Origin: Nitrosopumilus ureiphilus
GTDB taxonomy: Archaea > Thermoproteota > Nitrososphaeria > Nitrososphaerales > Nitrosopumilaceae
Direction of reading: 5' to 3'
DNA: 64,000 nt
Assembly (NCBI RefSeq): GCF_013407185.1
Contig: NZ_CP026995.1
Coordinates: 62,001-126,000, forward strand
A program made the translations under genes and the position numbers. This document shows, piece by piece, positions 1 through 64,000 of this stretch. Numbering within the stretch: the stretch's first letter is position 1; every line of letters starts with the position of its first letter. The notes under the pieces were generated by a model. The model saw only the letters and a list, made by a program, of their open reading frames with translations. It was not told where the DNA came from and made no database searches.

Positions 1-1
1 C

Positions 2-1147
2 CTAAATGCAATTAATCCATTTTTGACAACTACTGACCCACTTGTAGATTCTGTTTCTGAACATGCAACAACTACAATTGGACAATCTTTTCTTTTTCAT
101 TCAATATTGATGATATTTGCAGGACTTGGAATATGGTTAATATTAAAAAATTCTAAAAAATATTATTTTATTAAAAATGAAATGATTTCTTTTGCATTAA
201 TTATTGGTTTAATTGGAGTTTATATTAGTTCAGCATTTGTAAGATTAGAAGTATTTGCATCATTGTCAATAATCATACTTTCTTCTTTAGGATTGGCCAT
301 ATTATTAAAAGAATTATTCTCAAACAAAATAGAAATTAAAAAAATTAGAAATCTTGCAATAAAATCCTCTTTTGTAATTGGAATAGTATTACTGCTAACT
401 ATTCCATTATTTTATCCTGTTAGTGGAAATGTTTTCTCAGCATCTAACAATCCTCCCACCATTATGAATGGTGGAAGTCCCTATAGAATCAGCACTACTG
501 ATTGGATTGATACTATGGATTGGATTAAAAATAATACACCTAAGGATTCAGTTATAGCTGCTTGGTGGGATTATGGATATTGGATTCAAACTAAAGCAGA
601 ACGAGCCTCTCTTGCAGATAATTCTACTTTGGCTGATCAAATAATTAAAGGAATAGCAAAAATTTTTCTAAGTTCTCCAGATGAAGGAAGAGAAATGCTA
701 CTTGAAATGCAAGCAGACTATATTCTTGTTTTTGTTGCTGGTCAAAGATTAAATATTGATAATGGTGATCAATCCATTTTTACATTACAAGGAGGTGGTG
801 ATGAATCAAAGAAAATATGGTTTATGAGAATAGCTAATGAACCATTAGACAAATATCTTTATTCTGATGGGCTTAGTGGAACTAACTATTTCTGGAATGA
901 GACATTACTGGGTCAAATGATTCCTTTCACTCCTTTAGCATATGTTGATTTAAACGCTAATCAGCAATCTCAAACATATCAACCTGGATTTACTGGCATA
1001 TATACACAAGATATTAAATTTCCAAAAGATGGTGATGGCCCTTTACGATTAGTTTACTCTTCGCCAAGTTTTGATGTTGACAAAGGAGGATACGTAATTG
1101 GAGTGTTTGTTTATGAGATCAATAAAGACTACATACCATTAAATTAA
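2..1147 (+). CDS. aglB: Oligosaccharyltransferase AglB/STT3, C-terminal part (5' end outside window)
   Basis: Catalytic subunit of archaeal N-glycosylation, moving a lipid-linked glycan onto Asn of exported proteins at the outer face of the membrane. The reading frame is open to the window edge, so the TTG at 23 is not the true start. Seen: an external-loop stretch with SEHATTT (the SVSEH/TIXE-type region), several hydrophobic helices, then the family signature WWDYGYW about 160 residues later, followed by a soluble C-terminal domain. The WWDYG motif is the acceptor-sequon-binding signature of STT3/AglB/PglB. The gene fits the surface-glycan genes found later in the window, although it is not adjacent to them. 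It ends 9 nt before the convergent nop10 gene. Confidence 0.93.
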   Translation, partial: LNAINPFLTTTDPLVDSVSEHATTTIGQSFLFHSILMIFAGLGIWLILKNSKKYYFIKNEMISFALIIGLIGVYISSAFVRLEVFASLSIIILSSLGLAILLKELFSNKIEIKKIRNLAIKSSFVIGIVLLLTIPLFYPVSGNVFSASNNPPTIMNGGSPYRISTTDWIDTMDWIKNNTPKDSVIAAWWDYGYWIQTKAERASLADNSTLADQIIKGIAKIFLSSPDEGREMLLEMQADYILVFVAGQRLNIDNGDQSIFTLQGGGDESKKIWFMRIANEPLDKYLYSDGLSGTNYFWNETLLGQMIPFTPLAYVDLNANQQSQTYQPGFTGIYTQDIKFPKDGDGPLRLVYSSPSFDVDKGGYVIGVFVYEINKDYIPLN

Positions 1148-1156
1148 ATTAAATTC

Positions 1157-1312
1157 CTAATTGTATCTTTCAGCGAGTCGATATCTCATGTATTTATCAT
1201 CTGGTGAAAATTTTGCTGGATGTGCAGATATTGTTTCTTCATTACATTTTGGACATTTATCTTTTAAAGTATATTGATTACATTTGATACATTTTCTTAA
1301 TTGAAACTTCAT
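1157..1312 (-). CDS. nop10: H/ACA RNP protein Nop10 (51 aa)
   Basis: Small zinc-ribbon protein of the H/ACA ribonucleoprotein (with Cbf5, Gar1, L7Ae) that pseudouridylates rRNA. Reading the minus strand from ATG at 1312 gives 51 residues. They begin MKFQLRKCIKCNQYTLKDKC, with two CxxC pairs (C8/C11 and C20/C23), and then HPAKFSPDDKY, the conserved Nop10 segment that contacts Cbf5. Length and sequence match the family. The start lies 1 nt after the stop of aIF2-alpha, so the two are almost certainly cotranscribed, an arrangement widespread in archaea. It is short enough to be missed by default gene callers. Confidence 0.95.
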   Translation of the reverse strand: MKFQLRKCIKCNQYTLKDKCPKCNEETISAHPAKFSPDDKYMRYRLAERYN

Positions 1313-1313
1313 T

Positions 1314-2111
1314 TTAATTTTCTCTTGTTTTCTTAGACTCTTCTCTAGTAAATTTGAATGAACCTTTTTTCTTTTCTATATTGGTTTGAATTTCTTCAAT
1401 AATTGGCTTTAATGATTTTTCTGCAGTTTTAAAATTCTCTGAAGTTATTGACAATCTATACTTTGGTGCTCCCAAATAAGTAATATCTATAGTAGGATCT
1501 TTTTTGATAACACCCAATAACACTTTTTTAATAATTTCAACTCCATCTGATTTATTACTTGTAATCTCCATAATTCCTCTAATTTCAACTGATGGAAGTT
1601 TAATTTTGGAACAAATCTCTCCAATGACAGTTGCAGTTTTTTTTGCAAGTTTAAGTTCTTTAACAGATTCTATACCATTTCTCCCAATCTCTATGAACGC
1701 ATCATATACAGAATCAAATTTTGCATAAATACTATCTTCTAATTCTTCAATTTCTTCATCTGAAAGTTTTGCTTTTTCCTGAACATTTTGCAATAATGTT
1801 TTACCCTTTTCAAATTTTTTAACTTCTTTTAGCTTTTGTTTTTTCTGATCTTTTGACACTTGTTTTAATGATAGATCAATATCGCCACGTTTGGAATTTA
1901 CTTTTTTTACTAATAGTACTTTTTTCTCTCCATCTTTGACAAATCTACTTACTGATCTTATCCAACCTGGAGCAATCTCTGAAATATGTAAAAATCCTTG
2001 AATATCATCATATTCATCTAGTGTCACATATGCTCCATGATCCATTACCTTAGTTACAGTAGCGAGTACAATTTCTCCCTGCTCGGGCATCTCTTGGATT
2101 TCAGTAGACAT
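1314..2111 (-). CDS. aif2a: Translation initiation factor aIF2, alpha subunit
   Basis: Alpha subunit of the heterotrimeric archaeal initiation factor that delivers Met-tRNAi to the small ribosomal subunit. The 265-residue protein opens with an S1/OB domain (about residues 10-85: GEIVLATVTKVMDHGAYVTL, then GFLHISEIAPGWIRSV). A helical middle domain (about 90-175) and a C-terminal alpha/beta domain (about 180-265), which binds the gamma subunit, follow. Length and domain order are typical for the family. Nop10 follows 1 nt downstream in the same direction. Confidence 0.96.
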   Translation of the reverse strand: MSTEIQEMPEQGEIVLATVTKVMDHGAYVTLDEYDDIQGFLHISEIAPGWIRSVSRFVKDGEKKVLLVKKVNSKRGDIDLSLKQVSKDQKKQKLKEVKKFEKGKTLLQNVQEKAKLSDEEIEELEDSIYAKFDSVYDAFIEIGRNGIESVKELKLAKKTATVIGEICSKIKLPSVEIRGIMEITSNKSDGVEIIKKVLLGVIKKDPTIDITYLGAPKYRLSITSENFKTAEKSLKPIIEEIQTNIEKKKGSFKFTREESKKTREN

Positions 2112-2151
2112 TTCTTCTAAAACTCTTCAATGCGTAAATTAATGTTGCTGG

Positions 2152-2685
2152 CTAGAAATCAATACCTTTCTTAGCCTTAATACCATTCTGAAATGGATGT
2201 TTTATCTCTCTCATTTCTGTAACCAGATCAGCTAGTTTAATCACCTCATCTTTAGCATAATTCCCTGTTAATACCAAGTCTACTTCTAACGGTTTTGATT
2301 TGATTAAATTTAAAACATCATTGACAGATATTAATTCAAGATTTACTGCATAATTAATCTCATCTAAAATTATAATGTCATAATTGCCTGATTGGATTTT
2401 CTCATTGCTAATTCTAATTGCCTCTTTGGCAATCTCTTTGTGATCTTCTTTTGGACTTTTATCATCTATTATCCCAACAAATCCTTTACCAACTGCAACT
2501 ATTTCAAATTCAGGTTCAAGTCTCTTTGATGAATCCATTTCGCCATAATGCCATGAACCTTTGATGAATTGAATCATACAAATCTTCTTTCCGTATCCAA
2601 CTGCCCTTAATGCAATTCCTAATGCTGCAGTAGTTTTACCTTTACCTTTTCCTGTATAAACAATGGTTAATCCATTTTCTTTCAT
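2152..2685 (-). CDS. cobO: Cob(I)alamin adenosyltransferase, CobO/BtuR type
   Basis: Transfers the 5'-deoxyadenosyl group of ATP to the cobalt of corrinoids, giving adenosylcobalamin precursors. The P-loop family form is recognised by YTGKGKGKTTAALG at residues 10-23, the IQFIKG segment and the Walker-B-like IIILDEINYA. The length of 177 aa is normal. It is transcribed away from cbiA across an 87-bp spacer, so both may be expressed from a shared divergent promoter region. It is the first gene of the cobalamin block at 2.1-7.7 kb. Confidence 0.95.
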   Translation of the reverse strand: MKENGLTIVYTGKGKGKTTAALGIALRAVGYGKKICMIQFIKGSWHYGEMDSSKRLEPEFEIVAVGKGFVGIIDDKSPKEDHKEIAKEAIRISNEKIQSGNYDIIILDEINYAVNLELISVNDVLNLIKSKPLEVDLVLTGNYAKDEVIKLADLVTEMREIKHPFQNGIKAKKGIDF

Positions 2686-2741
2686 AAATGATGTTCAAGT
2701 AATCTTACTAAAAACATTGAGTAATCATCAAAAGATATCAA

Positions 2742-2749
2742 TTTAAATA
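2742..2749 (+). promoter_or_regulatory. TATA element of cbiA
   Basis: TTTAAATA centred about 27 nt before the TTG start of cbiA. This spacing places transcription initiation at or next to the start codon and supports a leaderless mRNA and the TTG as true start. This is inference from spacing only. Confidence 0.5.
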
Positions 2750-2772
2750 AAAAATGATTCTAGTCATGCAAA

Positions 2773-4128
2773 TTGAGAATTCCTAGAATTGTTATAGCAG
2801 GTGCAACAAGTGGAGTTGGAAAAACATCTATCACATGTTCTATAATTCATGCTTTACAAAAACAAGGCTATTCTGTTCAACCTTTTAAAGTTGGCCCTGA
2901 TTATATCGACCCTAGCTATCTTTCAAGTATTTCAAAAAAAGAGACATACAACTTGGATGTTTGGTTGATGGGTAAAAATCAAATGTTGGCTAGTTTTGTT
3001 TCAAATTCAAAATCTGACGTATCTGTTATAGAAGGGGTTATGGGTTACTATGATGGATTTGGAGGGGATACAGATTATGCAAGTACTCATCATGTAGCCT
3101 CCATTACAAAATCTCCAGTTCTTTTGGTTTTAGATGCAAGCAAGACTGCACGCTCTATTGCTGCTACTGCACTAGGATTCATGAAATTTCATAAAAATTC
3201 CTATATTGCAGGAATTATTCTAAATAAAATAGGTAGCAAAAAGCATGAGCTTTTGTGTAAAAGTGCATTAGAAAAAACTAACATTCCAATTGTAGGTATT
3301 ATTCCAAAAAATCCCGAATTAAATTTGGAATCACGTCATCTTGGATTGATTTCAACATTGGATCACTCGTCTCTAAAAACTAAAATTGAGAAAATTTCAA
3401 AAATAATTTCAAAATCTGTAGATATTAAACAAATTATTAAAATTTCAAAAAATACAATGTCATTAAAAAAAAAATCAAAACCAATACATAAAATAGCAAA
3501 AACTACCATTGCAGTAGCACTTGACACTTCATTTAATTTTTATTATCAAGATAACCTTGAAGCGTTACGACGTGAAGGAGCAAATCTCAAATTTTTCAGT
3601 CCAGTAAAAGATAAAAAACTTCCAAAATGTGATGGACTCTACATCGGTGGTGGTTTTCCTGAAATTTTAGGTAGTTTATTAGAAAAAAATCACATAATGA
3701 AAAAAACAATTAAAAAATTATCTGAAAACAATCTTCCAATTTATGCAGAATGTGGTGGGTTAATGTACCTGACAAAATCTATTATATCTGACAATCAAAG
3801 ACACAAAATGGTTGGTCTCTTTGATGCTGAAACTCAAATGACAAAGAAAATGAGACTTAACTATACAAAAGGAAAGATTACACACAAAAATATCATTTCA
3901 GAGAATCTACATAATTTTCAAGGTCATGAATTTCATTACTCTCAATTAGATTCAGTTTCCACTGATTCTAAATTTGCTTATGATTTAGAAATTGGTGAAG
4001 GTATAAAGAAACATCAAGATGGAATGATTGAATACAACACTCTTGCATCATATGGTCATCTCTACTTTGATAGCTCAAACTATGCCCAAATTTTTGTTAA
4101 AAATTGCTTAAACTATTCAAGACGATGA
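2773..4128 (+). CDS. cbiA: Cobyrinic acid a,c-diamide synthase CbiA/CobB
   Basis: ATP- and glutamine-dependent amidation of the a and c carboxylates of (cobalt-)cobyrinic acid. The 451-residue protein has a dethiobiotin-synthetase-like ATPase domain with P-loop GATSGVGKTS (10-19), then VGPDYIDPSYL and the ENVMG-like segment EGVMGYYDGFGG. A class I glutamine amidotransferase domain with the nucleophile in AECGGLMYL (Cys327) completes it. The start is TTG, supported by the TATA position. A lysine-rich linker at about 205-245 joins the domains. The 3' end overlaps the convergent cbiC by 16 bp. Confidence 0.95.
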   Translation: MRIPRIVIAGATSGVGKTSITCSIIHALQKQGYSVQPFKVGPDYIDPSYLSSISKKETYNLDVWLMGKNQMLASFVSNSKSDVSVIEGVMGYYDGFGGDTDYASTHHVASITKSPVLLVLDASKTARSIAATALGFMKFHKNSYIAGIILNKIGSKKHELLCKSALEKTNIPIVGIIPKNPELNLESRHLGLISTLDHSSLKTKIEKISKIISKSVDIKQIIKISKNTMSLKKKSKPIHKIAKTTIAVALDTSFNFYYQDNLEALRREGANLKFFSPVKDKKLPKCDGLYIGGGFPEILGSLLEKNHIMKKTIKKLSENNLPIYAECGGLMYLTKSIISDNQRHKMVGLFDAETQMTKKMRLNYTKGKITHKNIISENLHNFQGHEFHYSQLDSVSTDSKFAYDLEIGEGIKKHQDGMIEYNTLASYGHLYFDSSNYAQIFVKNCLNYSRR

Positions 4129-4757
4129 TCTGCCCTAATTAGCTTGAATATTGCATTTATTACGGCAGAAGCTGAAGAACTTCCACCTTTTCTACCAATA
4201 TTTGTAATAAATGGTACTTCCTCTAGATTTGATAATGCTTCTTTTGATTCGGCAGCACAGATGAATCCTACTGGAATTCCAATGATCAGCGCAGGCTTTA
4301 CAATGCCTTCTCTAACCATCTGAATTACTTCCAGTAATGCAGTAGGTGCATTTCCAATTGCCACAATTCCTCCTTCAATATCTGCTATTGCAGCCCTCAT
4401 TGATACCTGAGAGCGAGTTTTTCCTTCTTTTTTTGCCAATTCCATAATTTCAGGACTTGAGATATTACAAATTATTTTATTTCCAAAATCTTTAGGATTT
4501 TGTTTATTTAATCCACCTATCACTCCATTTACATCCACTATTATGCTACAACCATTTCTCAAAGCATTCATGCCACTTTGAATTGCATCTTTATGAAAAA
4601 TTATTCTATTTTTATCTGCAAAATCAAAATCTGCTGTTGAATGAATTATTCTTCTGACAATTGGCCATTCTTTTTCGTTATACGGATGTGACCCAATTTC
4701 ATCCTCAATCATCTGCATACTTGCATCTTCAATTGATTGGCCTTTCCTAGTTTGCAT
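4113..4757 (-). CDS. cbiC: Cobalt-precorrin-8 methylmutase CbiC
   Basis: Moves the C-11 methyl group to C-12, converting cobalt-precorrin-8 to cobyrinic acid. Recognised by the CbiC/CobH pattern: RRIIHSTADFDFA near residues 35-47 with the catalytic His, the DVNGVIGGLNK segment and the C-terminal ALIIGIPVGFICAAESK. The length of 214 aa is standard. The start codon lies inside the end of cbiX (11-bp overlap), indicating one operon cbiD-cbiG-cbiX-cbiC read leftward. Confidence 0.95.
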   Translation of the reverse strand: MQTRKGQSIEDASMQMIEDEIGSHPYNEKEWPIVRRIIHSTADFDFADKNRIIFHKDAIQSGMNALRNGCSIIVDVNGVIGGLNKQNPKDFGNKIICNISSPEIMELAKKEGKTRSQVSMRAAIADIEGGIVAIGNAPTALLEVIQMVREGIVKPALIIGIPVGFICAAESKEALSNLEEVPFITNIGRKGGSSSASAVINAIFKLIRADHRLE

Positions 4758-5499
4758 TTTCTACTTCCTTTGCTCTTTCCAATATCAAATCTATCATTTT
4801 TTGATCAGTTCCTAAATGTTTTGTAATGTAAGTTTTTTCTAAATTGGAATTTTCTAATGCAGGTATCAAATCATTGTTGATATCTGTTTTTACATGTGCT
4901 CCTTCATGAAGAAAATAAAAAACTATTATCAAAACTTTAGGATCATCTTTCTCACATTTTTTTATTCCTTCAAAAATATCTGGTTGTTCTATTTCTAACC
5001 AGCATCTACTAACATTTCTATACGAATCTTTTAATTCATTTACAATGTAATTTAATGATATTTGTGCATTAGGATCTTTACTACCATGTCCAATTATCAT
5101 GACATCTACATCATTTTTTGATAGTTCTACATTGTTTTCTTTTAATGTTGTAGATATTCTATTTTCTACCACATTAACTAAAGTTTTATGCATGCTCATT
5201 GGCTTTGTAACGACAAATTTTATTTTGGTATCTTTTTGGAACTTCATTACATCTGTTACTGCATTTTTAACTTTTTTACCAGGATACAAAAAGTAAGGAA
5301 CTATAGTTAATGAATCAATATCTTCTTTGAGACATTTAGAAATTCCATCTTCGATATATGGTGGTTCAACCTCTAGAAAACAAAAATCAGTAAAAACATA
5401 GTCTCCTTTTGCTTTGATACCCTGACAAATTACTTCTAATTCTTCAGATGCCTCTCTTTCTCTACTCCCTCTGTCAATTAGTAATAATCCTCTTTTCAA
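4747..5499 (-). CDS. cbiX: Sirohydrochlorin cobaltochelatase, two-domain CbiX
   Basis: Inserts Co2+ into sirohydrochlorin at the entry of the anaerobic corrin pathway. The 250-residue protein consists of two CbiX repeats. The C-terminal repeat (about 120-250) keeps both metal-site histidines, in IIGHGSKDPNA and FYFLHEGAHVKTDI. In the N-terminal repeat the equivalent segments read LLLIDRGSRE and VPYFLYPGKKVKNAV, so both histidines are replaced. The activity therefore probably resides in the C-terminal half. It overlaps cbiG by 4 bp and cbiC by 11 bp. Confidence 0.92.
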   Translation of the reverse strand: MKRGLLLIDRGSREREASEELEVICQGIKAKGDYVFTDFCFLEVEPPYIEDGISKCLKEDIDSLTIVPYFLYPGKKVKNAVTDVMKFQKDTKIKFVVTKPMSMHKTLVNVVENRISTTLKENNVELSKNDVDVMIIGHGSKDPNAQISLNYIVNELKDSYRNVSRCWLEIEQPDIFEGIKKCEKDDPKVLIIVFYFLHEGAHVKTDINNDLIPALENSNLEKTYITKHLGTDQKMIDLILERAKEVENAN

Positions 5500-6554
5500 T
5501 TCAGAATCCTCGCTATGGCTATAGTCAAATTAGGTGGGAATTTCTGCTTTTCTACAATTAATTCTCCTCCAGAAACCTTAATTGCAGCAGCTTCCGATAC
5601 ACTTGCAGTTCCTTCAAATGCTTTTACAGTATCTGAAGGATTTGGTGCAGAAATATCGGCTAATTCTTCCCTGTTTACGTATTCAACTGGAATTTTCATT
5701 TCTTCTCCAATTTCTATCAATCCTTGTACATCTTGTGGTTTTTTAATTGACACTAATTTTGCAATAGATTTTGAACTAAGATTGAATTTATCTAAACAAC
5801 TCTCAATTCCTTCTCTGATTGTTTCCTTTGTAGTATCCCAATGCAATCCAATACCAATCACTAAACTTGGAGGACGATAAACTACGGACTCTTTAGATAA
5901 TTCTTTATCAATAATTCTATCAGAAATTATTAGATATGCTTTAGAGTTTGATTGTTTCAAATCCTCTGGATTTTTATAAATTAAAACATTTTTTGGTAAT
6001 TCCTTGTACCAACTTTTGTTACCTGCTTCTTGAAATACTCCGATAGGTTCCTCGTTAACCATATGTGCACTAATCTTTGTTACATTTGTGTCATCTTCAA
6101 TTTTCCAACCAAATTCTCTTCCAACAAGATCTACTGCTATGGTTTTGTTAACATCTGCAGCAGTTGTAATAACTGGTAAAGCTTGCAATTTTTCTGCAAT
6201 TTCTTGAGTTAATTCATTTGCTCTTCCTATATGCCCTGATAAGACACTAATTACAAAATTTGTTTTATCATCAATTACAATTACAGCTGGATCTGTTTTT
6301 TTATCCTTCAGATGTGGCGCTATTAGTCTAATTACTGCACCTAATGAAAAAAGGCAGATGAGCGCATTACTATTTTTAAAAAGTTCCACAATTTTCTCTG
6401 ATGTGGGCTCAGAATACCAAACTATTTCATTTCCCTCATTTGAGAATTTTGAGGGTGCAAAGATACTCCAGTCAGGAAATATTTTTTTGAGATTTTCTCC
6501 AATTTTTACCCCGTTTTTAGTAATTGCAAGAACTGAAGTTTTATCCATAATCAA
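5496..6554 (-). CDS. cbiG: Cobalt-precorrin-5A hydrolase CbiG
   Basis: Opens the delta-lactone of cobalt-precorrin-5A and releases acetaldehyde, contracting the ring. The 352-residue protein has the N-terminal CbiG region (SLGAVIRLIAPHLKDKKTDPAV, VISVLSGHIGRANELT) and the C-terminal domain with VIGIGLHWDTTKETI and FEGTASVSEAAA. Both domains are present in one polypeptide, as in most archaea. The start could be either Met1 or Met3. It lies in the operon between cbiD and cbiX. Confidence 0.94.
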   Translation of the reverse strand: MIMDKTSVLAITKNGVKIGENLKKIFPDWSIFAPSKFSNEGNEIVWYSEPTSEKIVELFKNSNALICLFSLGAVIRLIAPHLKDKKTDPAVIVIDDKTNFVISVLSGHIGRANELTQEIAEKLQALPVITTAADVNKTIAVDLVGREFGWKIEDDTNVTKISAHMVNEEPIGVFQEAGNKSWYKELPKNVLIYKNPEDLKQSNSKAYLIISDRIIDKELSKESVVYRPPSLVIGIGLHWDTTKETIREGIESCLDKFNLSSKSIAKLVSIKKPQDVQGLIEIGEEMKIPVEYVNREELADISAPNPSDTVKAFEGTASVSEAAAIKVSGGELIVEKQKFPPNLTIAIARILN

Positions 6555-6579
6555 AACTTTCCAATTTTAATAAAATACC

Positions 6580-7668
6580 TTACTCTTTTGATACTCTGGC
6601 TAGAATATTTCCATCAAAATCAAACAATATCACATCAATTGGAACTTTTTGATCTGAATGATTTCTCATATGTTTGTATGTTTGACTACAAATTAATTCA
6701 AAAAATCCTTTTACATTATTTTCCAAAATTATTTCAGAAACATGTCTTGCAGTATTTGCTTTTTTAATACTTTGAATTACATTTTCTCTGGCATTTGCTT
6801 TTTTTGCTAATTCTGCTAAGAAACTCATATCTACTTTAGAACCTTTAACATGAGTTTGTTTAACTCCTGCTGCCATTTTTGCAAGTTTCCCAATAAATCC
6901 TACAACATATGCTTTTTTGATATTTTTTTTAGCACATTGTTGAATTGTATAACCTGAAAAATCTCCCATTTGCACAAAACAATGTTCAGGTAAATCAACT
7001 ATTTTTTTTGCAAAATCTTCACTTCTTCCTCCAGTTGTAAGAACTACTGTATCATTTCCCATTGCAATTGCTACATCCAGATTTTGTCTTATTGATGCTG
7101 CATAAGATGCCGTAGAAAATGGAATTACTATTCCACTAGTTCCTAAAATAGAAATTCCATTTACAATCCCTAATCTTGGATTATCTGTTTTTGGACCTAA
7201 TTCTCTTCCTTTAGGAACAGAAATTACAACTTTAATTCCTTTTTCTAAAAGAATTTTTTTGCCTACTTCTCTTAAATTTTCAATAATCATTTTTTTTGGA
7301 ACTGGATTAATTGCAGGTTTGTTTATCTCCAATCCTAAGCCAGGTTTTGTAACAACGCCAACTCCTTCACCTCCGTCTATTTCGATTTGATTTATTTTAT
7401 CTGTAAATGATAATTCAACAATTATTTCTGCACCATGTGTTACGTCAGGATCATCTCCACCATCTTTAATTACAGAGCACTTTGCTTTATCAGATCCAAA
7501 TTCACAAGAATATACTGAAATTTTAATAAGAGATCGTTTTGGCAACAAAATCTCTACATTTTCTATTTTTTCTTGATCCAAAATTGATAATAATGCGGCT
7601 TTTGCTGCTGCAGTTGCAGAACTTCCTGTAGTATAACCAGTCTTTAATTTTCTTTTTTCTTCTTCCAC
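6580..7668 (-). CDS. cbiD: Cobalt-precorrin-5B C1-methyltransferase CbiD
   Basis: SAM-dependent methylation at C-1 of the corrin ring. Signature features in the 362-residue protein are the N-terminal LKTGYTTGSSATAAAKAA, GGDDPDVTHGAEI, GGEGVGVVTKPGL and TTGGRSEDF. It is the first gene of the leftward cbiD-cbiG-cbiX-cbiC group, 25 bp before cbiG. The methyl donor SAM is made by metK about 1 kb away, which may be coincidental. The other corrin-ring methyltransferases (CbiL, CbiF, CbiH, CbiE/T) are not in this window. Confidence 0.95.
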   Translation of the reverse strand: MEEEKRKLKTGYTTGSSATAAAKAALLSILDQEKIENVEILLPKRSLIKISVYSCEFGSDKAKCSVIKDGGDDPDVTHGAEIIVELSFTDKINQIEIDGGEGVGVVTKPGLGLEINKPAINPVPKKMIIENLREVGKKILLEKGIKVVISVPKGRELGPKTDNPRLGIVNGISILGTSGIVIPFSTASYAASIRQNLDVAIAMGNDTVVLTTGGRSEDFAKKIVDLPEHCFVQMGDFSGYTIQQCAKKNIKKAYVVGFIGKLAKMAAGVKQTHVKGSKVDMSFLAELAKKANARENVIQSIKKANTARHVSEIILENNVKGFFELICSQTYKHMRNHSDQKVPIDVILFDFDGNILARVSKE

Positions 7669-7762
7669 ATTTATTGTATTTATTTTACTGTATTAACTCT
7701 TATTTGATATTTTTTTAATTTTCTCTAAATAGATTTAAAATTAAAACTTACTTGAGATAATT

Positions 7763-8632
7763 GTGAATAAATGTAGAAAAATAGTTGTTACTGGTGCAAG
7801 TGGATTTATTTCAACAAATCTTAGAAAGTATTTGTCTGAACAAAATATTGAGTTAATTTCAATATCGCGAAAAAACTTTAAACAATTCAAAAATGAGTCT
7901 AAAATTGTTTCAAAAAATTATGATGAAAAAAATCTTCTCAAAAAAATTAAAGACTCTTATGCCCTAATTCATCTTGTTGGGATTGGGAAACAGTCTGTTG
8001 ATATTGATTATGGCCTAGTAAATACACAATTCACAAATCATATAGTAAATTTAAGTAAAAAAGCAAAAATCAAAAAAATTATTTATTTAAGTGGTTTAGG
8101 AGTTTCAGCAACAACTTCTTTAGGGTATTTTATTTCTAAATACCACTCAGAAAAAATAATAATTAATTCTGGAATTAATTATACTATTTTCAGGCCATCA
8201 TATATTGTTGGAAAAGATGACTTGCTTACAAAACATCTTCATAAACAAATCAAGAATGGATTAATTAAAATTCCCGGCTCTGGAAATTATATGATTCAGC
8301 CAATTCACGTTAATGATGTTGTAAAAATTATTTTTAAATCAATTACTGAAGTAAAATTTAAGAATAAAATTTTTGATCTTGTGGGTTCTGATAATGTTAC
8401 TTTTGAGGAATATGTTAAATTGTTTTCCAAGGGAACTAACACCATAATTAAAAAAATTAATTTAGAAGATTCTTACTATGATGCAATTACTAATCCAAAA
8501 TCTGATTTTGGCGTTGATGATCTCAATATTCTAATTGGTAATTTCAAAGGTAACCATAACAAACTAAAAAAATTCACTGGTATGAAATTTGAATCTGTAG
8601 TGAAATTATTAGAGTCTGGCAGATTGCTTTAA
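7763..8632 (+). CDS. NAD(P)-dependent epimerase/dehydratase-like SDR protein
   Basis: Extended/atypical short-chain dehydrogenase fold. The GTG start is followed at once by the Rossmann motif [13 protein letters not shown] (residues 8-20). [10 protein letters not shown] carries a YxxxK-like pair (Y-F-I-S-K), and [11 protein letters not shown] and [11 protein letters not shown] follow; these are typical of the NDUFA9/complex-I-39-kDa-like or NmrA-like atypical SDRs. The substrate cannot be read from sequence. In related archaeal and bacterial proteins a role in quinone/respiratory-complex or sugar metabolism is suspected. The 3' end overlaps the convergent metK by 24 bp. Confidence 0.8.
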
Positions 8633-9775
8633 TGTTTCAGCCTTGTCTGTTTTTTCCCAAGTAAATTCAGGCTCATTTCTTCCAAAATGACCATATGATG
8701 CAGTTTTTTTGTAAATTGGTCTTTTCAAATCTAATTGAGAAATAATACCTGCTGGCCTCATATCAAAATTCTTTCGAACCAATTCTTCGATCTCATTTTC
8801 TGGAATTTTGTTTGTTCCAAATGTATTAACATAAAGTGATACTGGTTCTGCAACTCCTATTGCGTATGCAAGTTGTACTTCACATCTATCTGCTAGTTCT
8901 GCTGCAACAAGATTCTTGGCAATGTATCTACACATGTAACATGCTGATCTATCAACTTTGGAAGGATCCTTTCCTGAAAAAGCCCCTCCTCCATGTCTTC
9001 CAAATCCTCCATAAGTATCAACAATAATTTTTCTTCCAGTTAAACCTGCATCACCATGTGGACCACCAATTACAAATTTTCCAGTTGGGTTGATGTGAAT
9101 TTTAATTTCATTATTCCAAAGATTTCCTAAAACCGGTTTGATTACTTTATCTATTATTTCCTTGGAAATTTCTTCCTGAGATATTTCTGGGGCATGCTGT
9201 GTTGAAATTACAACAGTTTCAATTTTTGTTGGTCTGTTGTTTTCATATCTGATGGAAACTTGGGTTTTTCCATCAGGTCTTGCCCAAGGCAGAACATGAT
9301 TTTTTCTAACCTCAGCTAATTTCTGTGCAAGTTTTTGTGAAAGTAAAATTGGCATTGGCATAAGCTCTGCAGTTTCATTTGTTGCATAGCCAAACATTAA
9401 TCCCTGATCTCCAGCACCTTGTTCTTTTTCTTCAGTTGCTGTGACACCTTGACTAATATCTGGGCTTTGAGAATGAAGACGTAATGTTATTTCACAAGTT
9501 TCTGTATCAAACATCAAATCTTTATTGTCATATCCAATATCTCTAATTGTTTTTCTAACTAATTCTTCTTGAGCTTTTTTATCAAAATTTGCTTTAGATG
9601 TTACCTCTCCTGCAACTGCTACAAAATCTGTGGTTACCATTGTTTCAACTGCTACTCTTGAATCTGGATCTTGTTTTAGAAATTCATCTAAGAATGAATC
9701 TGAAATATTATCACATATTTTATCTGGATGCCCCTCTGTTACTGATTCAGATGTAAATAGAAAACTGTTAGTCAT
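8609..9775 (-). CDS. metK: S-adenosylmethionine synthetase, bacterial/eukaryotic-type MetK
   Basis: Makes SAM from ATP and methionine. The 388-residue protein carries the hallmarks of the bacterial/eukaryotic family: [34 protein letters not shown] and the P-loop-like [18 protein letters not shown]. It is not the separate archaeal MAT family found in many euryarchaea and crenarchaea. SAM is needed here for corrin methylation and for the many methyltransferases in the glycan clusters. The lsm gene lies 16 bp upstream on the same strand, so the two may be cotranscribed. Confidence 0.95.
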
Positions 9776-9791
9776 AAAATCGCCCTATTAA

Positions 9792-10058
9792 CTAGAGTTC
9801 ATTTTCTAGTTTGATAAATAATACATTATTGCCTCTTACGATTACTCTTCCATAGTTTGCAATTGTTTTACCATCATGAAGCTCTTCAGCATCAGTCATA
9901 ATCAAATTCATGTATGAATCAACATTGTCCATTTTTCCTTTATACTCTACTTCGTTTTTCAGTCTTACTGTAACTTTCTTCTTTGTACTTTTCTGAAGAG
10001 TTGTTAGAGGTCTTTTTGCACTATTTGATTGGGACACTAATTGTTCACTTGTTTTCAA
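9792..10058 (-). CDS. Archaeal Sm-like (Lsm) RNA-binding protein
   Basis: Sm-fold protein that forms heptameric rings binding U-rich RNA. After an N-terminal tail of about 20 residues, the Sm1 motif (VTVRLKNEVEYKGKMDNVDSYMNLIM) and Sm2 motif (GRVIVRGNNVLFI) are both present in the 88-residue protein. It sits directly upstream of metK in the same direction. Specific targets cannot be inferred. Confidence 0.92.
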   Translation of the reverse strand: MKTSEQLVSQSNSAKRPLTTLQKSTKKKVTVRLKNEVEYKGKMDNVDSYMNLIMTDAEELHDGKTIANYGRVIVRGNNVLFIKLENEL

Positions 10059-10145
10059 ACTTTTTTCTCTAGAATAAAAGCCTTACCTCCTTTGTGAAAA
10101 TTGAAATTCCTTAAATTTTTTCTTCTTTTTCTAATAATTATACAA

Positions 10146-10805
10146 ATGATCTCTACTGGTTTACAAAAATTAGATGAATTCTTGTCTGGAGGAATTCCCA
10201 ATGGCTTGATTATTGATATTTTTGGTGGAAATGGGACTGGAAAAACTCAACTTCTCTTACAATTATGTATAAATTCAATTAAAAATGGTGGAAATGTTTT
10301 GTATTTGGATACAACTGGTGGATTTAGACCTGAAAGAATTTTAGAAATTCAAAAACAATCTGGAATAGAATTTAATTTTCTTGAAAAAATTACTGTATAT
10401 AGAATTAGAAATACTTCAGAACAAATCAAATCAATTAATAATTTTGAAAAAAATCATTTTTCTTTAATTGTAATTGATAATATTACTGATTTATTTTCTT
10501 ATGAATACAAAAATGATGAATCTATATTTGAAAAAAATTCTTTATTTATGAAATATATGAATCAACTATCAAAATTTGCAATTACTAATAAAATTCCAAT
10601 TGTAATTACTAATATGATTAGAATTCTTGAAGATAGAGAAGTAGAAAATATGAAAAGTGCAGTTGATCCTTTTACACATATCAAAGTCCATCTTTCTAAA
10701 AACTCATCAAAATTTCAAGGCCAAATCTATTGGGCACTTGATAAACAATCTTTTTCATACACAATCAATAAAATGGGTCTGTTTCATAATTCTGAAGATA
10801 TTTAA
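10146..10805 (+). CDS. RecA-superfamily ATPase, RadB-like
   Basis: RecA/RadA-type core ATPase without the N-terminal DNA-binding domain of RadA, hence RadB- or KaiC-like. Seen: STGLQKLDEFLSGGIPNG, Walker A GGNGTGKTQ, Walker B LIVIDNITDLF, and IPIVITNMIR before the C-terminal strands. The most sensible start is ATG at 10146 (MISTGLQKLDEF, 219 aa). A TTG 45 nt upstream would add a hydrophobic run unlike the family. Probable role: accessory or mediator protein in homologous recombination. The Lhr-type helicase and RPA follow, consistent with a DNA repair neighbourhood. Confidence 0.8.
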   Translation: MISTGLQKLDEFLSGGIPNGLIIDIFGGNGTGKTQLLLQLCINSIKNGGNVLYLDTTGGFRPERILEIQKQSGIEFNFLEKITVYRIRNTSEQIKSINNFEKNHFSLIVIDNITDLFSYEYKNDESIFEKNSLFMKYMNQLSKFAITNKIPIVITNMIRILEDREVENMKSAVDPFTHIKVHLSKNSSKFQGQIYWALDKQSFSYTINKMGLFHNSEDI

Positions 10806-10828
10806 CGGTCAATCATAATGTTTTATCA

Positions 10829-10948
10829 ATGGCAGGAATTTTTGATTCAATTCCAATAATTACTGTTGTACTATTTGCACTTGGATTGATAGGTGTTATT
10901 GTTTATGCGAGATCACAAAGAAACACAGCAGACGAATCAAATTCTTGA
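10829..10948 (+). CDS. Small single-pass membrane protein (39 aa), overlapping the helicase start
   Basis: ATG at 10829 gives a 39-residue protein: MAGIFDSIP, then a strongly hydrophobic stretch of about 17 residues ending VIVYA, then a polar tail RSQRNTADESNS. This is the layout of a one-helix membrane protein with a short N-terminus. Its last 44 bp overlap the start of the Lhr-type helicase in another frame. No family is recognised. The clear amphiphilic design and position argue for a real gene, but length limits certainty. Confidence 0.55.
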   Translation: MAGIFDSIPIITVVLFALGLIGVIVYARSQRNTADESNS

Positions 10949-13646
10949 ATCTTTATTTAAAAAATTTGGATTTTCTAAACTAACTGAAATTCAGAAACAA
11001 GCTTCACCATTGATTTTACAAAAAAAAGATTGTTTAGTCATTGCCCCAACCGGTTCAGGAAAAACAGAGTGTTCTGTAATTCCTATTTTTTCAATTTTGA
11101 AAAAATCTAAAAAACAAGGAAAAATCAAAGCTCTCTACATTACTCCCTTACGTGCATTAAATCGTGATGTATTTAGAAGAATCACAAAATACGCCCAAGA
11201 AAATGAATTATCTATTGAAATTCGACATGGAGATACAACACAAAAAGACAGGAAAAAAATCAATGAAAATCCACCAGATATTCTAATCACAACTCCTGAA
11301 ACTCTTGTTATACTTTTGACACAAATCAAAATGCTTGATGCGTTATATGATTTAGAATGGATAATAATTGATGAAGTCCATGAATTACTTTCTAGTGAAA
11401 GAGGTGCTCAACTCTCATTAAGTATTGAAAGATTAGAATTTAATTCAAAATATCCTCTCACAAAAATAGGATTATCTGCTACAGTTGGAAATTTTGAAGA
11501 AGCAGGAAAATTTGTTGTTGGTACTAAAAGGAAATGTGAGATAATTAGGGATACATCAGTGAGAAAATATGATGTAGAAATAAAATATGTGGAAGGGACA
11601 ATTTCTGATGTTGCCGAAAAAATTACTGAATATGTTTTAGAATTAAAATTAGATTCTCCTGTGCTTCTATTTACTAATACAAGAGGAGAAGCAGAATTTC
11701 TGGCCTCAATTTTAAAAGATAAATCTTCTATTCCTATTGAATTACATCATGGTTCACTTTCTAAAGAAGTCAGAGAAGAAACTGAATCAACTTTACGTGA
11801 AGGAAAGCGTGGTATTGTTGTATGTACCTCTTCGTTGGAATTAGGATTAGATATTGGTTCTATTGAATTAGTGATTCATTATGGTTCACCAAGACAAGTC
11901 TCAAAATTTGTACAAAGAATTGGAAGAAGTAGACACAATCGCGATGCATCAGCTCGTGGATTAATCATAACTAATAATTCTGATGATGAATTTGAAGCAC
12001 AAGCTATACTTGATCGTATTCAAGAAGGTTCAATTGAAGAACAAAAAATTCATAATGGATCTCTGGATGTTTTGGCTCATCATTTGGTTGGATTTGCAAT
12101 GCAAAGCGGTGAAATTTCAGTCGAACAAGCTTTTGATTTGGTTACAAAAGCGTATCCATTTAGGAATTTACAAGTCAAAGATCTTATAGATGTGTTAGAT
12201 TTGCTAGATTCCAATTATCTGATATTTTTTGATCGAACAAAAATGACTTTTTGGAAGAAAGGGCGTTCATTCAAATATTATTTTGAGAATCTTTCTACAA
12301 TTCCAGATATTTTAAAATTCAAAGTTTTTGATAGTGTAGGTAAAAAAATTATTGGGTCATTAGATCAAAGATTTGTTGGCGATTTTGGAGATTCTGGAAA
12401 TATTTTTGTGTTAAAAGGTTCACAATGGAGAATTTTAAATATTGATGAAAAATCTTTCACTGTTAATGTTGAGCCATTTAGAGGAAGTGGAATAACTGTT
12501 CCATACTGGGAAGGTGAAAGTATTCCTATTGACTATAAAACTGCAAGAAAGGTAGGACAATTTCGTAGTAAAGTTAAGAATGGTTCACTTGTTTTAAAGA
12601 ATAAACTAATTGAAAAATTAAATTTTGATGTAATACCTGACGAAAATAATGTAGTTATTGAATCAAATAGATCTCAAGGTTCTATTGTAATTCATTCATG
12701 TTTTGGAACTAGAATTAATTCCACTTTATCTGTATTACTTTCTTCATTTCTTTCTTCATTGTTGGGTTCAATAGTTGATTCACGTTCAGATGGTTATAGA
12801 ATTGTTTTATCTTCTAGATCACGTATTTCAGAAAAACTTTTCATCGAAGTTCTAAAAGATGACTATGATCTGCATTCAATTATTAGTGCATCTTTAACAG
12901 GAACTCATAATGTCAATTGGCGAACATGGTGTGTTGCTAAAAAATTTGGAATAGTTGGACGTGGTGCAATTTATGAAAGAAAATCAGCTAGGTTTTTGTA
13001 TGAACGATACTCCAAAACTGCACTTGTACGTGAAGCGCTTCGTGAATTATTTCATGACAAATATGATCTTAAAAATTCTGATAATATTTTAAAAAAAATC
13101 CGTGAAGATGAAATCCATATTAAATGGTTAGAAGTTGACCAATTTTCAAAATTAGCAGAACCTATTTTAGATCATACGACAAAATATTACTCGTCTCCTG
13201 CAAATCTTGACAAAGGAATTCTTGATCTTGTAAAAGCTCGACTTCAGAAAACAAAGCATCGTCTAATTTGTGCTAGATGTGGCAAATGGGAACGATTAGT
13301 TGAAACTCATGAAGTTAAAAATATCCTAATCTGTCCTTATTGTAAGGGAAGACAAATCACCGCAACTTACCATTCTGATTATGATCTTCCAAAAATTATC
13401 CGAAAGAAACATGAAGGAAAAAAACTATCATCTGATGAAAAACACAAGTTTGATCGTGCCTGGAAAGTCTCATCTTTGGTGGAAAATTTTGGGAAAATTG
13501 CTATTACTGTAATGTCTGGATATGGCGTTGGTGCTGATACTGCAGCAAGAATTTTACGAAATATGGTTGATGAGGAACATCTCTTCAAACAAATCTATGA
13601 GGCAGAAAGACAATATGTTGTAACAAGAGGTTTTTGGGATTCTTAA
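10905..13646 (+). CDS. Lhr-type superfamily 2 DEAD/DEAH helicase
   Basis: ATP-dependent helicase of the large-helicase-related family. Starting at the ATG at 10905 (MRDHKETQQTNQILES) it has about 913 residues. The N-terminal half shows the Q-motif region LTEIQKQASP, Walker A APTGSGKTE, DEVHELL (DEVH box), SATVGN and motif VI QRIGRSRHN. The long Lhr-specific C-terminal half includes a zinc pair CARCGKW...CPYCKG near residue 790. It probably acts in DNA repair or replication restart, as for characterised archaeal Lhr/Hel308-like enzymes; the exact substrate is inference. The 3' end overlaps the convergent RPA gene by 4 bp. Confidence 0.92.
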   Translation: MRDHKETQQTNQILESLFKKFGFSKLTEIQKQASPLILQKKDCLVIAPTGSGKTECSVIPIFSILKKSKKQGKIKALYITPLRALNRDVFRRITKYAQENELSIEIRHGDTTQKDRKKINENPPDILITTPETLVILLTQIKMLDALYDLEWIIIDEVHELLSSERGAQLSLSIERLEFNSKYPLTKIGLSATVGNFEEAGKFVVGTKRKCEIIRDTSVRKYDVEIKYVEGTISDVAEKITEYVLELKLDSPVLLFTNTRGEAEFLASILKDKSSIPIELHHGSLSKEVREETESTLREGKRGIVVCTSSLELGLDIGSIELVIHYGSPRQVSKFVQRIGRSRHNRDASARGLIITNNSDDEFEAQAILDRIQEGSIEEQKIHNGSLDVLAHHLVGFAMQSGEISVEQAFDLVTKAYPFRNLQVKDLIDVLDLLDSNYLIFFDRTKMTFWKKGRSFKYYFENLSTIPDILKFKVFDSVGKKIIGSLDQRFVGDFGDSGNIFVLKGSQWRILNIDEKSFTVNVEPFRGSGITVPYWEGESIPIDYKTARKVGQFRSKVKNGSLVLKNKLIEKLNFDVIPDENNVVIESNRSQGSIVIHSCFGTRINSTLSVLLSSFLSSLLGSIVDSRSDGYRIVLSSRSRISEKLFIEVLKDDYDLHSIISASLTGTHNVNWRTWCVAKKFGIVGRGAIYERKSARFLYERYSKTALVREALRELFHDKYDLKNSDNILKKIREDEIHIKWLEVDQFSKLAEPILDHTTKYYSSPANLDKGILDLVKARLQKTKHRLICARCGKWERLVETHEVKNILICPYCKGRQITATYHSDYDLPKIIRKKHEGKKLSSDEKHKFDRAWKVSSLVENFGKIAITVMSGYGVGADTAARILRNMVDEEHLFKQIYEAERQYVVTRGFWDS

Positions 13647-15040
13647 TTTTTCTTAGTAATTTTAGAAAATGCAGTTAAAAACAATTCAATTCTACCTTCT
13701 AGTCCAGCCTTTGCGTTTAATCCCGTTATTGAAACAATTTCTCCTAATTCACATTTATCAATTAGTCTTGCTTGATTTCTCCATCCTTTAACCCAAATTT
13801 GACCTGTATCATCTTCTACAAACATTTCTGAAAGTGATATTGATTCTCCCGATTTTGTTTGAACTTCACGTCTTTCAGGAACTTTTAAGATAATTGCTTC
13901 AATACAATAATTTTCATCTATTTTGATATCATTTATTTTTGTTCTAATCTGAGATAATGATGGAATTGATTCATCATTGTCTAATTTTCTTACAAATGAA
14001 TTATCATCAAGTGTAATTGAATTTCCGTATACTTTTGATGGCATACACTCTATTACATCGCCTTCTTCACAGATACTAGTTGAATTTGAAAAATCACTAA
14101 TATTGTACAAGTTTCTCTTATTGTCAACTGCTAAAATCATACTCTTCCCATTCTCTGTCGGTGATATAGAAAGAATTCTCGCAATTACTGGCTCTGCTTC
14201 TTTTCCTCCTTCAATTTCAATAATTGTTGCATCATTTCCATGAATTTCTAATCCTTGATTTCCTGATTTAACTTTGACCCCTAGCAATCTTACTTTTGCA
14301 GCTTGTGAGATCATGTTGGGAATAGATGATTCATCTTTTCCCCAAAGAACTACTCTAATCGCATTTCCATCTTTTCCTTTTAGTCTCATTCTAAGCGCTT
14401 TTCCAGGCTGGCCTCGAGAATTTGTAAATTCCATTCCGCTGATTATCCCATCAATCATGCCTGAAATTACAAGATCTTTTTGTCCTTCTTGTAATTCGCT
14501 AATATCTTTTGTAATGGTATCGATAGTTGGAATTTCACTTTCACTATCTACAGTTTCAATATTTGAACCAGAACCAATGTTTATTGTTGGTGAGCCATCA
14601 AGATCCGATTTAACATAAGCTTTAATGATTTTAATTAAATCTCCTGGTTTCAGATTTTCTAGACCTGGTAAATTTGCTTTTTCATCCCATAATTTTACAC
14701 TGGCAGTGGAATTTTCATCGTATACTGTCATTGTTCTAAGATAAAATGGTGAACCGTCTTTTCTTGAAAATTGTTTTGCTGGTGAAAGATTCAAAACTCT
14801 TGTTTCTAATGAAATTTCTTTTGCTCCTGCGTACAGATCCTTTAAACCCATTTCTACTTTTAGTGGCTCAGATAAAGTAACCCCGTAATCAGATGCAATC
14901 AAAAATAACGCTCCTTGATCTGTCAAATATCCTGCACCAATTTTTTCTTTTTTAAGCTTAATTTGCTCTTCTACATCTTCTTTTGACAGTTCAGGTTTTT
15001 GCTCAAGCAATTTACTCATTAAATTTTCTAATTCTGACAA
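13643..15040 (-). CDS. Replication protein A-like single-stranded DNA-binding protein
   Basis: Multi-OB-fold ssDNA-binding protein of the archaeal RPA family (465 aa). The first 60 residues form a helical segment (LLEQKPELSKEDVEEQIKLK), followed by at least three OB-fold repeats: LETRVLNLSPAKQFSRKDGS, VISGMIDGIISGMEF..GQPGKALRMRL, and C-terminal ETRVQTKSGES-like strands with VSITGLNAKAGLEGRIEL. No zinc ribbon is visible. The start is TTG (MSELENLMSK). A 49-residue open frame immediately upstream overlaps it by 13 bp. Confidence 0.9.
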   Translation of the reverse strand: MSELENLMSKLLEQKPELSKEDVEEQIKLKKEKIGAGYLTDQGALFLIASDYGVTLSEPLKVEMGLKDLYAGAKEISLETRVLNLSPAKQFSRKDGSPFYLRTMTVYDENSTASVKLWDEKANLPGLENLKPGDLIKIIKAYVKSDLDGSPTINIGSGSNIETVDSESEIPTIDTITKDISELQEGQKDLVISGMIDGIISGMEFTNSRGQPGKALRMRLKGKDGNAIRVVLWGKDESSIPNMISQAAKVRLLGVKVKSGNQGLEIHGNDATIIEIEGGKEAEPVIARILSISPTENGKSMILAVDNKRNLYNISDFSNSTSICEEGDVIECMPSKVYGNSITLDDNSFVRKLDNDESIPSLSQIRTKINDIKIDENYCIEAIILKVPERREVQTKSGESISLSEMFVEDDTGQIWVKGWRNQARLIDKCELGEIVSITGLNAKAGLEGRIELFLTAFSKITKKN

Positions 15041-15177
15041 TTCATTTTTTGTAAACTTGATGTATTAATAAAAATTTCATTAGGTTCTAAATTTTTTACT
15101 TTAGAAAAATGATCGCTTTTAACATCTTTTTCTAATATTGAAATTTTAAAAAACTTGCTTTTACCATGTTTCTTCAT
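15028..15177 (-). CDS. Possible 49-aa basic protein upstream of RPA
   Basis: On the minus strand, ATG at 15177 opens a 49-residue frame beginning MKKHGKSKFFKISILEKDV and ending in TAG inside the RPA coding region (13-bp overlap). Composition is lysine-rich and it has strand-like hydrophobic spacing. It has no recognised family. The tight overlap with RPA, which uses a TTG start, is compatible with translational coupling. Chance open frames of this size are common in such A+T-rich DNA, so the call is weak. Confidence 0.35.
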   Translation of the reverse strand: MKKHGKSKFFKISILEKDVKSDHFSKVKNLEPNEIFINTSSLQKMNCQN

Positions 15178-15262
15178 GATTTATCTTAAATAATTCAATT
15201 TTTATAGCAATCATCTTAATTTGTCTCATTAACTAAATTAATAAGAAGATCGCAGTTTTGTT

Positions 15263-16201
15263 ATGTCCTGCATTGATGTTAAACATCTGTCTAAATCATA
15301 TGGTTCAATTCGTGCTGTAAATGATCTTGTATTATCAGTAAAATCAGGACAGGTCTTTGGATTTTTGGGTCCTAATGGGGCAGGAAAATCCACTACAATC
15401 AAACTTCTTACAACTCTAATTCCTCCTTCAAGTGGAACTCTTTCAATTTTAGGCGTTGATGCTGTAGCAAATCCTCTTAAAGTTCGTCATAAAATAGGCG
15501 TTGTTTTACAACAACCAAGTTATGAGCCTACTTTGTCAGTTGAAAAATCTCTTGATAAATATGGGCTGATGTGGAATGTTCCAAAAACTGAGCGGAAAAA
15601 AAGAATGGAGCAACTTTTGATAGATTTTGATCTTGTAGAAATTCGAAAGAAAAGAAATGAAGATCTTTCAATCGGACAACGAAGAAGAGTCCAGGTAGCT
15701 CGTGAATTTATGCATGATATGGAATTGTTATTTTTAGATGAGCCAACTGTTGGTTTAGATCCAAGTGCTAGAAGAAAACTGTTAGATTATTTAAAAAATA
15801 AAGTAAAAACAGGATTAACAATTTTTTACACAACTCACATTCTTACTGAAGCTGAATATCTCTGTGATGAAATAGCTATAATCGACAGGGGTAAAATTCT
15901 CACGGTTGATTCCCCTGATTCTCTAAAGAACAAATTTGGAAAAGAAAAAACTATAAAAATTCATTTATTAGAAAAACAAACTAGAATCTCATCTCTTCTT
16001 TCTGGAATTTCGGATTTTCAAATTGATTATGAGAATGGAACTAATATCATAATTCATTCAGAACAATCTGAATTAGTACTGTTAAAAGTATTGAAAATAC
16101 TTAATGATAATGCAATTGAAATTGAAGATCTTTCAGCTGTACCTACAAATCTTGAAGAAATATTTTTAAAAATGATGAGAGACAATGCATCCAATACTTA
16201 G
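15263..16201 (+). CDS. ABC-2-type exporter, ATP-binding subunit
   Basis: DrrA/CcmA-like ATPase of 312 residues driving an ABC-2 exporter. Walker A GPNGAGKST (36-44), a Q-loop around VVLQQPSYEP, the signature LSIGQRR (canonical LSGGQ with Ile) and Walker B LLFLDEPTVGLDP with the TTHILTEAE switch His are all visible. A C-terminal domain of about 90 residues follows, as in the DrrA group. The permease gene overlaps the 3' end by 17 bp. The substrate is unknown; related systems export drugs, lipids or polysaccharides. Confidence 0.93.
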   Translation: MSCIDVKHLSKSYGSIRAVNDLVLSVKSGQVFGFLGPNGAGKSTTIKLLTTLIPPSSGTLSILGVDAVANPLKVRHKIGVVLQQPSYEPTLSVEKSLDKYGLMWNVPKTERKKRMEQLLIDFDLVEIRKKRNEDLSIGQRRRVQVAREFMHDMELLFLDEPTVGLDPSARRKLLDYLKNKVKTGLTIFYTTHILTEAEYLCDEIAIIDRGKILTVDSPDSLKNKFGKEKTIKIHLLEKQTRISSLLSGISDFQIDYENGTNIIIHSEQSELVLLKVLKILNDNAIEIEDLSAVPTNLEEIFLKMMRDNASNT

Positions 16202-16946
16202 ACTTGTAAATAGAAATCTTACGATTTCTCTCAATCCTGGATTTTTAATTTGGCAGGTTATTTTTCCTTTGATCTACATTTTTGTTGCAGGATTTGCATA
16301 TGCTCCATTAATTAACCAAGTTCCATTTGGTGCAAAAGATCTTGATTATCCCGCATTTTTAGCATCAGGTATGATTGGATTTAACATCATGAATAGTACT
16401 CTTGTTTCTGGTATCATTATCTGGAATGATAGAAGGCATGGAATGTTTGAACAAATTATGTCTGGGCCATTTACTAGAAGTCATTACATCCTTAGTAATA
16501 TCTGCACTATAGGAATTGTTGGGTTAGTAAGTGCAACTTTGATAGCCCTAGTTGGTTATCCCGTATTTTTTGAATCTGTAGAATTTTCATTAATCACTAT
16601 TCCAATAATTGTTTTTGGTGCTATTACCGGCTCTGTATTATTTGGTTCATTAGCATCAATAATTTCTACTAGATTACGCTCAAGTGAGGGATTTAATGTA
16701 GTAATTAACACTGTTTTTCTGTTTTTTGCTTTTGTTAGTACTGCATTTTATCCAGCTGCAGGTGCACCTGAACCCCTGAGATCTGCATTTTATCTTAATC
16801 CACTTACTTATCTTGTAGATGTAATTAGAGCAGGAATTTTTGGAAGTGTCACTGAATTTGTGGTTATTGAAATGATAGTGCTTGTTGGTATTGCATCAAT
16901 ACTATTTGTTGTTGCTTCAAAACTTCTTACAAAATTAGATTTCTAG
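16185..16946 (+). CDS. ABC-2-type exporter, membrane subunit
   Basis: Integral membrane permease (253 aa) with about six hydrophobic helices. It shows the ABC-2 pattern FLASGMIGFNIMNS, the DRRHGMFEQIMSGPFTR coupling region and the C-terminal LNPLTYLVDVIRAGIFG. It overlaps the ATPase gene by 17 bp, so the two are translated together and form one transporter. Confidence 0.92.
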   Translation: MHPILRLVNRNLTISLNPGFLIWQVIFPLIYIFVAGFAYAPLINQVPFGAKDLDYPAFLASGMIGFNIMNSTLVSGIIIWNDRRHGMFEQIMSGPFTRSHYILSNICTIGIVGLVSATLIALVGYPVFFESVEFSLITIPIIVFGAITGSVLFGSLASIISTRLRSSEGFNVVINTVFLFFAFVSTAFYPAAGAPEPLRSAFYLNPLTYLVDVIRAGIFGSVTEFVVIEMIVLVGIASILFVVASKLLTKLDF

Positions 16947-16955
16947 AAAATATAA

Positions 16956-18830
16956 TTAATTTTTAGACTTTTCATATAATTCATTAACTTTTTTGATAAT
17001 ATCTAAATTTTCATAATCAACTAAACTCAAATTCGGTATTACACAATTGTGAATTAGTCTTCCTCCTGTTGAAACAAAAAGATGATTTTCTGTATCTATT
17101 GAATATACATCCTGATCTTTTTCCTCATGGACAGTTTTAGTTGTTTTGATCATGTAAAGATTTTCATTTATCATATGCCATAGATTTTTGTTATGTTGTC
17201 TATGTATCTGAGATTTTGTAAAGCCAGATATTGAAGCAAGCTTGTTGTATTGAACTTCCTTCTTTGATACTAATGTGTACAACATTTTGCCACTGATAGT
17301 TCGTCCTTCTATAACGCTTGGTGAATGAGTTCCACTAGTCAATGTCATTACATAACCCATAGACAATAGCAACAAATCCAATCCAGCTACTAGAATCTTA
17401 GATACAGTTCCAGCCTGTACCAAACCTAATGAAGGCATAAATGAACCATCTCCTCTAAAATATCCACTTACAAATTGTTCTTTCATCTCTCTTGATACAA
17501 AAAAGATAAACTCTGGAAGACATTTGGAATTAGACTCTCTACCACATCCTAATGTATCAGCTACAAACAGTGAAAATGGAGTTGACTTTACTCCAACATG
17601 TGTTACGTTTTTTTGTGTGGTTATGTAATAGTTTAATTCTAGATGTTCTAAAATTTTACACACATCAGAGATGTATTTTATCTCATTTTTGTTAAACGAA
17701 AATCTTGTGGAATATCCTTTACCATAGTTACTTACAGAGCCTTCGGATACATAATAGCCAAGCAATCTGCAAAATTCGGGAGTAATTGAGATTGATTCTG
17801 GCATATTATGCCTAAATCTCCAATTGGTTGATTCAAAATTAAAAGACTGCTTAGTATCCATATTTGGAAGATCTGCAACAAAGGGAATGTTATCATCTAC
17901 CTTGATGTCTTTTGCGAGTTTTTCAGATAGAGAATCAGATACAATCATGACATGTTCATCAGTAGTTGTAATGGAGCGATTTGTTCTTGTAGTGAGTGAT
18001 ATCATTTTTCCTGAGAACTGTCTTTTCCATTTTGTTATGACCTTGTCAAAGATTGATTTTTTCTTAATTGGATCATATGAAAGCACATCGTTTTGATAAC
18101 CCTTTTCCACATATTCGCTAATTGTGATCGGCCTCATTCCAATTTGAGTTTTAATGAAGAGAATTTCATTACCATCAAGACAATGCCCTCCAATAACTCC
18201 TGGATACATTTTTGGTCTGTTGTCTAAATTTTTATGTATTTCATCTGCAAATTTCCACATCTCATCAAAATCAACACCTTCCTTATCACAAATCATTTTT
18301 GTTATTTGAGCATAATTGATTAGCCATCCATAATATGTTGTATCAACTAATATTTTTGCAAGTTCTGCAGTTTTAGTTGTAGACATCCAATCTATTTTTT
18401 TAAATCTTTTTTCTAAATCGGATTTTATTTCTGGATCTATTTGTTTGTCATCAGATGAAATAAATTTTGTATATTTTTTGATATCTTCTAAAAATCTTCT
18501 ATGTACACCACGAACTGGTGAAAACAAAACTGGTACTGTTGATCTTTTTTGAATTTTTTCTGTTGTCCCAGGTTTTACTGTGGAATGAATCAAAACTCCC
18601 TTCAAACCTTTAAAATCTCGAATCCAATTTATTGTGATATCATCAAATTCTTTTAGTTCTCCTGGAAGGCAAACATGAAGATATTCTGGATTTTCAATTA
18701 CCATATTTTTGGAATAATTTTTACATTTTGATTCATTAAGATCAATTCCTACACAATCAAAATTTCTTTCAACAAGTAAATTAAACAAGGTTTCTCCAAC
18801 TTCCCCCATACCTAATACGATATCTGTCAT
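16956..18830 (-). CDS. UDP-glucose/GDP-mannose dehydrogenase-family protein interrupted by an intein
   Basis: The 624-residue precursor contains a 379-residue intein (residues 217-595). The exteins join to a 245-residue protein. Extein features: Rossmann motif LGMGEVGETL (residues 6-15), STVKPGTT, SPVRGVHRRF, KTAELAKILVDT and the rejoined catalytic motif GVIGGHC-VIPN. These are the NAD-binding and central domains of nucleotide-sugar dehydrogenases. The C-terminal nucleotide-sugar-binding domain (usually another 120-150 residues) is missing, so the protein is a minimal member whose substrate is unclear. Neighbours are tRNA-Gln and a DUF354 glycosyl-enzyme-like gene. Confidence 0.88.
   Translation of the reverse strand: MTDIVLGMGEVGETLFNLLVERNFDCVGIDLNESKCKNYSKNMVIENPEYLHVCLPGELKEFDDITINWIRDFKGLKGVLIHSTVKPGTTEKIQKRSTVPVLFSPVRGVHRRFLEDIKKYTKFISSDDKQIDPEIKSDLEKRFKKIDWMSTTKTAELAKILVDTTYYGWLINYAQITKMICDKEGVDFDEMWKFADEIHKNLDNRPKMYPGVIGGHCLDGNEILFIKTQIGMRPITISEYVEKGYQNDVLSYDPIKKKSIFDKVITKWKRQFSGKMISLTTRTNRSITTTDEHVMIVSDSLSEKLAKDIKVDDNIPFVADLPNMDTKQSFNFESTNWRFRHNMPESISITPEFCRLLGYYVSEGSVSNYGKGYSTRFSFNKNEIKYISDVCKILEHLELNYYITTQKNVTHVGVKSTPFSLFVADTLGCGRESNSKCLPEFIFFVSREMKEQFVSGYFRGDGSFMPSLGLVQAGTVSKILVAGLDLLLLSMGYVMTLTSGTHSPSVIEGRTISGKMLYTLVSKKEVQYNKLASISGFTKSQIHRQHNKNLWHMINENLYMIKTTKTVHEEKDQDVYSIDTENHLFVSTGGRLIHNCVIPNLSLVDYENLDIIKKVNELYEKSKN
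17046..18182 (-). mobile_element. Intein with LAGLIDADG homing endonuclease, inserted at the catalytic Cys
   Basis: In-frame protein-splicing element of 379 residues. It begins with Cys1 in CLDGNEILFIKT (block A), has a block-B-like TTTDEHVMI with the conserved H, and ends with DVYSIDTENHLFV, GGRLIHN (blocks F and G), the last Asn preceded by His. The next extein residue is Cys+1. Between the splicing blocks are two dodecapeptide-like endonuclease motifs, LLGYYVSEGSV (about 356-366) and FVSGYFRGDGSF (about 453-464). A region resembling a helix-turn-helix, SGFTKSQIHRQHN, follows. All residues needed for splicing appear intact. Confidence 0.95.
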
Positions 18831-18897
18831 TATACCTAATTTCTGAAAAACTACCTATATTATATTCATGTTACAAATTCTTCTTTTTAAAATAAGG

Positions 18898-18970
18898 TAG
18901 CCCGGCCCAGACTCGAACTGGGGTCAAAGGCTTCAAAGGCCTCTATGCTTGACCGCTACACTACCGGGCT
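18898..18970 (-). tRNA. tRNA-Gln (anticodon TTG)
   Basis: A 73-nt cloverleaf on the minus strand with no encoded CCA. The acceptor stem AGCCCGG pairs with CCGGGCT. The anticodon stem GAGGC/GCCTT encloses loop CTTTGAA, giving anticodon TTG. The T arm is CCCAG-TTCGAGT-CTGGG and the discriminator is A. It is charged by the GluRS plus GatDE route encoded at 25.9-29.1 kb, since archaea generally lack GlnRS. Confidence 0.95.
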
Positions 18971-19037
18971 GCTAAATCGAGCACTCTCATTCCCTTAATG
19001 AACTTTTTAACTGGTTCTGATTCAAAATAATCTGAAA

Positions 19038-20066
19038 CTATTCGTTAATAATTTTCATTAGTTTTTGTATAGGATTTTCCATTTTTCCAACAATCTTTTT
19101 TGCTCTTTTTTGATTTAGATTATTTGATGAATTAAAAACTTTCTTGATATGATTAGAAATTTTCTTTGGATTTGTTTCTCTTTTCACTAAATGTTTTCTT
19201 ACCAAGAAATCATCAATAATATTTGGAACACCATGATATGATATAGTTGGAATTCCCATTAATGCTGATTCAGCCGTCATGGTACCTCCAGATCCTATAA
19301 AAATATCTGTATTGTTTAACAAATGTTTTCCATCATATGTCATTTTTAAAATTTTAGCTTTATTACCAATTATTTTTTCAATATTTTGAACTTGTTTTGT
19401 ATATCTTCCTAAAATAATTATATTTTCTTGATAGTGTTCAATTATAATTTTTTTGATGATTGGAATTATTTTAGATGATTTTGGTACATATGATGCTTGT
19501 TCTTCTTCTATTCTAATCAAAATATTTTTTTTATTATTTTTCTCAAATGGTAATTTTGCTTCTTGATTAATTTTTCTGTTTAAAGTAACAAATGCATCTA
19601 TGGCTTTGTATGATATAATGTTCTTTTTTTCAATTCCATATTTAGAAAATTCATTTTTTGGGATTACATTAGGAATCAATAATTTTTGAATTAATGGCAA
19701 TGTTAATCGCATAACTGCATCAGCATGTGGTGAATCGCAAAATGCTACATGTTTTATTCCTAAACCAAACGAAATTCTTGCTGCTTCAGGGGAACAATAA
19801 CTAATTGCTATATCTGGTGAAAATCTCTCAATTTGTTTTGAAAGTTTCTCCATTCTGCTAATACTGGCTTTAAGCTTAGTTTTCTTATCCCCACCACCAT
19901 GTTTTCCAACAAAAACAAGGTCAAAATTACGCATTTTTGCCAATTTTGAAACTTCATTGTACTCTCTTGAAGTACACAAAATATCATGCTTTTTTCCTAA
20001 TTTTTCAATTATTTGTTCAGAAAACAATAATTGTTTTGGAGTAAGAATATCTATCCATATTTTCAA
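19038..20066 (-). CDS. DUF354 family protein (UDP-GlcNAc 2-epimerase/GT-B-like fold)
   Basis: Archaeal DUF354 protein of 342 residues, related in fold to UDP-GlcNAc 2-epimerase and GT-B glycosyltransferases. Typical segments are MKIWIDILTPKQLLF at the start, DIAISYCSPEAARISFGLG, FCDSPHADAVMRLTLPL, and the C-terminal nucleotide-site-like FIGSGGTMTAESALMGIPTISY. The biochemical role of the family is not established; sugar-nucleotide chemistry is the best guess. It lies between tRNA-Gln and the divergent Rossmann-fold gene. Confidence 0.85.
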   Translation of the reverse strand: MKIWIDILTPKQLLFSEQIIEKLGKKHDILCTSREYNEVSKLAKMRNFDLVFVGKHGGGDKKTKLKASISRMEKLSKQIERFSPDIAISYCSPEAARISFGLGIKHVAFCDSPHADAVMRLTLPLIQKLLIPNVIPKNEFSKYGIEKKNIISYKAIDAFVTLNRKINQEAKLPFEKNNKKNILIRIEEEQASYVPKSSKIIPIIKKIIIEHYQENIIILGRYTKQVQNIEKIIGNKAKILKMTYDGKHLLNNTDIFIGSGGTMTAESALMGIPTISYHGVPNIIDDFLVRKHLVKRETNPKKISNHIKKVFNSSNNLNQKRAKKIVGKMENPIQKLMKIINE

Positions 20067-20127
20067 GTAATTTCCATAATTCTAGTTAGTTCAATAAGTT
20101 TTTCTTAGTCTATTACTAGCTGTAAGT

Positions 20128-21270
20128 GTGATGGGGGGAGCAAAAGTTGTTGTTTATGGTCTTAGTACAGAGGGATATGCTATTGCATCACAAATGGCAA
20201 TTAAAGGTGCAGATGTTTACATAATAGACGAATCCACACCATCAGCAATTTCCCTAAAAGCAGAAATAGCTAAAACTTATCCTAACGTATCTTCACTAAA
20301 AGAAGATGAGCCTCTTTTGGCTATGGAACCAATTGATGTAGCCATTTCTAAAGCTCAATATCTTTTCTTTACACCAAGAATTAGAAAAACAGGACAAGAT
20401 ATCAAAACTGAAATCCATTCCAAATTCAAGGATGCAGTCACTTCATTAAAGAAAAACAGCTCTGTTGTTTTTACACTTCCAACAGGCTTTGGTGGAAATA
20501 ATGAAAATATTTCATTACTTGAACATGTGACAGGTCTTGAAGCTGGGAAACATATTTCATATTTTTATTATCCATTAGAAGATCTAAACCAACAACCAAA
20601 AATTATCGGTTCTTTTAATGGAAAGAAAGATCCTGTACTACATGATTTACTTACTATGGGCAAAAAAGAGAAAAAGTTTGTTGCTATTTCATCATCAGAA
20701 CATTTTCATGCCATTAATGTCCTTTCTAGATTTTCTAGCTTGTGTAGTGTTTTAGAAGTTTGTAAATATGCCCAAGATGATGTAACAAAAAATGATCTTT
20801 CTTCAGATGATTTTCAGGAGATATTTCTAGATAATATGGTCAGTGGCCTATTTGATCTAAAATCTTTGGGTTCCTCGTTTGAAGGTGCAAATTCCCTCAT
20901 GTATCTAATTAATGGAAGTGTAAAAGGAATTGATGGCTATATCAAACGATTAATTGATGAAATTCGGGCAACTTTAAAGAAAAATGATCTCAAAGCAAGC
21001 AGAACAAAAATTGCATTGTCTTGGACTCTTGATCAACATGCAATGCGCGGAGATAAAATTGAAATGCTTCAAAATTTGACTTCTAGACTACGTGATTATA
21101 TTGGTGATGTTGAAGCTTATGAAGATCCAAATTTTGATTTATTTCATAGTGATAAAACCACAATTGTTGTAGCATGTTCTAAAAACGATTTTGATATTAT
21201 TGAAAAAACCAAACAAAGTTCTGAATTAATCATCGTCAAAGCTAATCCTTTATGCGAAACAATTCAATAA
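20128..21270 (+). CDS. Unknown archaeal protein with N-terminal dehydrogenase-like Rossmann domain
   Basis: 380 residues beginning at GTG (an ATG follows at once). The first 40 residues VVVYGLSTEGYAIASQMAIKGADVYIIDES form a nucleotide-binding beta-alpha-beta unit similar to UDP-sugar dehydrogenases. TPRIRKTGQDIKTE and SVVFTLPTGFGGNNENI resemble the later strands of that fold. No catalytic Cys motif GGxC is present. The C-terminal half is mainly helical (LKSLGSSFEGANSLMYLINGSVKG...). I do not recognise a characterised family; it may be a thaumarchaeal relative of the dehydrogenases. It is followed by the grpE-dnaK-dnaJ group. Confidence 0.7.
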   Translation: MMGGAKVVVYGLSTEGYAIASQMAIKGADVYIIDESTPSAISLKAEIAKTYPNVSSLKEDEPLLAMEPIDVAISKAQYLFFTPRIRKTGQDIKTEIHSKFKDAVTSLKKNSSVVFTLPTGFGGNNENISLLEHVTGLEAGKHISYFYYPLEDLNQQPKIIGSFNGKKDPVLHDLLTMGKKEKKFVAISSSEHFHAINVLSRFSSLCSVLEVCKYAQDDVTKNDLSSDDFQEIFLDNMVSGLFDLKSLGSSFEGANSLMYLINGSVKGIDGYIKRLIDEIRATLKKNDLKASRTKIALSWTLDQHAMRGDKIEMLQNLTSRLRDYIGDVEAYEDPNFDLFHSDKTTIVVACSKNDFDIIEKTKQSSELIIVKANPLCETIQ

Positions 21271-21305
21271 TAGTATAAATTAGCTAAAAGATTATTTCGT
21301 TTGAA

Positions 21306-21866
21306 TTGTCAAGTGAAAATAATTCTGATGAAATACCAATTAACATAGTATCTGAAAAACAAACAGATTTTGAAGATTTACCAGAAGAATCAACTTACTC
21401 AATAACTGTTGAAGAACTAACAAAATTATTAGATAAAGAAAAAGATAAAGTGTCTGAATATGAAGCAAAATTAAAACACATATTGGCAGACTTTCAAAAT
21501 CAAAATAAAAAAACACAATCAGATATAGAAAAAGGTGTTAATACAAAAATAGATGAATTCATGTTAGATTTTCTAAAAATATATGATGATTTTATTCGTG
21601 CAAAAGAAGTGTTGTCTGATAATAAAATAAATTCTGACGGATTAGAATCTATTTTAAAAAACATGGATTCACTATTAAAAAAATATCACGTATTTCCAAT
21701 CGAAGCTCTGGGAGAGATCTTTAATCCAAACTTTCATGAAGCCATTTCTATTATTACTGATCCTGATTTAGATGATAACACAATTACAAAAGAGATCAGG
21801 AAAGGATATATTTCTCATGAGAGGGTTATAAGGCCTACACTAGTAGAAATTTCAAAAAAAGGATGA
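21306..21866 (+). CDS. grpE: Nucleotide exchange factor GrpE
   Basis: Releases ADP from DnaK in the Hsp70 cycle. The 186-residue protein has a long N-terminal helix (about 28-100, coiled-coil heptads [27 protein letters not shown]) and the C-terminal beta domain with the family end motif [17 protein letters not shown]. The start is TTG. It lies 7 bp before dnaK; the order grpE-dnaK-dnaJ is the common bacterial-derived archaeal arrangement. Confidence 0.94.
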
Positions 21867-21873
21867 TAAAAAA

Positions 21874-23904
21874 ATGGCTAAAATAATTGGAATCGATTTA
21901 GGAACAAGTAACTCTGCTGCTGCAGTAGTAATGGGCGGAAAACCAACCATTATTCCAGCTGCTGAAGGTTCCACTGTTGGAGGTAAAGCATTTCCATCAG
22001 TTGTGGCATTTTCTAAAGATGGTGAACTCTTAGTTGGTGAACCTGCAAGAAGGCAAGCAGTAACAAATCCTGATAGTACTATTGTTGCTGCCAAAAGGAA
22101 AATGGGAACAGATCATACTTTTAAAATTTTAGACAAAGAATACAAACCTCAACAAATTTCATCGTTTATTCTCCAAAAAATCAAAAAAGATGCTGAGGCA
22201 TTTATTGGTGAACCAGTGGAGAAAGCAGTTATCACAGTCCCTGCATACTTTGATGATAATCAACGTCAAGCAACTAAAGATGCTGGAACAATCGCTGGAC
22301 TTGATGTAGTCAGAATTATCAATGAGCCGACTGCGGCATCTCTGGCATTTGGATTAGATAAAGCAAAAGAAGACATGAAAATTCTCGTCTTTGATTTTGG
22401 TGGCGGTACATTAGATGTCACAATTATGGAAATGGGCGGAGGTGTCTTTGAAGTAATGAGTACATCAGGGGATACTCAGTTAGGTGGAACAGATATGGAT
22501 AAAGTTCTGATTGATTATATTGTTGATGAATTCAAAAAGAAAGAAGGTGTTGATCTTTCACAAGATACAACTGCAATGACGAGAATAAGGGAAGCTTCTG
22601 AAAAAGCAAAAATTGAGTTATCAACTGTTATGGAAACCGATATTAATTTACCATTTATTGCGCATGATCCTTCAGCAGGTGCAAAAAATCTTGAATTAAG
22701 ATTAACTAGAGCTAAATTAGATGAGTTAATTGGACCAATCGTTGAACGATGTAGATCCTCCATATTGAAAGCACTTGAAGATGCAAAACTTTCCAACTCT
22801 GATATAAATAAAATTGTCATGGTGGGTGGACCAACAAGAATTCCATTAGTTAAAAAATTTGTAAGTGAAATTATCGGTAAAGAAACTGAATCAGGTGTTG
22901 ATCCAATGGAAGCTGTAGCAATGGGAGCAGCAATTCAGGCAGGAATTATTGCCGGAGATGTTACTAGTGATATAGTCTTACTTGATGTTACTCCGCTAAC
23001 CTTAGGAATTGAAACTTTGGGTGGTGTAAGAGAACCATTAATTGAAAGAAATACAACAATCCCAACTTCTAAGAGTAAAGTTTTCACTACTGCAGCTGAT
23101 AATCAAACTGCTGTAACAATTCATGTTGTTCAAGGTGAACGTCCAATGGCAACTGACAATGTTTCATTAGGAAGCTTTAATCTAACTGATTTACCTCCTG
23201 CTCCAAGAGGAATTCCTCAAATTGAAGTAAAATTTGATATTGACGCAAATGGAATTATCAATGTAACTGCAAAGGATCTTGGAACACAGAAAGAAGCAAA
23301 AATTACCATTGAATCTACATCAAAGTTATCTAAAGAAGAAATTGAAAAATTAAAAGAAGATGCAGAAAAATTCTCTGATGAAGATAAAAAGAAAAAAGAA
23401 AAAATTGATCTTAAAAATGAGGCAGAAAGTTACATTTACACTACAGAAAAATTGGTTAATCATGATCTAAAGGATAAAATCTCTCAAGAACAGGGAATTA
23501 AAATTACTGATGCTGTAAAGGAAGTCAAAGAAGTTTTAGATCGAGAACCAAATGAATTAAAGCCTAAACTTGAAGCATTACAATCTTTAGTTAATGAAGT
23601 AACTACAGAACTTTACAAAAATGCTTCACCTCCTCCAGGTGCTGAAGGACAACAAAGTGCAGGTGCTGAAGGACAACAAAGTGCAGGTGCTGAAGGACAA
23701 CAAAGTGCAGGTGCTGAAGGACAACAAAGTGCAGGTGCTGAAGGACAACAAAGTGCAGGTGCTGAAGGACAACAAAGTGCAGGTGCTGAAGGACAACAAA
23801 GTGCAGGTGCTGAAGGACAACAAAGTGCAGGTGCTGAAGGACAACAAAGTACTGAAAATCAAACAAATGAATCATCTACAACTGATGAAACAAAAACTAA
23901 CTAA
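21874..23904 (+). CDS. dnaK: Hsp70 chaperone DnaK with repetitive C-terminal tail
   Basis: ATP-dependent protein-folding chaperone, 676 residues. Nucleotide-binding domain motifs: [41 protein letters not shown] and [10 protein letters not shown]. The linker and substrate-binding domain begin at [16 protein letters not shown]. The helical lid ends near residue 585. The remaining tail holds nine tandem 8-residue units GAEGQQSA followed by a Ser/Thr/Asn-rich end. The repeat tail is not needed for the chaperone fold and is unusually long and perfect. GrpE precedes and DnaJ follows in the same direction. Confidence 0.97.
23638..23853 (+). repeat. Nine perfect 24-bp tandem repeats in the dnaK tail
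   Basis: The unit GGTGCTGAAGGACAACAAAG plus TGCA encodes Gly-Ala-Glu-Gly-Gln-Gln-Ser-Ala and is repeated nine times head to tail. Eight copies are identical at the nucleotide level, and the ninth differs only in its last codon (ACT). Identical third-codon positions indicate very recent expansion by slippage or unequal recombination rather than old selection on protein sequence. Confidence 0.98.
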
Positions 23905-23920
23905 TTTTCAAATTCAATCA

Positions 23921-23927
23921 TTTATAC
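23921..23927 (+). promoter_or_regulatory. TATA element of dnaJ
   Basis: TTTATAC 26-32 nt before the dnaJ ATG in the short dnaK-dnaJ spacer. The spacing predicts an almost leaderless dnaJ mRNA independent of the dnaK transcript. Confidence 0.45.
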
Positions 23928-23952
23928 GGTAATAATTGTAAAGGTATGATTC

Positions 23953-25038
23953 ATGACAGCAAAACGTGATTATTACGAGGTTTTAGGAGTTTCTAAAACA
24001 TCTTCTACAGATGAAATAAAAAAGCAATACAGAAAACTAGCTCTAAAATTCCATCCTGACCGTAACAAATCTTCTGATGCTGGAGAGCATTTCAAAGAAA
24101 TTTCTGAAGCATATGCTGTCCTTTCTGACCCCGAAAAGAAACAACTCTATGATCAACATGGTCATGCAGGTGTAGATGGAAGATATTCAAGTGAAGATAT
24201 TTTTCAAGGTGCTCGTGGAGATTTTAGTGATATATTTGGTCGTAGTGGGGGCGGATTTGATTCAATTTTTGAATCAATCTTTGGTCGCGGTGGCGGAGGA
24301 TTTAGTTTTAGCCAACAAAGAGGTTCTGACATTCTCTATGAAACTTCAGTAACATTAGAAGACGTTCTTCATGGAAAAAAAATGGAAATTGATTTAGAAA
24401 AGCAAATTAGATGTGATAATTGTAATGGAACTGGATGTAAACCTGGAACTAACAAGAAAACATGTTCAACATGTAATGGTCAAGGACAAGTAAGGCAAAC
24501 TCGCAATATGGGGTTTGCTTCTTTTGTAACTGCCGCGCCATGTTCAACATGTAATGGTCAAGGTTCTATTATTGAAACCCCATGCAATGAATGTAGAGGC
24601 CAAGGAAAGAAAAAAGGCAACAAAAAAATTACTTTTGAAATTCCACCTGGAATTGATTCAGGAGATTATACAGTTCCAGACGAAGGAAATGAGGTTCCAG
24701 GAGGCTCTAATGGTGATTTGATAGTACGAGTTAGAGTTCAACCTCATTTAAAATTCAAAAGAGATGGAAAAGATATTTTTTATGATCAGGATGTCTCAAT
24801 GATTGATGCTGCATTAGGATGTGAGATTGTTGTTCCAACTTTAGATGGAACAGAAAAAATTAAAGTTGATTCTGGTAGTCAACCAAATACTATAATCAAA
24901 CTTAAGGGAAAAGGAGTTACACACATCAATTCTAGAGGTAAGGGAGATCAGTATGTTCGAATTGTAGTGAATATTCCAAAAAAACTCAGTAAGCATCAAA
25001 AAAAGCTTCTAGAGGAATTTCAAAAAGATAGTGACTAG
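23953..25038 (+). CDS. dnaJ: Hsp40 co-chaperone DnaJ
   Basis: Delivers substrates to DnaK and stimulates its ATPase. The 361-residue protein has the J domain with HPD (LKFHPDRNK, about residues 32-40) and a G/F-rich linker ([19 protein letters not shown]). Four CxxCxGxG zinc repeats follow ([16 protein letters not shown] twice, CNECRGQG), then the C-terminal substrate-binding beta domains. It is a full type I DnaJ. It has its own TATA element. Confidence 0.96.
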
Positions 25039-25042
25039 ATAA

Positions 25043-25582
25043 ATGAAAATTGCTTTAGATGTTGATGGTGTACTTGCTGACGTAATAATACCTTGGTTAA
25101 ATTATAGTAATACAATTCGACCTAAAATCTCAAAATATGATATAACTGATTGGGATTTCTGGAAGAACCACCAAATCAATCAATATGATTTCTATACGGA
25201 ATTAAGTTCTTGCTGGAAAAATTGGAATTCTATACCTCCAACTGAAGAGAATTTATCCTCTGTTACAAAAAATCTTTTAGAAATAGGTCAGGTAGATATT
25301 GTTACTGCGAGAGAACGTTCTACTGATTCTTTTGTAAAAAGTTGGCTTAATCATCACAACATATCTTTTGATAATTATGTATCTGTAATTGATGGACCGA
25401 TGAAAGCCGATTTGGATTATGATGTTTTTATTGACGATTCGCCACTTAATGCATTAAAATTTCTTAAAAATAAAAAAAAAGTAGTTCTGTATTCACAACC
25501 CTGGAATCAACATATTTCTGAAAATAAAATACATAGAATTTCAATTCTTTCAGAAGCTATAGAAAAAATTAATTCAGTTTAG
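25043..25582 (+). CDS. HAD-superfamily 5'-nucleotidase (NT5C type)
   Basis: Small HAD hydrolase (179 aa) resembling the 5'(3')-deoxyribonucleotidase group. Motif I IALDVDGVLADV gives the nucleophile Asp and acid/base Asp (D7/D9). Motif II is IVTARER with the conserved Thr, motif III contributes a Lys in GPMKADLDYD, and motif IV is VFIDDSP. The likely reaction is dephosphorylation of nucleoside monophosphates; substrate is not determined by sequence. It starts 4 bp after dnaJ and could be cotranscribed with it. Confidence 0.8.
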   Translation: MKIALDVDGVLADVIIPWLNYSNTIRPKISKYDITDWDFWKNHQINQYDFYTELSSCWKNWNSIPPTEENLSSVTKNLLEIGQVDIVTARERSTDSFVKSWLNHHNISFDNYVSVIDGPMKADLDYDVFIDDSPLNALKFLKNKKKVVLYSQPWNQHISENKIHRISILSEAIEKINSV

Positions 25583-25743
25583 TCTTTTACAAGTTTTCTA
25601 ATATTTACTTGATGTCCACTCCTAACATGAGAGGAATGAGTCGTATTCAATAATTCCTTTACTTTTTCATCATTGTAGAATTTTACATTATATTGTCCAA
25701 GTACTTTTTTACAATTTGAACAATATACTTCGTTAAACTCCAT
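25579..25743 (-). CDS. Small CxxC protein (54 aa), unknown
   Basis: Minus-strand ATG at 25743 gives 54 residues starting MEFNEVYCSNCKKVLGQYNV. One CxxC pair (C8/C11) and later His residues (THSSHVRSGH) could complete a zinc site. The N-terminus looks like half of a zinc ribbon of the type common in small archaeal proteins. The stop overlaps the end of the convergent nucleotidase gene by 4 bp. No function is recognised. Confidence 0.6.
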   Translation of the reverse strand: MEFNEVYCSNCKKVLGQYNVKFYNDEKVKELLNTTHSSHVRSGHQVNIRKLVKD

Positions 25744-25819
25744 TTTTTCACTTGATTGATTAGATTATTTTTTCATAGTATAATAAAGAAACTTATTCTA
25801 GATTTCAAAAATTCATAAT

Positions 25820-25904
25820 GCGGGAGTCACCCAGCCTGGTCAACGGTGTAAGGTTCAGATCCTTATCTTCTAGGAGTTCGTGGGTTCAAATCCCACTTCC
25901 CGCA
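25820..25904 (+). tRNA. tRNA-Leu (anticodon CAG)
   Basis: An 85-nt class II tRNA with a long variable arm and no encoded CCA. The acceptor GCGGGAG pairs with TTCCCGC. The anticodon stem TAAGG/CCTTA encloses loop TTCAGAT (anticodon CAG). The variable arm contains TCTTCTAGGAG, and the T arm is GTGGG-TTCAAAT-CCCAC. It ends 6 bp from the 3' end of gatE on the other strand. Confidence 0.95.
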
Positions 25905-25910
25905 TTTTGT

Positions 25911-27818
25911 TCAAATATTTCCTAATTTTTTCTTAATGTTTTTTAAAAGAAGATTATTTACTATTTCGCCTGAAACTTTTCCTCTTAATTCCTTCATAAC
26001 AATTCCCATCAATGGCCCAATTGATCGTTCTTTTTGATTTTTGACTATTTCTTGATTTTTTTCAATTACATCCACGATGATTTCTTCTACTTTTACTTCA
26101 TCAATAGTCTCAATTGACGCATTTCTCAATGCTTCATCAATTGTTTGAGATTTGCCAGACATGATACTCTCATAAATTATCTCAATTGATTCTTTTGCAA
26201 TTTTTCCTTCTGCTAATAGTTGAAATGATTTTACTATGTTCTCTTCTGTTAATAATTTAGAATTTAGACCGTTTCTCTCTAAATTAGTAATTGTAGAACA
26301 TAAAATTGATGCAACAAATGTAGGATTGACTTTAATTTTTCCAACAATTTTTTCAAACAATTCAATATAGCGTGAATCAAAAATTTGCTCAGAAAGCTGA
26401 GAATTCAATTCATATTTTTTTTGTAACTCTAAAAGTGATTCATCCCATGATTTTGGAATATTTTTTGTAGCATTTTCTAATTCTTGATTTGTAATTGAAA
26501 TTGGCGGGATATCTGTTTCAGGATACATTCTTGACGCACCTGGACGTGGTCTTAAGAATACTGTTTCACCAGTCTGTGTAGCCAATCTAGTTTCTGCAGG
26601 GACTCCTTTTTTGGCTTCTTCTAATCTATTGATAATTGAATTAATTGCAAAATCTATTTTTGAAGAAGGAGCTGCAATAATTAAAAATGCGTCGTTTTGA
26701 TTAACCTTTAAAATATTTCTTACAATTAAAATATCGTCCTCTTCAATTCCATAGTTTGGTAGTTCATCAGAATGAAAAACTCCTCCAATACCATAAAACT
26801 TTACTAATTGTCCTATCTCTTTTCCTAATCTAATTCCTTCAAATGGTGTATATCCAAACATTCCAGAAAAATTTTCAATTTTTATTGCTTTGATAATTGA
26901 ATTATCTTTTAATGCTTTTTGAATTATTTTAGATTTACAGCTTTTCCAATTTTCAGTGATATCAAAAATATTTTCTCTTTTTGAAATTCCTTCAAAATCT
27001 GAATTCCTTAATTTTTCAGCAATTTTTACTAATCCAAACTGTCTTTTAGCCTCGAATTCTACTACTTTTTCCAATTGATCTAATTGTTGAACCCCTTTTA
27101 CTTCTACTACTCCCCCTCCATCTTTTACTGAAACATTGACATCTTGTCTAATCGATCCAATTCCTCTTGTTACTTTTTTGGTACTTCGTAATAGCCTACC
27201 TAAAGATAATGCGATTTTTTTAATTTTTTTAGAATCTCCTTCTACAGGATCTAATGCAATCTCTAAAAGAGGTACACCAAGTCGATCCAAGCTATATTCT
27301 CTAATGTTTCCCTTATCTCCAAGAAGTTTTGCTGCATCTTCTTCAAGACAAATTGATTGTATACCTACTTTCTCACCATCAACTTCAATTTGCCCTCCTT
27401 GTGAAATTAACATGGTTCGTTGAAATCCTGTTGTATTTGAACCATCAATTACAGTTTTTCTCATTGGATAAATTTCATTAAAAATTTTTGAATGAAGCGA
27501 TGTTGCAATTACAAGTGCAAGATCTTTTGCATCATTATCTAAGTTATGAGGTGGCTCTTCATCTTGTTCAACTAAGCAGCTACTTTCTGAATTTGCATAA
27601 TAGACTATTGTTTTTGATTTTAATTTTTCAAATAATACAGCTGGATCATATTCTCCCAATTCACTCTTAACTGCACGCAATTTCCTTTGAAATTTAATTG
27701 AATATTCTTCTGATTCAATTGGTTTACAATTACAAAATAATTTTTTGTTTGTTGCTAATTGTTGATGAATTTCTAGTCCTACTTTTAATCCAATATCACT
27801 TATAGAAAATTCTGACAC
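25911..27818 (-). CDS. gatE: Glu-tRNA(Gln) amidotransferase subunit E
   Basis: Kinase/transferase subunit of the archaeal GatDE enzyme that turns Glu-tRNA(Gln) into Gln-tRNA(Gln). Features: GLKVGLEIHQQL near the start, the cradle-domain zinc cysteines (KLFCNCKP), an archaeal AspRS-like insertion in the middle, PGASRMYPETDIPPI, and a YqeY-like tail ending GPLMGIVMKELRGKVSGEIVN. I prefer the GTG start at 27818, 6 nt after an AGAGGA ribosome-binding site and 13 nt after gatD. An upstream ATG at 27854 would add 12 residues and overlap gatD. Confidence 0.94.
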   Translation of the reverse strand: MSEFSISDIGLKVGLEIHQQLATNKKLFCNCKPIESEEYSIKFQRKLRAVKSELGEYDPAVLFEKLKSKTIVYYANSESSCLVEQDEEPPHNLDNDAKDLALVIATSLHSKIFNEIYPMRKTVIDGSNTTGFQRTMLISQGGQIEVDGEKVGIQSICLEEDAAKLLGDKGNIREYSLDRLGVPLLEIALDPVEGDSKKIKKIALSLGRLLRSTKKVTRGIGSIRQDVNVSVKDGGGVVEVKGVQQLDQLEKVVEFEAKRQFGLVKIAEKLRNSDFEGISKRENIFDITENWKSCKSKIIQKALKDNSIIKAIKIENFSGMFGYTPFEGIRLGKEIGQLVKFYGIGGVFHSDELPNYGIEEDDILIVRNILKVNQNDAFLIIAAPSSKIDFAINSIINRLEEAKKGVPAETRLATQTGETVFLRPRPGASRMYPETDIPPISITNQELENATKNIPKSWDESLLELQKKYELNSQLSEQIFDSRYIELFEKIVGKIKVNPTFVASILCSTITNLERNGLNSKLLTEENIVKSFQLLAEGKIAKESIEIIYESIMSGKSQTIDEALRNASIETIDEVKVEEIIVDVIEKNQEIVKNQKERSIGPLMGIVMKELRGKVSGEIVNNLLLKNIKKKLGNI

Positions 27819-27831
27819 TTTATTTCCTCTC

Positions 27832-29121
27832 TTAATTTGATATCTCTGATGCAATATTTCTCAGCATAATTTTCTTTATTTCTTCAATATTTCGTGAATT
27901 TCCTATTGCCCACATTGTCTTAACTAATGCTACTTCTGGAATCATATTTTCTAATGGAATTATACCTAAATTAAGCAAATCACGACCACTCTCATAAACT
28001 GTCATTCGAACTCTACCATCAATACATTGCGAAGTCATACCTAGAAAAATTCCTTTCTCATTTGCTTTTTTTACACTATCATACATTGTCCTTCCTATAT
28101 GGCCTAATCCTGTTCCTTCAAAAATTATTCCTTTGTAACCCATTTCAATAATTTTTTCTAATAAACCTGGATCATATCCAGGATGATATTTCACTAATAC
28201 AACTTTAGTATCTAGGTTAATTCTTGGATAGAATTCATTTATTTTAAAAAAATCTTCTTTAATGTTTTTTTGAATTTGATTTTCTGCAATTATGAATGCA
28301 GGATTATCCCCAATTGTTTGAAATGCACCTCTTTTGCTAGTATGGTTTTTTCTTACTCTAGTTCCTATATGACATGCAATTGTTTCATCATTTTCATCAT
28401 GGTGCATCACAACATAGACACCTTTAGTATTACTTGTAGTGATAAATTTTGTTGCACCAATCAAATTTAATGCTGCATCAGATGAAGCACGATCTGAAGA
28501 TCTTTGAGAACCTACAAGTACAATTGGTATTGAAAATCCTGCCAATGCAAATGAAAGAAATGATGATGTATAATGCATGGTATCTGTACCATGTGCAATA
28601 ATTATCCCAGCATAATCTGATTTAGAATATTCATTTATCTTTTTAGCAATTTGTAACCAATGTTCAGGTTGTATATTTTCAGAATATTCTGAAAATATTA
28701 CCTCTGCATCAATATTGGCAATTTTTGCAAGCTCTGGAACAGATGCATTAAGTTCTTCAGCTGTTAATACAGGAGTTACTGAGCCTGTTCGATAATCAAC
28801 CTTACTTGCAATTGTTCCTCCAGTTGATAACAGTAAAATTTTTGGCAATCCTTCAATTTTTTCTATTCTTTCACTTTTTTCAATTATTTTTTCTGTATCT
28901 TGATTTTTCTCAATGTTCTTAATTTCAGCAATTTCTAACCCTACATTGTATCCATTTTTTAATTTCAAAACAATGTGTTTGTCATCACTATGTTCATACC
29001 TTGGCATTATTATGCCTGAATACGCAATATCTGCAATAATCTTGACAGAATCGCCTACTGCAATTTTATTTGCCTTTAGAAATTCTAGCGAATTACCCTC
29101 ATATCCTCTGTATTCTGACAT
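27832..29121 (-). CDS. gatD: Glu-tRNA(Gln) amidotransferase subunit D
   Basis: Asparaginase-type glutaminase that supplies ammonia to GatE. The 429-residue protein has the small N-terminal GatD domain (about 1-80). The asparaginase domain follows, with LLSTGGTIASKVDYRTGSV (first catalytic Thr), the second motif IIIAHGTDTMHYTSSF, and the Lys-containing SQRSSDRASSDA region. It is the upstream gene of gatD-gatE. The GatDE pair is confined to archaea. Confidence 0.96.
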   Translation of the reverse strand: MSEYRGYEGNSLEFLKANKIAVGDSVKIIADIAYSGIIMPRYEHSDDKHIVLKLKNGYNVGLEIAEIKNIEKNQDTEKIIEKSERIEKIEGLPKILLLSTGGTIASKVDYRTGSVTPVLTAEELNASVPELAKIANIDAEVIFSEYSENIQPEHWLQIAKKINEYSKSDYAGIIIAHGTDTMHYTSSFLSFALAGFSIPIVLVGSQRSSDRASSDAALNLIGATKFITTSNTKGVYVVMHHDENDETIACHIGTRVRKNHTSKRGAFQTIGDNPAFIIAENQIQKNIKEDFFKINEFYPRINLDTKVVLVKYHPGYDPGLLEKIIEMGYKGIIFEGTGLGHIGRTMYDSVKKANEKGIFLGMTSQCIDGRVRMTVYESGRDLLNLGIIPLENMIPEVALVKTMWAIGNSRNIEEIKKIMLRNIASEISN

Positions 29122-29153
29122 TTATGAGAATTAGATTTGTTATTTAATTAAAA

Positions 29154-31340
29154 CTACCTGTAATAGGAAGCCACTAGTTTTTCGCCTAATTTTAGATCTT
29201 TTTGCTCTCTGACTTTTTTTACTGCTTCTTCAAAGTGTTTCATAGTAACCTTGGCATCAATTGTAGTTTTCTCAATATCTTTCTCATCTGGATGTGAATC
29301 TAAAAATTCATGAATTACAAGAGATACTGCAGTATTTGCAATAGATGCTGTGTCTGCACCGCTGAGCCCATCAGTTAGATCAGCAATTTTCTCAATATCT
29401 ACATGTTGAGGATCACTTTTATCATCCATTATTGGAATTTTTGCTGCATTGATTTTCAAGATGCTCTTTCTGCTCTCTTTATCTGGAAGTGGAATCTGAA
29501 TAATCTTATCAAATCGTCCAGGCCTTAATAATGCAGGATCTATCATATCTGCTCTATTTGTTGCAGCTAACACAATAACGCCGTGCATATTTTCCATTCC
29601 GTCTAATTCTGTAAGTAATTGACTGACAACTCTTTCAGTAACTGCTGTTTCTCCACCTGCTCCTCTTATTGGTGCAATAGAATCTATTTCATCAAAGAAT
29701 ATAACACATGGAGCAGATTGACGTGCTCTTTTGAAAATCTCTCTAATTCCTCTCTCTGATTCTCCTACCCATTTTGATAAAAGCTCGGGGCCTCTAACAG
29801 AAACAAAGTTGGCTTCACTTTGTGTAGCTACTGCTTTTGCAAGTAATGTCTTACCTGTTCCACTTGGACCGTGAAGTAAGATTCCTCTTGGCATAGTATG
29901 TCCTAATTTATCATAAAGGCCAGGATATTTCATAGGCCATTCAACGGCCTCTTGTAGCTCACGTTTGACTTCTTCTAATCCTCCAACATCATCCCATTTT
30001 ACATCTGGGTTTTCTATGAAAACTTCTCTCATACCTGATGGAGTAACTTCAATCAAAGCTTTGAGGAAATCATCATTATTTACAATTAATTTATCTAAAG
30101 TTTCTGGAGGAATTTTCTCTTCTTCTAAATTAAGAATAGGTAGTAATCTTCTCAAGCATTTCATTGCAGCCTCTTTACAGAGATATTCCAAGTCTGCTCC
30201 AACATAACCGTGACTGACTGCTGAAATTTTATCAATATTAACATCATCAGATAGCGGCATGTTTCTACTATGAATTGCAAGAATATCTTTTCTTCCTTTC
30301 TTGTCTGGAACTTTAATCTCAATCTCTCTATCAAATCTTCCCGGTCTTCTAAGTGCAGGATCAATTGCATTTGGTCTGTTTGTTGCAGAAATTACTATTA
30401 CTTTTCCTCTAGCTTCTAGACCATCCATTAATGACAACATTTGAGAAACAACTCTTCGTTCAACTTCTCCAGTAACTTCTTCTCTTTTTGGTGCAATAGA
30501 ATCTATTTCATCAACAAAGATAATTGATGGAGATTTTTCTCTTGCCTCTTTGAAAATTTCTCTTAGTCTAGCTTCACTTTCTCCGTAAAACTTACTCATA
30601 ATTTCTGGACCTGAGATACTGATAAAATGCGCATTACTTTCATTGGCTACTGCTTTTGCAAGTAATGTCTTTCCTGTTCCGGGAGGACCATACAATAAGA
30701 CACCTTTTGGTGCTTCAATTCCCAACTTTTCAAAAATCTCTGGATGTCTTAATGGAAGCTCAATCATTTCTCTGACTTTCTTAATCTCATCTGTTAAACC
30801 ACCAATGTCTTCATAGGTTACTTGTGGAACTCCACGCAATGTTTCTCCTTTTTCTGCAATATGGAAAACAGTTTTTTGAGTAACTAAAACAGCATCAGCT
30901 GCGGGGGTAACTCCAATAACTTGAAAAGTTAAACGTCCACCAAAATATGGAACCATTACATTGTCACCTTTAATCAAAGGAACACTTTCTAGAGCATCTG
31001 CAAGATACCTTTCATCAATTGGAGGAATTGCCTCTAATGGAGCAACTACTACTTTTTCTGCAGCAACTGCCTTTATTTTTCTAACAGAAATTGTATCTCC
31101 GATTGCAATTCCTGAATTATTTCTTCCAAGTCCATCAATTCTAATAATTCCTTTTCCTTCATCAGATGGATACAAAGGTAGACATTTTGCAACCGTTCTT
31201 CTTTTACCTTTAATTTCTATAACATCGCCTGTAGAAGCATTTAGAGTATCCATGGAATCATAATCGATTCTTGCTACTCCTCTCCCAACATCTCTGGTAT
31301 ATGCTTCGAGAACTTTGAGGGAAAGACCACTTTGGCTCAT
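29154..31340 (-). CDS. cdc48: CDC48/VAT-type AAA+ ATPase
   Basis: Hexameric protein unfoldase of 728 residues feeding proteins to degradation or remodelling complexes. A double-psi-barrel N domain (about 1-165) precedes two AAA modules. D1 has Walker A GPPGTGKT (218-225) and Walker [14 protein letters not shown]2 has Walker A GPSGTGKT and Walker [13 protein letters not shown]. Both contain the second region of homology with arginine fingers ([20 protein letters not shown]). The C-terminus ends in KLVASYYR, compatible with a proteasome-gate-opening hydrophobic/Tyr tail. Confidence 0.97.
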
Positions 31341-31360
31341 ACAGAAATGCCCTTTGTCTA

Positions 31361-31370
31361 ATTTTTATAC
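31361..31370 (-). promoter_or_regulatory. TATA element of cdc48
   Basis: On the minus strand GTATAAAAAT lies centred 26 nt before the cdc48 ATG, the spacing expected for a leaderless archaeal mRNA. Confidence 0.5.
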
Positions 31371-31410
31371 CTTTGTGGTAATTTTCTTAACTTACAATAG
31401 ACATCACAAG

Positions 31411-31418
31411 CTTAAAAT
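31411..31418 (+). promoter_or_regulatory. TATA-like element of rpl2
   Basis: CTTAAAAT about 28 nt before the TTG start of the L2 gene, in the 103-bp spacer shared with the divergent cdc48. The spacing supports a leaderless transcript and the TTG start. Confidence 0.4.
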
Positions 31419-31443
31419 CCTCTTTACGTAGGAAACGATCAAC

Positions 31444-32178
31444 TTGGGTAAGAGACCATTAGTTAGAAGACGTGGCCGTGGAGGCATGCAGTTTAGGTCT
31501 ACGTCTACTGGTAAAGTAGGCTCCAAGGCAAATTATCCTCGTTTTCCACTTGCTGAACAACATGAAGGTGAAATTATCGATTTGGTTCACGAACGTGGAC
31601 GAGAAGCACCATTGACTAAAATTCGATTTGAAGATGGATCTGTTTCATACATTCCAGCAATTCTTGGAGCTAAAGTAGGTGAAATTTTACAATTTGGATT
31701 AAAATCAAAAATTGAGAAAGGAAATGTAATAAGCGTTCAAAATATTCCTGACGGTACAATTGTCTGTAATATTGAAAAGCATTTTGGAGATGGTGGCGCT
31801 ATAGTTAAATCTGCAGGTACTAATGCAACTATCTTCTCTCATGGTGATGAGGGAGTTACTGTTAAACTACCATCTGGAAGATTTACTACACTAAATCCAA
31901 AGAATAGAGCCATGATTGGCACTCTTGCTGGTGGTGGAGCAAGTGAACGACACTTTATGAGTGCAGGTAACAAATGGCGTAGTTTTAAGGCTAAAGGAAA
32001 GAAATATCCAATTGTCAGAGGTGTTGCTCAAGCAGCATATGTTCACCCACATGGTGGTGGTCGTCATCAACACGTCGGACAAAGCTCAACTGTTTCAAGA
32101 GATGCTCCTCCTGGTGCAAAAGTAGGAAGTATTGCAGCTAGAAAGACTGGTAGAGCTAGAATTAAAGAAAGAAAGTAG
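31444..32178 (+). CDS. rpl2: Large-subunit ribosomal protein uL2
   Basis: Peptidyl-transferase-centre protein of the 50S subunit (244 aa). Archaeal L2 features include MGKRPLVRRRGRGG at the start, the RAMIGTLAGGG loop, VRGVAQAAYVHPHGGGRHQHVG with the conserved His region, and the basic C-terminal tail. The start is TTG. In many archaea this gene lies inside the S10-type cluster between L23 and S19. Here it stands alone between cdc48 and acylphosphatase. Confidence 0.97.
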   Translation: MGKRPLVRRRGRGGMQFRSTSTGKVGSKANYPRFPLAEQHEGEIIDLVHERGREAPLTKIRFEDGSVSYIPAILGAKVGEILQFGLKSKIEKGNVISVQNIPDGTIVCNIEKHFGDGGAIVKSAGTNATIFSHGDEGVTVKLPSGRFTTLNPKNRAMIGTLAGGGASERHFMSAGNKWRSFKAKGKKYPIVRGVAQAAYVHPHGGGRHQHVGQSSTVSRDAPPGAKVGSIAARKTGRARIKERK

Positions 32179-32227
32179 TTTCTCTTTAACCTAAAATTGA
32201 TTAATGACTCTTTGAAATCTATTTTTA

Positions 32228-32506
32228 ATGTCAAAACAACGAATTAGAATTTTTGTAACGGGTAGAGTACAAGGAGTTTTTTTTCGTCAGACATTAAAAG
32301 CTAAAGCAAAACAAAATGATGTGTCTGGTTGGGTCAAAAATCTGAAAGATGGTCGTGTTGAAGCTGTTTTAGAAGGGAACACAGAAAATGTTACCAGACT
32401 AGTTGAATGGGCTCATGGTGGACCTGCAAATGCAATTGTTGAGGATGTAGAAATACGAAATGAAAAATTCACTGGAGAATTTTCAAAATTTGATGTTGCA
32501 TATTAA
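32228..32506 (+). CDS. acyP: Acylphosphatase
   Basis: Hydrolyses carboxyl-phosphate bonds of acylphosphates. The 92-residue protein has the catalytic motif VTGRVQGVFFRQTLK with the phosphate-binding loop and Arg, and the catalytic Asn in GWVKNLKDGRVEAVLEG. Length and motifs are standard. The usual Val/Tyr-Phe-Arg pattern is FFRQ here. The end overlaps the convergent gene by 4 bp. Confidence 0.95.
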   Translation: MSKQRIRIFVTGRVQGVFFRQTLKAKAKQNDVSGWVKNLKDGRVEAVLEGNTENVTRLVEWAHGGPANAIVEDVEIRNEKFTGEFSKFDVAY

Positions 32507-32835
32507 TTAATTTTCTCAAATGCTTCTTTAATGATATTACCAAACTCTAAAATTTTTTGTTCTTTGCTTATTTGAATAATTTGTATTGGTTCTTTTCTAC
32601 TTTTTTGAATTTTAATAATTACTCCTTCTTTTTGAGGTTCTACATCTGCAAACCATCTAAAAGTAATTGATTTGCAAAAAACAACTCTGTGCATCCTAAT
32701 GTCTTCAACTACATTTTCTCCTAAAGAGAAACAAAATTCTCTAATGGAGTCAAAAAGAGGTAAAACTGAACTGGGAATTTGTTTCTTAAAATCTTCATAT
32801 TTTCTTTTATTCCCAAATGAGATAATTCCTTCCAT
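32503..32835 (-). CDS. Hypothetical protein resembling DUF5655
   Basis: 110-residue protein. KYEDFKKQIPSSVLPLFDSIREFCFSLGENVVEDIRMHRVVF and the following strand pattern (ITFRWFADVEPQKEGVIIKI) resemble the small DUF5655 fold linked to restriction-like or DNA-associated proteins. The match is from memory of pattern and is uncertain. No signal peptide or membrane segment is visible. The gene ends inside acylphosphatase (4-bp overlap). Confidence 0.55.
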   Translation of the reverse strand: MEGIISFGNKRKYEDFKKQIPSSVLPLFDSIREFCFSLGENVVEDIRMHRVVFCKSITFRWFADVEPQKEGVIIKIQKSRKEPIQIIQISKEQKILEFGNIIKEAFEKIN

Positions 32836-32864
32836 GATCTAGCAGTTTTGATTTAAATTATAAA

Positions 32865-33180
32865 GGTAGTAGATCTGCTGGCTCCAGTCTAGACGAATAG
32901 CCCCATTTCAAGGCATACAAGATCCGCCACGTTGACGAGGAAGCGTGGATGCCCCACCTTAGGATTGCTCCCTCCCGGACCTCATCCCTTTCGATGGTTC
33001 AGTCTTAGAAGTTATCCCTTCGAATATTTCTAGTCCTGCAACCACCCGCCTCGGCGTGATTTCATTTCCGCACACCAAGCGGGAATTACCCATCTAGAGA
33101 TTTACCCAACAGTTGCTGATCTCTGCATATAGCCGGTTTCAGAACAGGGCACGGCTGGCACCCTAATCCTACCTACTACC
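32865..33180 (-). ncRNA. ffs: SRP RNA (7S RNA), archaeal type
   Basis: A 316-nt non-coding stretch with G+C far above its surroundings, a common sign of structured RNA in low-G+C archaea. The ends GGTAGTAG and CTACTACC pair to close helix 1. On the minus strand the Alu region shows CCCTGTTCTGAAACCGGC followed by the helix 3/4 segments. The S domain contains the SRP54-binding helix 8 with CCGGGAGGGAGCAATCCTAAG (split here: CCGGGAGGGAG, CAATCCTAAG) near 32958-32980. Length suits archaeal SRP RNA. Confidence 0.92.
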
Positions 33181-33213
33181 ATTTTTTCTAAAACAAAGTA
33201 TGCTATATTTGCA

Positions 33214-34128
33214 TTAGGTTTGATTTTCTTTCAGTTTTAAAACCATATTACATACTGAGCATATGTTTCCAGTGCATTCAGTTCCACATTTCTCACAAAC
33301 TGTTTTTTCTTTTGGATTTGTAGTCTTTACAATTTGAGAAACTTTGAGAATTGATTGATACAAATTATTTTTAACTCCACTGTGTTTAGTTTCTAGTGAA
33401 TTTAGAAATTCACGAATCTCTGTTCTTATTCCTTCATTCATGTGTGGACAAGGTTCTGATTGAAATGGAATATCATTTGTAAATGCATAAAACACTATTT
33501 CGGATTCATATATCTCACAAAATGGTTTTATTTTTCTTAAAGAATTTGAGGACGTATCAGGATCCATCCACCCAATTTTTGTTGTGTCTCCTGAAAGCAT
33601 ATTGATTACAAATGTTTGTAATGTATCATCTAGATTGTGACCTGTTGCAATAACATCTGCATCGATATCTTTAGCTGCATAATCTATTGCTCTCCTTCTA
33701 AGGGTTCCACATATTGAACATGATGAAGTTTTCTCATTTTCTCGTAAATCTAGGGCTTCATCTAGTGTTAATTCGAATAAATCTTTGTAAGAGTAAACTT
33801 TGTGTTCTACATTTAGTTCAGCACAAAACTTTTCAACAATCTCTAATGCCTCATTTCTATATCCTGGAATTCCTTCATCAATAGTAATTGCTTTAATTTT
33901 AAAACTATGAGTTGATGCCATTTCATTAATGATTTTCAGTAATGCCAGAGAATCTTTTCCTCCTGATACTGCAACTGCTACTAAGTCATTATGTTTAATC
34001 ATATTATATTTTGAAATAGTTTTAGCAGTCTTTCTAACAATAGAGTTTGAGAAACAAGTTGAGCATAATTTTTGACCTGAATATTTTCTTGTATAGACAG
34101 CTGGGTTTTCACAACTATCACAAATCAT
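33214..34128 (-). CDS. ncsA: tRNA 2-thiolation enzyme, NcsA/TtuA/Ctu1 family
   Basis: PP-loop ATP pyrophosphatase that thiolates uridine in tRNA using a sulfur carrier. The 304-residue protein has an N-terminal zinc site (C3, C6, C22, C25), PP-loop AVSGGKDSLA (residues 53-62), the central CSICGTLRRRAID with catalytic or cluster cysteines, and ATGHNLDDTLQTF. A C-terminal zinc ribbon CEKCGTECTGNICSVC follows. The target is either U34 (NcsA/Ctu1) or U54 (TtuA). It lies next to SRP RNA, 33 bp downstream of its 5' end. Confidence 0.92.
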   Translation of the reverse strand: MICDSCENPAVYTRKYSGQKLCSTCFSNSIVRKTAKTISKYNMIKHNDLVAVAVSGGKDSLALLKIINEMASTHSFKIKAITIDEGIPGYRNEALEIVEKFCAELNVEHKVYSYKDLFELTLDEALDLRENEKTSSCSICGTLRRRAIDYAAKDIDADVIATGHNLDDTLQTFVINMLSGDTTKIGWMDPDTSSNSLRKIKPFCEIYESEIVFYAFTNDIPFQSEPCPHMNEGIRTEIREFLNSLETKHSGVKNNLYQSILKVSQIVKTTNPKEKTVCEKCGTECTGNICSVCNMVLKLKENQT

Positions 34129-34227
34129 GAAATTATTGATTCTTTTCCATTAATGATTCTTTAGGAAATATGATATATAAAATAAAAAAATAAAATAGTT
34201 TAATTCTATGTATTTCAAACAAATAAA

Positions 34228-35466
34228 ATGGATTTTTACCAAATAACAGTAATTTTTTGGATATTGATTATTTGGTTCATCGTAGAAATATTAATTCAAA
34301 TTTGGGTTAAACTAGTAAATAAAAAATTTCAATGGCTGATAATTTCAAAAGATGAAACACCTAAATTATCTAAAGATGGTTTAGAAAAATTCTTCCAGCA
34401 TGGTTATGATTCAAAATTAGGATGGATTAGAAAATCAAATACTTCTAATCATGAAAAAGGTAAAGATGGAGAAACATTTTGGAGTATTAATGAAATTGGA
34501 GCTAGAACAAACCCAAAATTTGAAAATCAAAAATCTTCTATATCGTGTTTTGGTGATTCATTTACATTTTGTAGACAAGTGAATGATAATGAAACATGGG
34601 AACATTATTTATCAAAATTAGAAAAAACAAATGTACAAAATTTTGGAGTTGGAAATTATGGACTTGATCAAAGTATTTTAAGACTTGAACGAGAATATTC
34701 TAAAAATCAAACTGATATAGTGATTTTAGCTGTAGTACCTGATACAATATGTAGAATCGTGAGTTTATGGAAGCATTATTATGAATATGGCAATACTTTT
34801 GCATTCAAACCTAGATTTATCTTAAAAGATAATAAAATTGAATTAATCAAAAACATAATTGATGAAAAACAAAAATTTGATAATTATGAAAAATATCTAA
34901 AAGAAATTCAGGAATTTGATTATTTTTTCAAACAAAAATTTATTAAAGAAAAAATTTCTTTCCCATATTCTTTTAACATATTTAAAAATATAACAAGAAA
35001 TTTATTAATTTTAAAATGGATTACAAAAATTTACTTTTATAGGAAATTAGGTAAAGATGTTTCAAAATTTGAATGGAAACCTATGAAAGTGATAATGGAA
35101 ATAAATCTGAAATGGAGAATAAAATTATTTCAAGACTCAAATACTCTTATTTTATTTGAAAAAATCTTGGAACGCTTTTCAAAATTTAGTTTTGATCAGC
35201 AATTTATATCCATTTTTATGTTTATTCCTCAAAAAGATGATATGGAATTTATAAAATCAAATTTTCATTTTTATCAAAATTTTATAACAACAATTAATGG
35301 TATAAATGGATTGCATTTTATTGATGTGACCAAAAACTTTCTCAAAGTAGATAACTTAGATGAATTATATTCTGATGATAATCAATATGGTGGTCATTTA
35401 TCTAAACAGGGTAATGAATTAGTAGCTAAAATTATTTATAAAAAATTACAAACAATAAAAAATTAA
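34228..35466 (+). CDS. Membrane-anchored SGNH/GDSL-hydrolase-like protein
   Basis: 412 residues. An N-terminal hydrophobic helix (about 5-28) would anchor the protein in the membrane. A hydrolase-like domain follows with SCFGDSFTFCRQ (block I, Ser111), NFGVGNYG (blocks II/III) and the C-terminal GGHLSKQGNELVAKII, which supplies the block-V His. This layout fits surface-polysaccharide O-acyl transferases or esterases of the SGNH group. It opens the glycan block and ends 4 bp inside the convergent phosphatase-superfamily gene. A+T content is very high. Confidence 0.75.
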   Translation: MDFYQITVIFWILIIWFIVEILIQIWVKLVNKKFQWLIISKDETPKLSKDGLEKFFQHGYDSKLGWIRKSNTSNHEKGKDGETFWSINEIGARTNPKFENQKSSISCFGDSFTFCRQVNDNETWEHYLSKLEKTNVQNFGVGNYGLDQSILRLEREYSKNQTDIVILAVVPDTICRIVSLWKHYYEYGNTFAFKPRFILKDNKIELIKNIIDEKQKFDNYEKYLKEIQEFDYFFKQKFIKEKISFPYSFNIFKNITRNLLILKWITKIYFYRKLGKDVSKFEWKPMKVIMEINLKWRIKLFQDSNTLILFEKILERFSKFSFDQQFISIFMFIPQKDDMEFIKSNFHFYQNFITTINGINGLHFIDVTKNFLKVDNLDELYSDDNQYGGHLSKQGNELVAKIIYKKLQTIKN

Positions 35467-36611
35467 CTTCTAAGATTTGTATCTATTTTATTCTGATTCA
35501 AATAAAATAATAATCGTTCTTTGTATCTTTTGATTTTTATTGAATTTGGATTATACAAATTATTATTTTCATCGGGATCATTTTGTAGATCATAAAATTC
35601 CCATGTTTGAGGAGTATCATTGTAAATTAATTTATGATCATCAAATTTTACACAAAAAACATTATGTTTGTGTGGAGATGGCCAAGGTCCATACAATCCA
35701 CCTGTTTCAACAAAAACATCTCTATTTTTAGCATTTGGATCATCAATAAGTGGAATTAAACTTTCTCCTTGAATTTCTTCTAAATTTTCAGAAGGAACAT
35801 GCCCAATCAATTCTCTAATAGTAGGAAAAAGATCAATTGTTCTACATTGTTTCTCAATAATTTTAGGGATGGAATTAGGTATGTGAAAAATACTGAATAC
35901 ATTGATTGTATAATCATATGTAAATACTCCATAAAATTTTTCTCCTTCTTTCTCTCCAATACTTGTTCCATGATCTGCAAAAAAGATTAGAATAGTTTTA
36001 TCATCAATGTCAAATTCTTTCAATGAAGATTGGATTGCTTTAACATAACTATCACAGTCTGGTAAATAAGAATCCAATCTTTTATGATTTTCTTCTTTAG
36101 ATTCAAAGAAATTATCATTCAATTCTTCATTATCTTTCTGTATTATTTCACGAACTAAATGTTTGTGAACCTCAGTATAATGTAAAAAAAGAAAAAATTT
36201 TTCTTTTTTAGACAATTTCTTTATAAGTTCTGTATGCCTTGTGACAAAATTTACTGACTTTTCATCAAAAATATTCCATTCATCAAATCCTTGTTTAGGG
36301 ATAACAACCTCACTAATAATATCACATGAAGTATAATATCCAGATTTTTTTAAAATTTCAGGCAATGTTGTAATGAAATCTTTTTTAAATTCAAAAATAT
36401 TATAATATCCATTTACTCCATGCTTGGAAGGATACATTCCAGTAAATACTGAATGAAGAGATGCAAAAGTATAGGGCGCAACAGTATTCATTTTAGAAAA
36501 ATAATAACTATTTTCTTTTAGAGATTTTAATGTGGGACAATAATCAATCTTATCTTTACGAAATCCATCAATATTGATTAGTATAATATTGTAATCTTTG
36601 TATGAATTCAT
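35463..36611 (-). CDS. Alkaline-phosphatase/sulfatase-superfamily enzyme with Thr at the nucleophile position
   Basis: 382 residues with metal ligands typical of the superfamily: Asp15 in LINIDG and Asp213/His214 in FFADHGTSIG. Aligning on the conserved Thr-Gly of SVFTGMYPSKHG, the sulfatase CxPSR box reads TFASL. Thr48 therefore replaces the formylglycine Cys and the Arg is lost. Thr nucleophiles are known in phosphoglycerol and phosphoethanolamine transferases and NPP phosphodiesterases, so phospho-group transfer or hydrolysis is more likely than sulfatase activity. It is the last gene of a leftward run with the phosphoramidate-like genes, 55 bp after the cytidylyltransferase. Confidence 0.78.
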   Translation of the reverse strand: MNSYKDYNIILINIDGFRKDKIDYCPTLKSLKENSYYFSKMNTVAPYTFASLHSVFTGMYPSKHGVNGYYNIFEFKKDFITTLPEILKKSGYYTSCDIISEVVIPKQGFDEWNIFDEKSVNFVTRHTELIKKLSKKEKFFLFLHYTEVHKHLVREIIQKDNEELNDNFFESKEENHKRLDSYLPDCDSYVKAIQSSLKEFDIDDKTILIFFADHGTSIGEKEGEKFYGVFTYDYTINVFSIFHIPNSIPKIIEKQCRTIDLFPTIRELIGHVPSENLEEIQGESLIPLIDDPNAKNRDVFVETGGLYGPWPSPHKHNVFCVKFDDHKLIYNDTPQTWEFYDLQNDPDENNNLYNPNSIKIKRYKERLLFYLNQNKIDTNLRS

Positions 36612-36666
36612 ATGTAGCTAATTCATGGTTTTTTTATTAAGTTATATGTTTTTGAAACTAAATTAA

Positions 36667-37473
36667 TTATAATTTTTCTAAATTTATTAATTCGGATATT
36701 GTGTTATCATTAAATTTTTTATTATACAAATTATAGTCATTTATAGAATCTAATTCTAACCAACCATTGTTTATTGGAATAGATTTGATTTTATGTCCTT
36801 CATCTATTAGACCTTGAAGTAAGTCTGTCATGTATGATTTCTGAAATGGTATGGATGAATTAAGTGGATTTGAGCCTGTTTTTGACAAATTTTTTGCTTT
36901 TTTATAAAATTCCTTCAAAATCGTTGTGCCTGAATTTTGAAATTTCATCAATCCAATATATTGTCCTTGAATTCGTTCAATATCGTTAACTTTCTGTCCG
37001 ATATTTTTTATGAATCCTTTGTCATCTAGAATTAAACTTTCAGCATCATTTAATGGATTCTGAAATCTCATTTTCCAATACTCTTTCCAATTTTTATCTA
37101 TGATTACAGACATATCAAAATCATCATCTACCAATTTTTCTAAGACATTTTTTTCATAAATTATATCTCCATAAGAAATTATGACTTTACCATCTAACTT
37201 ATTTTCTGCACAAAATAGCGTTTCAACCATGTTTGTTTCTTCATATTTAGAATTAAGAAAATAATTTACATTCGCAATTGTTATTGTTTGAGCTTTATAT
37301 CCTTTCACAATTGAAATATCAAAAATTCCTAAATCGTGAAAGTTTTTTATTTGCCAATCTAATAATGATTTAGAAAATAATTTCACCAAGCATTTAGGTT
37401 TATCATTTGTTAAAGGACGTAATCTTTGTCCTTGCCCTGCAGCAAGAATAATGGCTTTCATTTTATTGTCCAT
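36667..37473 (-). CDS. Sugar-phosphate-type cytidylyltransferase; candidate CTP:phosphoglutamine cytidylyltransferase (Cj1416-like)
   Basis: 268-residue NTP transferase. The signature MKAIILAAGQGQRLRPLTND with KPKCLVKL (about residues 5-30) binds the nucleotide, and GDIIYEKNVLEKLV supplies the metal-binding Asp. The nearest characterised types by pattern are LicC-like phosphocholine cytidylyltransferases and the C. jejuni capsule enzyme Cj1416, which makes CDP-L-glutamine. The neighbouring amidotransferase (11-bp overlap) and PEP-synthase-like kinase match the Cj1417/Cj1418 context, which decides the assignment. Activity is inferred. Confidence 0.72.
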   Translation of the reverse strand: MDNKMKAIILAAGQGQRLRPLTNDKPKCLVKLFSKSLLDWQIKNFHDLGIFDISIVKGYKAQTITIANVNYFLNSKYEETNMVETLFCAENKLDGKVIISYGDIIYEKNVLEKLVDDDFDMSVIIDKNWKEYWKMRFQNPLNDAESLILDDKGFIKNIGQKVNDIERIQGQYIGLMKFQNSGTTILKEFYKKAKNLSKTGSNPLNSSIPFQKSYMTDLLQGLIDEGHKIKSIPINNGWLELDSINDYNLYNKKFNDNTISELINLEKL

Positions 37474-38095
37474 TGCTAAAAATTTTTTTTAACAATAATT
37501 GATTTGTTTTATTAAGATCTCTTTCAGGATGCCACATTACTCCTGTAATATCATATTCAGTATGAATTAATCCCTCAATAGTATCATCAATATCCGATTT
37601 AGCAAATGGTTCTAATTTCTCACCAATATTTTCTACAGCAATTATATTATTATGATAAGAATTTACAGAAATTTTCTTCCCCAAATTTTTTGAATAAGAA
37701 TTCTGTACAATATTTACAACGTGATCTGAATTCACATGTTTTTTATTATCTGTTTTTATATTTTTTCCACCAAAATAATTATTAATCAATTGCATTCCTC
37801 TACAAACTCCTAAAACAGGTAGATGATTTTTAATTCCATACTTTAACAAATCTTCTTCAGTACGATCACGTTCAATATCACACCCAAGATCATCTCCACC
37901 AGATAATATTATTCCATTTAATTCATGTTGATCTAAAAATAATTCAACATTTGATAATACATTGGGAATAAAAATTGGAACCATGTCTAACTTCTCAAAT
38001 AATCGTGGCCAATCATGACTAATAGCATCTCTTTTTTCACCGTAATTAGGATCTTTTACTATGCGTAATGATATCCCAATTTTTTTAAAGCTCAT
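37463..38095 (-). CDS. Class I glutamine amidotransferase (peptidase C26); candidate gamma-glutamyl-CDP-amidate hydrolase (Cj1417-like)
   Basis: Stand-alone GATase-fold hydrolase of 210 residues with a complete triad: Cys98 in LGVCRGMQLI, His189 and Glu191 in MWHPER. SGGDDLG marks the oxyanion region. Such proteins cleave gamma-glutamyl amides. In the C. jejuni capsule pathway the equivalent enzyme releases glutamate from CDP-glutamine, leaving cytidine diphosphoramidate. It lies between the kinase (50 bp upstream) and the cytidylyltransferase (overlapping), as in that organism. A general gamma-Glu-GABA hydrolase would be the fallback reading. Confidence 0.75.
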   Translation of the reverse strand: MSFKKIGISLRIVKDPNYGEKRDAISHDWPRLFEKLDMVPIFIPNVLSNVELFLDQHELNGIILSGGDDLGCDIERDRTEEDLLKYGIKNHLPVLGVCRGMQLINNYFGGKNIKTDNKKHVNSDHVVNIVQNSYSKNLGKKISVNSYHNNIIAVENIGEKLEPFAKSDIDDTIEGLIHTEYDITGVMWHPERDLNKTNQLLLKKIFSNGQ

Positions 38096-38145
38096 AATCT
38101 TTGATGATCGTATACAGTTAAAAAGTTGAACATATTTTAGAGAAT

Positions 38146-40566
38146 TTATTTAATATATCCTAAAGATTTTAAAATTTTCCTTTCTTCAACAAATTTATTT
38201 ATTTTCAAATTTTCTAAAACAGTAATTTCATTATTTAAGCAATCTAGTAAAACCTTTGAAGAATTTACTAACTCTTCAAAAATTAATTCTCCACAACCAA
38301 TTGCTGCTGGTAATCCAATTTCAGCACATCTGATAGCCATATGAGAAGCAACTCCTCCATATTTAGTAATTAACCCAGATGGATTTTCTGCAAAAATCCA
38401 ATCAAATCCTGGATCTGCATTCTCTAATAAAACAATTTTTCCATTTAAAGAAAGATCAGATGATTTTTTAAAATTCAAGATATCACCTATGATGGATTTA
38501 GAAGTGATATAATTTGGTCTTGCATGATAATATGAAATTATTTCAAAATCTTGTTTAGAGGAAATTAATGGAGGTAAAATCAAATAATCATAAAGAGATT
38601 TTTTAATTTTTTGAGATTTAATTTTATTTTTCCATTTTTCAATTAATTCTTTTTTGTTATATTTTTTATATGTTGTAATGATAAAATCAATTTCTAAATA
38701 AGACAAATCACATCGTGAAAAATTTAACTTAATTCCAGCTTCAATAATTAACTGTATTGCATCACTAAGATTTCTTGTAAATTCAAATTTTAATCGTTCT
38801 CTTATAATAAACGAATTTTTTATAATTGTTAAAAAGTCATCATTGGAATAAATATGATTTTTTTCTAATATTTTTAATAAATTTTTAGGAGGTTTAAATT
38901 CTGGCTTTTTCATTTTTTTAAATTTAATTTGATTGAGAAAATCATTCTGTTCATCATATCTTTTTGCAAGTATATCATAAGTTCCAGGTCTAAGATGTCC
39001 ATATTTTTTTAAAAGTGAATTTTTTGATATTTTATTTTGAGAATAATCAATTACACTATTTCTGAATTCAGAAAGTGGAGTCTTTAATGTATTCATAAAA
39101 TCATCTAAAAATTGCTGTTCAATATGATTTGATTTTACAAGACTCCTTAATATTGTAGAAGTAATAAACGCTATTCTAGCCATCGATGAAAATTGAATAG
39201 TTCCCAATTCTTTACAATCTATTAATAATTCTTCAGCGTTTTTAAGAAGTGATTTATAATTTTTTTTAGATTTATTTATTTTTTTTAAAATAATTTTTCT
39301 ATTTTGATTCATCTTTTCAATTGAATTTAATGAATCCTCAAAATTTTTGTTAAAATTTTGAAAAATTTTATTTGTAAAATCAATTAGTGCTTGTACTAAA
39401 AAATTAATTTCTTTATTAGAAAAATTATATTTTTTTAATTTATTTTTTGTTAATAAATCATAACATGTTATAAGAATTTCAAATTCAACTTTATCATGTA
39501 ACTCAGGATTTGAAATCAATTTTTTGACATAGAATCTCATTAATTTTTTTGCTAGATGACTATTTACAGTAGAAGGAATTAATGACTCAAAACTTTTTTT
39601 GATATCAACATATGGTTTATTTCCAAATTTTACCATCAGATTACTTTTCTTAGGATCTCTATAACCTACCTTCATTCGTCCTTTATACCAAGCATTTCTC
39701 ATAATTAAAAAATTGTATAAAGAATAATCTAATGGATTTGGATTATTTCCAATTATTTCAGCAGGATTCCAATCTGCCATATCTGAAAAAATATGATGTT
39801 CTTTAGAATCAAAATTGGATGATTTTGTAAATTGGATTTGTAATTTTTTTATTAATTTCTCAATTTTTGAATCTAATTGTGAATCTATATAATTAATGGA
39901 TGTTATTGGCCGTACTTGAAAAATTATAATTTTATTAGATTTAGAAATTCCAAATTCTATATCTAAAGAAGAATTGAATAAAATTTGTTCTAATTCTTTA
40001 ATCGAATCAATTAATGGTTTCCATTTTTTTGGAATGGTCCTTTCATTTGCATTCCTAAAAATTTTGATAATATTATTTACTGAACCTTGTGTTACACCAA
40101 TTGTAGATCCACCATCTTCATAATTTATTACATAGTAGGGACTACCCATATTTGGAGTACGAGAGAAAATAACTCCACTGGTAATGATGTCTTCAGTTTG
40201 ATTTTGGACTAGAATCTGATTTAATTTATTATCATTCCCTTTTTCCCCATATGAAGAAATCACTTTTGAAATTGTTTTTTCTATTTCATTCTTTGACTTT
40301 GAATTTATATTCAAAAAACTTTCAAATTTTCCAGCTTCTGAAGATTCAATTGAATCTTCACCAATTGCAGAACTACGAATTACAATATTTTGTTTAAATA
40401 AATTTGAGATATCCTCTAAAATTTTAGATTTACTGGTTAACCAATCATTTATTGTAAATATATAAAATTCCTCTATTTCAGATTTTTTAATTTTTGATTT
40501 TAAAAAAAATAAAACATTTGCTTTTGATGTGAAAACATTATCTGAAAATTTTGAATACTTCCTCAT
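38146..40566 (-). CDS. PEP-synthase-like kinase; candidate L-glutamine kinase (Cj1418-like)
   Basis: 806 residues with an N-terminal ATP-grasp (PPDK_N) domain containing VIRSSAIGEDSIESSEAGKF (about 61-80) and a downstream EFGISKSNKIIIFQVRPI. A long central part rich in Lys/Ile/Asn follows. The C-terminal swivelling domain carries the phospho-His in TKYGGVASHMAIRCAEIG (His742). The PEP/pyruvate TIM-barrel of PEP synthase is absent, so PEP is not a substrate. This is the architecture of C. jejuni L-glutamine kinase, which phosphorylates the amide nitrogen of Gln. Context agrees; other substrates remain possible. Confidence 0.78.
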   Translation of the reverse strand: MRKYSKFSDNVFTSKANVLFFLKSKIKKSEIEEFYIFTINDWLTSKSKILEDISNLFKQNIVIRSSAIGEDSIESSEAGKFESFLNINSKSKNEIEKTISKVISSYGEKGNDNKLNQILVQNQTEDIITSGVIFSRTPNMGSPYYVINYEDGGSTIGVTQGSVNNIIKIFRNANERTIPKKWKPLIDSIKELEQILFNSSLDIEFGISKSNKIIIFQVRPITSINYIDSQLDSKIEKLIKKLQIQFTKSSNFDSKEHHIFSDMADWNPAEIIGNNPNPLDYSLYNFLIMRNAWYKGRMKVGYRDPKKSNLMVKFGNKPYVDIKKSFESLIPSTVNSHLAKKLMRFYVKKLISNPELHDKVEFEILITCYDLLTKNKLKKYNFSNKEINFLVQALIDFTNKIFQNFNKNFEDSLNSIEKMNQNRKIILKKINKSKKNYKSLLKNAEELLIDCKELGTIQFSSMARIAFITSTILRSLVKSNHIEQQFLDDFMNTLKTPLSEFRNSVIDYSQNKISKNSLLKKYGHLRPGTYDILAKRYDEQNDFLNQIKFKKMKKPEFKPPKNLLKILEKNHIYSNDDFLTIIKNSFIIRERLKFEFTRNLSDAIQLIIEAGIKLNFSRCDLSYLEIDFIITTYKKYNKKELIEKWKNKIKSQKIKKSLYDYLILPPLISSKQDFEIISYYHARPNYITSKSIIGDILNFKKSSDLSLNGKIVLLENADPGFDWIFAENPSGLITKYGGVASHMAIRCAEIGLPAAIGCGELIFEELVNSSKVLLDCLNNEITVLENLKINKFVEERKILKSLGYIK

Positions 40567-40667
40567 GATTTTGAAAATTTACTTCCTTTGATTTATAGTT
40601 TAAAAGAATCGTTTAATTAATCAATAACATGTAAGAATTTCTAAAATAGGAATTATTTTTCTATGAG

Positions 40668-41351
40668 TTAATCTTTTTTTTGTAAAACTAAAAACCTTCT
40701 TTCAGGAACATTTACTGGATATTCTGACTTAACCATTCTTTCTTCTAATAAATCAAAAAATTCTTCAAACAACTTTCGTTTTGGATCAAATAATTCCGGA
40801 TCATAGGTATCCATTGAAACGGTTTCCCACATCAATAAACCATTTGGTTTTAACAAATTTTGAATTTTATTAATATATTCCATAAATGTAAATTTTGTTT
40901 TTCCATCTATTGTATTGTCATTTGCTAATGAAAATATAATATCATATTTTTTATCTGTTGAAAATTCTTCAAAACCTGAAGTATGAAAATCTAAATTATT
41001 TATATCTAGAAATTCTTTTGTATCATTTCCTATATCTGTTAAATATGGGTTTATTTCAACTCCATCAACATATTTCAAAAATTTTGAAAGATGAATTGTA
41101 AAGAATCCACAATTACAACCAATATCTAAAGCAATTTTTTCTTTTGAAAGATATTTATCAATTTTGTATCTAGTAAATCTCTCTTCTGTAGGTCTACAAC
41201 CATTAATTTTGATCTCTTCATATCCTTGATAGAATCCATTATCTGATGCATAAACAAAACTATCCCATTCTTTTATTTGAGCAACTACATGTTTTCTTAA
41301 TTTTTTATGAAGTTTTTCTAAATCAGTTATATCATTTTTACCATCATTCAT
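40668..41351 (-). CDS. Class I SAM-dependent methyltransferase at the head of the phosphoramidate-like cluster
   Basis: 227 residues with the SAM-binding motif I ALDIGCNCGFFTIHLSK (about residues 74-90), the acidic motif II VDGVEINPY and a FSLANDNTIDGKT-LLKPNGLLMWE post-I region, similar to CmoB/DUF1698-like enzymes. In C. jejuni, two methyltransferases (cj1419, cj1420) sit at the same place beside the glutamine kinase and are thought to form the O-methyl phosphoramidate. A similar role here is inferred from position. It is separated from the kinase by 101 bp. Confidence 0.72.
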   Translation of the reverse strand: MNDGKNDITDLEKLHKKLRKHVVAQIKEWDSFVYASDNGFYQGYEEIKINGCRPTEERFTRYKIDKYLSKEKIALDIGCNCGFFTIHLSKFLKYVDGVEINPYLTDIGNDTKEFLDINNLDFHTSGFEEFSTDKKYDIIFSLANDNTIDGKTKFTFMEYINKIQNLLKPNGLLMWETVSMDTYDPELFDPKRKLFEEFFDLLEERMVKSEYPVNVPERRFLVLQKKD

Positions 41352-41399
41352 TTGGTATAGATCAAATTTGACTTTATATTAAATATATCCAAGTTTTTT

Positions 41400-42596
41400 T
41401 TAGATTGTAAACCATCCTGATTTAAGATATGATAATGCGATATTAAGCCCAAATAGAGTAAACGTGAATGCGTAAATTCCCCACATGGCAACATTGACTG
41501 ATTTATCTGAGATCTTTTTATCAATAATTGTATGAATGAATTTTCCTCCATCTAATATTGGTAGAGGAAGCATGTTAATTATTCCTATGAAAAATGAAAT
41601 CATCCATAACCACAACAAAAACATTGAAACATTGGGATCATTCCATGTAATGAAATTCATTATTGGTTTGTAAGCAAATGTATTGTCTCTCATAATTCCT
41701 ATAAGCCCTCTCTCAGGATCTTCAGGAGATGGAATTATTTCAACACCAAATTCCAATGTTTGACTATCCCTTAGCACTGTGACACTTGCTGTTTCTCCTG
41801 GATTCAAACTAGGAAAATCAACTGGACTAAAGATCGGTATTCCATTAATTGATGTAATAATGTCATTTGCAAGTAATCCTGCTTTTTCAGCTCCTGAGTT
41901 TTCTATGATTGATAGAATCAAAACTCCATCAGGTAATTCATAAAATGTACTGAGAAGTGGTTCTGGCAGTACCATTGCAAAAAATGGATTTGTTAATAAA
42001 ATGAGGCCCAAAACAAATGCAAAAATTACATTTGATGTTGCACCTGCACCAATTACTCTTAATTTTGAAATCTTTTTTGCCTTTTCAAACTCTTCTTCAT
42101 CTGGCTCTACAAATCCAGCAAACATTGCGATAAATATTGCAAAACCTCCTGTTTTGATTTTTATCTTTTCTAAAGCAGCAACTATTCCATGTGCTCCTTC
42201 ATGAACTACAAGAACAATCGGAATTGATAGTAAAAAATATGTAATTGATGATGCAGATGTTAATGTCACTCCTGGGATTAGGACTGTTAGTTCTGAAAAT
42301 TCAGACTGTGCAACAAAAAAGTTTGAAACATTATTGAGCAAAAACCAAAATGCAAAACCCATCATAATAAAACCTGCAATAACACTTGTATCTGCAAAAA
42401 CTCTGATCCCTCTTTTGGTTCTATTGAGAATTCTGTTTAGAACCGAGTTGACACCTTTGTTTTTGTACACTAAACTGTAAGCCTTTATTTCAAAACCATA
42501 TTTTTCTAATTTTAGAGCTTTTGCGATAATAACTATCACAACCCATGCAATTAAGACATAGATAATCGAATTCTGAGTAATAAAATCAAGTTCCAA
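41400..42596 (-). CDS. Site-2 protease family (M50) zinc metalloprotease with PDZ domain
   Basis: Intramembrane protease with the zinc motif VVHEGAHG (HExxH) in a membrane helix and the second motif NMLPLPILDGGKF (third ligand Asp). An intervening PDZ-like segment contains LANDIITSINGIPIFS. Several hydrophobic helices are present. The frame is open to 42740, but that would overlap the start of the divergent cutA. The TTG at 42596 (LELDFITQNSIIYVLIAW) leaves 43 bp between the two starts and is preferred. It probably processes membrane-bound regulators. Confidence 0.88.
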   Translation of the reverse strand: MELDFITQNSIIYVLIAWVVIVIIAKALKLEKYGFEIKAYSLVYKNKGVNSVLNRILNRTKRGIRVFADTSVIAGFIMMGFAFWFLLNNVSNFFVAQSEFSELTVLIPGVTLTSASSITYFLLSIPIVLVVHEGAHGIVAALEKIKIKTGGFAIFIAMFAGFVEPDEEEFEKAKKISKLRVIGAGATSNVIFAFVLGLILLTNPFFAMVLPEPLLSTFYELPDGVLILSIIENSGAEKAGLLANDIITSINGIPIFSPVDFPSLNPGETASVTVLRDSQTLEFGVEIIPSPEDPERGLIGIMRDNTFAYKPIMNFITWNDPNVSMFLLWLWMISFFIGIINMLPLPILDGGKFIHTIIDKKISDKSVNVAMWGIYAFTFTLFGLNIALSYLKSGWFTI

Positions 42597-42639
42597 ACTA
42601 ATTGTTAATTTTTTAAAGAACGTACATTTATCGTTTACT

Positions 42640-42951
42640 ATGAAACCAGTAATAATCATCTCAACATATCCTGATAAAACATCAATTTCAAAAATTGCAA
42701 ATGCTCTTGTAAAAAATAAAATAGTGGCATGTGTCAACATTTCAAAAATTTCATCAATTTATTCTTGGAATGAAAAAATTGAAAATACATCTGAATATCT
42801 TGCCATCTTCAAAACAATGACAAAAAATAAAAAACTATTAAAAAAGAAAATTTTGGAAACTCATCCATATGATGTTCCTGAAATAATAGAAGTTGATGTT
42901 ACTTCAATTAACAGATCATATCTTAATTGGTTAATTGACTCTACCAACTAA
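42640..42951 (+). CDS. cutA: Divalent-cation tolerance protein CutA1
   Basis: Small trimeric ferredoxin-like protein (103 aa). Typical segments are VIIISTYPDKTSISKIANALV, NKIVACVNISKISSIYSWN (with the conserved Cys), and HPYDVPEIIEVDV. The family has been linked to copper tolerance, but its biochemical role is unsettled. It overlaps the convergent pelota gene by 4 bp. Confidence 0.94.
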   Translation: MKPVIIISTYPDKTSISKIANALVKNKIVACVNISKISSIYSWNEKIENTSEYLAIFKTMTKNKKLLKKKILETHPYDVPEIIEVDVTSINRSYLNWLIDSTN

Positions 42952-43991
42952 GATTCAATTGCATATCGTAATAAGGAAACTATTCCTCCCAAACCTGTAA
43001 CTCTAAGACCGATATCTGTGGATGCATCAACACTGTAAATTTTTACTCCTTTACTTTCAGCGTCATTGAGAAAATCCATAATTTTTTGCTCATCATTTTC
43101 TTGTATTGCTTTATCTGAGAATACAAGAGATTCAACTGCACCCATTTGATTTGCATTAAAAGTTTCATCAAATCCCATCGTAAACTTGTTGCTTTTTTTA
43201 TTTGCAAGCAGCATGACTTTATCAATTATGGATGAAGCTTTGGCTAGTTTACTCTCAGACATTATTTCCTGCATTGCTTGAGATTTTGTAAATGTGTATA
43301 TTCCATCTTCACCACCTGAATCTATTCCTTCAACTACCTGAATTTTGTATTTTTGTGATTTTTCAATAAAGTTTGCAAATCTTTTTTTTGTTTCACCAGG
43401 ACCAAAAATTACTATAGAGTCTTCTTTTTTAGAAATAGAGAATACTGCTTGTTGTACTTGATCAAAGAATTTCTCAATATTAAAATTGGTTTTGTATCTT
43501 TTACCGCCAGATCCTGAATAAATATTTGGCATAAATTCTAAATGTGTTCCTCTTAATCTTGCAATTCCACAATCAGCAGTGTCAATTGCTACAAGTACAA
43601 AAGCAATTTGATTATTGTTTGATTCTAAAAGTTTCTTCTCAATGGGAGACCATTTTTTCTTTGAAATTGTAATTCCATCATTTATTTTTAGGATAAATGA
43701 ATGGTGTGATCCGTGGGGTACTGATTCATTACTTGATTCATAAATTGTTCCACCAACCCTTAATCTGTCTAAAACATCATCAAGTGAAATTTTTTCTACA
43801 GTTAATGCAATTCTAACTTTGATTCTTTCTCCTTTGTCTGGTCTTGAATAATCTTTGTCTTGTTTTAGAACTCTTGTTGTATCTCCTATTACTTTGTCAT
43901 CTTTTTTAATAATTCGTCGTAGATTCAAAAGATCATCAGAATCTTCTGGTATGACTGAAATTGAATTCTCATCAATAGTCTTTGTAATCAT
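42948..43991 (-). CDS. pelA: Ribosome-rescue factor Pelota (aPelota/Dom34)
   Basis: Recognises stalled ribosomes and acts with an EF1A- or ABCE1-type partner. The 347-residue protein has the Pelota N-terminal Sm-like domain (RRIIKKDDKVIGDTTRV, KGERIKVRIALTVEKI) and eRF1-like domains 2 and 3 (VIFGPGETKKRFANF, GVKIYSVDASTDIGLRVTGLGGIVSLLRY). The NIKS and GGQ motifs of release factor aRF1 are absent, which separates it from that family. A gene of unknown function lies 32 bp upstream on the same strand. Confidence 0.95.
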   Translation of the reverse strand: MITKTIDENSISVIPEDSDDLLNLRRIIKKDDKVIGDTTRVLKQDKDYSRPDKGERIKVRIALTVEKISLDDVLDRLRVGGTIYESSNESVPHGSHHSFILKINDGITISKKKWSPIEKKLLESNNNQIAFVLVAIDTADCGIARLRGTHLEFMPNIYSGSGGKRYKTNFNIEKFFDQVQQAVFSISKKEDSIVIFGPGETKKRFANFIEKSQKYKIQVVEGIDSGGEDGIYTFTKSQAMQEIMSESKLAKASSIIDKVMLLANKKSNKFTMGFDETFNANQMGAVESLVFSDKAIQENDEQKIMDFLNDAESKGVKIYSVDASTDIGLRVTGLGGIVSLLRYAIES

Positions 43992-44023
43992 AATGATATC
44001 TTAATCTACAAAAAGAAAAGAGT

Positions 44024-44440
44024 TTAGCTTGTGACTTCGTTAGTCTTCGTTTCTTCTGTTTTTTTCTTTAGATAGTTTTCAACCCAATCTAAAGTAAGAA
44101 CACCTGATTCTGCTAGATTTGTAAGAGAATTTGCAGAAGCTTCACCTGAAACTTTACCGTTGTTTCGTCTTAATTGACGCCATTTCAAAGACGTGTTTCC
44201 ACTTTTTGAATTATAGATTATTCCAAGAATATCTCTTGCATTAACAAATGTAATATCTCTTATTTTTTTCAAAGTTACTTTATCTGCAGCTTCAACGTAA
44301 ATTGCACCCAGACTATCTTCTCTTTCGGCAAATACTTCTGAATCCTCCAAATAACTACGTGGAGCATAGGATTTACAAGTACTTGAAATAATAAATCTTC
44401 TAAAACTTTCCAATGAAGCCGGAGAATCAATTGCAACCAT
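44024..44440 (-). CDS. Conserved-looking hypothetical protein (138 aa)
   Basis: No family recognised. The N-terminal half has a compact alpha/beta pattern (VAIDSPASLESFRRFIISS, SLGAIYVEAADKVTLKKIRDITFVNARDILGIIYN). A basic stretch KWRQLRRNNG and a short Ala/Leu helix near the end (ANSLTNLAESGVLTLDWVENYLKKK) follow. The last residues are Thr/Glu/Lys-rich. It is probably cytosolic, and it is likely cotranscribed with pelota. Confidence 0.6.
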   Translation of the reverse strand: MVAIDSPASLESFRRFIISSTCKSYAPRSYLEDSEVFAEREDSLGAIYVEAADKVTLKKIRDITFVNARDILGIIYNSKSGNTSLKWRQLRRNNGKVSGEASANSLTNLAESGVLTLDWVENYLKKKTEETKTNEVTS

Positions 44441-44702
44441 TTTGAATGATTGAACTATTGGCTATTTATAATATTATGGAAAAGTACTTCCTGTCTTCAT
44501 TCTATATTGTAACAAAATATGTCTCAAAAACACGTTTGAACAAACATTCTTAGAATTTAAGGTACTATTCAAAACCTCTTTTTGCATAATTCCATTGTTA
44601 TAATCATATTTTCATTTGTAGACTTCTGAGAGGATGTGGCTTGACTAGTAATGGTACAACATCCTTCTAAAACATTATTAGAAACAAACACTAACTTAAA
44701 AC

Positions 44703-44846
44703 ATGCAGTCTTCTGCAAAAACAAAGAAATCAAATGACCTTACTCCTGAGGAGATAGCAGATATTAAAGAATACTCATCTAGTAAAGAAAAGCCAAAACA
44801 TTTCAAAAATATTAAAGAACTCATAAAAGATTTAGAAAACGATTAG
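44703..44846 (+). CDS. Putative antitoxin of a RelE-type toxin-antitoxin pair (47 aa)
   Basis: ATG at 44703 gives 47 residues beginning MQSSAKTKKSNDLTPEEIAD and ending KNIKELIKDLEND. The protein is highly charged, with a C-terminal amphipathic helix of the kind that wraps a RelE/ParE toxin. The stop is 1 nt before the toxin start. Size, acidic C-terminus and position identify it as antitoxin; no DNA-binding domain is obvious. Confidence 0.7.
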   Translation: MQSSAKTKKSNDLTPEEIADIKEYSSSKEKPKHFKNIKELIKDLEND

Positions 44847-44847
44847 A

Positions 44848-45096
44848 TTGTGGGAATTTGACAGAAAAAGCAAATTCAAAAAACAATACAAATTGTTAGG
44901 TTCTGTCAGGCAAGAGAGAGTCAAGAAAGCATTAATACAACTTGCTTATTCTGATAGACCCGAGTCATTAGGAGTCTACAAATCATCTATGGAAGTATAT
45001 GCATATGAATTAGGACATGACGATCGAATGATTTACAGGGTCGATTATGATAAACATACAATAGAATTAATCAGGGTCGGAGAGATCACAAAATGA
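44848..45096 (+). CDS. RelE/ParE-family toxin
   Basis: 82-residue protein with the RelE fold pattern: an N-terminal WEFDRKSKFKKQYKLLG helix, RQERVKKALIQLA, and the C-terminal strands VYAYELGHDDRMIYRVDYDKHTIELIRVGEITK with the conserved Arg/Tyr and RVGEI end. It probably cleaves mRNA on the ribosome when free of antitoxin. The start is TTG, 1 nt after the antitoxin stop. Confidence 0.85.
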   Translation: MWEFDRKSKFKKQYKLLGSVRQERVKKALIQLAYSDRPESLGVYKSSMEVYAYELGHDDRMIYRVDYDKHTIELIRVGEITK

Positions 45097-45105
45097 CATA
45101 TGGTA

Positions 45106-45133
45106 AAGATTGATCCGCTGGTTCACCAATCTT
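45106..45133 (+). other. Hairpin downstream of the toxin gene
   Basis: Perfect 7-bp inverted repeat AAGATTG ... CAATCTT around a 14-nt loop, starting 9 bp after the toxin stop codon. No T-run follows directly. It could be a transcript end structure or part of a small RNA; the function is unknown. Confidence 0.4.
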
Positions 45134-45168
45134 GAAAGACTCAATTACTATTTGCCCAAATCAGCCTT

Positions 45169-45229
45169 GCAGGCAGTGATGAACCTATCCCTTTGAAATG
45201 ATGATGAGGATCTTGAGTTCTGAGCCTGC
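45169..45229 (+). ncRNA. Box C/D guide sRNA
   Basis: A 61-nt element with all C/D parts. The terminal stem GCAGGC/GCCTGC is a perfect 6-bp pair. Box C GTGATGA is at 45176-45182, an imperfect D' TTGA at 45193-45196, C' ATGATGA at 45198-45204 or 45201-45207, and box D CTGA at 45220-45223. The spacers, about 10 nt (ACCTATCCCT) and 12 nt (GGATCTTGAGTT), are the likely guides for 2'-O-methylation. A CCTAGGTTTTT sequence follows and may end the transcript. It sits in a gene-free gap before yjbQ. Confidence 0.75.
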
Positions 45230-45264
45230 CCTAGGTTTTTAATGATTAATTTGAACTAAAAAAT

Positions 45265-45684
45265 ATGAAATCTCTTACAGAATATCTCACTTTTGACATT
45301 AAAACGAGAAGAGCTTTTGTCAATATTACGAATGATATTAGAAATCTTGTTACAAAAAGTAAAATTCAGGAAGGACTTTGTCTTGTAAATGCTATGCATA
45401 TCACTGCAAGTGTTTTTATTAATGACAATGAAGGCGGATTACTCCACGATTATGAAAAATGGTTGGAAGGATTAGCTCCACACGAACCAACTGATCAATA
45501 CGATCATAACAAAACTGGTGAGGACAATGCTGATGCTCATCTAAAAAGACAAATTATGGGAAGAGAAGTTGTAGTTGCAATAACTAATGGTAAATTAGAT
45601 TTTGGACCATGGGAAGAAATTTTCTATGGAGAATTTGATGGTAAAAGACCAAAAAGAGTTTTAGTTAAAATAATTGGTGAATAA
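45265..45684 (+). CDS. YjbQ/UPF0047 family protein
   Basis: 139-residue member of UPF0047. It has the typical [25 protein letters not shown] start, the metal-site-like [20 protein letters not shown] and [36 protein letters not shown]. Some members show weak thiamine-phosphate-synthase activity; the physiological role is not settled. It follows the C/D sRNA by 35 bp and abuts a convergent small gene. Confidence 0.92.
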
Positions 45685-45849
45685 TCATCCAAAGTCTGCA
45701 TCACGTTTTTGACTTTGTGATTCATTCTTTCTTGCAGCGGCTCTAAATTCCTCGTCATGATTTTGAGGTCCGTGTCCGCACTTTACACATGCAATTTTGA
45801 ATCCATCCTCATTTTTCTCATATGTTTCACAGCCACAGAAGCATACCAT
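45685..45849 (-). CDS. Small Cys-rich protein (54 aa), probable zinc binder
   Basis: Minus-strand ATG at 45849 gives 54 residues starting MVCFCGCETYEKNEDGFKIA followed by CVKCGHGPQNH. Cysteines at 3, 5, 7, 21 and 24 suggest a compact zinc knuckle. The C-terminal half is charged and Arg/Gln-rich (FRAAARKNESQSQKRDADFG). No family is recognised. The clean start, Cys pairs and exact fit against the convergent yjbQ stop support a real gene. Confidence 0.65.
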   Translation of the reverse strand: MVCFCGCETYEKNEDGFKIACVKCGHGPQNHDEEFRAAARKNESQSQKRDADFG

Positions 45850-45898
45850 GTCTGAATTTAATTTCTAAGATGATATATCTTTTGGGATGTAATTTCAC

Positions 45899-46357
45899 TT
45901 AAACTGATTTACAACATTCACCCATTGGAATTTCATGATCATGTGGGCACTTTCTTGGATGTTTTAACATTACACAAAGAGCATCTGTAAATTGCTTGTT
46001 CATATGATGCTCAATTCCGCATACCATTTCCTCATCGATTTCCACTTTTAGTGCACTATCCATGAGAACTTCCAACAATCTACTGTTTCTCATCATACTT
46101 GCACCTATTCGCTCACCATCTTCTGTAAGTTTCACACCTGCTTTGTTGTAATTTACAAGATTCTTACTGTTTAATTTCTTGAGCATTTGAACAACGCTTG
46201 GTTGTCTGACATTGAGCATTTTAGCAATGGTGCTAATCTTGACATCCTCTCCTCTTTCTTTGATGTGCCAGATTGCTTTAAGATACATCTCAACATGTTC
46301 TGCCTCTGCAGTTCCTACAAAGAGAGTCTCTTCATCATCATCGTTTAATGCATCCAT
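45899..46357 (-). CDS. DtxR/MntR-family metal-dependent regulator
   Basis: Iron- or manganese-responsive repressor (152 aa). A winged-helix domain (YLKAIWHIKERGEDVKISTIAKMLNVRQPSVVQMLKKL, about 25-62) precedes the dimerisation/metal domain with EEMVCGIEHHMNKQFTDALC and the C-terminal HPRKCPHDHEIPMGECC. The metal-ligand Cys/Glu/His are present; there is no SH3-like third domain. It is the second gene after TrmB with 1 bp between them. A matching palindrome lies in front of the operon at 47160-47173. Confidence 0.92.
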   Translation of the reverse strand: MDALNDDDEETLFVGTAEAEHVEMYLKAIWHIKERGEDVKISTIAKMLNVRQPSVVQMLKKLNSKNLVNYNKAGVKLTEDGERIGASMMRNSRLLEVLMDSALKVEIDEEMVCGIEHHMNKQFTDALCVMLKHPRKCPHDHEIPMGECCKSV

Positions 46358-46358
46358 A

Positions 46359-47126
46359 CTATACCACTTTTGAGTCTTTTAATAAATATTCAAAGTATTG
46401 ACGTGCAAATCCTGCCAATCCTGCATGATCTGCCCAAATTGCTACAACATCTGAAGTGTTAGCCCCTCCTATTTCTGGACCTAATAAAATCACAACATAT
46501 CTTTTGTCAGAAATTATGCCTCCTCCAAACAGACCTTTCTTAATTTTTACAGTTGAAACCCGTTTAATTGCCTTGATTGACTCCTTATCCATTTTGTCTG
46601 ATGTAAGTATAGTGATGTCTACTCCTTTATCGTGAAGTGATCTTAGTTTTGGTAATGCCTGTTTTACAAGATCTACTCCAGCTTCAGGCAATGCAATCAT
46701 TACCTCATTTCTGCATGTATCTACCATTTCTAAAATTTTAGCTGCAATGTTAATTGCACCTGAAAGTACCCAAATGTCTGGTCTTTCACTGGTTCCACTT
46801 TTTTCATACAATGGAACTAATTCGTTTAGGATAACACTTTGATTCTGGGAAAAATCATTTTCCATTTTTTGTTTTGTTGTTTCTAGTCCAGTAGATGGTG
46901 ACTTTGCAAAATATTTTGTTGGTCTTGAATCATCGGATCCAATCCATCCTTTGTCTTCTAAAGTTCCTAACACTTCATAAATTTTTGAATATGGTACTCC
47001 TGATTTTTGACTAAGATCTGATGCTGTCAACTCACCTGATTTGAGTAATGCAGAAAATGTTCTAATTTCATAACTAGTAAGACCAATTTTTTCTAATGCT
47101 TTTCTTGTTTTATCAGATATGCTCAT
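46359..47126 (-). CDS. TrmB-family transcriptional regulator
   Basis: 255-residue TrmB-like protein. The N-terminal winged helix (LEKIGLTSYEIRTFSALLKSGELTASDLSQKSGVPYSKIYEVLGTLEDKGWI, about 11-63) is classic for the family. A C-terminal phospholipase-D-like ligand domain follows (EVMIALPEAGVDLVKQALP, VDITILTSDKM). Ligand unknown; many TrmB proteins respond to sugars. It is cotranscribed with the DtxR-type gene and divergent from the tetraether-lipid synthase. Confidence 0.9.
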   Translation of the reverse strand: MSISDKTRKALEKIGLTSYEIRTFSALLKSGELTASDLSQKSGVPYSKIYEVLGTLEDKGWIGSDDSRPTKYFAKSPSTGLETTKQKMENDFSQNQSVILNELVPLYEKSGTSERPDIWVLSGAINIAAKILEMVDTCRNEVMIALPEAGVDLVKQALPKLRSLHDKGVDITILTSDKMDKESIKAIKRVSTVKIKKGLFGGGIISDKRYVVILLGPEIGGANTSDVVAIWADHAGLAGFARQYFEYLLKDSKVV

Positions 47127-47159
47127 ATGCGATCTAGTCGATCAGTTTTGGTATTTAAA

Positions 47160-47173
47160 TCAGGTATGCCTAA
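47160..47173. promoter_or_regulatory. DtxR-type operator palindrome
   Basis: TCAGGTATGCCTAA is one mismatch away from the symmetrical TTAGG-N4-CCTAA core of DtxR/IdeR boxes. It lies next to a TTTAAATAC TATA-like element read toward trmB and about 70 bp before the radical SAM gene. The most likely use is autoregulation of the trmB-dtxR operon, perhaps also of the divergent gene. Confidence 0.5.
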
Positions 47174-47209
47174 TTACTAAATTCCACACGGGGCCAAGTA
47201 TGAAATGCA

Positions 47210-47216
47210 TTATATA
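47210..47216 (+). promoter_or_regulatory. TATA element of the tetraether synthase gene
   Basis: TTATATA centred 31 nt before the ATG at 47244. It overlaps the earlier in-frame ATG at 47205, which argues that the earlier ATG is not used and that the mRNA is nearly leaderless. Confidence 0.6.
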
Positions 47217-47243
47217 GTATTTCAGAAGAATTTCGATTATACT

Positions 47244-48908
47244 ATGGCACTAATTCAGATATCCAATCAATCAAGCAAAAATTTAGGCAAAAAGTCCACA
47301 ATTAGATTCACCCAGAGTATCTGTCCTGACTGTAACATGATTCTGGATGCAGAAGTCTTTGAGAGAGATAACAAGGTCTTCATGTCCAAAGTCTGTCCAA
47401 CTCACGGTGAATGTGAGGAATTATACTTTGGCTCTTATGAAATGTACAAGAAATTCAGCACGTACTGGATGGACGGAAAAGGCGCTCATTCTCCAAATGT
47501 GATGATTGACAAATGTTCCTGTCCAAATAACTGTGGATTATGCTCAAACCATCTTTCACACAGCGGACTGGCAAACATGATTGTAACTAATAGATGTGAT
47601 TTGACATGCTGGTATTGCTTCTTTTACGTAAAGAAAGGACTTGAAGGCGCTTACATGTATGAGCCAGATCATACTCAAGTCAGAGCAATGATGAAGACTC
47701 TGAGATCTGAAAGGCCAATCCCAGGAAACTCTATGCAGATTACTGGTGGTGAACCCATGCTTAGAGAGGACATTGCTGATGTTATTAAAATAATGAAAGA
47801 GGAAGGTGTAGACCACATCCAAATGAACACAAATGGTATTAGACATGCAATGGATCCAGAAGCCGCAAGAGAAGTAAGACTTGCTGGATGTAACAACTTG
47901 TATCTTTCCTTTGATGGTGTAACTGCAAGAACAAATCCAAAGAACCACTGGGAGATTCCATATGCACTTGATAGTTGCAGAAAGACCGGTACTACTGTAG
48001 TATTTGTTCCAACAGTAATCAAATCAATTAACGACCATGAATTAGGTGGAATTATCAGATATGCGCAAAAGAACATGGATGTAGTTCATGCTGTAAACTT
48101 CCAACCAGTATCCCTAACTGGAAGAATGGGTAAAGGAGAACGTGAAAAATACAGAATCACAGTTCCAGATTGTGTTCAAAGAATTGAAGAGCAAACAAAC
48201 GGTGAGGTAACAGTTGATGACTGGTTCCCAGTCCCAAGTTGCATGCCACTAACAAATGTTATTGAAGCATTTTCAAGCAAACCAAAATACGAATTATCAA
48301 TTCACTTTGCTTGTGGTGCTGGAACATACATCTTTGAGGATGCAGACACAAAAAAGTTTGTCCCATTAACTAAATTCTGTGACATTCAAGGAATGTTGGA
48401 ATTATTTGAAGACAAAGCAGAAGAGATTCGCTCTGGTAAAAACAAGTACTTTACAATGCTTGAAGTTGTAAGAAAACTCAAAGGCTTTGTTGATACAAAG
48501 AAACAACCAGCGGGATTAGACTTGGCAAAGATGTTTGGTAATATCCTCATGAAGAGATCATTTGATTCAGTTGGCTCATGGCATGTCAAGGGATTATTCC
48601 TTGGTATGATGCACTTCCAAGACAAATACAACGAAGACTTGGAAAGACTGCAAAGATGTGATATCCACTATCTTACACCAGACCTTAGAATAGTTCCATT
48701 CTGTGCATTCAATGTAATTCCAGAATGGTACAGAGACAGAATCCAAAAGAAATATTCAATCACTGTAGAGGAATGGGAAGAAAGAGAAGGCGTCAAATTA
48801 GAAGACGGTCTATACAGAGGTCTTATGAGACGCGGAGCAGGTGACGAGCTTGCTGCTGGCTGTGCAAAGAGCCAGATGTTCCATGATGCAGCACAAGCTA
48901 CAATGTAA
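47244..48908 (+). CDS. tes: Radical SAM tetraether-lipid synthase (Tes/MJ0619-like)
   Basis: 554-residue radical SAM protein. The SAM cluster motif is CDLTCWYC (C118, C122, C125). It is preceded by extra Cys groups CPDC (27/30), C51 and KCSCPNNCGLC (91-100), which can hold auxiliary iron-sulfur sites, and a TGGEP SAM-binding motif follows. This order matches the Tes family that couples two archaeol chains tail to tail into GDGT membrane lipids. ATG 47244 is chosen from the TATA position. Codon use is more G/C-rich than in neighbouring genes, consistent with high expression. The TrmB/DtxR pair is divergent upstream. Confidence 0.85.
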   Translation: MALIQISNQSSKNLGKKSTIRFTQSICPDCNMILDAEVFERDNKVFMSKVCPTHGECEELYFGSYEMYKKFSTYWMDGKGAHSPNVMIDKCSCPNNCGLCSNHLSHSGLANMIVTNRCDLTCWYCFFYVKKGLEGAYMYEPDHTQVRAMMKTLRSERPIPGNSMQITGGEPMLREDIADVIKIMKEEGVDHIQMNTNGIRHAMDPEAAREVRLAGCNNLYLSFDGVTARTNPKNHWEIPYALDSCRKTGTTVVFVPTVIKSINDHELGGIIRYAQKNMDVVHAVNFQPVSLTGRMGKGEREKYRITVPDCVQRIEEQTNGEVTVDDWFPVPSCMPLTNVIEAFSSKPKYELSIHFACGAGTYIFEDADTKKFVPLTKFCDIQGMLELFEDKAEEIRSGKNKYFTMLEVVRKLKGFVDTKKQPAGLDLAKMFGNILMKRSFDSVGSWHVKGLFLGMMHFQDKYNEDLERLQRCDIHYLTPDLRIVPFCAFNVIPEWYRDRIQKKYSITVEEWEEREGVKLEDGLYRGLMRRGAGDELAAGCAKSQMFHDAAQATM

Positions 48909-48960
48909 AATATTATTTTTTAATCCAAGACCTTAAAAGGTCTACAAATAATTTTGTTTT

Positions 48961-49899
48961 GTGAAAATTCTATATATTTCTCCAAGATTTGAAGGAGGAA
49001 TTGGAGGTCATGCATTTAGAGTTGCAGAAAAATTACGAGAACAAGGTCATGATGTAAAATTAATGAAAGTACCACATATCCCAATCAAAAAATTAAAAAA
49101 TCCATCATTTACAATGTTTGGAATTTTAAAATCATTAATCAACCGTGAAAAATATGATGTTGTTCATGCATGGAATATACCGTCAGCATTTGTAATGAAA
49201 TACATTAATGCGGATAAAAAAATACTTTCAGTACATGGAGTATATTCTGAGCAAGTGGAAATCTTACATTCCAAAACCACTGGATCTCTAGCTAGTAAAG
49301 CAGAACTAATGGCATTTGAAATATCTGATAGACTAACAACTGATTCAAAAACTGTTCAAAAATATTATAATGAAAAAATTAATGCAGATTTTATTTATTT
49401 ACCAGCACCATTAGATACAAAAAAATTCAATAATATCAATGAAATTGAAAAAAAGAAAAATCAAGTAGTCTACATAGGTCGTGATAGCTATGAAAAAGGA
49501 ATTGATATTTTAAAAAAAATAGAACCTAGAATTAATGGTAATGTTGTCTATTGTACTGATTTACCATGGGAAAAAACCATGGAAGTTTTAAAATCATCAA
49601 ATATTCTTATTGTTCCTTCAAGAATGGAGAGCCTTCCACAAGTAATCAAAGAAGCTTTTTATCTAAAAATTCCAGTAATAGCAACAAATGTGGGGGGAGT
49701 ATCAGAAATTATAATTGATCATGAAACTGGAATTTTAATTCCTCCTGAAGATCCATCTAAAATGCTAGATGCAATTAATTCATTATTAATTGATGAAGAA
49801 TTACAGAAAAAATTATTAGAAAATGCATATAATTTTATAATGAAATTTTTTACATGGGATGCATTACTTCCTAAATATCTAAATTTGTACACACATTAA
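48961..49899 (+). CDS. GT4-family glycosyltransferase
   Basis: GT-B-fold retaining glycosyltransferase of 312 residues. GTG start MKILYISPRFEGGIGGHAFRVAEKL, a central VVYIGRDSYEKGIDIL, and the GT4 donor-site signature ESLPQVIKEAFYLKIPVIATNVGGVSEII with the E-x7-E pattern. It is probably cytoplasmic, adding a sugar to a lipid-linked glycan. It opens the second glycan block. Confidence 0.9.
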   Translation: MKILYISPRFEGGIGGHAFRVAEKLREQGHDVKLMKVPHIPIKKLKNPSFTMFGILKSLINREKYDVVHAWNIPSAFVMKYINADKKILSVHGVYSEQVEILHSKTTGSLASKAELMAFEISDRLTTDSKTVQKYYNEKINADFIYLPAPLDTKKFNNINEIEKKKNQVVYIGRDSYEKGIDILKKIEPRINGNVVYCTDLPWEKTMEVLKSSNILIVPSRMESLPQVIKEAFYLKIPVIATNVGGVSEIIIDHETGILIPPEDPSKMLDAINSLLIDEELQKKLLENAYNFIMKFFTWDALLPKYLNLYTH

Positions 49900-49962
49900 T
49901 CCTGGTTTGTCAAAATTAAAAATTATTAGTTTTTATTTGCCACATCTAAAACTTGAGTAGTT

Positions 49963-51009
49963 TTGAAACAAAAACTTCTTGATTTTCTTGTATGTCCAAC
50001 ATGTAGAAATTCAATTCATGTAAAAATTAAAAAGAAAAAAGGAAGTGAAATAATTGAGGGTTTAATTTCATGTGATAAATGCAAAGATGATTTTAAGATC
50101 GATAAAGGAATACCTCGTTTTGTAGTTGATAAAACAAAAGATTTTGTCAGGACTGAAGAGGCTTTTAGTGCAAAATGGCGTAAACATCATAAAAATCACC
50201 AAAAAAAAGATTGGATAGATTTTCAAAGAAAATGGTTTTTAGATAGATACGGATGGAAGACTGAATCAAATTTTAACAAGTTCTTAGATACTAAAACTAA
50301 AATTCTTGATGCAGGTACTGGAATTGGTAATAGTGCAAAATTCCTTTCCTCAAATTCAAATGCAGATGTTTTTGCATTAGATGCAAGTGACAGCATTGAT
50401 TTTGCATATGAAAAATATGGAAACTTATCTAATGTTCATTTCTTACAAGCAGATCTCCGACAATTACCATTTCCAAGAAAGTTTTTTGATTATATTTATT
50501 CAGATCAAGTTTTACATCATACAAAAAATACTGGAACTTCATTCAAATATCTGACAAAATTCCTTACAAATTCTGGAGATATTTCGATTTATGTTTATAA
50601 TAAAAAAGCTCCCGTGAGAGAATACGTTGATGACTATATTAGAAACAAAACTGTAAAAATGTCCGTTGAAGAATGTACAGAATTCTCCAAACAAATGACA
50701 TATTTGGGAAAAAGCTTGGCAAAATTAAAAAAGAAAATCAAAATTCCTTACGACATCCCAATTTTAGGTGTAAAAGCAGGTGAATATGACGTTCAACGAT
50801 TCGTTTATTGGCATTTTTTGAAATGTTTTTGGGATGAATCTGATAATTTTGAAAGAAGTGTGGGTGTGAATTTTGATTGGTATTCTCCAAAATATGCATT
50901 TCGACATACTCCTTCTGAAGTAAAAAAATGGTTTAAAGATGCACAAATTAAGATTACAACCTTTAAAGAAATTGAAAGTGGAATAAGTGTTACAGGTAAG
51001 AAAAAATAA
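49963..51009 (+). CDS. Class I SAM methyltransferase with N-terminal Trm112-like zinc ribbon
   Basis: 348 residues from a TTG start. The first 60 residues, LLDFLVCPTCRNSIHV and CDKCKDDFKIDKGIPRFV, form a Trm112/YcaR-like zinc ribbon. The methyltransferase domain has motif I ILDAGTGIGNSAKFL, VFALDASD, and YSDQVLHHTKN. The likely substrate is a sugar or lipid in the glycan pathway. It ends 2 bp before the convergent glycosyltransferase. Confidence 0.85.
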   Translation: MKQKLLDFLVCPTCRNSIHVKIKKKKGSEIIEGLISCDKCKDDFKIDKGIPRFVVDKTKDFVRTEEAFSAKWRKHHKNHQKKDWIDFQRKWFLDRYGWKTESNFNKFLDTKTKILDAGTGIGNSAKFLSSNSNADVFALDASDSIDFAYEKYGNLSNVHFLQADLRQLPFPRKFFDYIYSDQVLHHTKNTGTSFKYLTKFLTNSGDISIYVYNKKAPVREYVDDYIRNKTVKMSVEECTEFSKQMTYLGKSLAKLKKKIKIPYDIPILGVKAGEYDVQRFVYWHFLKCFWDESDNFERSVGVNFDWYSPKYAFRHTPSEVKKWFKDAQIKITTFKEIESGISVTGKKK

Positions 51010-51011
51010 TT

Positions 51012-52073
51012 TTATTTTAATTCTAGGTATTTTTTTGATACTCTAACAAAATCCTCTGCAATCTTTTCCCAACTAAAATTATTTTCAACAAATTTCTTTC
51101 CATTAACACCCATTTGTTTTGCTTTATCCAGATCATTAAATATTAGTGAAATCTTTTCAATCAAATCATTGTGATTTCCCTTCTCTACCAAAAATCCTGT
51201 TTCTTTATCCTTCACCTCTTCAGGAATTCCCCCAACATTTGTAGCAACTACAGGTTTTTCTAAAATCTGTGCTTCTAATAATGAAACAGGTGACATGTCA
51301 ATTCCACTAATTAATGCATAAACATCAATTTCACTTAGATATTTTTTAACTTCTTCAGGATGTTTTAACTTTCCCAACCATTGGAAATTTTCATATTTTT
51401 GTAATTCTGGTAGAATTCTGTCTCTATATGGGCCATCCCCTGCCCAATAAAATGTAATATCTGGCATAGCTTCCATTACTTTTTTCAAAGTTAGCATTTC
51501 TTTTGCTTTTTCCCAGATTACTGCACCTTGTAGCAATCCTACACAAGGATGCTTTAACTTCATTCCTTTTTCTGGAATCCAATCAGATGGTGTAATTCCT
51601 TGATAAAAAATCTCAGTTTTTTTATCTGGATAATGTTTTTGCAACTCATTATCCAAGTGTTTACATGTTGGTAAAATTACAGTTGCATTTTCAAAACATT
51701 TTTTTGCAATCTTATCCCATTGTTTAAGAGCTATACTCTTTGGAAATGATTTGTAAAGTGTTTTTCTAGCCATATCCATCTCTCTCCAGTAATCTCCTTT
51801 CAAATGAACAAATAATGGAATACCTGCCTTTAAAGCTGCAATTCCAAAATGTCTTTGTCTATCAATAAACACTGCATCAGGTTTGAATTCCTTAATTAGA
51901 TTGTTGAATTTTCTCTTAGTTTGAAACCAATTTCTAATTTTTCTACTTGGAAAACCATCATATATTTCAGAATCTACTACAACTTTACATTCAATATTGT
52001 ATTTTTTCAAAGTATTAGCAAAACCTTTCAAGTGAACATATCTTAAACCAAATCCTGCAATTAACAATTTCAA
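51012..52073 (-). CDS. GT4-family glycosyltransferase (paralogue of the gene at 56533-57603)
   Basis: 353 residues. Typical GT4 pieces: HPCVGLLQGAVIWEKAKEML, FYWAGDGPYRDRIL, and the donor-binding MSPVSLLEAQILEKPVVATNVGGIPEEV. Long identical stretches with the protein at 56533-57603 (GMKLKHPCVGLLQGA, PDAVFIDRQ, HFGI) show recent duplication. The N-terminal acceptor domains differ more, so the two may act on different acceptors. Confidence 0.9.
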   Translation of the reverse strand: MKLLIAGFGLRYVHLKGFANTLKKYNIECKVVVDSEIYDGFPSRKIRNWFQTKRKFNNLIKEFKPDAVFIDRQRHFGIAALKAGIPLFVHLKGDYWREMDMARKTLYKSFPKSIALKQWDKIAKKCFENATVILPTCKHLDNELQKHYPDKKTEIFYQGITPSDWIPEKGMKLKHPCVGLLQGAVIWEKAKEMLTLKKVMEAMPDITFYWAGDGPYRDRILPELQKYENFQWLGKLKHPEEVKKYLSEIDVYALISGIDMSPVSLLEAQILEKPVVATNVGGIPEEVKDKETGFLVEKGNHNDLIEKISLIFNDLDKAKQMGVNGKKFVENNFSWEKIAEDFVRVSKKYLELK

Positions 52074-52120
52074 TTTAATGAAATAATTTTTGAGTAATGT
52101 ATAATGCTTTTGTAATTTAT

Positions 52121-53047
52121 TTATTCACTACTTTTTATTCTAATTAGATCTGAAACTGTTTCACTTAACCAATCTTTTAATTCAACCTTGTATTCCCAGT
52201 TTAATAATTTTTTAGCTAATGTTACATCAGCTTGACTTTTGTGAACATCTCCTTCCAACGCTTTTTTATGTATTGGTTTTAATGTGAGATTTGATGCTTT
52301 AATAATTTGATTAGCTAATTCTAATATTGAAATCGTTTTTCCTGTTCCAATATTGATAAAAGCATGTTTTACATTACTCTCTAATGCCATAATGTTTGCT
52401 CTGACCACATCTTTTACATAAATGAAATCTCTGATTTGTGAACCATCACCATAAATTATGGGTGGTTCTTTGTTTTGTATTCTTTCAAGAAATAATTTTA
52501 TTACTCCTGCATAATTTTCTGACTGACGTTCTCCAAAGACATTGAAATATCTTAATCCAATAACATTAACTCCTAGTTTAGAAAATTTTTCTGCTAAAAT
52601 TTCATCATCTAGTTTGGTTTGAGCATATGGATTAATTGGGATTTTCTGTGCATCTTCTTTTATGGGGATGTTTATTGGATTTCCATAAACACTTGATGAG
52701 CTAGCATATACTACTTTGAATCCAAACTCTTTTGCTAATTTGAGAATATTTTCAGTGCCATTAACATTTACATCGTGATATTCATTTGGTTTAGAAAATG
52801 ATTCTTGAACTGATGCTAATGCGGCTTCATGAAAAACTCCGTCAATATTTTTTAAAATCTTTCTTAAAGAATCTATGTTTCGAATGTCTGTTTGAATAAA
52901 ATTTATCTGATCTATAACAGCTGCTAAATTTTCTATCTTTCCTGTATAAAGATTGTCAATTACCGTTACAGAATCTCCTCTGTTAACTAAATACTCTATA
53001 ATGTGGCTACCGATAAAACCTGCTCCTCCCGTTACAGCTATATTCAT
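52121..53047 (-). CDS. NAD-dependent nucleotide-sugar epimerase (GalE/WbpP-like)
   Basis: Extended SDR (308 aa). It has GGAGFIGSH (7-15), the catalytic YxxxK in NPYAQTKLD, VYASSSSVYG and LRYFNVFGERQ. Probable reaction: C-4 epimerisation of UDP-Glc or UDP-GlcNAc. Sequence alone does not fix the acetylation state of the substrate. It lies next to a GT4 enzyme in the same direction. Confidence 0.9.
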   Translation of the reverse strand: MNIAVTGGAGFIGSHIIEYLVNRGDSVTVIDNLYTGKIENLAAVIDQINFIQTDIRNIDSLRKILKNIDGVFHEAALASVQESFSKPNEYHDVNVNGTENILKLAKEFGFKVVYASSSSVYGNPINIPIKEDAQKIPINPYAQTKLDDEILAEKFSKLGVNVIGLRYFNVFGERQSENYAGVIKLFLERIQNKEPPIIYGDGSQIRDFIYVKDVVRANIMALESNVKHAFINIGTGKTISILELANQIIKASNLTLKPIHKKALEGDVHKSQADVTLAKKLLNWEYKVELKDWLSETVSDLIRIKSSE

Positions 53048-53182
53048 GAGTTGTTTCTAAAATTAGTATTCATAAATTTATTGAATTTATAATCTGCACA
53101 AGAATAATTTTTTAAAATTATTTTTTGATTTATACAATATGCTTTTATGTTGTAAAAATGGGTCGTTATTGGAGATATCTAA

Positions 53183-53890
53183 TTGAATTTAGAAAAAGAA
53201 AGATTACTTGTCATTTCTCCTCATGCTGATGATGAGGTAATGGGCTGTTTTGGCTTGATTAATAAAATAAAAAAAGGTGGAGGACAAGTCTATGTTCAAG
53301 TATTGTCGTTGGGAGGATTTGATAAATTTGAAGGAACACGAATAACCAAGGAAGATTGGAGGGATGAAGTATCAAAGGTTTCAAAATTTCTGAATATTGA
53401 CAAATATGAGATTGCACATTATAATGATGAAATTATACATATTGATACAATGCCTCAACAAGAATTAATTGAATTATTGGGATTTAGAAGTAAAATTGCA
53501 ATATCTAAAATTAAACCTACAATAGTTGCAATCCCAACTATCTTTTCAACTCATCAGGATCATACTCAAGCGTATAAGGTTGCAATTGCCGCATTGAGAC
53601 CGCATTCACAAAAGACATCACATTTACCCCATCTTGTTGTTTCATACGAATCTCCCGAATATTATTTTTGGTCAGCCGCTTCTGAATTTGGAAAGTTTTC
53701 CCCTAATTTTTATGTAAATCTTACAAAAAATGATATTAACAAAAAAATTAAGGCCATGAATATTTACAAAACTCAAATTCGTCCAGAACAACGGGATGGA
53801 AGTAGTTTAACTGCCCTTGCAAGAATTAGAGGCAATGAAATTGGTCTTGATTATGCTGAAGCGTATCATATTCATAGATTTTTCATATGA
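53183..53890 (+). CDS. PIG-L/LmbE-family zinc deacetylase
   Basis: 235 residues from a TTG start. ISPHADDEVMG (His14, Asp16, Asp17) and the downstream STHQDHTQAYKV supply the zinc ligands of the PIG-L fold, which removes N-acetyl groups from sugars. In this cluster it probably acts on an N-acetylated glycan intermediate. It is followed by the UDP-sugar dehydrogenase in the same direction. Confidence 0.92.
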   Translation: MNLEKERLLVISPHADDEVMGCFGLINKIKKGGGQVYVQVLSLGGFDKFEGTRITKEDWRDEVSKVSKFLNIDKYEIAHYNDEIIHIDTMPQQELIELLGFRSKIAISKIKPTIVAIPTIFSTHQDHTQAYKVAIAALRPHSQKTSHLPHLVVSYESPEYYFWSAASEFGKFSPNFYVNLTKNDINKKIKAMNIYKTQIRPEQRDGSSLTALARIRGNEIGLDYAEAYHIHRFFI

Positions 53891-53953
53891 TGCAAAATTT
53901 CAAATGTAGTGAATTAACATTCATTAAGTATTAAAAAATAAATTAGTGAAACT

Positions 53954-55336
53954 ATGGAAAACAGTGACTCAAGATTAAATGGTTTAGAACATATTCAAGA
54001 ATTGCTTTCTAGTAAAAATTTGAGGGTTTGTGTTGTTGGTGTAGGACGAATTGGATTGCCTACCGCTCTATCTTTTGCAAAATCAGGATTGCCTACTATA
54101 GGAGTTGACATAAATGCTGATTTGGTAACTAGAATTAATTCAAATGATTATCCTTTAAAAGATGAACCAGGTTATGATGTCATATTTAATCAAGTAGTAA
54201 CAAACAAAAAATTTCATGCATCAACCAAAATAGAAGATGTTGTTCCAAATTCTGAAGTTATACTATTGTCCTTACCAACCCCTATGGATAAAAACAATAT
54301 ACCTGATTATTCTGCATTAAAATCTGTAGGAGCAAAACTTGGGGAATTACTAGAACCTGGTTCATTAGTAGTTGTAGAAAGTACAATTGAACCTGGATTT
54401 GTTGAAAATGAACTAGTCAAAATCATTGAAGATGGCAATAAACATTTAGTTGCTGGAAAGAATTTTTCAATAGGTGTGTGTCCAGAAACTGCAAATCCTG
54501 GAGAAATAATGCTTGATTTTACTCATCTTCCTAGATTAGTAGGAGCGATAGATGAAAAAACCACTAAAATAATTATGGAGATTTACGAATATGTTTTTCC
54601 AGTAGAACTTATTCCAATGCCTGACTGTAAAACTGCAAATGCAGTAAAACTAACTACTAATGTATTTAGAGATCTTAACATTGCATTTGTAAATCAACTT
54701 GCATTACTATTTGAAAAACTAGGAATTGATATATCCGTTGTTCTTGATGCTGCTAAAAGAAAATATAATTTTCAAGTTCATTATCCTGGACCTGGAGTTG
54801 GAGGTCCATGTTTACCAGTTAATTCATACCAAATGCTAAATTCTGCAAAACAATTTGATAGTAACATGTTAAGCCTTGTTAAAACCGGAAGAGAAGTAAA
54901 TGAAAGTATGCCAGATCATGTAATTGACTTGATAATTGATGGATTAAAAGATGCGAAAAAAGAAATTTCCAGTTCCACCATTTTATTATTAGGAATTTCA
55001 TACAAACCTGAAGTTAAAGATATCCAACTAACACCTGCAGAAAAAATTGTTGAAAAACTAAAAGAGCATGGCGCAAAAATCAAAATCTATGATCCCTTTT
55101 TTAAATCAGTAAATGTGTTTGATATCCAAACAGAAAATAATATTGAGCAAGCATTGACAAATGTTGATTCTATTGTTCTTGTTACTGCACACAAAGAATT
55201 TTACGATTTAAAACCATCGTATATAGCATCAAAAATACAAATGCCTGTAATCATTGATACTAAAAGAATCTTTGACACAGATGATGCAAAAAAATCAAAA
55301 TTAATCTTTAGATCTCTTGGTACTGGTAAATTCTAG
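53954..55336 (+). CDS. Nucleotide-sugar dehydrogenase (UDP-Glc/UDP-ManNAc DH family)
   Basis: Full-length, 460 residues, oxidising a UDP-sugar to its uronic acid. NAD site VVGVGRIGLPTALSFAKSG (about 28-46), STIEPGF, CPETANPGEIML, KLTTNVFRD and the catalytic Cys in GVGGPCLPVN are present. So is the C-terminal sugar-nucleotide domain with LLGISYKPEVKDIQLTPA. CPE(T/R)xxPG and GGPCLP are typical of the WecC-like branch. It is intact, unlike the intein-bearing relative at 16956-18830. Confidence 0.93.
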   Translation: MENSDSRLNGLEHIQELLSSKNLRVCVVGVGRIGLPTALSFAKSGLPTIGVDINADLVTRINSNDYPLKDEPGYDVIFNQVVTNKKFHASTKIEDVVPNSEVILLSLPTPMDKNNIPDYSALKSVGAKLGELLEPGSLVVVESTIEPGFVENELVKIIEDGNKHLVAGKNFSIGVCPETANPGEIMLDFTHLPRLVGAIDEKTTKIIMEIYEYVFPVELIPMPDCKTANAVKLTTNVFRDLNIAFVNQLALLFEKLGIDISVVLDAAKRKYNFQVHYPGPGVGGPCLPVNSYQMLNSAKQFDSNMLSLVKTGREVNESMPDHVIDLIIDGLKDAKKEISSSTILLLGISYKPEVKDIQLTPAEKIVEKLKEHGAKIKIYDPFFKSVNVFDIQTENNIEQALTNVDSIVLVTAHKEFYDLKPSYIASKIQMPVIIDTKRIFDTDDAKKSKLIFRSLGTGKF

Positions 55337-55340
55337 GGAT

Positions 55341-56546
55341 ATGTTAGTAGACCCAAACCAAATCAGAAATATTCTTACTTTAAGATATGATCCTTCTCAG
55401 AAACCATTGCTGCCTCAATTAACTTGGAAAGACTTTGTACCAAAAACTAGTGATTTCTCTCTTGATTTTATTGAAAAATCCATTGAAAATTATATTTTAA
55501 AAAAAATTCATTCTTCTGATGTTAAAAGATTATCTTTAGCACTAAGTGGTGGTGTGGATTCTTCACTTGTATTGGCTTTTCTTAAAAAAACAATACCTGA
55601 TCTAACAATTGATGCAATTTCAATAAAATTTGCTGATAGTATTGATGAAACCAAAACTGCAGAAAAAATTGCTGAACATTTTGGAATAAATCACCACGTG
55701 TTGTTTTTAGAAAATTATCTAAAAGAACTCCCAAAAGCTATTAGCATTACTAAACTTCCATTTTGGGATTTACATTGGTATTATGTGGCAAAAAAATCTA
55801 AAAATTTTTCAAATTATTTAGCAGCAGGAGATGGAGGTGATGAAGTATTTGGTGGTTATACCTTTAGATATGCAAAATTTTTATCATTAATTAATTTAAA
55901 ATCTTCTACTTTAGAAAAAACAAAGGCATATCTAAAATGTCATGAACGAGATAGTGTTATAGATCAAGAAGAAATTTTTGGAGAAAAAATATCTTTTGAT
56001 TGGAATTTGATTTATGACCAAATTTTACCCCATTTTGATAATTCTTTGTCTGATTTAGATCAAGTTTTTCTTGCAGATTATAATGGAAAATTAATGTATA
56101 ATTTTGCCCCCATAAATCAAAGAATAAACAATTATTTTGAATTAACTTCAATTGCCCCATTGCTTTCAACTAAAATAATTTTTTATGCTAGTCATTTACA
56201 TTCCAAACAGAAATATGATGATCTCAACAATATCGGAAAAATTCCATTGCAACAACTTTTAAGAAAATATAATTTGGATTCATTAATTCTAAAAGCAAAA
56301 CAGGGATTCAGTGTTGATACATTAAATCTTTGGAAATCTTATGGACAAGAATTATGTAAATATTATCTATCTGATGCAAGAATCGTCAAAGATCAATGGA
56401 TAAATGGAAACTGGATTTTAAAGCATATTGGGAGAAATGATTTAGATGTTCGATATGTGAACAAATTTTTAGGATTATTGGCATTGGAAATTTGGTATAG
56501 GCTATTCATTACACAAGAAATGAAGTCTGACACTAATCTAAGTTAA
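55341..56546 (+). CDS. Asparagine-synthase-like amidotransferase lacking the glutaminase domain
   Basis: About 401 residues from ATG at 55341, 4 bp after the dehydrogenase; a TTG at 55317 would overlap it. The synthetase domain has the PP-loop ALSGGVDSSLVLAF, AGDGGDEVFGGYTFRYAKF and a late KQGFSVDTLNLWKSYG. The N-terminal Cys-glutaminase domain of AsnB is absent, so ammonia must come from another source or the enzyme uses another amine. Next to the uronic-acid-forming dehydrogenase, it may amidate a sugar carboxylate, as for WbpS-like proteins. Confidence 0.85.
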   Translation: MLVDPNQIRNILTLRYDPSQKPLLPQLTWKDFVPKTSDFSLDFIEKSIENYILKKIHSSDVKRLSLALSGGVDSSLVLAFLKKTIPDLTIDAISIKFADSIDETKTAEKIAEHFGINHHVLFLENYLKELPKAISITKLPFWDLHWYYVAKKSKNFSNYLAAGDGGDEVFGGYTFRYAKFLSLINLKSSTLEKTKAYLKCHERDSVIDQEEIFGEKISFDWNLIYDQILPHFDNSLSDLDQVFLADYNGKLMYNFAPINQRINNYFELTSIAPLLSTKIIFYASHLHSKQKYDDLNNIGKIPLQQLLRKYNLDSLILKAKQGFSVDTLNLWKSYGQELCKYYLSDARIVKDQWINGNWILKHIGRNDLDVRYVNKFLGLLALEIWYRLFITQEMKSDTNLS

Positions 56547-57603
56547 TCTTTAACCTGTTTTTAGCATAATCTAAAAAACGTTTTGCAATTACATCCCAAC
56601 TAAAAGTCTTAATTACAAATTGTCTTCCTGATTTTCCCATTTGTAAGGCTAGTTTTTTATCATTTAATAAAATTGAAATTTTGTCTATTAGATCATTTGC
56701 ATTTCCTTCCTCTACTAAAAATCCTGTTTCATTATCTTGCATCATCTCTGAAATCCCACCTGTATCTGTGGCAATAACAGGTTTTTCCATTAATTGAGCT
56801 TCCTTTAGTGTAAGAGGAGCCAAGTCCATTCCACTTACCAATGCGTAAATATCTATCTCACTTAGAAATTCTCTAACTTTTTCAGGATACTGTAAATGAC
56901 CTAACCAATTAAAATTCTCAAACTTTTCTAATTCTGAAATTATCTTTTCTCTATAGACTCCATCGCCTACCCAATAGAAATTTACATTGGGAAGTTCATC
57001 CATGACTTTTTTTAAAATTAACATCTCTTTTGTTTTTCCCCACCAATCTGCACCTTGTAGCAATCCTACACAAGGGTGTTTTAACTTCATTCCTTCAACA
57101 TTATACCAATGTTCAGCATTAATTCCCTCTAAAAATGGAAAAGTTTCTTGTTTTGGATGATGTTCTTTTACAATATTTTCCAAGTATTTGCATATTGGTA
57201 ATATTGCAGTTGCATCTCTAAAACATTTTTCAGCAATCTTGTTTCTAAACCAAATTACACTCCTCATAATAGGTCCTTTATACAATGTTTTTTTTGCCCA
57301 TTCTATTTCTGACCAATAATGACCTCTTAATAACACAAATAATGGAATTTTTGATTTAATTGTGTCAATTCCAAAATGAGATTGTCTATCAATGAATACT
57401 GCATCTGGAGTAAATTCATCTATTAATTTTCTAAATTTTTTATTTGTACCAAACCATTCTTGTGGTCTTTTACTTGGAAAACCTGTACTAAAATCCGTAT
57501 CCTTAATTAACATGGTTTTTACACCTAGTTTTTGTAAAGCATCTGAAAATTCGTTTAAATGAAAAAATTTCCCTTGACTACCATATGCTATGAGTAATTT
57601 CAA
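56533..57603 (-). CDS. GT4-family glycosyltransferase (paralogue of the gene at 51012-52073)
   Basis: 356 residues with the same design as its paralogue: PDAVFIDRQSHFGI, GMKLKHPCVGLLQGADWW, FYWVGDGVYREKI, and LAPLTLKEAQLMEKPVIATDTGGISEM. The first 60 residues diverge most. The two copies bracket the epimerase-deacetylase-dehydrogenase-amidotransferase set and both point left. It overlaps the convergent amidotransferase by 14 bp. Confidence 0.9.
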   Translation of the reverse strand: MKLLIAYGSQGKFFHLNEFSDALQKLGVKTMLIKDTDFSTGFPSKRPQEWFGTNKKFRKLIDEFTPDAVFIDRQSHFGIDTIKSKIPLFVLLRGHYWSEIEWAKKTLYKGPIMRSVIWFRNKIAEKCFRDATAILPICKYLENIVKEHHPKQETFPFLEGINAEHWYNVEGMKLKHPCVGLLQGADWWGKTKEMLILKKVMDELPNVNFYWVGDGVYREKIISELEKFENFNWLGHLQYPEKVREFLSEIDIYALVSGMDLAPLTLKEAQLMEKPVIATDTGGISEMMQDNETGFLVEEGNANDLIDKISILLNDKKLALQMGKSGRQFVIKTFSWDVIAKRFLDYAKNRLKINLD

Positions 57604-57715
57604 TTTTATATATTTAATTTTTAATCATGTTTAATATTAAATATCCTAAATTTTTTACTAAAACCAATTTTATTCTGCAGTGATGTTGATATAGTCTTAT
57701 ATTGTTATTCATAAT

Positions 57716-58219
57716 ATGGATAGACATCCAGGATTTAGAGCTTGGTTTTATTTTAGAAATGGATGGTCCCTATATTTTGCGTTTATTTTTGCTGCCGTAA
57801 ATACATTAACTGTAACTTATTATTTAGCAATTGAAAGAATCCCTTTACTTCTAGTAATATTTCCAAGCTTTCTACATTATGTTGTAATTGTTACAATAAT
57901 AGGAATTCCAATACTTGTATTTATTGGATATGCTCACTTTAAAAAAACTGCTGCATTCAGATCAGAGGTTGATATTTCAATGGAAACTAATCCATATCAA
58001 CGTAGAATGGTAGTAAACACTGAAGCTATTCTAAGATTAAATCTAAAATTGTTAGATGCTATTCTTAAATCACCTGCTCTTGAAAAAAATTTAAAAGAAG
58101 ATTTAGAAAAAATTAATATCCTTCAAAATGAAATTACTGATCTAATCAAAAATAGAACATTTACAAATGAAAAAGATTTAGAGTTTTTTAGAAATATTGA
58201 TAAAAAATTATCCTTTTAA
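57716..58219 (+). CDS. Unknown membrane protein with C-terminal helical domain
   Basis: 167 residues. Two to three hydrophobic helices (about 15-38, 42-58 and 58-78) follow an aromatic N-terminus (FRAWFYFRNGWSLYFAF). The second half is a charged helical region (LNLKLLDAILKSPALEKNLKEDLEKINILQNEITDLIK) with coiled-coil spacing. No family is recognised. Its composition is less A+T-extreme than its neighbours, which suggests a core thaumarchaeal gene within the glycan region. Confidence 0.65.
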   Translation: MDRHPGFRAWFYFRNGWSLYFAFIFAAVNTLTVTYYLAIERIPLLLVIFPSFLHYVVIVTIIGIPILVFIGYAHFKKTAAFRSEVDISMETNPYQRRMVVNTEAILRLNLKLLDAILKSPALEKNLKEDLEKINILQNEITDLIKNRTFTNEKDLEFFRNIDKKLSF

Positions 58220-58418
58220 TTTACATTTATTAATTTTGGTTATAAAATATTCAGAAAATATTTTGTAATAACTTAAAGTAATAATCAATATTTTATCTAA
58301 TTTGACATATTTTCAACTGTTTAAAAAACTAATTCTGTTGATTATTGGTTATAGATTTTTTTTGAACAAGATCTGAATTATTTTAAAAATTAATAATCGC
58401 CAATTTTTCCTCTAAATT

Positions 58419-59261
58419 TCACATTTTTAATAATAATCGCAAAAATTTTCCTTTCTTATTATTTGTAGGTATTCTTGGATAATACTGAAATTTTTTTAAT
58501 CTGGATCTTGTTAATTTATTAACAATTCCTTCTAACTTTGTCGCTGGTCTAAAATAATCAGATTTAACTACTTTAAATCCTGATTTTTTAGCTAAATTTG
58601 CTAGCGAATTTTTAGAAAAATGAAAAGTATGTGGTACTAAAAATATTGATGAATTAAGCATTGAATCATTTTCACAGTTTGGTACTTCTATGAAAAAAAT
58701 TCCTTCATTCTTTAAATTTCTACGAATATTTTCAAAGAACTGAACAGGTTTTATTATGTGCTCTAAAACATGAGACATCCAAATAACATCAAATTTTTCA
58801 TTTATTTGAAAATTCTCTGCAGTGCCTACAATACAATGACTGTTTTTTAATTTTTTATTAATTAATTCAACATTATTTTCATCTGGTTCAATAGATGTAA
58901 CAGAAAATCCTTCATTATCAAACCAAAATGTAGCTTGACCCTGACCTGCACCGATTTCTAATATATTTTTTTTATTTGTGATATATGGCTTACAATATTT
59001 ATATTGTGAAATCCAATGTCTTCTCTTGCCTTGTGAATCTATATCTGTATAATTATTTTTAATTGCATTTGTAGCATCCCATAAATTATTCTGTCCCCAA
59101 TGTTTTTCTAGATAAATCGATTTTGTTTTTTCTTCTATTTCTATTTCTGATTCACCAGTGACATAAAGATTGCATTTTTTACATTGAAATACTGGTAATT
59201 TCAAATAAGAATCATTGATAAATTTCGTCATAGAGAGATTTCCACAGGATATACATTTCAT
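58419..59261 (-). CDS. SAM methyltransferase with N-terminal zinc site
   Basis: 280 residues. CISCGN and CKKCNLYV (Cys3/6 and the second pair near 27/30) form a small zinc knuckle. The methyltransferase domain shows ILEIGAGQGQATFWF (motif I), VTSIEPDENNVELI and VIWMSHVLEHIIKPV, the pattern of methyltransferase type 11/23 enzymes common in polysaccharide clusters. The substrate is unknown. Confidence 0.85.
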   Translation of the reverse strand: MKCISCGNLSMTKFINDSYLKLPVFQCKKCNLYVTGESEIEIEEKTKSIYLEKHWGQNNLWDATNAIKNNYTDIDSQGKRRHWISQYKYCKPYITNKKNILEIGAGQGQATFWFDNEGFSVTSIEPDENNVELINKKLKNSHCIVGTAENFQINEKFDVIWMSHVLEHIIKPVQFFENIRRNLKNEGIFFIEVPNCENDSMLNSSIFLVPHTFHFSKNSLANLAKKSGFKVVKSDYFRPATKLEGIVNKLTRSRLKKFQYYPRIPTNNKKGKFLRLLLKM

Positions 59262-59311
59262 ACTAAGTATTACTAGTTAACATTTCAATATCAAACTATC
59301 GAATTATTTAA

Positions 59312-60103
59312 CTACAAACTAGAATTTTGTGTTAATACAAAACAATAACAACTAGGAAAATATTTAGCAAATAATTTTCTAAAATTTAAAAATTTGAATT
59401 TAAATACTGCATACCCAGAATAAAAGAATGGACAATTTTTCTTACAAATAATTTCAAATCCATTATGTCTGAATAATTCTTTCCAATAAAAGTTTGAAAA
59501 ATAAATAATTTCATGAATGAAACTAGTATTTGCACCTAAAGGATGAAAAAACAATCTTTTGAGATTTTTTTCTGCAGAGTTAACCTCTTTTTCTTTTGAA
59601 ATATTTTTATTGGTATTTTCCATTTTTATGTCTGAATTAAAAATACTCTGAAATTTCTTTGATTTTATTAAATATTTAGGAATTAAACAGTAATGCCAAA
59701 AATTTGTTATTAATGACCACCAGCTTGAAGGAACAATGTGAATTATTACTCCATCTTTTTTCAAAACTCGTTTCATTTCATTAAATGCTTCTTTAATAGA
59801 AACAATTTCTTGTAACATATTTGAAGAAAATATGATGTCAAATGAATTTTCTTTAAAATTTAATTTGTTAATATCCCCTTTTTGAACAGGAAAAAATTGT
59901 GGAAATAGTGGTTTGATATCAATTGAAGTGACGTTATATCCATTTTTAGAAATTAATTCTGCCTGGAATCCATCTCGACCACCTATTTCTAAAACTTCCA
60001 AATTTTTCTTTTTTGGAAACATTTCCAAAGCTGTTGCTAATTCACCATTTCGAATTAATTCCCACCATTTCTTTTCAGTATTTTCTTCCATCTTACATTT
60101 CAT
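59312..60103 (-). CDS. Class I SAM methyltransferase
   Basis: 263 residues with motif I VLEIGGRDGFQAELI, VTSIDIKPLFPQFF and IIFSSNMLQEIVSIKEAFNEMKRVLKKDGVIIHIVPSSWW. The C-terminal half is aromatic-rich and may touch the membrane (FFYSGYAVFKFKFLNF). The start could be Met1 or Met5. It is in the same direction as the preceding methyltransferase with a 50-bp gap. Confidence 0.82.
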   Translation of the reverse strand: MKCKMEENTEKKWWELIRNGELATALEMFPKKKNLEVLEIGGRDGFQAELISKNGYNVTSIDIKPLFPQFFPVQKGDINKLNFKENSFDIIFSSNMLQEIVSIKEAFNEMKRVLKKDGVIIHIVPSSWWSLITNFWHYCLIPKYLIKSKKFQSIFNSDIKMENTNKNISKEKEVNSAEKNLKRLFFHPLGANTSFIHEIIYFSNFYWKELFRHNGFEIICKKNCPFFYSGYAVFKFKFLNFRKLFAKYFPSCYCFVLTQNSSL

Positions 60104-60215
60104 CTACAAATACCTAATAATTTTTTCAATATAATCATGATAAATCTGATTTATGACCATCTTATAGATTATTATTAAGAAGATTTTAAATTAATATAAA
60201 AAATCATCATATACA

Positions 60216-61358
60216 TTGAAAAAAAATTCTCGCTTGTTAATAATTGTGGCTTTATCCATTTCTGTTTTTATTTATGGGGTTTTCGTAGGCACATACAAAA
60301 TTTTTCCATATGAGCAATTAGATTATGCAAAAACGATTTCATTAAATGAAAAAAACGATTCTGATGAAAAAAATATTATTTATGAAAATGATGTAAATTC
60401 ATTAATTCATATTAAAACTGTCGATGATATATCTAAATTAAGAAATAATTTAATTGATTTTATTTGGAGCGGAGATGATTTCCCTAATTCAAAATTACCT
60501 GATAGCATTCAAACAAATATTTCAAATTCATTATATGATAATTTTACAAATCTAAAAAGAATTGATCAAATTAATGTAATGATGGAATATGACGTAAACT
60601 CTATTTCATATCTATTTGTTCCTGAATCTAGTAATAATAAACTGATTATTTATCATCAAGGTCATGCAGGTGATTTTTATAAAGGAAAAGATACCATTCA
60701 ATTTTTCTTAGAAAAAAATTATGCTGTATTAGCTTTTTCAATGCCACTTTTAGGAATGAATAATCAACCAATTCTTGAAATTCCTAATATTGGTACAATA
60801 AAATTAACATCTCATGAACATTTACGATTTCTTGAATCATCACAATTTTCCCCAATCAAATTTTTTGTGGAACCAATAGCAGTATCATTAAATTATTTAG
60901 ATGAAAATTATGATTTTTCCTCTTATGATATGATTGGAATCTCAGGTGGCGGATGGACTACCACATTGTATCCTGCAATTGATGACAGAATTTCACAAAG
61001 TTATTCAATTGCTGGTTCTGTTCCAATTTATCTTCGTTCTATACCTCAAAATTATGGAGACTATGAACAATGGCTTCCAGAACTTTACAAAAATGCAAAT
61101 TATCTTGATTTGTATATAATGAATTCATATGGTGACGATAGAAAATTTGTTCAAATTTTTAATAAATATGATTCATGTTGCTTTTCAGGTGAATTATACA
61201 AATCATATGAAAATGAAATTAAAGAATCATTGTCTCAATTAAAAAAAGGTCAATTTGATATTTATCTTGATAACACTCATAAAAAGCACATAATTTCTAA
61301 ATTTTCATTAGAAAAAATACTTGATTCAATTTCAAATAACACAAGGAGTAAATCTTGA
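60216..61358 (+). CDS. Membrane-anchored alpha/beta-hydrolase-like protein
   Basis: 380 residues from a TTG start. The N-terminal hydrophobic helix RLLIIVALSISVFIYGVFVGTY (split: RLLIIVALSISV, FIYGVFVGTY) anchors the protein with the rest outside the cell. The catalytic domain has IIYHQGHAGD (oxyanion region), the nucleophile elbow MIGISGGGWTTTLYP and a late His in DNTHKKHIIS. The substrate is probably a surface ester or glycan; the family is not precisely identified. It is followed by the sulfatase-like gene in the same direction. Confidence 0.7.
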   Translation: MKKNSRLLIIVALSISVFIYGVFVGTYKIFPYEQLDYAKTISLNEKNDSDEKNIIYENDVNSLIHIKTVDDISKLRNNLIDFIWSGDDFPNSKLPDSIQTNISNSLYDNFTNLKRIDQINVMMEYDVNSISYLFVPESSNNKLIIYHQGHAGDFYKGKDTIQFFLEKNYAVLAFSMPLLGMNNQPILEIPNIGTIKLTSHEHLRFLESSQFSPIKFFVEPIAVSLNYLDENYDFSSYDMIGISGGGWTTTLYPAIDDRISQSYSIAGSVPIYLRSIPQNYGDYEQWLPELYKNANYLDLYIMNSYGDDRKFVQIFNKYDSCCFSGELYKSYENEIKESLSQLKKGQFDIYLDNTHKKHIISKFSLEKILDSISNNTRSKS

Positions 61359-61422
61359 TTAAATTAATTGAAGAAAACCATATTTTTAAAAATTATTTTG
61401 GATATGTTTATTAATTAAACTT

Positions 61423-62850
61423 TTGACGCTAAAATATTACTTGAAACCCAATATTCTATTTATCGTAATTGACTCATTTTCAGCCAAAAAATGTTTTGGT
61501 AAAAATAAAACATCAATAACACCAAATATAGATAATTTGATCAAACAAGGAACTTATTTTTCCCAAACAATTTCTGCTTCTTCTTCAACCGTTTTATCAT
61601 TTGGTAGTATCTTCACTGGTTTATATCCATTTGAGAGTGTTATTCGAGAAAATAATTATTTTAAAATTGATCCTAAAAAAATAACCTATATTGAAAATTT
61701 AATTGATTTTGGTTATAATGCTTATGCAACTTTACCAAAAATATTCACATTTGTTGGATTGGAAAAAATCTTTCAAAGAGAAATTGAAACTTATGATTCT
61801 TTTGAAAATTTATACAATGGTGTTGGTGAACAAATACTTGATAGTCTAAACTCAAAAAATCTACAAGAACCATGGTTATACTATTTACATTTAATGGATT
61901 TACATGGAACTGAAACATCATTTCTAAGTGATCCACCTGAAGAGTTTTCTGATAAAAAATTTGGAATTAACAGATATGATAGAATGGTTTCTGCCATGGA
62001 TGTGTGGCTGGGAAAAATTTTGGAAAAAATTGATTTAGAAAAAACATTAATTATTTTAACTGCCGATCATGGTGCTGATTCAGCTTCTTGGACACCAGAA
62101 ATGGAGAAATTTGCTCAATACAATATAGAAAACCGAAAAGTAGAATCTGGAACCCTACATAAAATATCTATGAAAGTACCCAAATCTTTAATTCCTTTTA
62201 GGAAAAAATTGTCTGATAAATATAGAGAAAAAAGAGATCAAACAATTCAAAAAAAAATTCAACCCGAAATAGAAAAAATTGTTGAACTTGATTTGACTCC
62301 ATATGAAAAGCGTGTAATGCAAAATGCTATAGGATCCATTCCTAAAGTTTATGAAGAAATGTGTCATGTTCCATTAATCATTTCAGGTTTTAAAATTCCT
62401 AACAAAATTATTGAACAATTAGTTAGCAGTATTGATATCTTTCCAACTATTGCTGAAATTGTAAATATGCCAAAAAATAATGGAAAAATTCATGGACAAA
62501 GTCTTCTCCCACTTATTAATGACAAAACAATAGAAGAAAGACCAGTATATATTGAAAGTGATATTGATTCATCATCAAAAACTAATGTAATAGGAATACG
62601 AACTTCCAAATACAAGTATTTCAGGAGTGGTGATTCTTCTACTGTTAATCAACATCTTTATGATCTTCAAACTGATGCATTAGAAGAAAATAACATTGCA
62701 AATGAAAATCCCAAAACTGTTGAAGACATGGAAAGTATTTTGCAAAAATTAAAAAATAATTCTTACATGCAAAGTGATCAAAAACAAATAGATGAAGATA
62801 AAAGGAAAAAAATTCAAGAAGAATTAAAGAAGCTTGGGTATATCTCTTGA
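61423..62850 (+). CDS. Sulfatase-like alkaline-phosphatase-superfamily enzyme with Thr nucleophile
   Basis: 475 residues from a TTG start. Metal-site motifs are FIVIDSFS (Asp17) and LTADHGADSAS. Aligning on SIFTGLYP, the sulfatase CxPSR box is TVLSF, so Thr56 stands where formylglycine would form. ASIDIFPTIAEI-like and LYDLQTDALEENNIAN segments are typical of the sulfatase C-terminus. As with the gene at 35463-36611, phospho-transfer or phosphodiester cleavage is more likely than sulfate-ester hydrolysis. No signal peptide is evident. Confidence 0.78.
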   Translation: MTLKYYLKPNILFIVIDSFSAKKCFGKNKTSITPNIDNLIKQGTYFSQTISASSSTVLSFGSIFTGLYPFESVIRENNYFKIDPKKITYIENLIDFGYNAYATLPKIFTFVGLEKIFQREIETYDSFENLYNGVGEQILDSLNSKNLQEPWLYYLHLMDLHGTETSFLSDPPEEFSDKKFGINRYDRMVSAMDVWLGKILEKIDLEKTLIILTADHGADSASWTPEMEKFAQYNIENRKVESGTLHKISMKVPKSLIPFRKKLSDKYREKRDQTIQKKIQPEIEKIVELDLTPYEKRVMQNAIGSIPKVYEEMCHVPLIISGFKIPNKIIEQLVSSIDIFPTIAEIVNMPKNNGKIHGQSLLPLINDKTIEERPVYIESDIDSSSKTNVIGIRTSKYKYFRSGDSSTVNQHLYDLQTDALEENNIANENPKTVEDMESILQKLKNNSYMQSDQKQIDEDKRKKIQEELKKLGYIS

Positions 62851-62976
62851 AATTTAAAAATTAAATTTACTATTCAATTTTTATTATAACTTAATATGTA
62901 AAAATTCATATTTAATTAATTTCCTTTATAAAAATATCTTAAAACATTCTTAACCATTAGTCTTGTTGTTGTTATT

Positions 62977-63753
62977 ATGATTGGATGTATTATTCAGGCA
63001 CGAATTGGCTCTAGTAGACTTCCCGGAAAAACTTTGATGAAACTAGACAAAAAAAATACAGTTTTGGATTTTGTAATAAATCAACTTTCATACAGTAAAT
63101 TAATAGAGACAATTGTTATTGCAACTACCGATCTCAAAGAAGATGACGTTATTGAAATTTTTGCCAAAAATTTGAACATAAATATTTTTAGAGGAAACTC
63201 AAACGATGTAGTTGATAGATATTTTCAGTGTGCAAAAAAATTTTCGATAGATACTATTGTAAGAATTACTGCAGATAATCCATTAATTGATCCAAATATT
63301 ATTGATTTAGTCATAGATGAATATTGTGATAAAAAATGTGATTTTGCAACAAATACATTACATAGAACATTTCCATATGGTACAGAAGTTGAAGTTTTTT
63401 CTTTTGAAGTTATTGAAAAAACATGGTTCAATGCCAAAAAGCCTTCAGAACGGGAACATGTTACACCATTTATTAGAGATCCACAAAACAAATTCTATTT
63501 AGTAAATGTAGAAAACTATGAGGATCTCTCAAAGATAAGATATACTGTTGATAGAAGAGAAGATCTTAAACTTATAAAAGAAATTATAAAAAATATTAAC
63601 ACAAAACCAATTTTACTGAAACATATAATTGAACTGTATCAAACTAAACCCAACATCTTTAAAATCAATGAAAATGTTAAACATGATGGTTATATCACAT
63701 CTTTAAAAAAAGATCAACAATATTTTAAATCTCATAATGAGGATAATTCTTAA
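62977..63753 (+). CDS. SpsF/NeuA-like cytidylyltransferase
   Basis: 258 residues beginning MIGCIIQARIGSSRLPGKTL, the CTP-binding signature of the SpsF/CMP-KDO/CMP-NeuAc synthetase superfamily. RITADNPLIDPNIIDLV with metal-binding Asp and TVDRREDLKLIKEI support SpsF. A TATA-like TTTATAAAAA lies at 62925-62934. The stop overlaps the ATG of the aminotransferase (TAATG), so the two are translationally coupled. It may activate a nonulosonic acid or related sugar. Confidence 0.88.
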   Translation: MIGCIIQARIGSSRLPGKTLMKLDKKNTVLDFVINQLSYSKLIETIVIATTDLKEDDVIEIFAKNLNINIFRGNSNDVVDRYFQCAKKFSIDTIVRITADNPLIDPNIIDLVIDEYCDKKCDFATNTLHRTFPYGTEVEVFSFEVIEKTWFNAKKPSEREHVTPFIRDPQNKFYLVNVENYEDLSKIRYTVDRREDLKLIKEIIKNINTKPILLKHIIELYQTKPNIFKINENVKHDGYITSLKKDQQYFKSHNEDNS

Positions 63754-64000
63754 TGTCAAAAATAAAACTATTTGATCCTTTCTTGGATGGTTCTGAAAAA
63801 AATGCCATTAATCAGGTATTAGATAGTCATTTTTGGGCATCAGGTGCGGGTACTGGTTATGTAGGAAAATTTGAAGAAAAATTCTCAAAATATGTTGGCT
63901 CTAAAAATAGTATTGCAGTAAATAGCGGAACGGCTGCACTAAATCTTGCATTATCTATGTTTGATATAAAAAATAAAGAAGTCATTTTACCCTCATTATC
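63753..64000 (+). CDS. DegT/DnrJ/EryC1/StrS aminotransferase, N-terminal part (runs off window)
   Basis: PLP-dependent sugar aminotransferase. The visible 82 residues contain FDPFLDGSEKNAINQVLDSH, WASGAGTGYVGKFEEKFSKY and NSGTAALNLALS, the standard start of the family. The start ATG overlaps the stop of the cytidylyltransferase. Together the pair resembles the PseC/PseF side of pseudaminic- or legionaminic-type sugar pathways. Confidence 0.9.
   Translation, partial: MSKIKLFDPFLDGSEKNAINQVLDSHFWASGAGTGYVGKFEEKFSKYVGSKNSIAVNSGTAALNLALSMFDIKNKEVILPSL

Follow-up and report, generated by a model that had tools for sequence, protein, structure and literature searches.

What is the 379-residue insert that separates GGH from CVIPN in a dehydrogenase-like protein of Nitrosopumilus ureiphilus, and how did it come to lie there? 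The gene lies in a stretch of 64,000 nucleotides (the window), in which a first-pass annotation had seen an intein inserted at the catalytic cysteine of a protein of the sugar-nucleotide dehydrogenase family. Judged from the sequence, the insert is very probably a mobile class 1 intein that would splice out of its precursor and spread by LAGLIDADG homing, and its host a compact protein with a dehydrogenase fold.

The interrupted gene and its relatives

The minus-strand reading frame is open over all its 624 codons and comprises N-extein, intein and C-extein of a single precursor (Table 1). The translated insert starts with CLDGNEIL and ends with GGRLIHN, and its excision in silico joins 216 to 29 residues, giving a host protein of 245 aa with the junction ...GVIGGH/CVIPN...; the first-pass annotation had coordinates, length and motifs exactly right.

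Table 1. Features of the precursor gene and its upstream neighbours (positions in the window)
Feature	Position	Strand	Evidence
Precursor ORF, 624 aa (N-extein + intein + C-extein)	16956..18830	-	
N-extein, 216 aa, Rossmann-type N-terminus (GMGEVG) to ...IGGH	18183..18830	-	alignment with intein-free orthologues
Intein, 379 aa, Cys1 to His378-Asn379	17046..18182	-	translation, profiles, motifs
Intein block A, CLDGNEIL, Cys1 nucleophile	18159..18182	-	C1 invariant, 7/7 inteins
Intein block B, TTTDEH (TxxH)	17952..17969	-	identical, 7/7 inteins
LAGLIDADG homing endonuclease region, limits approximate	17148..17813	-	PF14528/PF14527 matches; PI-PkoII match 127-278
Block C, LAGLIDADG motif 1, FCRLLGYYVSEGSV, with acidic residue Glu147	17733..17774	-	Glu in 7/7
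Block E, LAGLIDADG motif 2, FVSGYFRGDGSF, with acidic residue Asp245	17439..17474	-	Asp in 7/7
Intein blocks F and G, QDVYSIDTENHLFVSTGGRLIHN	17046..17114	-	His378-Asn379 invariant
+1 Cys codon TGT: nucleophile of the C-extein, at the same time the invariant Cys of the host's GGHC	17043..17045	-	
C-extein, 29 aa and stop	16956..17045	-	orthologue alignment
tRNA-Gln (TTG), upstream of host gene, context only	18896..18970	-	
DUF354 protein, conserved host-gene neighbour	19038..20066	-	PF04007 4.6e-48

Used as a query, the spliced host finds a match in 138 of 300 related genomes. Within the genus most matches are open frames of 245-262 aa that lack the insert and align over their full length, mostly at 73-87% identity, and about 75 such orthologues span the junction and align end to end with the 245-aa spliced product. 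A profile search of the archaeal family found the host gene in 153 of 250 genomes and the intein in 7, always inserted at the identical position between GGH and the following Cys. The six further carriers are G303, which has the same sequence as JACRND010000123.1 of a Nitrosarchaeum sp. MAG (L032/L082), and five genomes of another genus of the family (G136, G149, G162, G351 and G354); in one scan of genome contigs L032 was the single relative. Since most genomes of the genus hold intein-free orthologues and six inteins lie at the same site elsewhere, the insert is not a chance feature. Two host subfamilies can be told apart, A with the genus of the window, G303 and further members, and B, the genus to which the five remaining carriers belong.

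Why this cysteine? Among 28 ranked Cys, Ser and Thr positions of the host it has the best conserved surroundings, and at the DNA level codon positions 1 and 2 of the motif are almost invariant over 67 sites, with variable wobble positions. Inteins and homing endonucleases favour conserved sites (PMC2814812), and intein insertion near active sites is a general rule (PMC3359363); the insertion site fits both.

Is the insert equipped to splice and to home? Cys1, the TTDEH of block B, His378-Asn379 and Cys+1, which together define a class 1 intein, are conserved in all seven copies, as are the acidic residues of the two LAGLIDADG-type motifs, LLGYYV[SA]EG (Glu147) and GY[FL]RxDG (Asp245). Profile models point the same way: Intein_splicing (PF14890) matches intein residues 16-379 (E=1e-11, 45.3 bits vs a cut-off of 35.8), LAGLIDADG_3 (PF14528) is above its cut-off at 7.7e-9 and intein_Nterm (TIGR01445) scores 32 against 24.5, whereas intein_Cterm (TIGR01443) gives a weak match in the full ORF, below its cut-off (11.5 vs 15.6). 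The intact splicing blocks and the two LAGLIDADG motifs of the first-pass annotation are thus borne out, and a plain folded domain at this position in orthologues, named there as a refutation, was not seen. The solved structures nearest to the intein are the PI-PkoII intein endonuclease and then other Hint or intein chains; an AlphaFold model of the intein built from 5 sequences (pLDDT 37) gives no structural support. In pairwise comparisons pN/pS of the endonuclease region lies between 0.11 and 0.32, and therefore the splicing and endonuclease parts are not decaying; the splicing and endonuclease residues are all maintained under purifying selection. The intein looks as one in the active phase of homing would be expected to look, its activity being predicted from these features.

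Identity and gene context of the host

What kind of protein is interrupted? The host resembles nucleotide-sugar dehydrogenases only distantly: it reaches 48 bits with TIGR03026 (cut-off 189.8), 20-21 bits with PF00984 (cut-off 25.4) and 16-17 bits with PF03721 (cut-off 27), all below cut-off. It has no C-terminal UDP-binding domain (PF03720), as it ends 29 residues past the splice point, at the place where that domain would start, and aligned orthologues are likewise short. The AlphaFold model of an intein-free orthologue (L006, pLDDT 90.6) has the fold of the first two domains of nucleotide-sugar dehydrogenases; its top match in the PDB is the UDP-ManNAc dehydrogenase 4r16 (TMq 0.81), and hydroxyisobutyrate dehydrogenases match nearly as well. 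The Cys of GGHC and the Lys of AELAK, which occupy the positions of the catalytic Cys and Lys, are invariant in the alignment, and in a profile alignment to 4r16 Thr, Lys and Cys are all retained; other residues stand at the positions of the catalytic Glu and Asn, with Val or Thr in place of the Glu of PER and Asp or Thr in place of the Asn after the Lys. The host is therefore best described as a compact dehydrogenase-fold relative of nucleotide-sugar dehydrogenases. The cysteine that had been called catalytic does align with the catalytic Cys, of which it is the positional equivalent; the word stands for positional homology, because the UDP-binding domain and some of the catalytic positions are missing from the host.

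In some species stops or frameshifts disrupt the host gene, as in L036 (G017), L038 (G051) and L108/L115 (G336), and the gene therefore seems dispensable.

The gene context suggests a role in sugar metabolism. The A-type host gene adjoins a DUF354 gene in 29 of 29 loci of the same subfamily, and two B-type genes lie beside genes for a nucleotidyltransferase, a sugar isomerase, a UDP-glucose dehydrogenase, a DegT aminotransferase and an epimerase. This lends indirect support to the surface-sugar enzyme proposed at first, but the canonical UDP-sugar dehydrogenase of the window is another gene (53954-55336), which encodes 460 aa with all three Pfam domains and the motif GVGGPCLPVN and carries no intein. 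That gene sits in a glycan-type cluster together with epimerase, glycosyltransferase-like and asparagine-synthase-like genes. Elsewhere in the window (23600-23870) a run of GAEGQQSA repeats in the C-terminus of DnaK gives rise to long open frames in the other frames.

Compact UDP-glucose-dehydrogenase-like genes (about 230-370 aa) that end shortly after GGHCVIPN are also common in viral contigs. Such relatives were found in 57 of them (L145-L201) by a scan that used the motif, so that its invariance in this set is partly built in, and none of the 57 has an intein. One of these, the 6-kb "viral" contig L145 (IMGVR_UViG_3300006414_000164), combines a B-type host-like gene with sugar-phosphate isomerase-like, cupin-like and T4-type gp41-like helicase genes, and either results from chimeric assembly or represents an archaeal virus that carries sugar genes.

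Proposed splicing and homing, and the alternatives

How would such an element act and persist? The precursor would be translated as a single chain, and its Cys1, block B TxxH and His378-Asn379, together with Cys+1 of the host, would bring about N-S acyl shift, transesterification and Asn cyclisation. As the conserved residues suggest, this would ligate GGH to CVIPN and free the 245-aa host protein. Before splicing the precursor is presumably inactive, because its chain is broken beside the invariant Cys. The endonuclease would cut alleles that lack the intein, at the conserved stretch of DNA that codes for P-G-x-I-G-G-H-C-V-I-P-N, and in the repair that follows the intein would be copied into the cut allele, a homing cycle to which distribution and divergence of the intein both point.

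It takes seven changes to place the seven insertions on a host tree of 68 sequences, a number that stays the same when supported branches only are counted, and each insertion is an isolated tip beside intein-free relatives; the L032 host protein, for example, has 96% identity with one that lacks the intein. The window and L032 come from different genera and allow a comparison at synonymous sites on the same contigs. For the intein pS is 0.31 (95% interval 0.25-0.37), against 0.57 for the extein, 0.58 for the neighbouring DUF354 gene and 0.60 for a neighbouring gene of 380 aa, or 0.58 (0.54-0.63) when extein and both neighbours are pooled. As the intein has diverged about half as much as extein and neighbours, it moved between the lineages after their split, and a recent transfer between genera is indicated. 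Between the subfamilies, exteins of A-B pairs are 45-49% identical and inteins 65-73%, and the ratio of intein to host tree distance is 0.12-0.21 for A-B pairs as compared to 0.35-1.04 within B, with the A-B host distance possibly inflated by functional divergence and the long-branch row L042. Since synonymous sites are near saturation in A-B pairs, for exteins and inteins alike, transfer between A and B is argued from amino acid identity and tree distances and is less firmly indicated than that between window and L032. No relative turned up when a viral collection was scanned with the intein alignment, and among phage records there was no close copy of the intein, only distant LAGLIDADG or intein matches at 24-31% identity.

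Could the same pattern arise by descent? The intein might splice but carry a dead or nearly dead endonuclease, its patchiness being the outcome of old vertical inheritance with many losses. The sporadic distribution would agree with this, two copies have an altered residue just before the second motif's catalytic Asp (RCDG in L033 and RRDG in L035), and precise deletion of an intein is possible in principle. Vertical descent does not, however, yield an intein with about half the synonymous divergence of its extein and neighbours, and a dead endonuclease is at odds with purifying selection on its region and with motif acids in seven of seven copies, so that we regard this course of events as improbable. 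A non-splicing Hint-domain insert, which would make the 624-aa chain the mature protein, is hardly credible: the profile and motif results are neutral or against it, the splicing residues are conserved in all seven copies, the host's best conserved motif would be left interrupted and most relatives have no insert.

Alternatively, splicing could be conditional, the +1 residue being the host's own conserved Cys and a redox- or metal-controlled switch keeping the protein inactive. The intein does adjoin the invariant Cys, and condition-dependent inteins have been published (for example PMC6195587 and PMC5790916). Such a switch is nevertheless highly improbable here, since intein-free orthologues dominate and regulation is therefore not needed by the host family; proximity to an active site is usual for inteins (PMC3359363) and accounted for by homing to conserved sites (PMC2814812), and an additional conserved regulatory feature was not found. 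Nearly as doubtful is a more far-reaching proposal, that one intein family crossed between host subfamilies of 45-49% identity by way of the near-invariant PGxIGGHCVIPN DNA and parasitises compact dehydrogenase-like genes across genera, with splicing that may report the redox state of the Cys. The reading that we favour remains that of a splicing intein mobile by homing.

Known inteins and the place of this one

Inteins in this group of archaea or in related enzymes are not without precedent. The udp allele in UDP-glucose 6-dehydrogenase occurs in Halobacteria, Methanocaldococcus jannaschii and others (PMC4071816), and PolB1 of Nitrososphaera gargensis contains two inteins (PMC4104785). The remark in the first-pass annotation that such inteins are little described is accordingly too broad in view of these reports; on the host family and site the literature searched contained nothing, nor did it describe an intein in any nucleotide sugar dehydrogenase from these archaea. 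As with the udp allele (PMC4071816), the host of the present intein is archaeal and belongs to that fold superfamily, and the intein is sporadic and appears to move horizontally. The two are set apart by the host, which is UDP-glucose 6-dehydrogenase proper for udp and here a compact relative without UDP-binding domain, not a full-length UDP-glucose dehydrogenase; the insertion site of the M. jannaschii udp intein was not found in the literature searched. Among the best 60 matches in haloarchaeal plasmids there was no intein-bearing full-length UDP-glucose dehydrogenase. A 789-aa frame over UDP-glucose dehydrogenase (G648, L142), considered as an intein-bearing homologue, turned out to be merely a GC-rich open frame.

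Among solved structures PI-PkoII, the intein endonuclease of Thermococcus kodakarensis DNA polymerase (PDB 2cw7), comes closest to the endonuclease region (127-278); it is distant (E 1.6e-10) and comes from another host protein. The top NCBIfam match is the model of the Tes (tetraether lipid synthase) intein, NF045703, which covers intein residues 122-379 (E 4e-21) but lies far under the model cut-off and belongs to a different host enzyme. The genome of the window has at least two further inteins, both outside the window. A mini-intein at the Walker A motif of an SNF2-family helicase (GLGK/C...HN/TVQT; G000:C1:947609-948106, L202) likewise sits in a catalytic motif but is much shorter, has no evident endonuclease domain and has Thr at +1. 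The intein of the ribonucleotide reductase RIR1 (NP/C...HN/CGEQ; G000:C1:2044438-2045418, L203) shares LAGLIDADG-type motifs and a +1 Cys in a catalytic-type host motif, a residue that we take to be the finger-loop Cys of the reductase; it differs in host gene and lineage and was missed by a protein search of the genome with the window intein. Given these two, there is nothing unusual in an intein that sits at a catalytic motif, or even at a Cys of catalytic type.

What follows for the biology of these archaea? The intein allele is real, new and well supported, and the evidence that it was transferred recently is good; the intein catalogue gains a host family and an insertion site by it, and ideas on how inteins work stay as they were. 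The allele offers a predicted homing endonuclease, probably an active one, from archaea in which few inteins are described. It provides a clear in silico case of recent intergeneric intein transfer in ammonia-oxidising archaea, in which both occupied and empty alleles occur and divergence can be controlled for on the same contig, and intein alleles of this kind are a natural readout of gene flow among these organisms.
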